Shown here in pieces: positions 1 through 64,000 of a stretch of DNA of 64,000 nt. A model generated the notes under the pieces. The model made no database searches. It saw only the letters and a list, made by a program, of their open reading frames with translations, and was not told where the DNA came from. The stretch's first letter is position 1. Each line of letters opens with the position of its first letter. Source of the stretch: Medicago truncatula (taxonomy: Eukaryota > Streptophyta > Magnoliopsida > Fabales > Fabaceae); NCBI RefSeq assembly GCF_003473485.1, contig NC_053043.1, forward strand, positions 41,268,576 through 41,332,575, in the 5' to 3' direction. The translations under genes were made by a program, and so were the position numbers.

Positions 1-19
1 CCTAATATGCACCCATATA

Positions 20-726
20 GGGAGCCCCTAATATGCACCTTTCAAAAATAGGTCCAATCATGAACCTTTTAGTTCAACTTGCTGTACTAGGTAATGCAAC
101 CGGTTGATCAAATAATAAAATTAAAATAGAAAAATGCTACCCTTTTTCTTTGCTTGTTACAAGAGAATGCCCTTTACTGTGCCTCTATTTCCATGGTCAC
201 CATCCCTTTGTAATTCCCCAACACGCACACATTTTTAATTTGCAAGTTAAAGTGAAGTAAGGAATGCAATGGAAATAGTGCTACATGGTAAGGAATAGTG
301 TAGTATAACAAATGGGTATTAACAGTTTCTTCAAATTAGATCGGATTTCTTCAAAAAAGGGTATTGACAGTTTATTGTTTTCAACATGTTTGATTTAAGA
401 ACTTGTAAGTTTTAATTAGATATTTACCAAGTTTTCAGTTTTTTCAGTTTTTTGGGAGAGCAAAGAAACTAGATAATATATAATTAATATGTTGCATATT
501 ATTAATTAATTAATAGTTATTAAACATAGAAACAGGTTCATCACAATCAAGAAAGAAAGGTACTTCGACTGAGGATTACATGAAGATGATATATCACGTG
601 GAGAAGAAGCAGATAAAAAGAGTATAGCGAAAAAAAATAAAAAAAAATTGTAACAGGCTATAGCAGGTTAAGTTGGAGAGGTCCATGTTTGAACCTTTAA
701 AAAAGAGGTCCATATTAGAGGGACCC
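20..726. mobile_element. Non-autonomous TIR DNA transposon
   Basis: The left end (GGGAGCCCCTAATATGCACC) matches the reverse complement of the right end (GGGTCCCTCTAATATGGACC) and the similarity runs imperfectly for about 75 bp inward. No coding capacity is seen inside. The flanks are ATATA-rich on both sides, so a short target duplication such as ATA or ATATA is possible but not provable. A partial duplicate of the left end occupies bases 1-14. The superfamily is not assigned. Confidence 0.6.
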
Positions 727-1002
727 ATATATATATATATATATATTTGTTTTTATGTCATTGTTTTTATTTTCATTTCCTATTTCCATATTGAAAATGT
801 GTTTAGTTTAAGCATTTCTTTGAAAATTAATAAATACTTTATATATAAATTTATTAAAAAATATTAAAACGTACTATTTGGTATGCAATATAAGCTTAGT
901 TTTATTATTGGATCATTTAATTTAATAAAAGTAATTTGAAACAAAATGGTGTATGCAATTTAGTGACATTATTTTGAATAAATATGTTTGTGGTTTGTCC
1001 TC

Positions 1003-1115
1003 GTGAGCATAGCTCGGTTGGCTAGGTCAATGTATTGTTATATGCAGGGGCTAAAGTTCAAACCCTAGACACCCCCCTTATTCACTATAAAAAGTGAAAT
1101 TTTAGCAACTAGGCT
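1003..1115 (+). repeat. tRNA-like SINE-type dispersed repeat
   Basis: It starts GTGAGCATAGCTCGGTTGG, which resembles a tRNA A box, and about 40 bases later has GTTCAAACCCTAG, which resembles a B box. It cannot fold as an intact tRNA. A related copy lies at 58795-58905, and related A/B-box pieces are seen near 30350 and 49800. This fits a tRNA-derived SINE or an element carrying a tRNA-like end, common in legume spacers. Confidence 0.5.
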
Positions 1116-1258
1116 AGTTGACAAAATAAAAAAAAAGTTGTGGTTTCTCTAAGTATGTTAACTTTTTAATTTTTTGACGGAATCAACTTCGTTTATGTTT
1201 TTTTTGTGTGTGTCTCAATTTGTTCTTCCGAATTTATTTTATATATTTTTTAATTTAG

Positions 1259-1423
1259 GAGGATGATGCTCCAATTGTGATGGACGTGAAAGATCATAAG
1301 AGAGATGTTTATGGCCTTATTAAATCTGCTCAACAGCTCAGGATGCCAGATGTGGGATCTGTCATGATAAAACAAGATGAAGGCGAGGAAACTGCTGGAG
1401 CATTGCCTGATAAAACAAGATGA
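1259..1423 (+). pseudogene. Exon-like fragment, unknown protein
   Basis: A plausible splice acceptor (TTTTTAATTTAG) is followed by an open frame of 54 residues beginning EDDAPIVMDVKDHKRDVYGL and ending at TGA. The frame looks coding but I do not recognise it, and no matching upstream exons were found nearby. A block GATAAAACAAGATGAAGGCG occurs twice (about 1367 and 1410), so the end has been locally duplicated. It may be the last exon of a lost gene or a captured fragment. Confidence 0.3.
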
Positions 1424-1429
1424 AGGCGA

Positions 1430-2879
1430 TTTGTAATTTTCCTCATCCATTAAATAGTTTTTCAACTAGTCTTAGTTGTTTATCTTTAGCGATAGAAACT
1501 CTCACATATCATTTCCATTACGTTTTGGTTGTTTCCCATAGTAAGACCGAATTTGATTTCCATTACAATTAAACTCTTGTGTTTTAACATATCTTCTATA
1601 TAATTTGATCAAACACACTCAAAAAGAATGTCCATACAGTACTCAAAATCATGTTTTGAAACCTCATTGTAAGACCAAGCAAATTGCTTCATTGATATTT
1701 CTTTTGTCTTTTGTCAAAAGCTTCAAAATAATCTCCTCATCATTTGTACCATATAACTATATTTTATGCATACACCAATGAATTTCTCGCTTTTTCATTT
1801 TACATGTACTTATCTTCATGCTTGTGCTTCTTTGGTCCTCCTCTCAATTTTTTTCCTTTTCATTTTTAAATGATTTTGGAAACTCCTAATTAATTCTAAG
1901 GGATTTTTTAGTGACAGAGACGTGTAAGGTGGTGTTCTCTTGAAGATTACCAATATTATTGTCAACCGACTCAAGTTCATCATTTTTCTCACTAGAGGGA
2001 CTTGATTGATTACCTATGTAAGATGTAACTGTATAATTAACTAGACTAAGCTCCCATACTTAAAGAAACATTAGTAAATCAAGGTGACTATAGAAATATA
2101 TGCAGATGTATGACTTACGATCTGTTGACACATAAGTCAGAAGACTTACACAAAATCTCAACCATTAAATTTAATTAATCCAATGGTTTACAATATTCCA
2201 TCTGTAAAATTAGAAAAATTACTAACTAAGGTATGTGACTTCTCTTAGTTCTTCTTTCAATATGTTTTTCTCAAACTGCAAAGTTAAGTGTTGTTTGTGC
2301 AACGACGACGAAAAGTGTTGCAACCTGTTTGAGATCATGACCGTTGTAATACCATACAAAATACCAATGGTCAATTGCAAGTGACAACCCAAAATAAAAA
2401 ACGAGGGATCCGAGTCTTTGTGCAAGTTTCGTGACAATGCCAAACAACATGTGTTGTGCAATGTTCTACTCAGTTTTTTTCCCCTCTTCCATTCTATCCC
2501 TTTCTTCTCCGTTAAGCAGCAACCATCTGCCACCCATTAAACAGAACTGACCGTTCAGATTCTCCAAGCATAAAAAATACTTAATTGATACTAGTTTGTA
2601 TACTATACACTTTTTAGAAAAAAAATACCATCGATAAAAATTTAGAAATTTGACTCTAATTGCCGTCGTTTAAATTTAGAGATTTGACACGTGTACACGG
2701 GGATTGCGTGCACTAATTTGATTTCTTCAAAAGTGGCACTAATGCTCCATCAAATTCATCTCTAGTAGGCATAATAGGTTAAAATGTCTATATATCCAAT
2801 TCATATACATTATGACCTTAATCAACCAGCGTTTTGCTTGCCAACATCTATACCCTTCATTGTCAAAATAAGTTGAGCA
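1430..2879. other. AT-rich spacer, no gene seen
   Basis: I find no supported gene here. The open frame at 2222-2533 on the minus strand has no recognisable domain, splice context or paralogue and is treated as chance. Confidence 0.6.
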
Positions 2880-3227
2880 GGGGCGAAGTCAGGAATTTTT
2901 TTTCCAGGTGGACCATCAAAATAAACTAATATATATATATGATTTATGTTTTAATAAGCATCAATCGGCACAAAGTTGACCATAAATAAAAAATTAAATT
3001 ACATACCTTAAAATTTCAAAATAATTATCAATGCATGTTGAGTGACTTAAAAATATGATAGTAACGCTTAGTCGCTTACTCAGATGGAGAAGAGGGTGAA
3101 ACACAAGGTAATTTTATTTAAACGTCTAGGAAGTTTTAGTAATTTCCCATATAAAAAATTAGAACTTTTTGTGGTGGGGTGAGGCGCTGCCCACCCAAGC
3201 TCTAATGTGGCTCCACCATTGAGTAGG
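2880..3227. mobile_element. Possible hAT-like MITE
   Basis: The left end CAGGGGCGAAGTCAGGAA resembles the reverse complement of the right end (TGGTGGAGCCACATTAG), the CAGGGGCGGAGCCA-type terminus common in plant hAT-like MITEs. The interior is non-coding. TTGAG flanks both ends, but an 8-bp duplication cannot be shown. Confidence 0.4.
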
Positions 3228-3249
3228 GGTGTTCACGGGTTGGTTAGGT

Positions 3250-5425
3250 CGGTTTTGGTCAAACTCGCTATTTCATACGATACAAATTGGAAGACCAATT
3301 TTCAATTCTACAAATGATCTTCTTCACCAAAGGTTGACACTGAATAACATATAATTTTTTGGAGGACAAGGGGACCCTAAGGTACCTAAAAGGAAGCGCA
3401 CCTTTGATGAGGTTAAACTTAGTGACAATAGTATCTTGAACGCTCGTGGATACACCTCCCAAATAAATTGAGCTCTTAGCTTGATTAGCTTTAAGGCCAG
3501 AAGCAGCACTAAACAAGCTAAAAGCTTCAAAAAGCTGAGAGACAGAATCCACATCACCTCTAGAAAACAGCAGCAAATCATCAGCAAAACACACATGAAT
3601 TAAATTCAACCTTTTACATCTTGGGTGGAAGTGGAAAGCAACATTTTTCCTAAGCTGTAAAAGGCATCTGTTAAGATATTCCATACATATCACATAGAGA
3701 TATGGAGAGATAGGTCTCCTTGTCTAAGACCCTTCTTGGCAGCAAAAGGTCTAGTCAAATCTCCATTAACATTGTATGTATAGGAGGTAGTAGTAAGACA
3801 AGCCATCGCCTAATTTACAAACTTGCATGGAAAACCCATCTCAAGCATTAAATAGTTTATAAACGGTCATTCAACTGAATAATAAGCCTTCTGAAGATCA
3901 ATTTTCACCATGCACCTTGGAGAAATCCCTTTCCTACTATAACTTTTGACTAGTTCATGGCTTAAAATAATATTGTCAAAAATCACCCTTCCTTTGACAA
4001 AAAGCATATTGATTTTCACTAACAACACTATTTAAGACTCCTTGCATTCAACTTGTTAGAATTTTGGAAATAATCTTATATATCACTGAACAACAGGCAA
4101 TGGGCCTAAAATTCTTAACTGATGTATCATTAGCTTCTTTGGGTAGCAAAGTCACATAAGTATAGTTGATAATATTAGGCATGAAACCAGTCTTAAAGAA
4201 TTCTAATATAGCATCAATGACACTATCACCAATAATGTTCCAAGAGCATTTAAAGAAACGAACACTGTAACCATCAATACCTGGAGCCTTAGAAGAATCC
4301 ATGGAGAATAACGCATTTTTGACCTCCATGGTTGTGAACTCTGAGCACAACAAGTCTTGCTGATGCTGAGATAACATAGGACCTCTCTTGACGATATTTT
4401 TGTCCACCATAGGTAACGAATCAACAGAACTACCCATCAATTTTAAATAGAACCCTCTAATCTCCTCCTTGATGAGGTTATGCTTGTCAATTTTGGTGCC
4501 ATCTTCTGTTATGAGGAACTTAATGATATTCTGACATCTTCTTTCCTTTGCAAAGGCATGGAAAAATTTTGTGTTGAGTCCCCAAGCTGAATCCAATTAG
4601 CTCTAGATTTCTAGATCCATATCTGCTCCTCTATAGTACTCCACTTTTTAAGAGAGGACAAACAAACTTTTTCAGCTTCAATGAGATCAAGATTCATCGG
4701 ATCTGAACTAAGCTGCCTTTGGACATCAACTAAAGCAGTTCTAGCATCTTCAACTTTTTTGGTAGTACCTTGAAAATGTGTAGAATTTAACTCTTTTAGA
4801 TCTTTTTTCAAGGCTTTCAACTTGAACCATATATTAGTCAAGAGATTAGTATGCAAATTCTGACCCTATTTCTCCTGTATCAACGAAGGAAAAAAGATGA
4901 TGGTCAGTCAATACATTAATAAATAGGAAAGGAGTATTCTTTGGAGAAGCAGGACAAGACATATCCATACATATAGGACAGTGATCAGATACTCCTTTAG
5001 GAAGAACTTCACCCAGTGCATTGTTGAACCTTTGCAGCCAACTAGTGTTAGCAATAAATCTGTCTATCTTATAATAGATTCTATCTCCACTAGCTTGGTT
5101 ATTACACCATGTATAATGATCTCCGATTGTTCTCACTTCCGATAGCTTATTATGGAGCAGACATTCGGAAAAATCTTGAATATCATGTTCAGTCACTGGA
5201 TTACCATTAAGCCTATCATCAACCGTCAACACATTATTAAAGTTCCAAGGTATTAAAAGCATACACAGCTACAAAATTGAAACACTTATTTGAAGTTAGA
5301 TTAACAACTTCACAATGAATGGCTTGAGCACTAGAAGCAACAGGTTTGAGATCCAATACATTTGGATTCCAAGAGACCCAAATTCTTCCATTAGAGGCAC
5401 TATCATAATTATTAAGCATTGACCA
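3250..5425 (-). mobile_element. LINE fragment (endonuclease + RT)
   Basis: Read on the minus strand from 5419 down, the frames give part of an exonuclease-endonuclease-phosphatase domain (ending ...VSDHCPI), a linker, then an L1-type reverse transcriptase with APGIDGYSVRFFK, NFRPIACCSVIYKIISKIL and the catalytic FADDLLLF box near 3590. Successive pieces shift frame (5237-5419, 4846-5262, 4611-4856, 4048-4596, 3268-3693), so it is dead. The endonuclease N-terminus, the RNase H/zinc-finger tail and a poly(A) are missing, so both ends are truncated. It directly abuts the broken TIR exon at 5426 in the same orientation. Confidence 0.85.
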
Positions 5426-6809
5426 TAGCTAAATTGACCATAGCTCTTGTCCATCTCTCAACCTTACACGGATAATGTTTAAATTTATTTCTGTGTGAAA
5501 CAAAGGCATTCTGGTACACACCATTCTCTTTTCGTACATGAGATGGATCAATATCATAAAAAACAGGGAAAACTATTCGTTGCAAATCGTTACATCTTTC
5601 AACAATGGTAGCCATTTCTTCCAAACACCATGTTGACTCAGCATATCTTTCTGAGAAGACAACAATAGAAATCCGTGAATTTGTAATTGCTTGTCGATGT
5701 TGCGTTGAAAAGCATTCTCCTTTCTCTAGCCTTTTATCATCCTTGAAGGCGAAAACACCCTTTCTAGTTAGATGAGCATAAAGATGATCAACAAAAGTGT
5801 TACGGGTGTCAGCGCCTCTGAAACTGATAAACACATCGTATTTATAGCCATGCACTCCACTGGAATCAATGGAAGGACCAGAAAAAGTTGTACCTCGCTG
5901 GCCAGAATTGGAAAACGAAAAACGACCCAGCAGAGCCCGAAATGGTTGCAGGAGCAAGGACCTCCATGAGAACAACATGTCTGTTGTATATGAAATGAAC
6001 ATACATCTCATCAAATCAAATAATAATAAAAATGATATCCTAGGTTTGATAGATGGTATTTCCCTAGGACATGAGCAGAAAGAGAAACCTAGGATATTCA
6101 ATAAAAAAAATTACTCACTCTGTCCTTAATTATAAGATTATTTACAAAAAATTGTTTGTCTCTAGGACATGAGCAGAAAGAGAAACCTAGGGTACATTTG
6201 ATTAGCGAAAACTTGACTGAACAACTTCGGTTGCAATGTGTTTGATTGTAAAACTGTTCCAGGGACAAAACAAACTATGGGGCAAGAGACACGACAAAAA
6301 TTGAAATTTTTGTCCCTCGCTGAACAACAACACAACTTTCTGTCCCACAGTGGGACTCCCACTTGCCTTATGCCAAAATAGTCTTTTGTCCAACAAATAT
6401 CGTACAAGACAATTGTTCAACACCATAAAAGTTTGTCATGTGTTGTTATGTCTCATGTTGTGTTATCCTGCCTAATACTTACTTTTTAGCATATCAAACA
6501 CAAATTAAGACTATATACAAATTTCTAAATGTATTTATTCCACTTTTTTTAATACACTCCTAATTAATGCTATTAATTTGTAATATAAAAAATAACATCG
6601 AATGTATTTATATACAAATGATAAATTGCAACAGTCACATATTTAAGATAAGAGGATATATTACTCAGACAACTTTTCTAACTATCCGTGATTTTTGCCG
6701 TGAATTTTGTTAATGCTGTAAAAATGGACTGACAGAATATTATGAATCATATACAAATAGAGAAAATTTTATCTTTAAAAATTTCTGAAAATTTGGAGTT
6801 TGAATCCAT
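5426..6809 (-). pseudogene. TNL copy 1: TIR-only stub
   Basis: The TIR exon can start at ATG 5978 (MLFSWRS...) or at a splice acceptor just upstream of it. It carries a good TIR domain: YKYDVFISFRGADTRNTF, FKDDKRLEKGE, the conserved WCLEEM block whose second Glu corresponds to the TIR NADase glutamate, and FPVFYDIDPSHVRK. The frame leaves the paralogue after ERWTRAMVNL, where LINE sequence begins; no NBS or LRR exon follows. The remnant of the small upstream exon lies at 6785-6809 and still encodes MDSNSKFS, but its donor GT has become AA. Expression as a TIR-only protein cannot be excluded, but it reads as a truncated pseudogene. Confidence 0.8.
6063..6192. repeat. Local direct duplication flanking Stowaway remnant
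   Basis: A block of about 30 bp (CTAGGACATGAGCAGAAAGA onward) occurs at about 6063 and again at about 6163. Between them is the left end of a Stowaway-like MITE (CTCTGTCCTTAATTATAAG). The homologous place upstream of TNL copy 2 carries the full MITE, so copy 1 has lost most of it. Confidence 0.55.
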
Positions 6810-7238
6810 CTTATCTGAATTCCACTTTTTTTTTTTTTTTTGAAGAACGGTTCTTCTAACTATTCTGGGAGGATGAATTGTGTTTATGAGAAAGAAAGAA
6901 GCATTTATTGTGTTGGATGAATGAAGAAAAATGAATATAATGCAAAATACAGATTATTATTGTAAGAAGGTAAGTCAAAAATGTGGGTTCCACATCACAT
7001 GCATGATGCATACCTTAGTAGCAGTATCCTTGCTTCATTCATCGAAGAAGAGACGAGGAAATTATGATGATGATGATGATGAAGAAGAAAAGAAGGAAAA
7101 CGCGTAAGTGTATAATAATCAGTTTGACTTTGTTGTAAAGTGGATAAGGAGGAGACTTCAGAGTTAACAGTGCTAACAAATGTTAAGGCTCTCTGTTTGT
7201 GTTAAAAATAGAGAATACTGATGGTAAGCTTATTTATA

Positions 7239-7385
7239 GAGCAATGATATTTTTACATCCATGATAACTTTAGTGACAACCTTGGAGAGAGAAAAATAAA
7301 GAGAGATGATAAGACCATCATGTGAGTATGAGAGAGAAAGTTGTACCAAAATTGTCACAAAATGGTTGTACAAATATCATTTCTC
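7239..7385. mobile_element. Mutator-type MITE with 9-bp TSD
   Basis: The ends GAGCAATGATATTT and, inverted, GAGAAATGATATTT are flanked on both sides by TTATTTATA (7230-7238 and 7386-7394), a perfect 9-bp target duplication typical of Mutator-like elements. It lies in the flank upstream of TNL copy 1. The homologous flank of copy 2 near 15820 has no insertion. A family member sits at 39724-39907. Confidence 0.85.
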
Positions 7386-7467
7386 TTATTTATAACAGAC
7401 AGCGGATAAATTAATCGATCAAGTTTTATTTTGAGAGGTAAAATTAACTGTTGAATTAATAAAATTA

Positions 7468-8800
7468 GGGGGTGTGTTGGATTGAGATTTTAAAAGACTG
7501 TTTTGATAGAAAAAATCTTGAAGATTTTAAAAGACTTCGTTCGTTGGATTGTATTGATTTTGTGAGATTTTAAAAGACTTTTTTTAAAAGACTTTTTACA
7601 ATCAAAATTCTTTGCAAAATTTTAATGGATTCATGATATAAATTTTAAAGGATTTTAATGGATTTTTAAGATTTTAAAAGGGTTAATAAATTTAAAGATA
7701 CAATACAGTATAATATTATTAGATGTATAAATCAGTTGCCAAAAAATCTCAAAAACAAAAGTACAATTATAAATTAACCGGAAAAAAAAATATTGAATCA
7801 ATGAGTGTATAGACTATTAGATAATATTTCTTAAAAAAAAAAGACTATTAGATAATATACTACTGGCATGTTGATTAATCTTAAAATTTCTGGACATATG
7901 ATATCAAAATAAATAGACCTTGGAGTTTGCTCCTCCAGAGGTCTCAGGTTCGATTCCCTCTGGCACCAATTTCGGTGGGCTAAGTCCATACAGAGCTTGC
8001 TCTGGCTTTAAACGGGGCCCCCGCAAGTGGGCGGTGGGATTGGTCCCCTCGGATTAGTCGATTCTTGAATCGGATACCGAGTTTTCAAAAAAAAAAAAAA
8101 AAAAGACCTAAAAATAAGTTATGTTAGTTTATTGATTATAATAATTTGATTGAAAAATGCATGTTACAAGTAGAAAAATTATTATAATACCAATGAACGT
8201 AAAGTTGTGATTTTTATAATAATTTGATATATAGGTAGATGATAAATTAATCACAAGATTATACAATACGTTCTTTTTTTAATGAACGTAAAAGTTATGT
8301 TAAGAAAAAAAGAATTTACCATTGAGATTTTTAATGATGATTTGATATATATCGTTAATTTATAATTTGTAAAAATCTTATTGTAAATTCTTTTCTGATC
8401 ACTAATTTCTCGTGAGATTTTTAATCATTGTTACAGTAGAACATAAAAGAATTTGGAAGAAACGTAAAAAAAAAAAAAAAAAAATTGGAAGAGTATTACA
8501 AAATCTCAAGAGTTTGTGTGAGATTGTTGGAAGAGTGTATTTTAACTAAAAAGTCTCACACAATCCATTACACAAATGAATCCATTAAAATCCGTCTAAT
8601 TTTCAATACCACGAAACATTTTATAAGTTCTTATAAATCTTAATTGAATACCAACGGATTTTGATGTCTTGAAAAAAAAAGTCTTAATTGTCTTGATTGA
8701 ATACCACAAGATTTATTTAGATTCCATAAAAGTCTTGATTCAATACCTCAAGATTTTCTTTTCATAAAAAAGTCTATTAAAATCCTTTGAATACACCCCC
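7468..8800. mobile_element. PIF/Harbinger-type non-autonomous element
   Basis: The 1333-bp element starts GGGGGTGTGTTGGATTGAGA and ends with the inverted version (AATACACCCCC), flanked by TTA on both sides (7465-7467 and 8801-8803). The TTA duplication and the termini fit PIF/Harbinger. Inside are AT-rich repeated motifs (GATTTTAAAAGACTT) and a nested SINE-like insert; no transposase is seen. The homologous copy 2 flank near 15898 reads straight through (AAAATTAGTG), an empty site. Confidence 0.85.
7913..8104 (+). mobile_element. Nested SINE-like element with poly(A)
   Basis: It contains a B-box-like GGTTCGATTCC, a GC-rich body (GGGCCCCCGCAAGTGGGCGG) unlike its surroundings, and ends in a run of about 18 A. 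AGACCT flanks both sides as a possible short duplication. It lies inside the Harbinger-type element, so it inserted later. A 5' truncation is likely, as no clear A box is present. Confidence 0.6.
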
Positions 8801-9011
8801 TTAGTGTTTGTTTGGTAAGATTTACATGGGTATCAACTTTTTTAATCAAATGAACTTTTATATGCTCAAAAATGGGTTTTTGACGAACAAACCCTACAAG
8901 TATGGGTTTTTGACAAACAAACCCTACAAGTATCCGTAAAAAAAAAAAATGCTAAAAGTAGTTAATTTTAATTTCCTCAAAATTGGGTTTTTGCTCAAAA
9001 ATGGATTTTTG

Positions 9012-9222
9012 ACATGGCACCCACAATGGTCGACACGTGGCACTTCACTTAAGTGATATGAGTGCCACGTCAGCGAAGACTAAGTCAAAAGTGGCCTTGG
9101 GGGGCCAAAACTGCCAAAGATCCAATACATAGGGGGCTGTTTTGTATTTTAATTTGTTAGGGGGTCAAAATCGCAACTTTTGAAAAGATAGGGGCCAAAA
9201 GTGCAATTAAGGCAATTTTTAT
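9012..9222. mobile_element. Half of a fold-back MITE (left arm lost)
   Basis: This matches the right half of the complete fold-back element at 16344-16685, from GACATGGCACCCACAATGG to GGCCAAAAGTGCAATTAAGG. The left arm is absent. The two copies occupy equivalent positions in the duplicated TNL flanks, so the element predates the duplication and one copy lost an arm. Confidence 0.75.
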
Positions 9223-9691
9223 TATATTTACTTCAATAAGTTATTTTACTCCTTTTGTTAAAATAGAATGAATTATCAATTGTCCTATAAGTACAGTTCA
9301 GTAAGGGTAACAGAATAAAAGGAAATGTTCTACAAACCAAGCAACATATAAGACAAGCAGAAGAATCCAAAAGCAAAAAGGTTATTCACAGACTTTAGTT
9401 TGAAGATTAAATATGATCATGGAATGGATGCTAACATGCAACATCATTTCATGAAATTAGCAGCAAGTTGACTACAAATTTTTGTTTTGGTAACTAGCCT
9501 GAAACTACAAAAATCAATCTCAAATTGATTGTATATCTTACTTTCCAGTCAAAATTTATGTAGAGGTTACAGAAATATTGACAAATCTTGTGTTGAAAAG
9601 GAGATCAACACAATGCAGGTGTCTAATGAGAAGAGAGGGATATATGTACAACTTGGAACACCAAAATATGATTAATTAGTAGGGTTTTTTT

Positions 9692-10450
9692 TTAATGCAA
9701 ATCATCATCTATGTATGTGTTGAGTCCCATATCTGAGAGATGATTTTGTTTCACATTCACTTCCCTATTCTCATTTTCCTGTTCCTCCGTAACATGCCAG
9801 TTATAACGAAGTTTGATTTTAGGTTTTATCTCTACCTCAGTTTCATACCAGTTATAAGGAAGCTGGAGGTCAGGACTGCTGCTGCTGCTACTTTCATGTA
9901 CATGATCCAAGTGAAGATAGCGTTGATGTCGAACATCATCTATCCCCAACTCGGATGAGATAGAGATATCATGCTCGAGTACCTTGCATAATCCCCATCT
10001 TTTTATCTCCAGATAAGGGCAAGCTTTAAATGTGATATGTGCTCCTGTTGTTACAAAATGGCAGTGGGGTCTAGAGATATAGATTAGCCAGAGATGCTCT
10101 GAATTTGAGCCATCAACTATGTTCAGGTCAAACCGAAGCGGTATATCGAAAGTTTCTTCCATATGTTCACTTTCAAAAGAAAGATAAAGAGGATATGTAA
10201 GCTGAGAGGAAAATGAACGAAGTGAAAAACCAGACGTAGTTGAACCACAGTTTTCCACAAATGCCACACAAAAGGCAAAGCCGAGCCAGTTGTCAAACTC
10301 ATTTGTAAAGTCTGATATCTTTATTATTGAATTTCCCGTAAATTGATGATTAAACCATTCTGGAATTTTCTCCCCAGGAACAACAATGTCAAAACCACAC
10401 CGGAAATGATGAGGATTCTGCAGAAGATGAAAATAACACAAATTTATCAG

Positions 10451-10486
<36 letters not shown>

Positions 10487-13400
10487 CATATCAAGTGTGC
10501 ACCTCAACTAATCTCTCTAGCCATGAAAGTGCCAAGCTTTGACCTCCTTCTGCGATCTCCAAGAGGGGACAGTTGAAAATATATAATCCTGACCTATGAT
10601 TATGAGATCCAGATAACACTTTAAAATACCTTCCACCATATGAAGAAGTAGCACACAATTGGAGCTTAGGCAAAGATTGAAGCCAGCTGCAATGTGCCAA
10701 GTTTAAATATGCTAGACTGGAAAGCCTCTCCATTGAAGGTGGTAGGGAAACAAAGCTGTTTCCTTCAAGATTTAGCCTTTCTAAATGCCATAAATCTCCA
10801 ATAGCATCAGGAACTGTACTTAAATTGCAAAAGCTTAGGTCCAAAAAAATCAAAGACTCCAGATAGTAAGAGTGGTCAACAATTTCTCCAGAGACTGAAA
10901 AGTAGTCCATATTTTCAGCAGACACTGATACATTTCCCAAGGGTAGATTCTCTAGTCTTAAGCAGCCACATAAATCTAGAGTTACAAGAGATGTCATACA
11001 ATTAATGCTTTTGGGAATACTAACAAGATTTGTGCAGTCTCTTAAACTCAAGAACTTAAGCTGTGTAAGAACCGCAATAGATTGACCAATCGTTGATAAA
11101 CTCGAACATTGATCAACATCAAGATACTCAAGATTTGAGACCCCAGTAAAATCTGGCATGGTTTCAAGTTTTAGGCAGCCAGAGAGGTGTAGAACTTTGA
11201 GAGAATGTAAGTTAGATGCATCATCACCATCAAGAACTAGCCTGACCAAACTGCTGCAGCCTTCCAAACTCAAGAAAGCAAGTTTTTCCAGAAGTCCAAT
11301 GGACGGATGGACATACGATAGGTTTATGCATCCTGTAAAATCTAGACGTTCAAGTCTTCGGCTTCCATCAAAATTGGGAGTCTCCAGAAGATATTTGGAG
11401 TTGCTGAGATCCACCCTTTTCAAACAAGGGAGATCCTGTGAAAGACAGAATTAGCAATGAAATTTTAACAATTTTCAAACTTGAATATCATCAATTAACT
11501 TTGGCGTGCTTTGTTTAATTTTCATATAGAATCTGTGATTAATTTTTTCACTTGATGTGTATCTAAGAGTTCAATAAATTGAAATCAAATAATTGAAATA
11601 ACAATAAAAGTAAATTATCATTTTCAATGCAGTAGTTTATGTTTATTAATCAAGTCTTAGAGAAATGTAGGCAGAGCTCCCTATTTGAATAAAAAGAATA
11701 TGAGTAAACTTTATACTCCCCTCCTCTGAGAGAAGCTTTAACTACACTCCCTCCCCTCTTATGTTAAAATATACACTCCCCTCCCCTATGAGATGTTTGA
11801 ATTACAACCCCCTCCTTTATCGACTAACTCATCACTGTTGTTAGATTATTCTTAAGCTAAAAATAGAAAATAAAAGAAGTCATTAAAATACCTTGTGACC
11901 GTCCCATAGTCGTTGGATGCTGCTACAAGGCATATTCAATTCAACAAGACCAAATGGCTCAAAATTTAATGGCAAAGAAGCAAAAGGGTAACCATACCAA
12001 AGAAGATACTGCAAGCTGTTAGAAATGAAATTGAGACTTCCTGAAATTTTTTGATGATATAATATAAGAATTTTAAGTCCCCTCATTATTGACAATCCTT
12101 CGGCCCTCAGCGGAGGATATTCAGAGATATGCTCTTTTTTATTTAGAATAATGGCTTTAACATTGTTTGTTCCCTGAAAGTATTAAGAATAAACATATTA
12201 CAAACAGGGACAAAAACAAACTGCTTGAATAAATTTAAACTATTGAATGGGAAAGGAAGTTATTGTTGAACGATATATTTTGTTACCATCTCTGTCATCA
12301 TGACAGGGTAGAAATCCTCAAAAAGCCACAATCTACTCCACAATCCAGGTTCGCCAGGAAATTGTTGTCGAACTATTTTCTTTCCCAATTCTTGCAACAT
12401 TTCATGCATATGAATTTCCTGATTTCTAATAGTTACGAGTGACCTCTCAATCAAACTTTGAATGCCAATGTGAGGATGCAACCCACAAGCATCGAGAATT
12501 CGCTTCACATAATCTTCTTTCATTCCTTTAAAGAAACAGGCAATATGCAGAAATATTTCTTGGTCATCTAAATGTAATCCCTGCAAACTTACCTGAAGCA
12601 CGTCCATAACTTTGTTGTCTGGATTATTCCTCAATCTATACAAGGCATCTCTCCATTGGTTAGCATCTCGAGTGCACAAGAAAGACCCCACTACTCGAAC
12701 TGCCAATGGAAGACCTTGAGCATATTTTAGTACCTCAGGAGTGAGCTTTACACATCCGCTAGTGGGATCCTCACTTTTGAAAGCTTTTCTATAGAAAAGT
12801 TTACGGGCATCATTGCTATTCAATAGTGGAACCTCATACACATCGTACGACACACATGTATCGTGAGATACTGATAACTGAGCTCCAAACACTCTTAGAA
12901 TATGCATATCCCTGGTTGTAATGATCATTCTACTTCCTTTACCAAGCAATTCAGGATTTATAGCCAATTCTTCCATTTGTTCTAATAGATCAGCATTGTC
13001 AAGAACTACAAGAAACTTTTTGTTGCAAAGTCTTTTACGTACAATTCCAGATATTTCAGAAGGGCTGTATGTCTCTAGGTTTTTTTCACTTGTGGCTTGC
13101 CGAAGGATTTGTTTCTGTACAGCAGTGGCACCACCATCTTTATAAATTTTGCTTACATTCTCAATAAAACAGATTGCATCAAACTGATAGGAGACTCTAT
13201 CATACAAGACGGAAGCAAGAGTTGTCTTTCCGATTCCAGCCATCCCCCAAATACCTATAAAACGAAAGTCATCATTGTCTGAGTTTAATTTCAGAAGACT
13301 TTCTAATTCTTCTACTCGAGGTTGTATCCCGATAAGGTCATCAGCAAACCCTGAGAATTTATGACCCAATGTTTTTATTACCTGCTGAACAATATCTTGA

Positions 13401-15484
13401 ATCTCTCGAAACTCTGGCCTGAAAGAGAGAAGGATATAAACACTAAAATTATTAGCAAAGAAACAGTCAGAAAGTTAAGTTAGGATGAATATAATAACAA
13501 TTAATTTATTGATTTATATATGTTGACACATGTAAATAGATTTTGATCAAATGAGTCAATTACTTCTCTTGACAAAATAAACAGACTTGATTTGTAAAAT
13601 AGTTTGCTGCAAAGGAAAACTCAATTGAACACCAGAAATTCATGTCGAGAATGTAAAAAACCCAAAGAGAATATCAATAGCACTTACTTGTTCCTAACAT
13701 CCCAACCAACTATTTCAGTTAAATAGACCATAGCTTTCGTCCATCTCTCAACCTTATTCAGATCATGTTTCAATTTTTTCATGTGTGAAACAAAGGCATT
13801 CTGGTACACACCGTTCTGTTTTCGTACATGAGATGGATTGATATCATAAAAAACAGGGAAAACAGTTTGTAAGAAATTGCTACGACATTCAACAATAGTA
13901 GCCATTTCTTCCAAACACCATGTTGACTCAGCATATCTTTCTGAGAAGACAACGATAGATATCCGTGAATTTGCAATTGCTTGTCGAAGTTGCAGCGAAA
14001 GGCATTCTCCTTTCTCGAGCCTTTTATCATCCTTGAACGCAAAAATACCTTTTCTTGTTAGATGAGCATAAAGATGATCAACAAAAGTGTTGCGGGTGTC
14101 TGGACCTCTGAAACTGATAAACACGTCGTATTTATAGCTATGCACTCCACTGGAATCAATGGAAGAACCGGAAAAAGCTGTACCTCCTTGGCCCGAATTG
14201 GAAAATGACAAACGACCTAACAGAGCCCGAAATGGTTGCAGGAGCAAGGACCTCCATGAGAGCAAAATCTCTGTTGTACATGAAATGAAAATGCATCTCC
14301 TCTCATCAAGTCAAATAATCAAATCAAATAATAATAATAATGACAATAAAAGTGAACCTTCAATTCAGGGACCAAATAGAAAAGAGTGATAGTTTAAGGT
14401 CAGGGCTGCTGGGGCCGGATAATTTAGTCAAAATTTGAGTTTTTGGTGCTTCATTTGTTAAAAATATAATATAATTTGAAATGATTAGGAGTCCAATTGC
14501 ACTTTCTTTTTGTTAGGAGTCAATTTCTAATATTAGAACAAAACCTCCTTAGTGTTTGAGAGGATCCTATTTAGAGATCTTTATTCTGATAAACAAACAA
14601 ATGTTATGTGTAAAAATATTCATAGATTTTGATAGATGGTATTTCCCTAGCACATGAGCAGAAAGAGAAACCTAGTATATTCAATAAAAAATTACTCCCT
14701 CCGTCCTTAATTATAAGATTATTCACAAAAAATTGTTTGTCTCTAACTATAAAGGTATGTTTGATCTGCTATAAAAGGAGACATTATTGAACAACTCAGT
14801 TGTATTGTATTTGATTGTAAAACTGGAACAAACTAAGGGGCAAGTGTATTTAATTAATACTACTATCTTGCCTTGAAATATGAAAAGTCAAATTTAATAC
14901 AAATACAAATAAAAGACAATTTCGTAATATTATCACACAAAACATACACATTAACTACACTGACAACTTTTCTTAAGAAATGTGAAAAAAACAATGGGTG
15001 CCTACATTAAGGGATGAAGGGAGTATGTTAAATTTGATTTTTCATATTTCAAGATAAGTTAGCGGTATTAATTAGGGGTATGTTTAGGAAAAAATAATAA
15101 ATGTGTTTAGTAATTTGAAAAGATTTAGGGATAATATTTTTGTCAAATGGATGGATATATATAGGGACGGAGGGAGTAAATAGTTAAGGTTATTATAGAA
15201 AAAACACACAAAATTTCATCAAAAATAACAAAATTTATTTCATTTCTTGGTATGTGTAAATTTCTAAAAATCCATAAGTATTGTGAAATAGAGGGAGTAA
15301 CTAGTATCAGTCACACATATTTCCAGATAAATTTATTACTCAAACAACTTTTCAAAATATCCGTGATTTTTTGTTAAATGTTGTTATAAAAAATGGAGGG
15401 AGGGAGCATTATGAATCATATAAATAGGGAAAATTTCATTCATATTTAAATAATTTTACCTGAAAATTTGGAGTTTGAATCCAT
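9692..15484 (-). CDS. TNL copy 2: complete TIR-NBS-LRR
   Basis: Intracellular immune receptor. Inferred exons, all GT-AG: 15460-15484, 13688-14270, 12287-13418, 11892-12173, 10503-11435, 9692-10417; total 3681 bp, 1226 residues. Order: an 8-residue leader exon (MDSNSKFS), TIR (residues about 55-200; DVFISFRGPDTRNTF, WCLEEM with the NADase-position Glu), NB-ARC (P-loop GMAGIGKTT with Lys267, kinase-2 LVVLDNAD, RNBS-B GSRMIITTRD, GLPLAV, and MHE where MHD is usual), LRRs on exons 4-5, then a C-terminal jelly-roll/C-JID domain with GEKIPEWF. The TIR exon has no in-frame ATG before the domain: the position of the copy 1 ATG is ATT, and a TGA lies upstream at 14311-14313. The leader exon supplies the only in-frame ATG found. 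Intron 1 (1189 bp) holds a Stowaway MITE; intron 5 has an AG microsatellite at 10456-10487. Confidence 0.88.
11690..11860. repeat. CTCCCC-rich repeat in TNL copy 2 intron 4
   Basis: Motifs of the form ACACTCCCCTCCCCT recur about every 40-50 bp between exons 4 and 5 of TNL copy 2. It is probably the end of a small transposon; no clear termini are seen. Confidence 0.4.
14695..15176. mobile_element. Stowaway-like MITE in TNL intron 1
   Basis: The ends CTCCCTCCGTCC and, inverted, GACGGAGGGAG are flanked by TA on both sides, the Tc1/mariner target duplication. It lies inside the inferred first intron of TNL copy 2. GAAGGGAGTA near 15017 suggests a nested or duplicated end. Confidence 0.8.
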
Positions 15485-16343
15485 CTTATCTGAATTCAAC
15501 CGGAAGAACGGTTCTTCTAACTATTCTGGGAGGTTGAATTGTGTTTATGAGAAAGAAGCATTTAATGGGTTGGATGAATGAAGAAAAATGAATATAATGG
15601 GATTATATATTTTCAACCGGAAGAACCCTCTTTTTCCTTGCAAATTCTTCACTCCTTCATCGAAGAAGAGACTAGGAAATTACGATGATGATGAAGAATG
15701 AAAAGTATAATAATTAGTTTGACTTTGGTGTAAAGTTGATAAAAAAATATACTAGAGTTAACAGTGCTCACAAATGTTAAGGCTCTGTTTTGTGTTAAAA
15801 AACAGATAACAGCTTATTAAGTATTTTATAGCGGATAACAAATAAGTTAATCGATTAAATTTATATTGAAAGGTAAAATTAGCGGTTGAATCAGTAAAAT
15901 TAGTGTCTTGAAGATTACATGGGTAAAATTGAATAACTAATGATAAGTTCATCGTTAATCTATCCACTAATTAGTTCGTAAGTAAATGACGGTTATTAAA
16001 CGAGTCTTTTTTAGTTTTCAGTCGAATGAACTTATGCGTAATAAGTTCAAAAATGAATTTTTCCAAACAAATCCTAAAAGTACCTATAAAAAGCAAATGC
16101 TAAAAACAGTTTTGCATTAAAACAATATTTATACTTCTAAAAATTTCAATTCACCCCTTTCCAATACAATATTTTTATATGAAAAATGCTAACAAAGCAA
16201 GTATTAAAGATTTATTTATAGTAATTTTGTTTTAAAAGTCATATATTCCAATTTTAAAAAGTACAAAATTACTTTTTTTTTCCTTTCAAAATTTTGAGTT
16301 CCTTGGCATGTACCTTTAGGCACAAGTTAGCAAGAATTCTTTT
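15485..16343. other. Upstream flank of TNL copy 2
   Basis: No gene is seen. The stretch is alignable by eye to 6810-7467 plus 8801-9011 upstream of copy 1, apart from the two transposons inserted there. It therefore belongs to the duplicated TNL unit and probably contains the promoter. Confidence 0.6.
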
Positions 16344-16685
16344 GGCTTAGTTGCACTTTTGACCCTCTATCTTTTCAAAGTTGTGATTTTGGCCCCGTAA
16401 CTAATTAAAATACAAAACAACCCTCCATGTATTGGATCTTTGGCAGTTTTGGCCCCAAGGCTACTTTTGACTTAGTCTTCGTTGACATGGCACCCACAAT
16501 GGTCAACACGTGGCACTTCACTTAAGTGATGTGAGTGCCACGTCAGCGAAGACTAAGTCAAAAGTGGCCTTGGAGGCCAAAACTACCAAATATCCAATAC
16601 ATAGGGGGCTGTTTTGTATTTTAATTTGTTAGGGGGCCAAAATCGCAACTTTTGGAAAGATAGGGGCCAAAAGTGCAATTAAGCC
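16344..16685. mobile_element. Complete fold-back MITE, 9-bp TSD (Mutator-type)
   Basis: Two arms of about 150 bp are near-perfect inverted copies, from GGCTTAGTTGCACTTTTGAC to GTGCAATTAAGCC. AATTCTTTT flanks both sides (16335-16343 and 16686-16694), a perfect 9-bp duplication. The arms could form a long hairpin if transcribed. It is non-coding. Confidence 0.88.
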
Positions 16686-16914
16686 AATTCTTTTTTATAT
16701 TTACTTCAATAAGTTATTTTACTCCTTTTGTTAAAATAGAATAAATTATCAATTGTCCTATAAGTACAGTTCAGTAAGGGTAACAGAATAAAAGGAAATG
16801 TTCTACAAACCATCAGAAGCAACATATAAGACAAGCAGAAGAATCCAAAAGCAAAAAGGGTTATTCACCAACAGTATAAGGAATCAAGCCAACAAAGAAA
16901 ACAAAATTAGCAAC

Positions 16915-17410
16915 CATTAAGTAAAGGTTGAGAATTTATGAGCCAATGCTTTTATCACTGCCTCAACAATTTTTTCAATCTCCGCAGTCTGCAAATTCTG
17001 GCCTAAAAGAAAGAAAGATGATAAACTAAATTATCACCAAATTTACAGGAGAATAATAATATAATTTGATTATCAGCTAGTAAAACTCAACAAAACTTCA
17101 CTTATTCTTCTAAAGAATGTACAAAAAGTTAAGAGAAGAATGTATGACACTATCTCCTACATCAAATCCAACATATTAGCTTTCTTACATTGATGATCCC
17201 TGCCTGTTCGAGTTTGAATTTCTCAGTGTAAGAAGATGGATCTACTTCATAAATAGGGTAAACAGTTTGTTTCATTTTTGTTGCATTCGACAATAGCAAG
17301 AGTTCAGGTAGCCCGCACGACAACAGAATGTTGTCTTTTCGGTGCAAAAGGAAATATTGCAACTCGGTGCAGACTACTTCCTTGACTATGTTTTGCAACA
17401 ATTTATTTAG
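16915..17410 (-). pseudogene. TIR/NBS relic
   Basis: Positions 17162-17401 encode a decayed TIR segment (CGLPELLLLSNATKMKQTVY, then PIYEVDPSSYTEK) matching the middle of the TIR of the other copies. Positions 16921-17010 match the start of the NBS exon (a PEF-like start and EKIVEAVIKALAHKF, with a frame break). The intron between them is shortened. It has no complete domain. It lies between the flank of copy 2 and the 3' remnant of copy 3, and the equivalent 560-bp segment is missing at about 9387 in the other unit. Confidence 0.65.
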
Positions 17411-17414
17411 AAGT

Positions 17415-17721
17415 ATTTCTTTAATCCTTCCTTTCGCAAACTTTAGTTTGAAGATTAAATATGATCAAGGAAAGGATGCTAACATGTAGAATCATTTCAT
17501 GAAATTAGCAGCAAGTTGACTGCGAATTTTTCTTTTGGTAACTAGCCTGTAACTACAAATGGATTGTATATCTTACTTATTAGTCAAAATTTATGTAGAG
17601 GTTACAGAAATATTGACAAACCTTGTGTTGAAAAGGAGATCAACACAATGTAGGTGTCTATGGGAAGACAGGGATATATGTACAACTTGGAACACCAAAA
17701 TATGATTAATGAGTAGGTTTT
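17415..17721. other. 3' flank shared by TNL copies 2 and 3
   Basis: This closely matches 9385-9691 downstream of the copy 2 stop codon and presumably includes the 3' UTR. It marks the downstream boundary of the duplicated TNL unit. Confidence 0.6.
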
Positions 17722-20700
17722 TTAATGCAAATCATCATTTATGTAGGTGTAAAGTCCCAAATTTGTTTTATAATGGTTGAGATCATTATTATTTAACTAA
17801 AATGAGAAAATGAAAGACATCATTAAAATACCTTGTGACCGTCCCATAGTCGTTGAATACTGCTATAAGGCATATTCAATTCAACAAGACAAAACGGCTC
17901 AAAATTTAATGGCAAAGAAGCAAAAGGGTAACCATACCACAGAAGATACTGCAAGCTGTTAGAAAGAAAAGTGAGACTTCCTGAAAAATTCTTATGAAAT
18001 AATAATATAAGAATTTTAAGTCCCCTCATTATTGACAATGCTTCAGCCCTCAACTGAGGATATTCAGAGATATGCTCTTTTTGATCTAGAATTATGGCAT
18101 TAATATTGTTTGTTCCCTGAAAACATTAAGATTAAACATGTTACAAGAGGTAAGGTGGAGGGGGGGTGGGAATCAAAATGGTTGAATAAATTTCAACTAT
18201 GAAATGGGAAAAGAAGTTTTAATTTTTTAAAAGGTATCTTGTTACCGTTTCTGTCATCATGACAGAGTAGAAATCATCATAAAGCCACAATCTACTCCAC
18301 GATCCTGGTTGGAAAGGAAACTGTTGCCGAACAATTTTCTTCCCTAATTCTTGCAACATTTCATGCATAAGAATTTCATTATTTCTAATAGTTATGAATG
18401 ACCTCTCAATCAAACTTTGAATTCCAATATGAGGGTGCAACCCACAAGCATCTAGAATTCGCTTCACATAATCTTCCTTCTCCCCTTTAAAGAAACAAGC
18501 AATATGCAGAAATATTTCTCGGTCCTCTGAATGTAATCCCTCAAAACTTACCTGAAGCACATCCATCACATTGTTGTCTGGATTATTCCTCAATCTATAC
18601 AAAGCATCTCTCCATTGGTTAGCATCTCGAGTGCACAAGAAAGACCCCACTACTCGAACAGCTAATGGAAGACCTTGAGCATATTTTAGTACCTCAGGAG
18701 TCAGCTTTACACATCCGCTAGTGGGATCCTCACTTTTGAAAGCTTTTCTATAGAAAAGTTTGCGGGCATCATTGCTATTCAATAGTGGAACCTCATACAC
18801 ATCGTACGACACACATGTATCGTGAGATACTGATAACTGAGCTCCAAACACTCAGAATATGCATATCCCTGGTTGTAATGATTATTCTACTTCCTTTACC
18901 AAGCAATTCAGGATTTATAGCCAATTCTTCCATTTGCTCTAATAGATCAGCATTGTCAAGGACTACAAGAAACTTTTTGTTGCAAAGTCTTTTACGTATA
19001 ATTCCAGATATTTCAGAAGGGCTGTATGTCTCTAGGTTTTTTTCATCTATGGTTTGCCGAAGGATTTGTTTCTGTACAGCAGTAGCACCGCCATCTTTAT
19101 AAATTTTGCTTACATTCTCAATAAAACAACTTGCATCAAACTGATAAGAGACTCTATCGTATAAGACAGAAGCAAGAGTTGTCTTTCTGATTCCAGCCAT
19201 CCCCCAAATGCCTATAGCTCGAAATTCATAATCCTTTGAGTCTAATTTCAAAAGGCTTTCTAATTCTTCTACTCGAGGTTGTATCCCAATAAGGTCATCA
19301 GCAAACCCCAAGAATTTATGACCCATTGTATTTATTACCTCCTGAACAATATTCTTAATCTCTCGAAACTCTGGCCTGAAAGAGAGGGAAATAAAACACT
19401 AAATTATTACCAAAGAAAACAAGCAGAAAGTCATGTCAGGACAAAAATAATAAGGATTACTTTATATATGCTAGCGCGTGAAGATTTGAAGATATGATAT
19501 TATGATGAAATGAGTTAATAACTTCTATCATAATTGATAATATTGTACAATTACTTCCAATGGGGGAGAATAAAATATACAGGCTTGATTTGTAAAGTAG
19601 TTTGCTGCACAAGAAAACTCAATTGAACACCACAAAGTCATGTCATGAATGTAAAATAATTCAAGAGAATAGACTTAACACTTACTTGTTCCTAACATCC
19701 CAACCGACTAATTTAGCCAAACTTTCCATAGCTCCCACCCATCTCATAACCTTATTTGGGTCATGTTTGAATTTATTCTGGAGTAGAACAAAGGCATTCT
19801 GGTACACCCCGCTCTGTTTTCGTACATGAGATGGATCGGCATCATAAAAAATAGGGAAAACAGTCTGTTTCAATTCTGTATGATATTCAGCAATAGTGGC
19901 CATCTCTTCCAAACATAATGTTGACTCCGCATAATTTTTAGAGAAGACAACAATAGAAATCCGAGAACTTTGAATTGCTTGTAGAAGTTGCGGCGAAAGG
20001 GATTCTCCTTTTTCAAGTCTTTTGTCATCCTTGAAAGCGAAAATACCCTTAGTTGTTAGATGAGCATGAAGATGATCAACAAAAGTGCTGCGGGTGTCAG
20101 CACCACGGAAACTGATAAACACATCATATCTATAGCTTTGGATGCTATTGGAATCACTGGAAGAACCTATATCTCCCTGACCCAAATGGATCAAATCGGA
20201 AGATGTCAAACGACTCTGTGGTCGAAACAGTGGCAGGAGCATGGACTTCTATGAGAGCAACATGTCTGGTGATATAAGAAATGAAAATGCATCTCATCAA
20301 TTAAATATTAATGACAATAAGAGTTAACTTTCAATTTAGTTCCTAGTCCCTGAACTATAAAAATACAATAAATAGTCCTTACAACATTCTCAATTCATCA
20401 TGTTTGTCCCTTATTTACTTTGAAAATAGGATAGAAACTGAAAGTAATAGTTCAGAGACTACTTTGATAGATTGAGAATAGTATAGGGACTTTTTATTAC
20501 ATTTATTTAGTTCAAGGACCAAAGAATAAAGTGGCGGTACGTAGTTTAGGAACCGAAATGAAGGCCTACTCTAAAAAACTAATGTTATATGTAAATTACT
20601 GAATAAACCATCAATTTGATCCTTAAACTAGCACTTTCTCTCCAAGTTAGTCCCCATACTGTATAAATATAGTCAATAGTGCTTAACCATGGGAAATCCA

Positions 20701-21022
20701 TTAATTTAGTTCTTAAAGTATATGAAAATCAATCAGTTTAGTTTAGTCTCTAACATCCTATGTAGCACAGACTACGACACCGACAGGTCGACATTGCTTA
20801 TGTAAAAAAACACTCGACATCAACACCGATACATAAAAAAATTTATTATAATAATTAAATAAATGAATTACATAATTTAGAGAAAGCAGTGGTTTTCTTC
20901 ATGAATAAGCAGTAAAGAGTAAAATAAATGATATAAATAAATAAAACGGGGCAAACAAAAACCTCATATAGTATGGTAAGAAGTTTAATGATTTTACCTG
21001 AAAATTTTGACTTTGAATCCAT
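17722..21022 (-). pseudogene. TNL copy 3: disrupted TIR-NBS, LRR lost
   Basis: Inferred exons: leader 20998-21022 (MDSKSKFS), TIR 19686-20265 (usable ATG at 20242), NBS 18246-19375, exon at 17832-18116, then only the extreme 3' end of the last exon (about 17722-17765). The NBS exon is 1130 bp against 1132 in copy 2 because two bases are missing near 18852, shifting frame after IITTRDMHIL. The P-loop reads GMAGIRKTT: the Gly before the catalytic Lys is Arg (codon 19186-19188). The leader exon, if spliced, runs into TAG at 20249-20251, where copy 2 has TGG (Trp). The LRR exon and most of the C-JID exon are deleted, with a junction near 17765-17790. The downstream GLPLAV and MHEMLQELGK region is still well preserved, so the damage looks fairly recent. 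Confidence 0.85.
20330..20572. mobile_element. Fold-back MITE in TNL copy 3 intron 1
   Basis: The left part (CAATTTAGTTCCTAGTCCCT...TAGTCCTTA) is matched in inverted form by the right part (AGTTTAGGAACCGAAATGAAG, with AGGGACTTTTTATT further in). It lies between the leader and TIR exons of copy 3. No clear TSD is seen. Related TAGTCC-type pieces continue to about 20760. Confidence 0.5.
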
Positions 21023-21639
21023 CTTCTATAAATTCCACCATAAGAATGGTTTCTCATGCGGAAAAAGAAATAAGTACTTGATGGGATCGTTGAAGGGAGA
21101 GAAATTGATATATTCATGCGGAAGGTAAGTCAACAATGCAGAAGGAAATGTGGGTTTGTGCAATTGCACCTCAACATGTTAAATGTTTATGAAGTTTTTT
21201 TTACTTTTGAGTTGAATGTACATGACTTGTACTCAACGAACCCCATGAACCTGTTTCCCATGTAACTCCAAACCAAGAAAACCACAAACGGGAAGCACCA
21301 ACGTCATCATCCGGCAACAACCCATGATCCTACTTTTGAGATAGGATCATTCATCTCTACTCTATCTCAACATATTGATCTGAAATTGTCGTTGTAGAAG
21401 AATAAGAGCATGGTGATTTCAAATGATGATTATGCCCCGAAACATTTAATTATAATATAGATAGAGATAGAGATGAATGTGATGATTTTTTGTCCTTCAT
21501 TTTTTTAGGTAATTAAGAAAACAATTTTTTGATTGCCCGCATGAATATGAAACGGACACATATATCATATTCAACTAACATAATAAGCATGAATATCATA
21601 TTATTCATGTCTATATGGATACTGATTTATATCTCTAGT

Positions 21640-22100
21640 TTGGGTAATAAGGTATCTTTGGTTCAAGGAAGAGAAGATGGAAAGTAAGGCCTTGTGATAA
21701 GAAAGATATAAAATTGTTTTTGATTCAAGACTAGGAGAGGGATGGATTTTGGTGGAAGAAAAATTTAAAATATATTTTGTCCCTTAACTTAAACGAGGCT
21801 GCAAAGGATATCATGGCATCCCCTTAATTCAGGGCAAGAGAACGGGTTAATTTGGATTGCGGATCATAATGGATGCTATTTGGTTGAATCCGGATATAAA
21901 CTTATTATGAGGGATGGTCTTTTCATGTCATAGGAGATTGGAATAGTGCTTAGAGAGTCTCTACTCCTCCCGAGCATATGCAAAGGGTGCATTCCGACGC
22001 ACTGTGAAGGGGCTGTCGAGGACGGGTGGCACATTCTATTCCACTATGAAAAGTTATGTAACCGTTGGTGGTTGCAGCAGGTCTGTCAACTGATTATACT
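21640..22100 (+). pseudogene. Degenerate LINE tail fragment
   Basis: With frame breaks, this reads as the RNase H/zf-RVT linker region of an L1-type LINE: LIWIADHNGCYLVESGYKLI, then a GDWNSA-like stretch and a VEDGWHILFHYEKL-like zinc-finger segment. There are stops throughout. The flanks at 21023-21640 and 22100-23505 show no gene I can support. Confidence 0.5.
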
Positions 22101-23505
22101 AAATCATGTAGCTTAGCCTTTTCAATACGATCAAATATCAAAGTTTGATTTAAACAGTACAAAAGATCATGTGCTTCTACCTAATAGCAGTAGTTAGACT
22201 TGTAAAAATTAGCTTCTACAAAAAAAGCAAAGAGTGTTTTCAAGTACTAATAGGCCATATTTCTGTATTGGCTATAATTATGACCATACTAAAAACATAT
22301 TACATAGTAGTTGCTACCGCCGGAGGCTTGTGAACTTGCTGAAATGAAAAATCCAAACTATATGTTATGCTCCGAATGTCAACTTTTTAGCGTAGCCAGA
22401 ACTGACGCCGGAAAGCACACTGCCAAGCATAAAGTGGAAAAAGTTACAAGTTTATTCTGAACAATTAAGTGAAGACAGAATATATAACCAACCAAAATTT
22501 GCAAATGCCTAATCGGTACACTACTTTACCCTGCAACATAAATTTACCATTAGTGATTCATGTAATTTCAATCCATAGACATAACTAGGTTTTACAAAGC
22601 ATTCCATTTAGCACTATGTAACAATATAAATCAATTAACTTATCTAAAAACCAAGACTAAGCAAGTTAACAATGGCAGCAACATATGTAACAAATTTACT
22701 TGGAACTTGGAAGGGGGGTTTTACCCTTGTTTCCACAAACTTTGAAACACAAATTTCATTTTTCAGTACCAAACTTGCAACAGAGGCTATAGTACTTTGA
22801 AATGAAAAACATCATCTACTTGTGTGAACTTTGTACTCAAAATTTGCTAGAATAGCTTGCCATACAACAAAAGCTAAACTACTGCATAACATTTAGACGG
22901 CAGTGACTTTTTAAGAAAACAAAGCATTAAACATTAATACACCTTGACTTGGTATACTTACTAATTAAGCAAAACTACTTGCTTTATACACATTCTAAGA
23001 ATCAAGGTGTATTTCAGGTTTAAGAGGGAAAAAATATCTCTAAAATCGTAACAAAGTAAATTACACTAATAATACTACTCGTGCAAAAGAAAATATGGTT
23101 CCATAAAATGTATTCAGGGTATACTATCTCTTTTAAGACTTGATCAATGGCAAAAACATTACACTATAATTTCATTTCCCAAATGAAATTCATTAGTACA
23201 ACAAATGATGTTTCATCTTATTTTAGATTTTCTAAAGGGCAAACTTGAATACAAATATTAAAAAAAAATAGATTATTACAGAAAGACGGTATTTCAATAA
23301 CAAAAGGTGATAATTCATCAAAGTATGGGGTTATGAAATTATGCAATTCCATTCCACCACAAATAACAGTTGAAAATGTGGTGACATGCAGGTAAAAAGA
23401 AGGGAAGGAACACCTAATTTTGCAGATTAAACATCATCTTTGATTTAGTACGCCACATAGAATAGAGACAGTAAGAGTATGCACCTTAAGGAGACGAGGT
23501 ACAAC
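22101..23505. other. Spacer downstream of F-box gene
   Basis: AT-rich; no convincing open frame or splice-supported exon. The part nearest 23505 is presumably the F-box gene 3' UTR. Confidence 0.6.
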
Positions 23506-26189
23506 TCAATCAAACTTAAGTTGGCAGTTGGCAGAGCCCTTTGGTATATCTGCAAATTCTTTTAGAATTAGGTACTTCTCCCACTTCTCCTTTTTGTCCA
23601 ACAATAAACCAGAAATAAGCATCGTCTTCAAAACAAGTCCATTTCGTAAAACATAGGCAGCAAATTCCATCTCATGCAAAAATGTTTGATATCCTTTGAA
23701 GTGAATAAAGTTCAAGTGGGAAACGAGACAATTAGGAACATTTTTAGTCTTTGCGGCCAATCCATATAAAGTTGGTGGAGCTAGACGCTGTAGGAAACAT
23801 GAAACGACTCAACTAGGATGCAAATGATAAACAACATATGAACACACCAAAGCTTCAATTTAAATTGACAAACCTTGTCGTTCTGAATTATGAGATCTTG
23901 AAGCATAGGACATTTATGAAGTAAGCTCAACAGAAAACTCAAGCTGAAAGAGGGCAGAATGACCTCTAGATGAAGCAAATAGCGAAATTCCGAGAGATCC
24001 ATAACAGGGGCAGCAAATAGCCACTGCTTGTACACAGACAACAGTAAGTGCTTATGTAATATTAGCATAAAACTACATATAATACAAATAATGAAAACAT
24101 AACTCACCTTGGTTGTTGATAAACACAACACTAGATGTTTAATTCTAGAGAGAGCTCGGAAGAGATCGAATAAAGGGTCGACAGATTCATTTTCAGGAGT
24201 GGAAAATACATCAAGATATGCTTCTTCCACTTGGTCTAAGTTCCCAACTGTGGCAGCATCGCCAAATGTGATATTGACGAGGCTAAGATACTTGAGACCT
24301 GGTGCGTCTATCTCAAGGTAGGCCCCAAAGTTGTTCTCAACGGTGAATTTCAACCTCTTCAAGGAAGGTGGCACACGAAGTCTGGCCAAACGATCAGGAG
24401 AAATGGAAAGTTCTAGTGTCTCGAGGATGGGACAGCTTGAGAGTAGGTTATCCATGGAATTCATTTCAACATAACCAATGTCTAGTTGCAGCTTCTTCAA
24501 TGATGGTAAGAAAAACGCTGAAGAGCGTTCCAATACCACGTAGATATCACCACAGAGACTGGGATACGTAAGCACGTTACATAATTGTTATGTTAGGTTA
24601 TAATCATGTATCACGTCATATCACATTTAACTTAAAGGAAATGCTAACAAGTGCCCTAAATGCGTCCTAAAACACTAGTTAAGAAGATAAAAAATGAAAG
24701 TTTATCTTGGGAATAATGCATTCAACACGTTGAAACCTTATAAGTTGATTTTTTCTACATAAAACTATTCATTAATTTCCCTTTTTAACTTCTTGACAAG
24801 TGGTATGACCCTAAAGCATCCATTATGGTGAGTGGTTCACCTACTTAGCACCGAGCTAAATAGGGACCTTACTGTGGAATGGAAATATTGGGTGTGTTGC
24901 CCGTGGAATGGAAGGACACTCTTCATTTTATGAAGACTCCATTTAATAAATTTTACTAAAATAAATGAATACTGTCGAAATGTCATTATAGAGTTAATTG
25001 TATGACCCATTTAGTTAAAAAAAAAAATAGATGTGTTGGTTGGAGGAATATGGTACTTATTAGGTAAAATTAAATGTGTGATCCATTTAGCCACCGGAGC
25101 TCCATTGTGGATGCCATAAGTAACCCTAAATGTGTGAGTAGTTATCCTTATAATACTCTCTTGTCATATTTATAAGAGACATTTATGTCAACGAAATTTG
25201 TCTTATACGATTCAAATTCTGAACCAAATACATCATTCGTCAACTTAGTTGACACAAATGTCTCTCATAATAGTACGGATGGAGAGTATTAAAGGGTCTG
25301 TTTGGTAAGACATATTTATGAGCTTATTTCTTATGTCTTGTAAGCTCATTTGATTAAAAAAGACTCCATTTGGTAATTGTCGCTCTCTCACGAGCTTAAA
25401 GCTTGTTTTTACTAGCTTATAACGATTTTTGATAAGCTAATTCGAGTAGCTTATAGATTAAAGCTTACCATTATTTATCTCAATTTTACCCCTGAAATTT
25501 TAATTAAATATATCATTTTTATGTCATTAGCTAGTTGAACTGTTAAATTTACCAAACACTACAAATTCAATCAGGTAGCTCATAACTATCGTTGCAAGTT
25601 CATTCGTAATTGGCTGTTTTTTTAGCAAACATACAGCACAATCCAACTGTCTAGTAATTGTATGGTTAAAATATTTGAAGAATGAAAGATTGGCTTACCT
25701 GAGAGAGACGAGGTTAGTGCAAGGAGCTAAAATGGTGAGAAAGATAGAGAAAACATATTCACGGTCAGTGTAAAACAAAGTGATATCCAGTTCCTGTAGA
25801 CAAGAGCCAGTGGCGCTACGAATCCACGAGTCAATAGAGTTGGAGAAGAAAGGGTCAACTTCAGAATGACCACAAGAAAGACGCATCTTTCGAATATCAC
25901 GTGACCTACGGATAGACAGCACAGAGTTAACAAAAGCTGCAAATTTTCTGAAGTCGTTGTTGTTGATGGTGTGTTTGTTGTATTTGAGATAGAAATCGAA
26001 GACTTGGAGATTCTCCCAAAGATGGCGCCAACGGCGAGAGACGAGAGGGATTGTTGTGACGGTGATTTTGGTTGGGAGGAAGGAGAGTATATGGCAGAGG
26101 AGTGAGTCTGGTAGGGTGTTTATCCAGTCGGTGTTGATTTGTTCTGTTTTTCGTCGTCTTTTGAAGGTTTTCAATGATGTATCTTCCAT
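23506..26189 (-). CDS. F-box/LRR/FBD protein
   Basis: Probable substrate receptor of an SCF ubiquitin ligase; the substrate is unknown. Inferred exons: 25699-26189, 24108-24558, 23874-24023 (acceptor could be 24026), 23506-23787; 1374 bp, 457 residues, frames joining cleanly. The N-terminus has a basic KRRRK stretch, then the F-box (INTLPDSLLCHILSFLPTK...SRRWRHLW, about residues 20-60). The middle has degenerate plant-type LRRs (LPSLKKLQL, CPILETLELS, APGLKYLSL, HKCPMLQDLII). The C-terminus is an FBD domain (PNCLVSHLNFIHFKGY, then VLRNGLVLKTMLIS). Length and exon plan fit the large F-box/LRR-FBD family. Intron 1 (1139 bp) holds at least two MITE-like repeats. A Helitron terminus lies 79 bp upstream of the ATG. 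Confidence 0.85.
24639..24830. mobile_element. Small MITE-like repeat in F-box intron 1
   Basis: The left end AATGCTAACAAGTGCCCTAA followed by GTTAAGAAG is mirrored on the right by TAACTTCTTGACAAGTGG. The left end also matches the termini of the element at 56066-56780. The interior is non-coding. Confidence 0.5.
25290..25560. repeat. hAT-like MITE remnant in F-box intron 1
   Basis: It begins AGGGTCTGTTTGGTAAGA, has repeated AGCTTATA-type motifs, and near 25547 shows the inverted TTACCAAACACT. Similar AGCTTAT-rich sequence lies at 59325-59520 in intron 8 of the DnaJ gene. The termini are worn. Confidence 0.45.
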
Positions 26190-26267
26190 CGTTCTTTAGC
26201 AGAGGGGCGATGGTGAATGAATAAGAGACAAGTAATTTAAAAGTAACATTTGTTTGCCTTATATAAA

Positions 26268-26706
26268 CTAGCGGAAAGAAATACCACCTCCGTCTTTCCC
26301 CCTTTTTTTACTGCGCTAACGTTTAAAAATTATTAACGATATTTTTTTTAATAATATTTTGATTTATATTAAAACTAAAAAAATATAAATAATTATTATT
26401 TTCAAGTTATAACAAACTAAACTAACGACAATTATTTATTTCAATGGTACCAACAATATAAAAAAATATATATATATAATTATAAATTGTTTTAAGGGTA
26501 TAATTGGGATAATGAAAAAGTAATTATAAATATATTCATCTAGTTTGTTACATTTTTTAAATGATAAAGGAAAAAAAATCAAACATATAAATATTCATAT
26601 CGTGTTTGTTACATTTTTTTAATATTTAAATTTATTCTTATTTATTTGTTATATGTGTCATTAGTCAGCTCAAAATAGTTGAAATGTGTTATTTACTTTA
26701 GATATA
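26268..26706 (-). mobile_element. Helitron 3' end near F-box promoter
   Basis: Read on the minus strand it ends TTTCCGCTAG followed by T, with a short stem (GGAAAGA / TCTTTCC) just upstream, the same terminus as the two better Helitrons here. Its 5' end is not found; it runs to the end of the larger Helitron at 26707. Confidence 0.5.
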
Positions 26707-28265
26707 CTAGCGGAAAGACGGGAACTATCGTGCCCGTCTGTTTGCTCTTTCTACTGCGATAACGCATGTGATTATTTTATTATGTTTGTTTGTATAATTT
26801 TGATTTAAATTTTTAAATATTAATGGAAATTATTGATTTATAAACAAAATATTGTCAAACCATATAACAAAATTACTTTTGAACTCAACATATTTTAGTT
26901 TGCCTGCATATAAAATTAAGATAAAATAATGATCATTTATTATTTATTCTAATAGTAATTAGTAACATCATAACATATATGTAAAAATGACATTTTATGT
27001 AAAAGAAACATTGTTATGATTGCGATAAAAGAATATCTTTAAAAACTACATTTTTCGTAAAGTCTTCATCTTCTCCTTCTATTTTCACTTCTTTAATGAG
27101 AATTTTTGTTGAATTTTGAGAAACTCCTCTTGATAAAGCTACATATAACTAACCATGACTGAAAACATGTTGTGGAAGATAGATTCCGACATTGGGAATG
27201 GTCTTTTTCCCTTGTGACTAGTTTATGGTATTAACAAAACTTAGGCTAACAGGAAACTGTTTTCTACTAAGCACAAAGGGAAGTCCTGAACTCCCAGTTG
27301 TTTTTAATTTAATTATGGGCAAGCATATTCTTTTTCCAACATTGCTTCCTGTTAGAATTTCCACATTCAACGTATTTTTAAATAAACCACAACAAAACAA
27401 TCGTGTCCCTTTACACAGGCCATATCTAGGGTCTATGTTTCGCAACAACATCAAATGTGCACCTTTTTTTACCTTTAAACTATATGGTGGGATACTTCCT
27501 TGAGCAATTGAGTTTAGGAGTTCCTGTTAATATGGTAGTGTGACCATTTGTTTCTTTCTACCCTATTTATCTATCTTTAATCCACCGGTTCTATTTCCAC
27601 TTTTATAGTTTTTTTTCTTTTATATTGTGATTCGGATTATGATATTACTCAAACACGTGTTGCATCCGCATCCACAAATATAATTACCCTAAATTATGTG
27701 ATTTTCTCAAATTATCAACGTTATTGATGTGTTAGTATCTGTGTTGTATCTGGTGTCAATGTTCATATCCATACTTCTTAGCGGTCCTCTCTTTTAATGG
27801 TAATGTAACCAAAAATAAAAATGGTGGTTTGGAGCCTTATAGTGTTTCTGTTTTTAGTTGTTGGTAACATGAGTATGATTATGGTTTAACAATTTTGAAT
27901 TGTTTAAATAGTTTTAAAACTTTGAGTTTACTGTATTTTGTTGGATATTGGATGGGGGCTATAGGAGCAGTTTATCAATTGTATACATGCAGAACGTTTG
28001 AAATCACAGGAAAAAAACGATGCTTTTATTCCTTTAAACGGCAGTGGAAGGAGCTTAACGGTAGGGGTTGTTTTTGCTTATTTTCCCTTTATTTAATAAT
28101 AATTAAAAAAATCGTGTTTCTCTTTATATAAAAAAAAAAGTCACGCTATCATAGTTTGTATAAGCAATCGTAAACCAGCAAAGTCAAATAATCCTTAAAA
28201 TTAATCGTAAACAATTTGAATCATAATCACTTATAAACAAGCAAAGTAAAATATAATTTATAAAA

Positions 28266-28562
28266 GGATTAATAGTGCTTTTAACCCCTGTATCTTATGT
28301 CATTTCCGGTTTTCGCCCGTATAAAAATTTCGGTTTGATTTGCACCCTTGTAAAATTTTTATTTTTTTTTGGAAAACACCCTTAATAGGCCATTCAAAAA
28401 TCAAAATTTCTTGAATTTTTTTTTTCTTCTGAAAATGGCCTATTAGGGGTGTTTTCTGGAAAAAGTTTTTTTTTTACGAGGGTGACAAATCAAACCGAAA
28501 ATTTTATAGGGGCGAAAACCGGAAATGACATATACTACAGGGGTGAAAAGTACTATTAACCT
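28266..28562. mobile_element. Fold-back MITE nested in Helitron, 9-bp TSD
   Basis: Long inverted arms (GGATTAATAGTGCTTTTAAC and the inverted right-end match) are flanked by TTTATAAAA at 28257-28265 and 28563-28571. The 9-bp duplication points to a Mutator-type element. It is non-coding. Confidence 0.82.
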
Positions 28563-28727
28563 TTTATAAAATTAATCGACTTTGATTAGTTGTAACATGA
28601 GAGAAAAAGAAAAAACTTACATGTTAATTTTGAATTCTGATGCAGAGAGCTGAGAGAGGTTGAGAAAAACTAAACAATACGGGAACGAACTATTAACTGT
28701 GAGAACCCTACTTATTATTATTTAATA

Positions 28728-29262
28728 TAGTGCTAACAAATCTCTTTCTAAAATGTTTTGAGTCCTAATCTTTTTTTAGAGGATTTAAATTCAATCTTTA
28801 ACATTATTTTTTGCTCACGTTTGTTACTATTCTTTTTTTAGAGGATTAAAAGTCCAATCTTTAACATTATATTTTGCTCACGTTTGTCACTAATCTTTTT
28901 TCTAGGAGATTTAAAGTCCAATATTTAACATTATTTTTTGTTTATGTTTGTTACTAATATTTTTTTTAGAGTATTTAAAGTCCAATCTTTAACATTATTA
29001 TTTTTTGCTCACGTTTGTTAATAATCTTTTTTAGAGGATTTAAAATCCAATCTTTAACATGATTTTTTCCTCACGTTTGTTACTAACCTTTGTTTTATAG
29101 TCCAATCTTTAACAAAAAAAATTTCTCACGTTTGTTACTAATATTTTTTTAGAAGATTTAAAGTTCAATCTTTAACATTATTTTTTGGTCACGTTTGTTA
29201 CTAATTTCTTTTAGAGGATTTAAAGTTCAATCTTTACCATTATTTTTTGCTCACGTTTGTTA
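28728..29262. repeat. Tandem array, about 62 bp x 8
   Basis: Each unit carries AGTCCAATCTTTAACATTAT, then TTTTTTGCTCACGTTTGTTA, and a CTTTTTTTAGAGGATTTAAA segment. I count eight imperfect units. It lies within the Helitron, toward its 5' end. Confidence 0.8.
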
Positions 29263-29497
29263 CAATTGATCAAAGGTCAAGGAAGAGTAACTTAATAAAA
29301 TAATATAGAAATACTGGTTTTTGTGAAAGTAATAAAATAATATGGAAAATACTGTTTTTTGTGGAAGATATGAAAATACTTGGCAATCTTTGTCGGTTGT
29401 ATTGAGGGAACAACACAGATGTACAACATAAAATCGGCTGATAAAAAAGTAACATAAGTTTTTGTTTTGTGCTAGTTTTTTTGTGGGTGTGATCTAT

Positions 29498-29545
29498 GGT
29501 TAACGGAGGTAAAAGAGGGTTAACGGAGGTAAAAGAGGGTTAACG
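29498..29545. repeat. Short tandem repeat, 20 bp x 2.5
   Basis: GGTTAACGGAGGTAAAAGAG is repeated in direct tandem inside the Helitron near its 5' end. Confidence 0.8.
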
Positions 29546-29788
29546 GGGACGATTAGTGACATGGATTAGTAATCCACATGTTATTTTATAATTGACTAAC
29601 AGTAAGAACAATTCATAAAGAATTGTGTGTAGGTTTTCTCCTTAAATTAAAATTTATTCTTATCTATCTGTTACATGTTATTTGTATTTAAAATTAAAAT
29701 TAAAATTAAAAATTAAGGATATTTTTGGAAAGAAAATTCCAACCCAAAATTGTGCTGAAAGGGTAGTTTTCTTTATATATAGTATAGA

Positions 29789-31500
29789 TAATATAGATAA
29801 ATATATCAATATTTTGTTTTAATGTTCTTATTTTTTAATCTCTCAAAAGTTTTTATCACCATTTGTCATCCTTACTTTTTCAACCCTCATGTCTAACAAT
29901 CATATTTTTTAATGATATTTTTTTAGAAGTAGGTCAAATATGATGACAATCTTTTAAAAAAATTAAATTTTTTTTTAACAAAATATAAATTAAATATGAA
30001 TTATAATTTAAAAGTCACTAAAGAAGTTCAAAAAATCAGCACTAATAACTTCCCATAACTCTCCTTAAAAATAAAAAAAAAAAACTTCCCATAACTCTTT
30101 CAAGGATCTGAAATTGACTCAATTAGAGATAGGAGTTTTTAAACTATATGGCAGACACTGGTAGCTAAATGAGAAGCATTAAGTTCTGATGGTGTGTGAT
30201 TGTAAACTTGATTCGATGTCTCCCAACTAACATTTACAAGTGTCTTTAACCATGTCTTTTAGAATGGATATTTATGTCTAACACACTTCAAATCAAAAGA
30301 TCAATCTCGAATTGCACTTAATAGAACCATTAAGAGTAGGAATAAAACATTTTTTTGTGGTGACTGCAGTTTGAACTCCAAACCTTGCATATATTATGCA
30401 TTGTCCGAACCAACTGAGTTAAATTAATAAAACACTAATATAACATATAACATGTTTGATTTCACGTTAAAGTAGAGACAAACACACATTTACTAAACTC
30501 TAATGCTATTTTCAAGCTTACCGAACATATAAATAATAAGCTTTATTTATAGTCCGTCAGACCAATTATTTATGTTAAGTCCCTAACTAGTTACACTAAA
30601 TTCCAACACAGACAAATTAGTTACATATATTGTTTAACTTACAAGACATTTGAAATAATGTCAAGATGTTGTAACACCTAAGTTGATCTACAAGACTTCA
30701 ATGTTTCCCTCTCGCTTTTGCCCTTTAACTCTCTCATAGGATTGTCAAACTGTGGAATATTGAGTGAATGATTTTGAAGTGAGGCCGTAAGCCTTTCTTT
30801 ATAGGTTACGGTGCTCACCCTTCGTATGGCGAGAAGGGTGATTTAGTCAATAATTTATCCGAAATCATACATCTAAATCATTTTTGTTTGCTCTGTTTTT
30901 ATTTAAATAAATGATGTGTGCGTATATTAAGTTTTTTATTTTGTGATTCCGTCGTTTTAGTGTGATATTGTTGTTCGGCGTATTTGTCCGATGTTTTTGG
31001 CTTTCATGTCTTGTTATAAAGTTCATTCGGTTTATATTATCAAATTGTTTTCGATCGATTCAATTAATGATTTTTGTGTCGTTCATGTTACATATCCAAA
31101 AATATGTCTATTCTAATCACTTGAATACAATCATATATGTTGACACATGTACTTTACCGTTTTATAATAATATTATCATAGATGTTGTAAGTATATTCAT
31201 CATTTTTATTTTTAGTGAAATTATATCGTATCAAGATATTTTTTCTTCGTCCAATAGTCTATTGACTAGATATTCATGTATAATGCAAACGTCCCTACCA
31301 ACTAAGTTGGGTTTATGAAGACTTGTATCAACGTATTTGTCAACTTAAATAAATAAATATCTTTTTTTTTTTAATGGAATATCTTAATAATTATAATTAG
31401 TAAATGATTTCTTCTAAAAAAATAATTAGTAAATGATTTGATTAAAATAATTAAAAATCATGATTGTTTAGGAGAGGCTTACAGGTCGAAAAAGGAGAAA
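29789..31500. other. Repeat-bearing spacer before Rab gene
   Basis: No gene is supported. About 30350-30425 resembles the inverted tRNA-like repeat family. About 30920-31310 (TTTTGTGATTCCGTCGTTTTAGTG onward) resembles the interior of the element at 56066-56780, so it is probably another member. Confidence 0.45.
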
Positions 31501-31587
31501 AGTGTGGCTATCTACACGATCCGCACAAAATCCAGGTTGCTCCATTTCCGTAACAAAGCATTTTCATCTTTGATTCCTTTTCCCTAA

Positions 31588-37112
<5,525 letters not shown>

Positions 37113-38425
37113 GTGCTTCATGTATGTCAGTTGGTTCGATAGCCTGTGTCATCTTGTAAATGTCTGCACTCGAACTGGGATTTCAACTTGTAGCATAAGG
37201 CTAGTCTTACATATGGTTTTGGATAATGTTTAAAGCATCATTTGCAGGATTTGTTTTTCTTATAGCGGTATTTTTAAAGTTGTACTTAACAAATAGGACT
37301 ACCCAAATTCATACAGGTCAAGTTTTATTTGCAGGATTTTGATATTTGCTATGCTCCAGTAATGGTGCAGCAAATAACAGTTTGAATGTCATTGTTTAGA
37401 ATCAAAGATTTGAAACCCTTATGTTTAGTTTCGTTATACTGTTAAGACCATATACATGTTCTAGCTATTGCACCAAACCTGATTATCTTGGTTAAGTTAT
37501 TATTTTTTAAAGGAAAAAAAATCTTGGTCGAGGTACTGGAATCAATAAATCGTTGGCTTAGCTAACAGATCATTTGTAGAACTGTGTGAAATTAATAAAA
37601 TAATGTATAAATATTTATATAAATAAACTTTGCTTAAAATTATTAGCATTTAAACAAGGTTTTTTTCTTCAAAATAACTATCTCTGTTTCACTAAAACTT
37701 ACATTCATCTTGGTTGTTTATTTGTGCTACACTGCATTTGGCACTCTTTCAAGTTCTCCAAGTAGCTTTGGTATTTATCTTTGAACTAACTAATTGCATG
37801 TGACATTGCTTCTTCATCTTCGTGTTAAGTAAAGAAAGTTCTGTATGTAAATTTTCAGATTTAAATAATATAGCTCTTCCTTTAAAAAAGTGCCAGCATT
37901 CATTTACAACTAATTTCCATTATTTTTATTTTACCATCTACCATATTGTATTTCCCACTTGATTTTGTATGAAATTGCATAATCCTTATTATAAAAAAGT
38001 TAATCCAACTTACTACTAATATTAAATTGAAATTCCATTATTAGATCCTTGTTTGTTGCTGGAGAAAAAGAATCTCAAAACAATAATAGTAGACTTTCAG
38101 TTAATGCGATGCATGTGAGGATTCAAATGTATTAATGTGTACAAAACAAGAAAACTATTGGATTGATCAATAATACAGAACTGTAGCCTGCTAATAATTA
38201 ATTATTTATTCAAATGTACAAAGCAAGATTATTATTAAAAAATTAAACCATGATCTGTAACATAAACTTATTCAATTCTATCTTTCTAATAATTCAACCT
38301 TTTTTAATACCGCACGATTTTCAGGCCATGAGTATTATAATCACAATGCAAAGCTAAACACAAAAGGAAAAGTCGAATTGACCTAACTCAACTGATAATA
38401 CTGATATTTTCGCATGATGTTTATG
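37113..38425. other. Convergent spacer between Rab and WRKY genes
   Basis: The 3' UTR of the Rab gene and the downstream flank of the convergent WRKY gene lie here. No further gene or clear repeat is seen. Confidence 0.6.
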
Positions 38426-41400
38426 TTATCCTGTAATGCCGCTATACTGAAACACACTAGGAATATTCCGCTGTCGAAAAACCGTTGAACACTCTGGCAA
38501 CTCTCCGAGATCAGCAAACAACGACTCATCCTCCTCTCGCATTGTCAACGTAACATCCTCTACTCCGCCACATATCGGACTTACGAGAACTCCAGTAGAT
38601 ACAATATCGTCGAACCATCCAAACACGGCGTGGTGGTCGCCGGTGAGGTCAAAGTCTGGATGAGTGACGAAAATGGGCCGATCTTCCGGCTGGGGAGTGG
38701 CGGCCGGAGACTCGACGGGAGAAGGAGTGTCGACGGCAGCCGTGACGGTGGCGGTGACGGCGTTGGTGGAAGAATGATGAGATTTTGGGAGAGGGAGGGA
38801 GTGGTTGTGTTCATGGGCGTAGGTTACGAGGAGGTTTGTGGGGTCCACACGGCTTCTTTCGACTTGTTTTCTTGCTGGACAACCTTTTGAACTACTACAT
38901 CGGTAGTATCCCCTGCATTATCAGATTCAAGTTCGTTAATTAAATGATTAATTAATTTAAAATTGTACGTTATGAGGAGAAAATTTGAATGAAATTGTTT
39001 AAAAAATGTTGGTGATGTTGATTGGGATGATGATCCAAAACAAGAAGGGAAAGTGACACATTTATGGATCATGACACATCTTAAGCGCGTACATCACCAT
39101 ATATACTTGATATTTATGTTTTTGTTTTTAGCTTTGTCTTATCTTAACTTTTTAAGACAAAAAAAATGTTAATATTTGTTTTTAGAGGGAAAAAAAATGT
39201 TAATATCATTAAAAATGTCACACAATAAATATCGAATTCTTTGATATCATTATCTAAACATCTCAATTTTATGAAGGATATAACAAGGTAAAACCACAAT
39301 AACATATGATTGGAGATTTACATTATAAATTTTTAAAAGTTGACATTTATTATAAAATTCCAAGCAATATTAACATTTCGTACCAATGCTGCTACTCCTT
39401 CACATATTATTTTTTATATATTTTTTTTTTGAAGAAGCTAAATTAACCCACTTAAATTGACACCAAAGATAATCGAACATGAGACTTTGAGGATGAGCAC
39501 ACTCTCAATCCCAAATCAATTTTTTATTCCTATTTTTGTTTAGGTGCAAAGTTATCATAACTTGCTATCCAAAACAAAGTTGTCATAACTTGATTGATTA
39601 ATTATGCAAGTTAACACAAGTACATATATGTTTTTTATTTTGAACAAAATACAAGTACTTACAATCCTTCAAAAAAAAAAAAGTACTTACATGTAGGGTA
39701 GTCCGTCAAAAATAAAAGTAAAAGAGTAATGATATTTGAACAATTTTTTTGCTACAATTTTTGGGACAACCTTGTTGTGCTATCTTTTCATTGGTCAAAA
39801 ACAATGAAGAGAGAAAAAGGAAGAGAGAGAATGGAAAGATAATGTGAGTATGAAAAAGAAAGTTGTACAAAAGTTGAACAAAAATGGTTGTACAAATATC
39901 ATTTCTCAAAGTAAAAATACTTACATGTAGTAGTTGTATTGGTAAAAGCAGGGTAGTACTTGAATGATATAGAATTGGTGACATAGGTAATATTAGTCAA
40001 TTACAATGTTATAAGTGACCTTTTTCTTTTCTTTTTTCACAAGGATTCTGACATTATAATTGACCAATGTCATCAATGGTTGTACAAATATCATTTCTCA
40101 AAGTAAAAATACTTACATGTAGTAGTTGTATTGGTAAAAGCTGGGTAGTACTTGAATGACATAGAATTGGTGACATAGGTAATATTAGTCAATTACAATG
40201 TTATAAGTGACCTCTTTCTTTTCTTTTTTCACAAGGATTCTGACATTATAATTGACCAATGTCATCAATGTCTCAAAATTCTATGTCACCCAAGTGCTAC
40301 CCGTAAAAGCAAATGTTGCACAAAAGACATACATGCACATCTCATAGGAAAAATGCTTTTCTCCCAACAAGATTTGCTCACTCCAAATCAAACTTCCAAA
40401 AATATCTCTGACGTGATTTAAGTCAGCTGAAAATTCACACTGAACCCCAACATGAGTTAACTCACGCATGGTTTATAACCTGCGCGAGTTAACTCGCGCT
40501 GAGTTTATAACTTGCGAGAGTTAACTCCCGCACCCTGTCTTAAGTCACGCAGAGGTATGTTTGAAAATTTGATTAGGAGCAAACAAATTTTTTATAGAAG
40601 AAGAGCATTTTTCATCTCACAGGCCCTTGCTCGGGCCACATCATATGTACAATCCATAAAACATAGATAAAATACTAACCCATATTCTAAAATCACATGT
40701 TAAAAAACTCATAATAATTTCTTTAAAAAATAACTCATAATAGAAACATATTTTAAAAATTGCTTATTCAATTTTTTTAAAGTTAGAATTTTATTTTCTT
40801 TTTAATACAAAATTGCTACATTTAGATTTTTTAACATGTTCTCTTAAAACATTAGTTTGTAAGACTATAGAATATAATTATAAACTCGATTGAAGTTGTA
40901 ACTTCATTATACAAATCGTTGAAATGTGGATAAGATAAACTATAAAAACAACAACAAAATTGTTTTTCGTCAAATAATCACAGACTAAAAATTCACATAA
41001 TAAAATGAATACATGTGAAATTTAAAATTTAAACTCTCTTCATTAACAATGTCTCTATCAACTAGAGTATATTCAAATAGACACTTTATTGATAAAAATA
41101 TTACATAATATATACCGGAGTTTAAACCCCAAACCCTCTATTGTTCACCATAATAGCCAAATTTCTTTGAAAACAATAATAATAAATCTTAGATTTTTAT
41201 ATTCTCTTAATTATTTGTACTATCAAATGCGTGAACCAACGCGGTTTAGAGCCCGCGTGAGCTATCTAAATAACCAAAGTTCCTAACTACCACCACTACA
41301 ATCCATAATCCATAATGTGCATTTTAGCACAGCCGCTCTCAACCTACTATCCTACGCTTAATGGTGGCAACAACCACTATCCTTCACACAATTCCGCCAT

Positions 41401-42057
41401 GCACTTCTAAATTTAGTTCGTATTCCAAAACCATGTTTAGCATTTTTCACTCCAATTAAACTTAAGCTAATCTAGCTATATATCATAATGAAAATTAATT
41501 AATTAGATGAAGTTTATGAACTAGTGTAGAGGTAGAAATTAGAAATTAGAAATTATAGTACCTTGGATAAGGGGAGCCTTTGATGGGCTTTTGACCGTAC
41601 TTTCTCCAAGCCCATGAATCCGACGGTGGATATGTCTCTCCTCTACTCTTAGATCCTTCCACGTCAGCAATTGGTATAGTCACCACCCTCTTCTTCATCT
41701 CCCTCCTATGTGTATCATAAAATTCTTCAACGGTTAACTACTTTAACTTCCCAATTCTCAAACCAAATAAAATATAAAATAAAAATTCATTTTGTTTAAA
41801 TTGGAAAAGGAGAAATTATTATTGATAACAGTTCTACTAATAATCATTTTACAACTGCGTCAGTTATATTTGAACAAAATCCATAAAAAAAAAGGCTCAT
41901 ACCTTTTCTTGGGCGATGATTCTTCAATTTTTGTGTCTTCACAAGAAGAGGGAGAAGCAGGACCATCTTCCAAGATGGGCTCGAGCTTGAGCTCAGGCTC
42001 AGGCTCTTCTCGGTCAGCAACATACAATGGTTTTGTGTTGAATCTACGTTTGTACAT
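38426..42057 (-). CDS. WRKY transcription factor, group IIe
   Basis: Nuclear W-box-binding transcription factor. Exons 41903-42057, 41562-41705 and 38426-38912 join in frame to 261 residues. The single WRKY domain has WRKYGQK at residues 85-91 and a zinc finger C105-x5-C111-x23-H135-x-H137 (C2H2 type). The second intron interrupts at YPR|GYYRC, the position conserved in most WRKY groups. A basic KKR..REMKKR stretch precedes the domain. The [11 protein letters not shown] segment after the finger, the acidic C-terminus and the length match the IIe clade (WRKY65/69-like). The 2.65-kb second intron contains a MITE, a 192-bp tandem duplication and a palindrome cluster. No damage was found in the coding exons. 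Confidence 0.93.
39724..39907. mobile_element. Mutator-type MITE in WRKY intron, 9-bp TSD
   Basis: The ends GAGTAATGATATTTG and inverted GAGAAATGATATTTG are flanked by AAAGTAAAA at 39715-39723 and 39908-39916. It is the same family as 7239-7385. Confidence 0.85.
39885..40268. repeat. Tandem duplication, 192 bp x 2
   Basis: Two near-identical copies (39885-40076 and 40077-40268) begin TGGTTGTACAAATATCATTT. The unit includes the last 23 bp of the adjacent MITE, so the duplication happened after that insertion. Confidence 0.88.
40450..40545. repeat. Three spaced GAGTTAACTC palindromes
   Basis: GAGTTAACTC occurs three times at a spacing of about 34 bp, each flanked by GC-rich bases. The central one extends to a perfect 18-bp palindrome, GCGCGAGTTAACTCGCGC (40482-40499). 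TTTATAAC links the units. They lie in WRKY intron 2. Confidence 0.8.
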
Positions 42058-43070
42058 GATTGCTTATAGAAGAAAAAAAAAAATTTGATTCTCCTTTTTG
42101 AAGTTCTTAATTAGTGTAGGAAATGGTGATAAGAAAATTGGGCTCGCCGGAAAAAGAAGAGAGGGGTGGCCGGAAAATTGAGGAGAGGAGAGTGAGATTG
42201 AGAGAGATTAAGAGAGGATTGAGATTGTTGTTTAATATGAGCCGCCATGGTGACAGATTGGCAATGTAGCTAGTTTATTATGGACGTGCAAGCAAATAGA
42301 TGAATTAATTAACATTTTAATCAAAGGTTTTTATTTGATATAGTAAGGTTCATGATAAACATAAGCTTCTACTCATTCATTGGTTGTTACGTCATGATCT
42401 ATGACTATTGGGTCCTATGTATAAAATAATATAATGTGTATGATTAGGGTTAGTAGAAATATTCTATATTATGTGCTCATTATGGTCTTATTTTCAAATG
42501 TAGGTTGTTTATGTTGGTGGGGCATCTAAATTGAGAAAAACATAACCGAAGTGAGAAAACAAAATTGGAAATGGTGTGTATTATGCTATGAAGCCAGGAT
42601 ATTTAGGTAGCAGGGATCCAATCCAGATGTGATACGATTAAACTTAAATAAATAAAAGTTTTGAAATTTAGGACATGAAAAAGTTTAGATACAATAAAAA
42701 AATATTATTAAAATTATATACATGTAAAATACTTTTAAAAGAATATGCATTTATGATAATTTACAAAAAAAAAAATACATTCGATCAAAATACAAAAGGT
42801 AAAATTTTCTTCTAAGTCATAATATATTGTAATTCATCTCTATCTTAGGATATCAACAAGACATCATAAAATAAATTTAATATTTGGTTAATCGAGAGAG
42901 AACTCTATCAACCTTGTCTTGCATATTTTATATCATACCCTTAATATTTTTTAGGATAAATATTCGTGAAGTAACTCTTAAGTATTTGATAAAAAAATTA
43001 AAAAGTTGAAAAATAATTTCAATCGATCGATATCCGATACAATATATGTCACCAAATTTTAAAGTATTCA
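42058..43070. promoter_or_regulatory. Presumed WRKY promoter and 5' leader region
   Basis: A purine-rich (on the plus strand a GAGAGA-rich stretch at 42170-42230) leader lies directly upstream of the WRKY start codon, followed by AT-rich sequence. No individual regulatory site can be assigned. Confidence 0.35.
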
Positions 43071-43160
43071 AGTTTCATAAGTACGATCCTACCAAATTCA
43101 GGTTTCATAAGTACGATCATACCAAATTCAGGTTTCATAAGTACGATCATACCAAATTAC
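43071..43160. repeat. Tandem repeat, about 32 bp x 3
   Basis: The unit GTTTCATAAGTACGATCATA followed by CCAAATTCAG is repeated three times in direct tandem. Confidence 0.85.
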
Positions 43161-44394
43161 GTAGAATGCAAATTTTTCTGAAATTTATACTAAAACTTTG
43201 ATGTTATGGAACTATGAAGGACGCATTCTAAAATTCCAATATTGTATTTAGTCTACTTGTAAAAAAAAAAAAACTTTGTATATAGTGCTTACAAATAACA
43301 TTTTCAAATGAAAAATGGGATATGCAGAGACGTACACTGTTAACATTTTGTCCAAAAACACTATGCAACAAATTGCATCGGTTTTCCTAAACAAGACATT
43401 AATCAACTAGCCTTACGTAGAAAATCTTTCGATATATGTTTGCACATCAAGATGTACAAATATGTCCAAATGTAAAAGCAACCATTCATTGAAAAAAATG
43501 CACATTTTAGCTTAAATAAAACATGTGAATTATTGTCCTTGTGAGTTAGCTTAATTGTTAAGAAACCAAAATTCACCACTTATTATTCAGCTCATGATGG
43601 AAACGTCTATTTATTTGATAAAAGAAAATTTTAATTATCAAATTGTGTCTTAATTATCATCTATTCATTTATTTTATATTCACTAAAAAAAATTATGGCA
43701 ATCCGGCAGGCAAAAAGCACTTTTGGCACTCTACGTGGAAAAACAAATCATACTTTCACTTAAACAAATTAAAAAATGAAAGACTCGTGTATCTCTCACT
43801 CTCACGGTTTTCTTTTTCCTCTTTGATTGCTATTTGAACATAATGTAACATTTATTTTCAAATTAGAGGTAGTGGTTAGGTAATCTTGTTTTAGAATTTT
43901 TTTTTTTTTTGAGGGATTGTTTTAGAATTTCTATTACGTGATGTTAATTTTATTGTGATCCCAAGATTCTCATAATATATATAAATAAATGGGAAATCAA
44001 GTTTTTTATGTTACTTTCCTTTTTCGTCAAATTTTACTATTTACTAAATTTAAATAATTCAATTTTAGCATATAAAAAATTGAATTGTCTACACACACGA
44101 CTGAATCTTACGAAGCGGCGCCAACCATCTTGTTTTGGCCAACACAAAACAACCGTCATCATCTCAAATGCATACATCAAGACCAACTTTGTTCATAACA
44201 TAAGAAAAGGAGGTAGCTACATTACATTTGTATATGTGAGGACTCAGTTTATGCCATTGCATTTCACCATTAGTATTCGATTGCTCAGTAGTTTGATTAC
44301 GCATAATTAGGCATTCAACCGACTATTAAGAAGAAAGTTTTCTTGTTCACAAATTGTTTAAGCTGATTCGTTAATATATATTGTTCCATACTTT
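43161..44394. other. AT-rich spacer
   Basis: No gene is supported; the open frames at 43643-43837 and 44008-44310 show no domain or splice context. Confidence 0.55.
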
Positions 44395-46165
44395 ATTGCT
44401 CCTATGTGTCCAAATACTCTAGAGAGTCGCACCAAAAGCTTGTTGCCGCGCTTTCACAAAGTGTTGTAGAACAGCAAACACATTCCCCGAGAAACTTGCC
44501 TCATGATCGATAATGGATAGCAATGCATCCCATAAATCGGTACGCTGCTAGAAAAGAACACTTATACTGCACTTGAAGAAAATATGATCGATATCTTCAA
44601 TATATTCTTCAAAAACCGCACATTGATCGGGGAGCTAAGCACCTTTCATTTGCAATCTAACTCTCGTAGGCAAGCAATTGCGGAAAATTCTCCACATAAA
44701 GTTGTTTACCTTCAATGGCAACTTCAATTTCCAAATTTTGTTCCAATTCCCGACACACGTTGTTGTTGAGCTTCTAAATTATGATTCATGAATTCCATGT
44801 ACACACTCCTGACCATATAACCACCATCTTTATTAATCTTCCAAGTAGGCATGTCATGGAGTATTAAATATCCTTATGGTTGTGTTATGGTCAAAGAGTC
44901 CATTAATTAGCTCCATATTTCATTGCTTCTGAGTTAAGTTGTGACCATTAAATCTGAAACAGTGATATGTGGACACTCCAAATGATGAGTAGTTGTTAAG
45001 ATACGAAGCCAACTAGCCAAGGTTGGTACCATATACTTGAATCCTTTCTCCCGTTCCTATGCTACATTGAAAACCTTGACGAATCACACCATTCACACTA
45101 TATATACTTCGCCAAACATAATTGCATTGTGATTATTGCCTAAATCAGCTCCATGATAATCACCTCTAGGAAAACATTTTGCTTTGAGTAAACGGGTGAT
45201 AAGAGAGTCTACATTAGAAACCAATTTTGAAGCCTACTTGCCAACCATAGCCATGTTAAAGCCTTAAGACTTTTAAAACCCATACCACCAAAAACCTTAG
45301 GAGTAGAAAGTCTTTCTCATGACAACCGGTGCAATCCTTGAGAGTTTGATGAATTATGACCCCACAAAAAAAAATTCATCATTTTCTCAATCTTATTAAT
45401 AAGTGAATCAGGAAGTATAATACACTCAAAACATAAGAGAGAATATACTGCAAGACTAATTTAGTAAGAATATTTCGACCCGCTTGTGAGAGACACCTAC
45501 TACTCTAAGAATTAAGCTTGCTCCAAATGTGATCTTTAACAAACTTAAGTTGCATATTTTCTTCTCCTTATCATTGACGACAATCCAAGATATTTACTAG
45601 TACCTAACACTTGACAGACGTGCGATGTGAGTATTAGCAACGAGATCCTTAAGGTCGTCTGGTGTATTTTGACTGGAAAATAATTCTACTTTCTATAAGT
45701 TAATAGCTTGCCTCGAAGCTTCTTCATAAACAACCAATATATATTCCATAACAACCGCCTCACCTTCACATGCTCCAAAAAATAGAAAACAATCGTCTGT
45801 GAAGAGGATATGTGAGAAGTAACGGGCGCACCCGTGCAAATCATGATACCTCTAATATCATTTCGATGATCAACTTCGTGAACAAGGAAGGATAAACCTT
45901 CAACACAAATAATGAAAAGGTAGGGTGAAAGAGGATCACCCTATCGAAAACCACAACCCAACATAATAGGTCCTACAGTTGCTCCATTGACATAGACCGA
46001 TAGTCCACCGTCTCAGCACGAAGCATGATCCCGTTAATCGATCAAGATGAGAAACCCGTTTGACCCATGATATCATGCAAATACTTCTAATCTAATCTGT
46101 CATAAGATTTACTAATATCCAACTTAAGAGAAACTTCATTTTTCTTTCCTTTAGCTATTGCCTTC
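44395..46165 (-). pseudogene. Degenerate LINE fragment (RT to C-terminus)
   Basis: The minus strand, with many stops and shifts, reads as an L1-type LINE: a KLDISKSYDR-like RT block near 46110, a GDP(L)SPYLFIICVEGLS-like block near 45930, HILFTDDCFLFF (the catalytic YADD box altered to FTDD) near 45810, and a zinc-finger tail with DIDHIFFKCS near 44580. The order is that of an RT followed by its C-terminal region. It cannot be active. Confidence 0.7.
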
Positions 46166-46189
46166 ATTTATATAAATGTTGGCGAATAA

Positions 46190-46730
46190 ATTGAAGGTAT
46201 TTCAAGAGACGATGATTTCTGAAAACCAAACTATTCATGATAGACAACTTTTAGAAGGAGCGTTACTTGTGAATGAAATATTCGATTTGCCAAAATGAAA
46301 GAGGGATGAGTGTTATTATTGAAGGTTGATTTTGAAAGAGATTATGACGCAATAAATTGAAAATATTTAGAGTATATTTCATAAGATGAGATTTCAGAGA
46401 AATGAATGAAGGGGATGTGTATATGTATTTTCTCTCGAACGTCCATGATAGTCATTGTTAACAAAAGTCCAACTAGTGATTTATGGTTGGCAAGAGGCTA
46501 TGAAGGGGTGATAAATGAATTTTGTTAAATTCATAGAAGGTTTATTTGTTAAGGTGGTCTGGTGCATAGAAAGATCAACTAGGTTCAGTTGAGACATGAT
46601 GCATCTTTCAAAAGAAGAAGGATGTCTTGGAGTAAGAATTTTTCAGTTTTTGATCAATGTATCATTGCTATCCAAATGGCTATGAAGGTGCTTCACAAAT
46701 TCAATTTCTATTTCGTTCAGGTTACATAAT
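46190..46730 (+). pseudogene. Degenerate LINE fragment, opposite strand
   Basis: On the plus strand LLLKVDFERDYDAIN (near 46320) and an IVNKSPTSD-like block match the RT of another L1-type LINE, and near 46600 LSKEEGCLGVRIF fits its C-terminal part. Stops and deletions are frequent. It meets the minus-strand LINE almost end to end. Confidence 0.55.
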
Positions 46731-48430
46731 CATATTTATGACCCGATATTAGAATTGTTGGTCATATGCGTATATATTGGCCCTTGTTGTGATGCGGTCA
46801 CTCCTATAGATTACGGTAATGATCATGCACTCGATGACTTTGAGCAGGAATGACAATTAAGTTCTCATATTATGCACCTTAGATCTAAGTCACCATAAAA
46901 ATTCTTCTAATTTCTACTAGGATGGTAATACCTTAAAATAATATGAATCAATAAATATTTAGAATAGAAGAAAAACATCGTCAAGTAATCAACATAAGAA
47001 TGAATAATCTTAATTATGCTATGAATAAAAATTACTTTTATCCTTGCCACCCAACTTGATTAAAATAAATAAAATAGATTACAGAAATATATTCATACAT
47101 AATTAATCAAAATCTCATAGGTCATATTTCATCAATAAAATAATAAACTTTAAGTTATAATTATTTAATTAAAAGGGAGAGTCATAAATTTTTTGAATAC
47201 TCGAAACACAAAATAAGTAGTTGAATAAATAATAAGTCAGAGAAATTCTAAAAGAACAAATATAATATATATAAATTATCGGGGTGTTACACCAACCATT
47301 TTAATTAGTGTTCCCTAGAAAGAAGAAGAGCAAGAAACATCAATCTGACGCAAGCAAAGATTTTAAGGTGGATGCTTCTAGCCGTTCGTCTCGCTAGCTC
47401 TTTAGCGGGTCTCATATCTCATTTTTTGCTTTATCTTTTTCTATATTTGCTTTTAATTTTTTTGAGGATTTTAATTTTGTCCTCCTTCTATCTCTGTATT
47501 TCTTTCTTTTAATATATGATTAGAGTTCTGTAGCATAAGACCCTCTACAACCTTTCTTTTGCGTAAAAATATGAGCTAAATCTTTGATAATGAATTATTA
47601 TCGTAGGTAGTGTTGTCAAGACTTTATTTTTGTGTGAGAGAAAGTACTATAGAGGTCTGACATGAATTCACAAATATTGGTTTTAGTTACCTTCCGACTG
47701 GGATTAAAATAGTGATTATTTTTTATAATAAAAATAATGATTTGGTTAAGCACAAATGTATTTGTCTTTTTTCTTGGACGGGGTGGTTGAAAAATTAAAT
47801 AAGAAAGTCACAATTCTAAATTAAAGAGTTCTGAGTATTGACCATAAAATATTAATATGATTCTGTACAAAAACTAATGATATAATTGACCGTAAAGAGT
47901 CCTGAAATAGCCACTTAATTATCCTGTTTCGGTTGATGTCAGAAAATGAATTAATATATTTTCATAAATTCATAATTTAAAATTCATAACTAGTGGTAAA
48001 AAGATGGACACTGAATTTGAGAGATCATGAGTTCGAGTTTCGTTAGTTCAAAGATCTTTGTTATTTTGGATTGTGAGATCATATCCTTAGCCGAATTATA
48101 TTCCATTAGAAAATAAATCAAAATCAATATTTTCTTTACGTGTACTATCACTCTTCTACTCACAATTTCTTGAATTCAAGCGAGCTTGGTGTAAACGAGT
48201 AAATAATATGATTGATTGTTCATAGCCTTGTGAGGTCGTCCAATATGAATTAGGTTAATCATAGTAATACTTTTGATCGCGTATGCCTCTTTGTATTGTA
48301 GACCATTTTTCAAGTAAAATGATATACTCCAAAGTAAAACAATATAATTGTCTCAAGTCCGATACACTCCCGTGTAGTTTAACTTCATAAAAAAGAAAAA
48401 TAATATTCTTTATTTTGTCTCTCAAATATG
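46731..48430. other. AT-rich spacer
   Basis: No supported gene. About 47290-47600 is less AT-rich at its start and could be a transposon tail, but nothing identifies it. Confidence 0.5.
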
Positions 48431-48775
48431 TGTGTTAAGATTGAATGAAAAAAAGACATTACTTGACGAACAAGTAATCTCATCTAGTGCCAACTAAGTT
48501 GCCACATTCATCAATGCCATCTATCAACAGCTTGTTGACAACTTTTTTGACAGTTAGAGACAATTAGAAGTAGTTGTAATTCAATTACATAACTAGGATC
48601 ATGCATGGATGAACATAGTAGCTATGCCTATGCTATAGTCTTAAGCTTCTCTATAAATATCGTTCATCGATCTCTATTGTAATAGATTCATTGAGAAACA
48701 ACAGAATCAGTTACACAATTCTCTCTATTTTCTTCTTTAGAATTCTCAATCTAGTTTCTTAGTAATAAGCAAATT
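48430..48775. mobile_element. Possible solo LTR
   Basis: A TATA-like CTCTATAAATATCG (near 48650) is followed by leader-like sequence (GAGAAACAACAGAATCAGTT, then CACAATTCTCTCTATTTTC), typical of a plant LTR R/U5 region. The termini and target duplication were not found. Confidence 0.3.
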
Positions 48776-49794
48776 GAATAATTAACGTATTAGTTTATAA
48801 TATAATATAAATCATATATACCAACTATTCAATTAATCTGAAAAAAGAAATTTCTAGCTTATTATAAAACTTGAGAGTAATAAAAATGGTAATCTACAAA
48901 GTTCAAGGTTAAGAGTTGGTAAGTTTGAATGAAGAATGTTTATGCAATAATAATAATAATCAATAATTCAGAGCTTCATCCACAAAATTCACGTGTTGGA
49001 TAGGCCTTTGCTAAAAGCAAAAGATTCGAAAATAATTTCGATCATGTAAATACACCTTTGTTGACTCTTAACATTTTTTTTTATTTTTTTTACAAAACTC
49101 TTAATATTTTTATATCACGTGCGTATTAGTTTATGGAAAGAATAATTAATAAAGAGGTTAGGCAACTAGTAAAATATAAGATGATGATTGCTTTTTCTGC
49201 ATAATGACAGTATCAAGATTTGGGGGAGTACTTTGAAATAAGGCAACAAAGGATTGTTAGATTGATTGCACGGTTAAATTGGGAACCGATAAAAAAAAAA
49301 GTAAGCAATTAGGGCCGATGGAGATATTTTTGGCATTTTAAGATGTATGTAATGTAAGCAATTGAAGGTGTTTAAAAAGCAATTTTCTAAAAAAATATGT
49401 CTGAAAACAATCAAAGCTATTTGGCACAAGGAAAAAGCTAAAGTGCACGATAAAATTTGTCGTCAAAATTGCACGAATTAGTTGTTTGTAATGATTTGAG
49501 TTCTTATTTAATATGGATTTTACTCAAAATTACAGTTGTTTATTGTATAAGCCTCATTTGTTTTTTTTTTTGGTTGTAAATGAAATATCATTCGCATGCA
49601 ACAACATAAACTAATTCCTTGAACTTTATGAGATCTAATGGGTGACAAATTCTTCACAAGAGTGTTTTTTTCTTCTTCTTATCAATATGCCCTAATTATT
49701 TCTTATTCTTTTCTCTAATCAACTATAAATACTACGATTATGTCAAAGAATAAAATAACACTATAATAAGAACACAAATCAACTACATCTCTTG

Positions 49795-49890
49795 AATGAG
49801 AGGTTGGGTAGTTCACTTGGTTTGAGTTAAGAGAGTAAAAGAGTTGAGAAGTTAAAAGATCCAAGGTTCAAGTCCCGACTCCCGAAAAGA
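49795..49890 (+). repeat. tRNA-like repeat fragment
   Basis: GGTTGGGTAGTTCACTTGGT and, further on, GGTTCAAGTCCCGACTCCCG resemble tRNA A and B boxes. There is no intact tRNA fold. Confidence 0.4.
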
Positions 49891-50672
49891 AAAAATGCTA
49901 ACATAACAATTAATACACTAACATTTGTCTTAAAAAAAATTTACATCTCTTGAATAATATTGATTGTGAGTTTGTGACTTAAAATCTCATCATATGTGAG
50001 AGAAGGTTAGCAAAAATCAGTCTCCGACCCATGCGCGAGCAGCGTGGGTGATGGGTTTTCTGGATATTTTTTGCTGTCATGTGTGCCAAGCTCACACCCT
50101 TATGTGTGCCCACATCACCTAGTTTTGCGCGAGGCACGTGGAGAATGCACGAGGCACATGACACAAGTTCTATATAAACAATTTTGTTTTCAATTTTATT
50201 AGAGAAATCTTGAAGAATCAAAATAGGGGAGTCTTGGATAAGAGTAAGTGATTTTCGGGAGAGATTCTAATGGGTCATCTTTGAGAGTGAAATTTATCAC
50301 TTAGTCACTTTAGTAACACTTTTGTTCATGGGAAGAGAGTGGGATAAGGGTACAAATTAGGTTTGCTCTTGGAGAGCTTGCTGAAGCTAATTTCATAACC
50401 TTTATATCTCTTTGAAAAAACTCCTTGATAATGAATTGGAGAGTTGATCTCTCTGCATATGTAGGTCATTTTTAGGCCGAACTGGATGATCGAACCTTGA
50501 TGTGTTTGTTCCTATAAACCATTAATCTTTATTCTTTGCTTTGATTGTGGTTTTGCTTTACACATGATTGAAAGATTAGATCTAGCTAGATATGAGTGTT
50601 GATATTTGGACTCTTTAGTTGTCATTGATACTTGCTCCACACATCTTTGTTTTTGTTGGTTTTGACAAAGGT

Positions 50673-51478
50673 GACATTTAACATGAGACACTTGAAAATC
50701 TTCCCACCATGGGAAAGTTGTTTTTAACCATCAGATTAAATGAAGTACATAGTTTTATCATAGACGCTCAACACACTATCTCTCACCACTCTTCTCTTTC
50801 CTCCATCCCCAACAACAACATCACAATCTATGGACATGACTGGATTGATGCATCTATGGCGTCAACAACATCAAGTTGTTGTTCTTCTTAAAAAAAAACA
50901 TCAAGTTGTTCTTCTTCTTAAAAAAAAACATCAAGTTGTTCTTCTTCACTTTCTCCATTCTCTTTCTATCTTTTTCATCTTCAACGGTTTAAATAAACTC
51001 AATTTTGGTGGCAATGTTAGACTCACATTGTACAGAACTAGCTTAACTCAATTTCAGAAAACGAAAACGGTTCAAATATAAAATGATGTTATCCCAACAC
51101 GAATTAATGGATCTATATTACGAAATCTTAAATCTTAAATTTCTTCAGATTTTGAGGAATGAGTTTGAATATTTTGAAACAGTATTGTTGTTGTGTTTAG
51201 ATTGAATATGAGATTGAAATAGAATTTGTGTTTTGTTTTGGATCTATGAACACAATTTTTTCTGAACAAAAGATGCAATTGGGAAGGGAAGAAGGAGATT
51301 TGGGAAGGTGGATTAGATGTGTTGCTGGTGGTGGATGAGTGGGGATGGAGGAAAGAGAATAGTGGTGAGAGATAGTGTGTTGAGTGTCTATGATAAAACT
51401 ATGTACTTCATTTAATCTGATGGTTAAAAACAACTTTCCTATGGTGGGAATATTTTCAAGTGTCTCATGTTAAATGAC
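50673..51478. mobile_element. Large fold-back element
   Basis: About 135 bp at the left (from ACATTTAACATGAGACACTT) is repeated inverted at the right (ending AAGTGTCTCATGTTAAATG) at high identity. The flanks GACAAAGGT and CAAAAGGGT may be a worn 9-bp duplication. The interior has a triplicated CATCAAGTTGTTCTTCTTC unit (50870-50950) and no domain. Confidence 0.7.
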
Positions 51479-52369
51479 AAAAGGGTCTGAATTCGCGATA
51501 ATAAATTTGTAACAAATATGTTGTGAATCTGATCAAAAATCACACCAATAACAACTTGATGTGTGGAGCAAGGGATAATTAAGCAACCAAAACAAAGCAT
51601 ATGAAATAATTAAATACAAGTCAAAAGTAGAAAACAACGGCGAGAAGAACAAAAGAAGAACACAAAGATATTTGTTGACCCAGTTCGGTCCAATCTGACC
51701 TAGTCTGGGGGAGAGAGCAGCCCTCCAATCCACTATATGATGAGTTTCGTTACAAAGAGAAATCAATGAGTTACAAGAATAAGTCTCCCACCTAATTCTA
51801 CCCAAAGTCCCAAACTCTTCCCGTAACCAAGAGACTCCAATCCTAATAGTGTTTCCCAAGGTGAATCAACCCACAAACCCTAGTGTTTGCTCCTAAGAGA
51901 CAAACTCTATACAAACCCTAGTTTTGTTGTTGCTTTTCTAAACCCTTGTTTCAGCCCCCTCTATCTCTCTCTCTCTCAAAGTTTAGCCTGATACAAGGTC
52001 TATATTTATAGTAAAAGTATAACTCATAAATTTGGAACAAATACCACACCGAAGATTCATTTTTTTTTCTCCTTCAGTGAAAGAATATCTGCATCAAAAA
52101 TATAATATTCCCTTTCAAAATATATTTGCATCAAATCGTTCTTTATACGATACAAAAATATATTTATTGTCCATAAATATATTTTCAGCACAAAATATAT
52201 TTGAAACAAATCTTTTATATTTTTAGCAACAATATTCTTCATCCATCAAATTTTGAGTCATACTACAACATTCTCCACCTTGACTCTAAATTAGTGATGA
52301 TGCCAATCATCAACCTCCTTGCTGCTCAAACCCTTGCTTCCCACTACTCCAAGTAGCTCCACAAGTTTA

Positions 52370-52745
52370 CACCCTCAACTTCTTCAGCCATCAGAATGTC
52401 TTCCGCCTTCTCGAAGATGCTTGTAGTCCAACTACGCTAGGAATTTCAGGTAGTTCTACAAGACTATACCATAACCTCTTCAATACGAGATATCTCCCGC
52501 TTTCCTTGAAGATCTACTTGTACCCAATCACCCTTGGCTTTTAGAGTAATCCACAAGTATACACCTCAACCCCTTCAGCCCTCGGAATGTCTTCCGCCTT
52601 CTCGAAGGTCCTTGCAGTCCAACTACACTAGGAGTTTCAGGTAGTCCCACAAGCATTCACCATAACATCTTCAACGCAGAACATCTCCTGCTTCATTGAA
52701 GATCACCTTGCATCCAATCACCCTTGGCATTCTTTTAGAATAATC
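52370..52745. repeat. Internal direct repeat in LTR element
   Basis: Two related blocks share AATGTCTTCCGCCTTCTCGA, GTCCAACTAC and CAATCACCCTTGGC motifs, with a spacing of about 185-190 bp. They lie between gag and the 3' LTR, where pol would be expected. Confidence 0.65.
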
Positions 52746-53019
52746 TCGCAAGTCGTGCTATACATTCTTTAACTTCATGAAGAAATCCCTTGCTCACCAT
52801 AGAGCATAGCACCCAAGGTCCTTCATAGTCGTACCATTACCGGTGTGTTCAACTCCACCTCACGCTGAGCGTACTCTACCTCAACTAGCAAATGCGTACA
52901 TCCCACTATGTCTTCAACCTTGAAACTCCACCTCAACAGGTAGATCATGAGTATTCTTACCACCGCCTCTCCAGGCTGATGTTGAGTGTTTAACGTCTCT
53001 CCAGACGACCACCGCTTCA

Positions 53020-53850
53020 CTAGGCATCAATCCCAAGGTGAGACACATCACCTTTTTCTTCCTCCAAACAACACCACACCATCAGAGCACCCGCATCCTC
53101 ATAACCCTCAGAGACAATTTGTGCGGAATTACCATTAATCTTCGGACAATCCTTCTTGAAGTGACCCATCTTGTGACAGTTAAAGCATTCAAACCTTGAC
53201 TTGTTTCCACTCTTTCTCCGGTTACCTCTACCTCCACCATTCCCTCTTGTGACACTTAGGCCCTCACCGTGTTCATGAGTCAAGTCCTTGGACTTGGTCA
53301 AATCCTTGGTTCTCAAAGCTGCTTGAACTTCTTCCAAGGTAACAGTGCCTTCCTTGCCATAGAGCATGGTATCTTTGAACGATTCAAAAGATTTCGGTAG
53401 AGCACACAACAAGAGTATAGCTTTATCCTCGTCCTCAAGTTGCACCTCAATATTCTCCAAGTCATCTAGGATTTTGTTGAACTCCGTAAGTTGCTCCATG
53501 ATGGCCTTTGACTCTACCATCCTGAATGAGTAGAGTTGTTGCTTTAGGAATTGCCGATGAGCCAAAGACTTTGTCATATATAAAGATTCCAACTTTGCCC
53601 ACATCGATGCCGCGGTTGCTTCCTTTGCTACTTCTCTCAAAACTTTATCCCCGAGGCACAAGACAACGGCACTCCTGGCCTTGTCCACCATCTTGGTCTT
53701 CTCCGCTCGTGACATGGTGACCGGTAACGAACCTTCACCCTTCAAAGCTTTCTCACACTTCTGCTGTATTAACACCGCTTCCATCTTTACCTTCCATAAC
53801 CCGAAATCGTTATCTCCGGTAAACTTCTCGATATCCCACTTTGAACCCAT
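53020..53850 (-). CDS. Gag protein of LTR retrotransposon
   Basis: A 276-residue intact frame starting at ATG 53850, shortly after the primer-site-like sequence. The N-terminus WDIEKFTGDNDFGLWKVKME and the region to about residue 170 match the copia gag (UBN2/retrotran_gag) type. A basic stretch and a CCHC zinc knuckle, CFNCHKMGHFKKDC, bind nucleic acid in this family. It would package the element's RNA. The protease that normally follows is absent; the frame ends soon after the knuckle. Confidence 0.85.
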   Translation of the reverse strand: MGSKWDIEKFTGDNDFGLWKVKMEAVLIQQKCEKALKGEGSLPVTMSRAEKTKMVDKARSAVVLCLGDKVLREVAKEATAASMWAKLESLYMTKSLAHRQFLKQQLYSFRMVESKAIMEQLTEFNKILDDLENIEVQLEDEDKAILLLCALPKSFESFKDTMLYGKEGTVTLEEVQAALRTKDLTKSKDLTHEHGEGLSVTRGNGGGRGNRRKSGNKSRFECFNCHKMGHFKKDCPKINGNSAQIVSEGYEDAGALMVWCCLEEEKGDVSHLGIDA

Positions 53851-54651
53851 GATACTTAATTATCCTTCGATCCTTGCCCCACGGTGGGCGCCAATTGTTG
53901 TGAATCTGATCAAAAATCACACCAATAACAACTTGATGTGTGGAGCAAGAGATAATTAAGCAACCAAAACAAAGCGTATGGAATAATTAAATACAAGTCA
54001 AAAGTAGAAAACAACGGCGAGAAGAACAAAAGAAGAACACAAAGATATTTGTTGACCCAGTTCGGTCCAATCTGACCTAGTCTGGGGGAGAGAGCAGCCC
54101 TCCAATCCACTATATGATGAGTTTCGTTACAAAGAGAAATCAACGGGTTACAAGAATAAGTCTCCCACCTAATTCTACCCAAAGTCCCAATCTCTTCCCG
54201 TAACCAAGAGACTCCAATCCTAATAGTGTTTCCCAAGGTGAATCAACCCACAAACCCTAGTGTTTGCTCCTAAGAGACAAACTCTATATAAACCCTAGTT
54301 TTGTTGTTGCTTTTCTAAACCCTTGTTTCAGCCCCCTCTATCTCTCTCTCTCTCTCTCAAAGTTTAGCCTTATACAAGGTCTATATTTATAGTAAAAGTA
54401 TAACTCATAAATTTGGAGCAAATACCACACTGAAGATTCGTTTTTTTTTCTCCTTCAGTGAAAGAATATTTGCATCAAAAATATAATATTCTCTTTCAAA
54501 ATATATTTGCATCAAATCGTTCTTTATACGATACAAAAATATATTTATTGTCCATAAATATATTTTCAGCACAAAATATATTTGAAACAAATCTTTTATA
54601 TTTTTAGCAACAATATTCTTCATCCATCAAATTTTGAGTCATACTACAACA

Positions 54652-55091
54652 AAATATATTGTGGTTTTTCTTAATTCTTCTGATTTTGTTATGAGATATC
54701 CTATATTTACCTAGGGAGATAGTAACTCATATGTTAAAGATATAATTGACAAAAATAGTTAAAGTAATCTTGAAATATGAATTGACTTTCTCTTTATAGA
54801 GCCTCATGTGTTTTTTGCTTAAAATGTTTCTTGAAATTTGAAAACACCATATAGATAACAACAATTGTTTCTTAAAGTATACTATTTTAAGGAAAAAGTA
54901 ATACTACATTATAGCCCTACTATGAGTTACCCACTAATTATTATTCATTAATTAATAAACATATATTCACGAGTGCACAATGTAATGCTATCCAACATAA
55001 ATACATTTTCCTTGAACCATTTTCTTCTTATTATCATCACAAAACCACTACCTAATCCTTTTCTTCCAAGCCATTCAATTCTTACAAAGCA
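54652..55091. promoter_or_regulatory. Presumed promoter of DUF1685 gene
   Basis: This AT-rich stretch lies between the LTR element and the DUF1685 start codon. The LTR element sits only about 440 bp upstream of the ATG. No individual motif is assigned. Confidence 0.35.
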
Positions 55092-55793
55092 ATGGCAGCA
55101 GAACATGTTTTGAAACTGTTTGATATCAACTGGTTTGAGACATCAATTTTCACCAACAACAAAAAACCATCTTCACCATTACATTCAACAACATTACTAG
55201 ATGATTCAACCTCTATGTCTCAAGTGGAAGAACTTCATTTTTTAGACACAAAACTCTTAAGAATTCCAACACTTCAAGTAAGGTCTTTTAGCGACGAAAA
55301 CTTAGGCACAAAGATTGGTTCTTTCTCTGATTCTCTTTCACCAAACTCTGTCCTCACATCACAGAAGTTGAAACCAATTATCTCAGGCAAAGAAGTGGAA
55401 GAATTCACACTAGAAAAAGAAGTAACCGATACGAAAAAGGTGAGTCATCGTACTCATAGAACGAGGCTAAGGAAAGGAAGAAAAACTGCTAGAAGTTTAT
55501 CAGAGCTTGAGTTTAAGGAGCTAAAAGGGTTTATGGATTTAGGTTTTGTGTTTTCTGAGGAAGATAAAGATTCAGGATTGGTTTCTTTGATACCAGGGTT
55601 GAGCAAAAACCAACACAATGTTGATGAAAGTGTGATTAGTAGGCCTTATTTATCTGAGGCTTGGGGTGTTATAAAGCAAAAGAAAGTTGTTAATCCATTG
55701 CTTAATTGGAGGGTACCAACTCTTGGCAATGAGATTGATATGAAGGATAATCTTAAGTTTTGGGCTCACACAGTTGCATCCATTGTAAGATAA
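55092..55793 (+). CDS. DUF1685 family protein
   Basis: A single-exon frame of 233 residues starting at the first ATG after a pyrimidine-rich leader. The C-terminal half matches the plant DUF1685 family: SLSELEFKELKGFMDLGFVF (about residues 135-155), a Ser/Leu-rich segment, RPYLSEAWGV, NWRVP and the final MKDNLKFWAHTVASIVR. A basic RTRLRKGRKTAR stretch precedes the domain and could serve in nuclear localisation. The biochemical function of the family is unknown to me. There is no signal peptide or membrane segment. Confidence 0.85.
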   Translation: MAAEHVLKLFDINWFETSIFTNNKKPSSPLHSTTLLDDSTSMSQVEELHFLDTKLLRIPTLQVRSFSDENLGTKIGSFSDSLSPNSVLTSQKLKPIISGKEVEEFTLEKEVTDTKKVSHRTHRTRLRKGRKTARSLSELEFKELKGFMDLGFVFSEEDKDSGLVSLIPGLSKNQHNVDESVISRPYLSEAWGVIKQKKVVNPLLNWRVPTLGNEIDMKDNLKFWAHTVASIVR

Positions 55794-56065
55794 CAATTAG
55801 CAAGTTTCTTTTCTTTTTTCTTGTCTTGTGGATGTTCAAAGTTCAATCTTCTTGATTTTCTATGGAAAAGTCTTAATTGTATATATTTGATTTGATTAAT
55901 GTACATTTCCTAAGGTATTTTTTGTATCCAATTTGTATTTTTTTTTTCTAGTTTAAAATCTTCTTTCAAAATGCAGCAAAAAATATCCAAGGAAAGGTAT
56001 ACTTTTGATTATGGTTTTAAATTATGGTTGCGGATGCGGCTATGTCACATACATTTATATATGAG

Positions 56066-56780
56066 AAATGCTAACAGGTGGTCTTAAGACATTGTTTAAG
56101 AAACTAGAAGAAGTAACTTTACATAAGAAGTTGTGATTATGACTATCGCAAGTTTTTGACTTGTAATAATTTCGATCAAATCATTTTCTTTCTACAGCCG
56201 GCCCTAGTTTTCTAGTGAGAGAAACTCCAACCTCTCTCTAAACTTTCTTTCTCCTTCATTCATCGAGGGGTGGTTTTAGGTTATTTTTTGACCTAGAATC
56301 ACCCCTCTCCATCTTTTCCCCCCCTTTTCAAATCTAAATAAGTGGTTTTCACATAAATCAAGTTTTTTTCTTGTGTTTTTTGTGATTTCGTCGTCTAAGT
56401 GCGGCATTATGTTGTTCATCGTCTTGTGCGGCGTTTGATTTTGCGTTTTGTCACGGTGTTCATTTAGTTCCTATTGAAAGATCAACATCAGTCCATTACA
56501 AATTCAACCAATGATTTGGGCGTCAACTTTGCAGATCTTAAAGCATGGGTATTTCTGTGACTTAAATCTTGAAGCATGGGTATTTGTAGGCATTTTGTCG
56601 TTGTATGCTATTAACTTGGGTGCTGTGAGTTTGTTCGCATATTCACCCTTTACGTTTTTAGCGATCTTTGTATCTGATGTACTCTATCAATTTGAATGAA
56701 TGAATGTCGTTTTGTTTTTGCGACAAAATTTCCTTTTATGTATTCCTTAAACAATGCCCTTAGGCACTTGTTAGCATAAC
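56066..56780. mobile_element. Non-autonomous TIR element
   Basis: The left end AATGCTAACAGGTGGTCTTA with ACATTGTTTAAGAAA mirrors the right end (inverted: TATGCTAACAAGTGCCTAAG, then CATTGTTTAAGGAAT). The interior, including an ORF-like stretch at 56511-56699, has no known domain. The same terminus is used by the small repeat at 24639-24830; the interior resembles 30920-31310. Confidence 0.65.
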
Positions 56781-56993
56781 CCTTTCTATATTGCGAAAAA
56801 ATGCAACAAAAAAAAAAGTGACTAATGCAAGTGAAATTTCTGATGCAATCTGATTATATAAAGTTAAAATTCCTTTGTATCGCGACCACATTATAAGACC
56901 ATACTTCTTATTAATCGGATTAAAAATTACTACAAGTCTAGTGTAAGTGGTTGATGCACAAGATGTTTACGCATTTTAAACCCTAGATACCGA

Positions 56994-57313
56994 GTTTGAA
57001 TTCTATTCGTCATAGAAATTTGGATCATAAATTTTCTCACAAGGAATTTTGTTTTGTTTTGTTTTAATGGTAGTGCATTAAGACACTTTTCATTCATGAT
57101 TATTCAATTATTTGTTTTCTTATTCCTTGATAGTTGAACAATTCAATTGGTTGTGAGTTTGAATTCTCTTCTTCAAAGAAATTTTGATCATAAATTTTCC
57201 CACAAGGACTATTGTTTTGTCTTAATCGTGGTGCATTAAGACACTTTCCCTTCATGCTTATTTTAATTATTTGTTTTCCCATTCCTTGATATATAGTTGA
57301 ACAATTCAATAGG
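56994..57313. repeat. Tandem duplication, about 160 bp x 2
   Basis: Two diverged copies share GATCATAAATTTTC, CACAAGGA, GTGCATTAAGACACTTT and TTGAACAATTCAAT blocks in the same order. Confidence 0.75.
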
Positions 57314-58790
57314 GTAGCAATGATATGGTTGACACAGTGCTTTCATATACCAACCCAAATTGGCTGATTAATAATTTTTTTAGTTAATAACAAGATAGGT
57401 TAGGCCTAAATGATAGAGACATGAAGATATAAACAACGTGACTAGTTAGTAATTATTTTCACTTGATTGAATGCTCCCACTTATAAGTTAGTGTTTTATT
57501 AGCAAGAGTTAAAGACCCATAGGAATTTCACTTTAATCAAAAGATGAAAATGAAAGTTGTGTTAACACCACTTTCTATCCACTCATATTAAATTCCATAG
57601 GAAAAAGAGGTTTGATGATTGCTTTGGCAATATTGATAAAAACAAATTTTTTAAAGATGTTAGATTCTAACTTTTTAATCATTATGTTTTTGAATTTTTA
57701 GAACAAGTTCACTTTTAAGTATTTTTACAAAATTTAAAAAATTATAATATACATAAGTCTATTGTTATAAACTTCTATCTTCATGTCAAATAGGACAAAT
57801 AAATAACAAAAGTTTTTCTCAAGAATTTTAACATTACCAAATTGAAACTAAAGATTATTTGGAATATTACACTTGTTAAATATAATTATGAAATTATATA
57901 TAATTATAATTGTTGAACTAATGTGATATGAATCTTTGACTGAATACTCTGCCCCAAAGGATGCATACCTGTTCTTCTATGACTAACTCAAACGCAATAT
58001 AGTGTCTATAATTGAAATGAGATTATAATTATTTTTTTGACATAATAATTGACATTAAATAATGAATGAGCCAAGTTGGTTTTTTATTATTCGTCATATC
58101 TTGTATCTTTTACAATTTCCATACGTAAAAATCAAAATGGACGTCATTGATGGTGACCTAATTAATATACTTCCTTTTTTTTTTTTTTTGAGGGAATTAA
58201 TAATATACTTCCTTGTTTGTAATAAAAGTTTGGTCTGCATTATTGATTTTGAAAATAAATAAAATAAAAGAGAAAACCCAGTTGAGATTTATTTACAGAT
58301 ATGGAAAGGAAGTCCATGCTAGGATACTTGTCAAAGAAAATTCTGCTTCCATGATTCAAGATGAAGCTATCAAATAAAAATTTAATATGTTCTTAATAAA
58401 TATATAAGTTAGAATATGTATTCTTTTATGACTTTGCTTAAGTCGTAGAAATTTATGAGTGATTCATGAGTTGTGCTTATCTATTCACACTAGTCTATCT
58501 GTAATAGCAACAAGAATTTCCAATTCCATGTGGGAAAGGGTTCACATTAATGCAAGTGATTTTAATAATCATTCAAATATTTTTGACCTATTATTATTTC
58601 TTTTTTCATATTTTATCTACCTAAAAATCTTTAAATTATAATTTCTATAAGATATTTGAGGGGTTATGATAGATGTGAATTGATTTGTGTGGTCACAAGA
58701 TGATGATTGGATTGTGACACTTTTACAATTCTTAGTATACCAAGAGTTAAAATATTATGATCTTCTACTAATACCTTGAATATAAATGAT
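57314..58790. other. AT-rich spacer
   Basis: No supported gene. A poly-T stretch at 58171-58189 is flanked by two copies of AATATACTTCCTT, probably a small insertion scar. Confidence 0.55.
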
Positions 58791-58794
58791 CTCG

Positions 58795-58905
58795 TGAGCA
58801 TAATTCAGTTGACAGAGACATGTATATGTAGGGGCTAGAATTCAAACTCCGAACACCACACTTATTCACCTTGAAAAATGTGCATTCTAGCTATTACTTG
58901 ATCAA
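58795..58905 (+). repeat. tRNA-like SINE-type dispersed repeat
   Basis: Same family as 1003-1115: GTGAGCATAATTCAGTTG, GTAGGGGCTAGAATTCAAAC and CACTTATTCACCTTG in the same order. Confidence 0.5.
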
Positions 58906-59007
58906 TATATATACACCTTAATTAGACTGCATGTACAATTATTTCTAATTGAGTGAGAAATAAATATCTCTACTGAATGTTATAGAAAGGTTTATGGAAA
59001 GTTTTGG

Positions 59008-62000
59008 TCACTTGTCCTTGCTAGGTTCTGCCTCTGGAAGTTTAAATTTGGGAGGTTTATCAACACCCTTCCTTGAGTATTCCCTCCATCGCCGTGCCGC
59101 TGCGGCGGCTCTTTCCGCTCTTTCTTTAGTTTCATCTTCTGCAAAATGATACCGTTTAAAAAACTTGAGTAGAATAATGAACAATAATCCTCATATCACA
59201 CTAACTGCCATAACATATTAATAATTATATAATAGCAGCAAATTTTCTTTATAGAAGTATAAAAATATAGAAACTACAAATGTAAATGCTCCTTGATCAA
59301 GACTCGAGGGTTGCTTGGATTGGCTTTTTGAGCTTATCTACTAGCAATAAGCACTTATAAGGCCGTTTGAAAGATCTTATGGAAACAACTAATGATATGT
59401 TCATAAGCTATTATAGGATATGCTTATATGAAAACAATTTGACTTTAATTTATCTTGGTTATAGAGCTAGCTTATACGTAAGTGTTTATATGATAAGCAC
59501 TTATTAAGTTGTTTATTCAAAGAGAAAGAAATGAAGACTTGAAACAATACAGCACCGATTAGGCTAAAACACAAACATTTGGAAATAATTAATATGATTA
59601 TTGATTTCCATTAGTTTAAGTTTATATATATCCCTTTCGTGCTTTCGAATCCGCAATACCTGAATTTTGATAGTCTTTTGGTTGACCCCAAAGATTGTCC
59701 CAATAAGAATCTGTTTTACCAGAACTTTCCTGCCTCATCATTCTCATTTTTGCTTGTTCCTGCAAGAAAACTAGTAAGTAGTACTTGATTGTGCGAAATT
59801 TTAACCACATATTGAAACTGGGTCAAGCATCCAAATTTTTGTTGAAATTTATTGTCAAATTTATTTGTCAAAATGACGCGAATCTTCATTTATAAAGCAA
59901 AAACTAAAGTGATTGAGAATATAAGAGTTCTAACCAAGACTTTTGACTGTCTCTTTTCCCATCGCGACCTCGCCTGTCAATAGTACATGCACATCATATT
60001 AGATATGAGAGAAGCAATTTTGGACATTGGAAAAAAAGGTTTTCAATCAAAACTAGAAAAGAGACGGGAAATTTATGACTACATGATGGAAAATTGAAAT
60101 GCTAACATGGATTATAATCAGTGTTATGAAAATTGGGAGTTAGAATGAAGAATGTTTTATTTTTGCTTGGTCTTTGAATTAGGTCATAGAAAATGCAAGC
60201 ATACAATCATTGCAAACACATGAAGTCCACAAGAAGAAAACTTATGAACCTTCCGAATAACTGTGTCGCTGTAGCACTGTTCTTACCATTCTGAAAACAT
60301 CAAACGAGGCTGATCCCATTCCTGAAAGCATTAGGGCAACCTGCTCATATTTAAGAGACTTGGTGAAAATCATTATCAGGAAAATCATTTCAAAACTCAA
60401 ATTTTAAAACTTCAAAAAGAATGTACATCAAAAGAGATGTTGAAATTATATTGCGAATATAGAGATTATATCCAAAAAATTGAAAGAAATATATGTTATA
60501 AGGAACAAGGCCTTACATTGACTCTTTCTATACGGCGCATTTCATCTTCGAGTAATGATAGCTGTGCAGCAGATGTCCAATGAATGCAGTCAACAGGGCT
60601 GGAATTTTTTTCGTTAAATTAATTCCATTAATCATCATTAGCTTAGTTGGCTTCACAAGCAATAACAGAAATGACTGATAAATACAGGTGACTAAAGTGA
60701 TGCGTATAGTATAGACATACCAACTGTCAATTGCCTGTTGAACTAACTCAGGGTTCCCTCGCTGGCTGAATACTCTGGCTCTTCCAAAATCTTCCTCCAT
60801 TGCAAACACATCAGGTGCTACATTGGCACAATTTTTGCAGCCTGTTGAAGGATTTGGTATTGGAATTGGAATATATTTATATGTTAACCTTTGTGATTTC
60901 TCATTGCAAAGCTTTATGGATGTATGATTGGTGCTTTATAGATAAAGACAATGAAGCCCTATCTATGGCACGCAAGCTTAATAGATAACTTTGACGTCAT
61001 TTCAATGTCTTTCTGGAGTTTTAAGATGCTAATCAAGTTCGATCTTCAATTGGAATGCATTTGATAACATATCAAGACAAAGGGACAAATCTGATTAATA
61101 TCTTGCAATTCCAGAGACCATTTTGGAATATTTATAATGTGTAGGACTAGGTTGATACAATGCTACAATTCAAGGACCAAAATATGCTTATAAGTTCTGT
61201 AACATTTGGTAGAAACAAAACTAAAGAAGGTATATAAGACTGTGTGAGTGAGTGAGTGAAGTACCTATGCAACTGAACTCGTCAACAAAAACATGATCCT
61301 TCGGGCAAGAATCATCGAAGAAAGGATTGGTTGAAGTTAAAGAATAGCCATGAATTTCATCATAAACATTTCTCTGAATGGGATCACTGAGCACCTACAA
61401 TAGTCAGTTTCCAATAAAATCACATGAAAAAGATAAATACTTTTACAAAATTTTCATCTAGCTTAAAAGTTCAATTTATTTAAAATGGAACATACTGCAT
61501 AAACTTCATTGATGAACATGCAGAAATTAGTCGTTTCAGGATTGTTGCCGCTCAAGTCCGGGTGACAAGCTTTCATGCAATCGTAGTAGGCCTTCTTGAT
61601 CTGCTCTGGTGTAGCATCTGGAAACTAGTCAAAATTACTAACCAATTATTAGAAAATACAAATGTCTAAAATACTATCAGCAATTGCATTTGCGGCTGTG
61701 ATGCCAAGGTTTTTGATGTCACCGTGACCACATTGCAATTGCATATGCTTCAGCTGTATTTGAATGCAAATTTCTATAATCTTAATGTTAACAACACAAC
61801 TGCAACACGACCGCAAATGCATTTTTAACAATGTGAAATGCTATATATCTTACAAAAAATAATATTTCGATACACAAATTTGACAATAATTAAAACAGTT
61901 AGCAACTTAGCATAGTGGCGAATTACATTTAGTGGATGGATGATGATTAATGAATATAACAAGCTATAGAAACTCATTAATCATCCACTGACCGTAATTA

Positions 62001-62901
62001 ACAACATTTTTAAACATGATTAACCACAATTTTTCAAATGTTCAAATATACTATATTAACTAGCGGAAAGACGGAGACTCACGTGCGCTCGTCTTTATGC
62101 TCTTTTTATTGCGGTAACGCTTGTATTTTATGAGTGGTGTTTTCTATGGAATTCTGATTTTGATTAAAAGTATAAAGATTAGATGCTTGTGAATTTCAAA
62201 TTATAATAAACTCAACAAATCATATTTATCTTTTTCAGAAACACCAACGATCCAAGATATAATATAATCTTATATTTTTAATGAAACCAACAATACAACA
62301 TGATTATAGAAGAGAAAAAAAATTGATCAAAGGTATAACTTGAATAATGAAAAAGTCAGCCTAAAATCCCCTATTTTCTTTATATATGGTATAGATATAT
62401 GAATTGCAACACCTTATTATATTTATTAACTATCAACTGAACTTGATTAACCATCTAAATTGTTTTAAAAATTTGTTGACAAATATTTCAAAATAACACA
62501 TCTCTATATCTTAATACACATAAGATTAATCAAATTACACCCAACTTAACAAAAGGGTCTAACTATACATCAGCCTATAAGAAAAACAATAAGATCAAAC
62601 ATAATTATTAATGAAAGCATAAACTATTTTTGCAGAAAATGACAAAAGAAGACATAATTTGATGTATTACCAGACCAAGAACAGCATAATAGTCATCTGC
62701 AGTAGTATCAACCGGATAAACTGAATCCTCAGCTTCAACTCTTAACCTCCCACACTTTCTTCTCTTATCACTTTCCATAGCTAAGGAACAAGGACTTGCA
62801 TGCTTTGTCAACTTCCTCCATGAGGTTTTTGAACATAAATTCAGTGATGGATTGTTGATTTTGAGAGCTTCAGTGTAAAATGGAGACAGTAATTGAGCCA
62901 T
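59008..62901 (-). CDS. Chloroplast DnaJ-ferredoxin fusion (J protein)
   Basis: Nine inferred exons: 62671-62901, 61496-61624, 61265-61394, 60721-60841, 60517-60598, 60287-60340, 59935-59973, 59660-59759, 59008-59138; 1017 bp, 338 residues, every phase matching. The first 65 residues are Ser/Lys-rich with few acids, as in a plastid transit peptide. A J domain follows (DDYYAVLGLFPDATPEQIKK; HPD at 98-100), which stimulates Hsp70 ATPase. Then comes a ferredoxin-like single 4Fe-4S module with Cys162, Cys165, Cys168 and Cys204 followed by Pro. The C-terminal tail is charged and helical, with an ERAERAAAAARRW stretch. This domain order matches the plant plastid DjC76/77/82-type J proteins. Intron 1 carries a short Helitron. 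All key residues are intact. Confidence 0.9.
59325..59520. repeat. hAT-like MITE remnant in DnaJ intron 8
   Basis: AGCTTAT/ATAAGCA motifs are repeated in both orientations (GAGCTTATCTACTAGCAATA on the left, GATAAGCACTTATTAAG on the right). It resembles 25290-25560. Confidence 0.4.
62060..62395 (-). mobile_element. Short non-autonomous Helitron in DnaJ intron 1
   Basis: On the minus strand it starts TCTATACCATATATAAAG (after A) and ends, past a GACG/CGTC stem, with TTTCCGCTAG followed by T. The termini are nearly identical to those of the 3.08-kb element at 26707-29788; the 336-bp body is non-coding. Confidence 0.85.
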
Positions 62902-64000
62902 TATTCTTCTAAGAAAAATTCTGCCGAATAGAATAAAGTTGAAAAATAAATTTATGTTTTGAAATTGCTAAATGTTGAATTTATAATTTGATTAAGTAGA
63001 ATTTCATATATTTTTTTTGGGACAATTTGCATGTAACTTGCTTGAAATGAGCATAAATGAATGACACGTGCTCATAAAACAGAAGGTTAAATTGCTGACA
63101 TGGCCCGACCAAGAGACATTCTTAGATACTGAAAAATGATTCTAGAAGTATTAGCATACTATGAAGCATAGGTGTTGTATGGATTATGTGTATTTCAGCG
63201 TCAGAACATGCGTTCTTCAGATTTATGACCTATCTTTTTACCACTATATCAAATCTTTGGAGTTAATTCGGCCAATTTTTTTTAATTTTTTTTTATCAAA
63301 GTATCCAACTGAATTTATATTTTTTTTTAACCAATGGAATTCATATTTACAAATTAGTGATAAGTCTACCGTCCCATTCAAATACCGTAGTCATATCGTG
63401 CACGCTTGTTACTTTGTTCTCTCCCAATTATTTTGCAAGTGAGTCCAAACCTGTTTAATTGCTTTGCTTCAAAGCAAAATATAATTTGCATCCTACCATT
63501 GACAGGACTAGTAGAAATTATTTTTGGAATAGTAGACAAAATAATTATTAAATTATATATACTACGACATCATTTATAAAACTAAAAATAATGAGCTCTA
63601 TCAAATGATAAATTATTCAGAAGAATCTGATTTCGATTCATAGATGAAACAATTTTTAATTAGAATTTATTTACATCTCAACCAATTAATGATTTTGATT
63701 CATAAATTTGAGAGGGGTAAAAAATCAAATTTGTAGGTAAAACAACCAAATCCCAAAGATCGAGTTAGAATACAATTTAAAACCAAGATCAATTATACTA
63801 AAAAATATTCAAATGTATCGAAATAATTTTATATTTCTTAAATTATTTTTACTTCTAATAAAAGCAAACACATATGCACGAAAAATAGAAATATTTTAAT
63901 ATTGACATTTACCTAATGTGGGATTTGTTGGTTAGCTATATAGTAATGGGTTATTGAGTGATACCAATGGTAACTTAGTTCTCATTTTGAAGTGAAACAA
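62902..64000. other. Upstream flank of DnaJ gene
   Basis: The stretch next to 62901 is the presumed promoter. No other gene is seen up to the window end; the frame at 63161-63442 lacks any domain. Confidence 0.5.

Follow-up and report, generated by a model that had tools for sequence, protein, structure and literature searches.

A candidate short initial coding exon ahead of the TIR exon in a TNL-type receptor gene

Flax L6 and M are both TNLs. In the accessible part of PMC3801107, the two carry N-terminal leaders that are predicted to be hydrophobic signal anchors. For the rose Rdr1 family, the available text of PMC6977733 places the TIR domain in the first exon, the NBS in the next, and the LRR in the exons thereafter; the excerpt at hand for the peach TNLs Rm1/Rm2 (PMC9408794) likewise has TIR in the first exon and NBS next, followed by LRR and post-LRR exons. 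The plant microexons missed by annotation in the accessible sections of PMC8831610 are internal and 1-15 nt long (at most 51 nt under wider definitions). Finally, Table 2 of PMC4881053 counts legume R genes that "lack start codon" (97 in soybean, 90 in barrel clover, and 26 in chickpea); in the available text of that paper such genes are treated as putatively functional, and evolutionary causes and assembly errors are named in general terms.

Three copies of a TNL gene (copies 1-3) were compared in the window, i.e. the whole stretch of 64,000 nucleotides that was analysed. Judging from its DNA, copy 2 looks like a structurally complete TNL-type receptor gene, short of a start unless a further exon (exon 1) exists ahead of the TIR exon. 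With this exon included, six exons on the minus strand join to 3681 nt and 1226 residues with a terminal stop only. The later exons were placed by open frames, the usual exon order of the family, and GT-AG borders. The features of copy 2 are as follows (a slash within a motif marks the exon border).

15824..15830, minus strand: TATA-like TATAAAA, aligned with TATAAAT of copy 1 (7238)
15460..15484, minus strand: proposed coding part of exon 1, 25 nt, encoding MDSNSKFS and the opening base of a split codon; AAGATGG around the ATG
15454..15459, minus strand: exon 1 donor GTAAAA (CAG/GTAAAA), top donor score within 15830-13901
14271..15459, minus strand: intron 1, 1189 bp, with MITE-like inverted repeats
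13688..14270, minus strand: exon 2, short leader and TIR domain; acceptor CAACAG/AG, donor ACAA/GTAAGT
12287..13418, minus strand: exon 3, NB-ARC and winged helix (Roq1-like)
11892..12173, minus strand: exon 4, following the winged helix and preceding the LRR exon; named start of the LRR region from its position only
10503..11435, minus strand: exon 5, LRR
9692..10417, minus strand: exon 6, post-LRR C-JID domain and stop

Two more TATA-like matches occur in copy 2, at 15865 and 15609. A frame-by-frame scan of copy 2 detected the TIR domain (PF01582, E 7.8e-45), NB-ARC (PF00931, E 5.6e-27), the winged helix (PF23282, E 9.9e-25), LRR families, and the post-LRR C-JID domain (PF20160, E 3.9e-13), so that TIR, NB-ARC with winged helix, and LRR with C-JID are all present as expected of a TIR-NBS-LRR member. 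By sequence, the solved chains nearest to the TIR-exon frame were those of Roq1, RPV1, and RUN1, Roq1 being the best PDB match (E 1.9e-44). As far as the available rose and peach descriptions go, copy 2 resembles Rdr1 and Rm1/Rm2 in having TIR and NBS in successive exons with the LRR (and, as in peach, the post-LRR domain) after them. It differs in that the first exon holds the TIR domain in those genes, whereas a proposed 25-nt coding segment lies ahead of the TIR exon in copy 2; in the best model, read from DNA alone, its TIR exon is not the first coding exon as in the canonical TNL layout. A coding exon in this place is a layout variant and not a new system. Among the matches listed in a literature search of titles and abstract openings, none was recognised as describing a coding exon that precedes a TIR exon, which is no evidence of novelty since most subscription journals lie outside that coverage; peptide strings likewise returned no matching papers in the literature search. 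Scans for relatives yielded 7 pattern stretches in viral contigs and 42 in prokaryote contigs, none of them confirmed in either set, and say nothing about plants.

A 32-nt (CT)n run was also noted at 10454-10485, in the intron directly 5′ of the C-JID (post-LRR) exon of copy 2. In Prunus Ma orthologues, dinucleotide repeats are said to precede each post-LRR exon, according to the accessible portion of PMC6141779.

The open TIR frame of copy 2 (14310-13684, minus strand) is preceded immediately by TGA at 14313-14311 and contains no in-frame ATG ahead of the TIR core; ATT at 14268-14266 occupies the site of ATG 5978-5976 in copy 1. All three points (no in-frame ATG, ATT for ATG, and TGA at 14311-14313) had been made in the first-pass annotation and match the sequence letter by letter. 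It had also proposed that an ATG frame about 1.2 kb upstream, ending at a CAG/GTAAAA donor, restores the frame when spliced to the acceptor at 14270/14271. We found ATGGATTCAAACTCCAAATTTTCAG at 15484-15460 (minus strand), followed by GTAAAA, and the acceptor CAACAG/AG at 14271/14270. Splicing from 15460/15459 removes 1189 bp and gives a joined frame that starts MDSNSKFSEILLSW and runs through all 1226 residues without an internal stop.

With a probability of about 0.82, copy 2 is a TNL gene that starts in a short initial exon ancestral to the three copies and is now fully dependent on it; its transcription, splicing, and translation we infer from the DNA. Translation of copy 2 would begin in an exon composed of 5′UTR and 25 coding nt, the pre-mRNA would be spliced from CAG/GTAAAA at 15460/15459 to the acceptor at 14271/14270, and the protein would start MDSNSKFSEILLSWRSLLLQPF. 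The common ancestor of copies 1-3 would already have had this exon. Subsequently, the internal ATG just past the junction would have become ATT in copy 2, leaving it fully dependent on exon 1; copy 1 would have lost the donor, and copy 3 has a stop. Exon 1 is most likely an ordinary short initial coding exon, and the hidden start exon postulated earlier emerged as the best-supported model for copy 2, given the site scores, the start context, the phase, and a sequence block conserved with a diverged paralogue.

Intron 1 contains two sets of inverted-repeat arms, at 14685-14715 / 15156-15186 (with TACTCCCTCCGTCC) and at 14851-14897 / 15028-15074, which we regard as MITE-like. These repeats may account for part of the distance between exon 1 and the TIR exon.

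Donors were scored with a matrix of approximate plant weights and acceptors on a rough scale of our own. CAG/GTAAAA scored 4.81 and was the top-ranked donor within 15830-13901 of copy 2 as well as within 21300-19951 of copy 3; the donors of three further copy 2 introns, out of four, scored 3.71, 1.61, and 3.52. The acceptor at 14270 (5.10) had the highest score among the 14 AGs from 14360 to 14121, and the corresponding copy 3 acceptor at 20265 (7.35) was also first of 14. Three scores count against the exon-1 model. The acceptor at 14270 is weaker than four acceptors that were placed by homology in this family and scored 7.0 to 9.25, one of which belongs to copy 3; in copy 1, the acceptor at 5980 (4.15) ranked third of 8, and the best donor is located at 7013 (5.0) and not at the exon-1 site. 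When the DNA upstream in copy 2 (15800-14272) was put through 2000 dinucleotide shuffles, a donor this good arose in 17%, such a donor behind any phase-matched ATG frame in 2.55%, and the same in strong context in 0.2%; the respective values for copy 3 (21250-20267, 2000 dinucleotide shuffles) were 20.2%, 3.45%, and 0.55%, all under criteria that were fixed once the candidate was already known. The arrangement of ATG and donor in exon 1 of copy 2 is more than chance.

Imposing a donor score of at least 0 and allowing a single intron, eight starts were enumerated for copy 2. Six of them use exon 1, and the proposed join of 15460 to 14270 had the top summed score; the remaining two begin at 14306 (donor 0.98, acceptors 0.4 and -3.0). 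Exon 1 could be real while copy 2 splices to a later in-phase acceptor, at 14216 or 14186, with a shorter leader. Both joins stay open, but their acceptor scores are 2.25 and 1.4 as compared with 5.1, and the leader preceding the TIR domain shows a dN/dS of 0.38 between copies 1 and 2 (few changes, i.e. 6 silent and 7 replacement differences), equal to the TIR part, with 1.01 and 1.17 in the comparisons with copy 3. We regard such a shortened leader as very unlikely. Copy 2 might also start in some other upstream exon or by way of two introns, the ATG at 15484 being bypassed. The enumeration covered single-intron starts, and copy 1 has its strong donor at 7013 upstream of the exon-1 ATG, both of which leave room for such a start; however, the 7013 donor is not kept in copy 2, where no other donor listed upstream of the TIR exon exceeded about 1.0, and we consider this possibility the most improbable of all those discussed here.

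Around this donor (AAG/GTATGC), copy 1 carries six ATGs at 6995-7042. A clear copy 2 equivalent exists for the first of them (7042, corresponding to 15660) but not for the other five. Copy 1 may once have had a 5′UTR intron.

The comparison between copies involved the following features.

15446..15513, minus strand: 68-bp block of copy 2, matching copy 3 21051-20984 at 57/68 positions; covers the final bases ahead of the ATG, the exon, and the donor
6785..6809, minus strand: 25-nt frame of copy 1, identical to copy 2 (25/25); donor lost (CAG/AAAT)
5421..5980, minus strand: TIR exon of copy 1; acceptor AG kept, internal ATG at 5978, 3′ end truncated
20998..21022, minus strand: 25-nt frame of copy 3, MDSKSKFS (23/25); donor CAG/GTAAAA kept
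19686..20265, minus strand: TIR exon of copy 3; acceptor intact, TAG ends the joined frame after DMLLS

Of the three, copy 3 has diverged furthest: its TIR dS is 0.36 against copy 2 and 0.49 against copy 1, the value between copies 1 and 2 being 0.27. When the TIR exon was excluded, the 68-bp block was the best local alignment that copies 2 and 3 gave in their upstream DNA, with a score of 81 (best of 300 shuffles, 44) and a BLAST E of 3.2e-14. The next strong block shared by these copies starts at 14368, lying 98 bp ahead of the acceptor; their other upstream or intron matches were weak (E 0.013 or more), a relic at 16982-16931 excepted. Between copies 1 and 3, BLAST recovered not just the exon block (E 9.6e-9) but another one farther upstream (6939-6888, E 5e-4). 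Conservation therefore takes in some of the 5′UTR, and this extension beyond the exon counts against the exon-1 model. Where their upstream parts align, copies 1 and 2 are identical for at most 38 nt in a row, a stretch that ends at the exon border; the 5′UTR itself has identical runs of 31, 31, and 23 nt, the overall ungapped identity is 418/526, and the likeness of these two copies taken alone would be weak evidence for exon 1. All three copies share the start context AAGATGG, and the two earlier ATGs of copy 2 (15660 and 15561, from 15800 on) have T at -3. Copies 2 and 3 differ at two positions of exon 1, one silent and one changing N to K, which is too few to test coding constraint.

The earlier suggestion of a short frame still present in copies 1 and 3 stands for the 25 nt and fails for the spliced frame. 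Copy 1 is without GTA of the donor (CAG/AAAT), a loss that is most simply derived because GTAAAA is common to copies 2 and 3. Copy 3 has kept donor, acceptor, and phase, yet its joined frame reads MDSKSKFSDMLLS-stop, ending five residues past the join. From their sequences, both copies look degenerate. Since neither still encodes the spliced start, which also counts against the exon-1 model, they bear on the ancestor and not on present use. The exon-1 ATG begins none of the best 8 of 15 single-intron starts in copy 1 and none of the best 8 of 73 open ones in copy 3, as the lost donor and the stop, respectively, would lead one to expect.

A rescue of copy 3 by alternative single-intron starts was considered as well. 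The exon-1 donor is used in 7 of the best 8 of 73, and none of these 8 has both strong-context bases; copy 3 also has RKTT at its P-loop and an NBS divided over two frames, and a rescue is disfavoured.

Directly after the acceptor, copies 1 and 3 read AC ATG TTG and copy 2 reads AG ATT TTG, so by parsimony the change from ATG to ATT would have occurred in copy 2. With the start in exon 1, this change replaces an internal M by I; with the start at the internal ATG, it leaves copy 2 broken. Copies 1 and 3 both have ATG at this codon, a possible ancestral start that as such counts against the exon-1 model. The upstream exon would then be 5′UTR with a small upstream frame, and copy 2 would be dead or use a non-AUG start. 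Beginning from the internal ATG, the leader of copy 1 has no acidic residue among its first 30, a further point in favour. Against this stands the upstream ATG, which has the stronger context, is conserved in 3/3 copies, and has the correct phase in the two copies with a donor. Moreover, copy 2 is open across all six exons, which is unexpected in a long-dead gene, and in copy 3 a TAG follows four codons after the internal ATG (MLLS), breaking that start too. As copy 2 has open exons, a better context at the upstream ATG, and a conserved donor, we favour the exon-1 start, and an ancestral start at the internal ATG appears improbable.

An ancestor of the cluster with two starts, one in exon 1 (MDSNSKFS, acidic residues) and one at the internal ATG (a leader with arginine but no acidic residue, MLFSWRSLLLQPFRALLGRFSFSNS in copy 1), is likewise improbable. 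Here, the choice of start could alter receptor location, and copy 2 would have become fixed to the long form. A hydrophobic-moment calculation, too coarse for assigning a compartment and set aside here, gave the copy 2 leader with exon 1 a value of 0.43 and the copy 1 leader that begins at the internal ATG one of 0.31.

If exon 1 serves as the start, the 5′ end of one plant immune-receptor gene model would be corrected, a result of modest reach. Like the flax L6 and M proteins, copy 2 would have a short N-terminal leader before the TIR domain; in the accessible part of PMC3801107 the flax leaders are predicted hydrophobic anchors, whereas the likeness of copy 2 is one of leader position only. 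Exon 1 and the plant microexons in the accessible sections of PMC8831610 are both short conserved coding exons that gene models could omit. Those microexons are internal, however, whereas the proposed exon 1 is initial and has 25 coding nt plus 5′UTR, and is therefore not a microexon in that sense. Without a usable start in its TIR exon, copy 2 could fall into the "lack start codon" class as it appears in the available part of PMC4881053. Should such exons be common among relatives, some R genes of that class could be complete. Likewise, constructs made from the TIR exon alone would be without the native N-terminus if exon 1 is true.

Several further elements were noted in the window. A relic of a fourth TNL copy at 16918-17002 retains an acceptor and, from 17002 on, the beginning of an NBS exon that runs for nine codons to an in-frame stop. 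Upstream of copy 2, a MITE-like element with nested inverted repeats extends over 16342-16687, with these arms.

16342-16365 / 16664-16687: nested arms, first pair
16377-16454 / 16575-16652: nested arms, second pair
16447-16498 / 16530-16581: nested arms, third pair

A reverse-transcriptase fragment (3268-3723, minus strand) lies about 1.7 kb beyond the TIR exon of copy 1, and a copia-type gag frame was found at 53020-53859 (minus strand).
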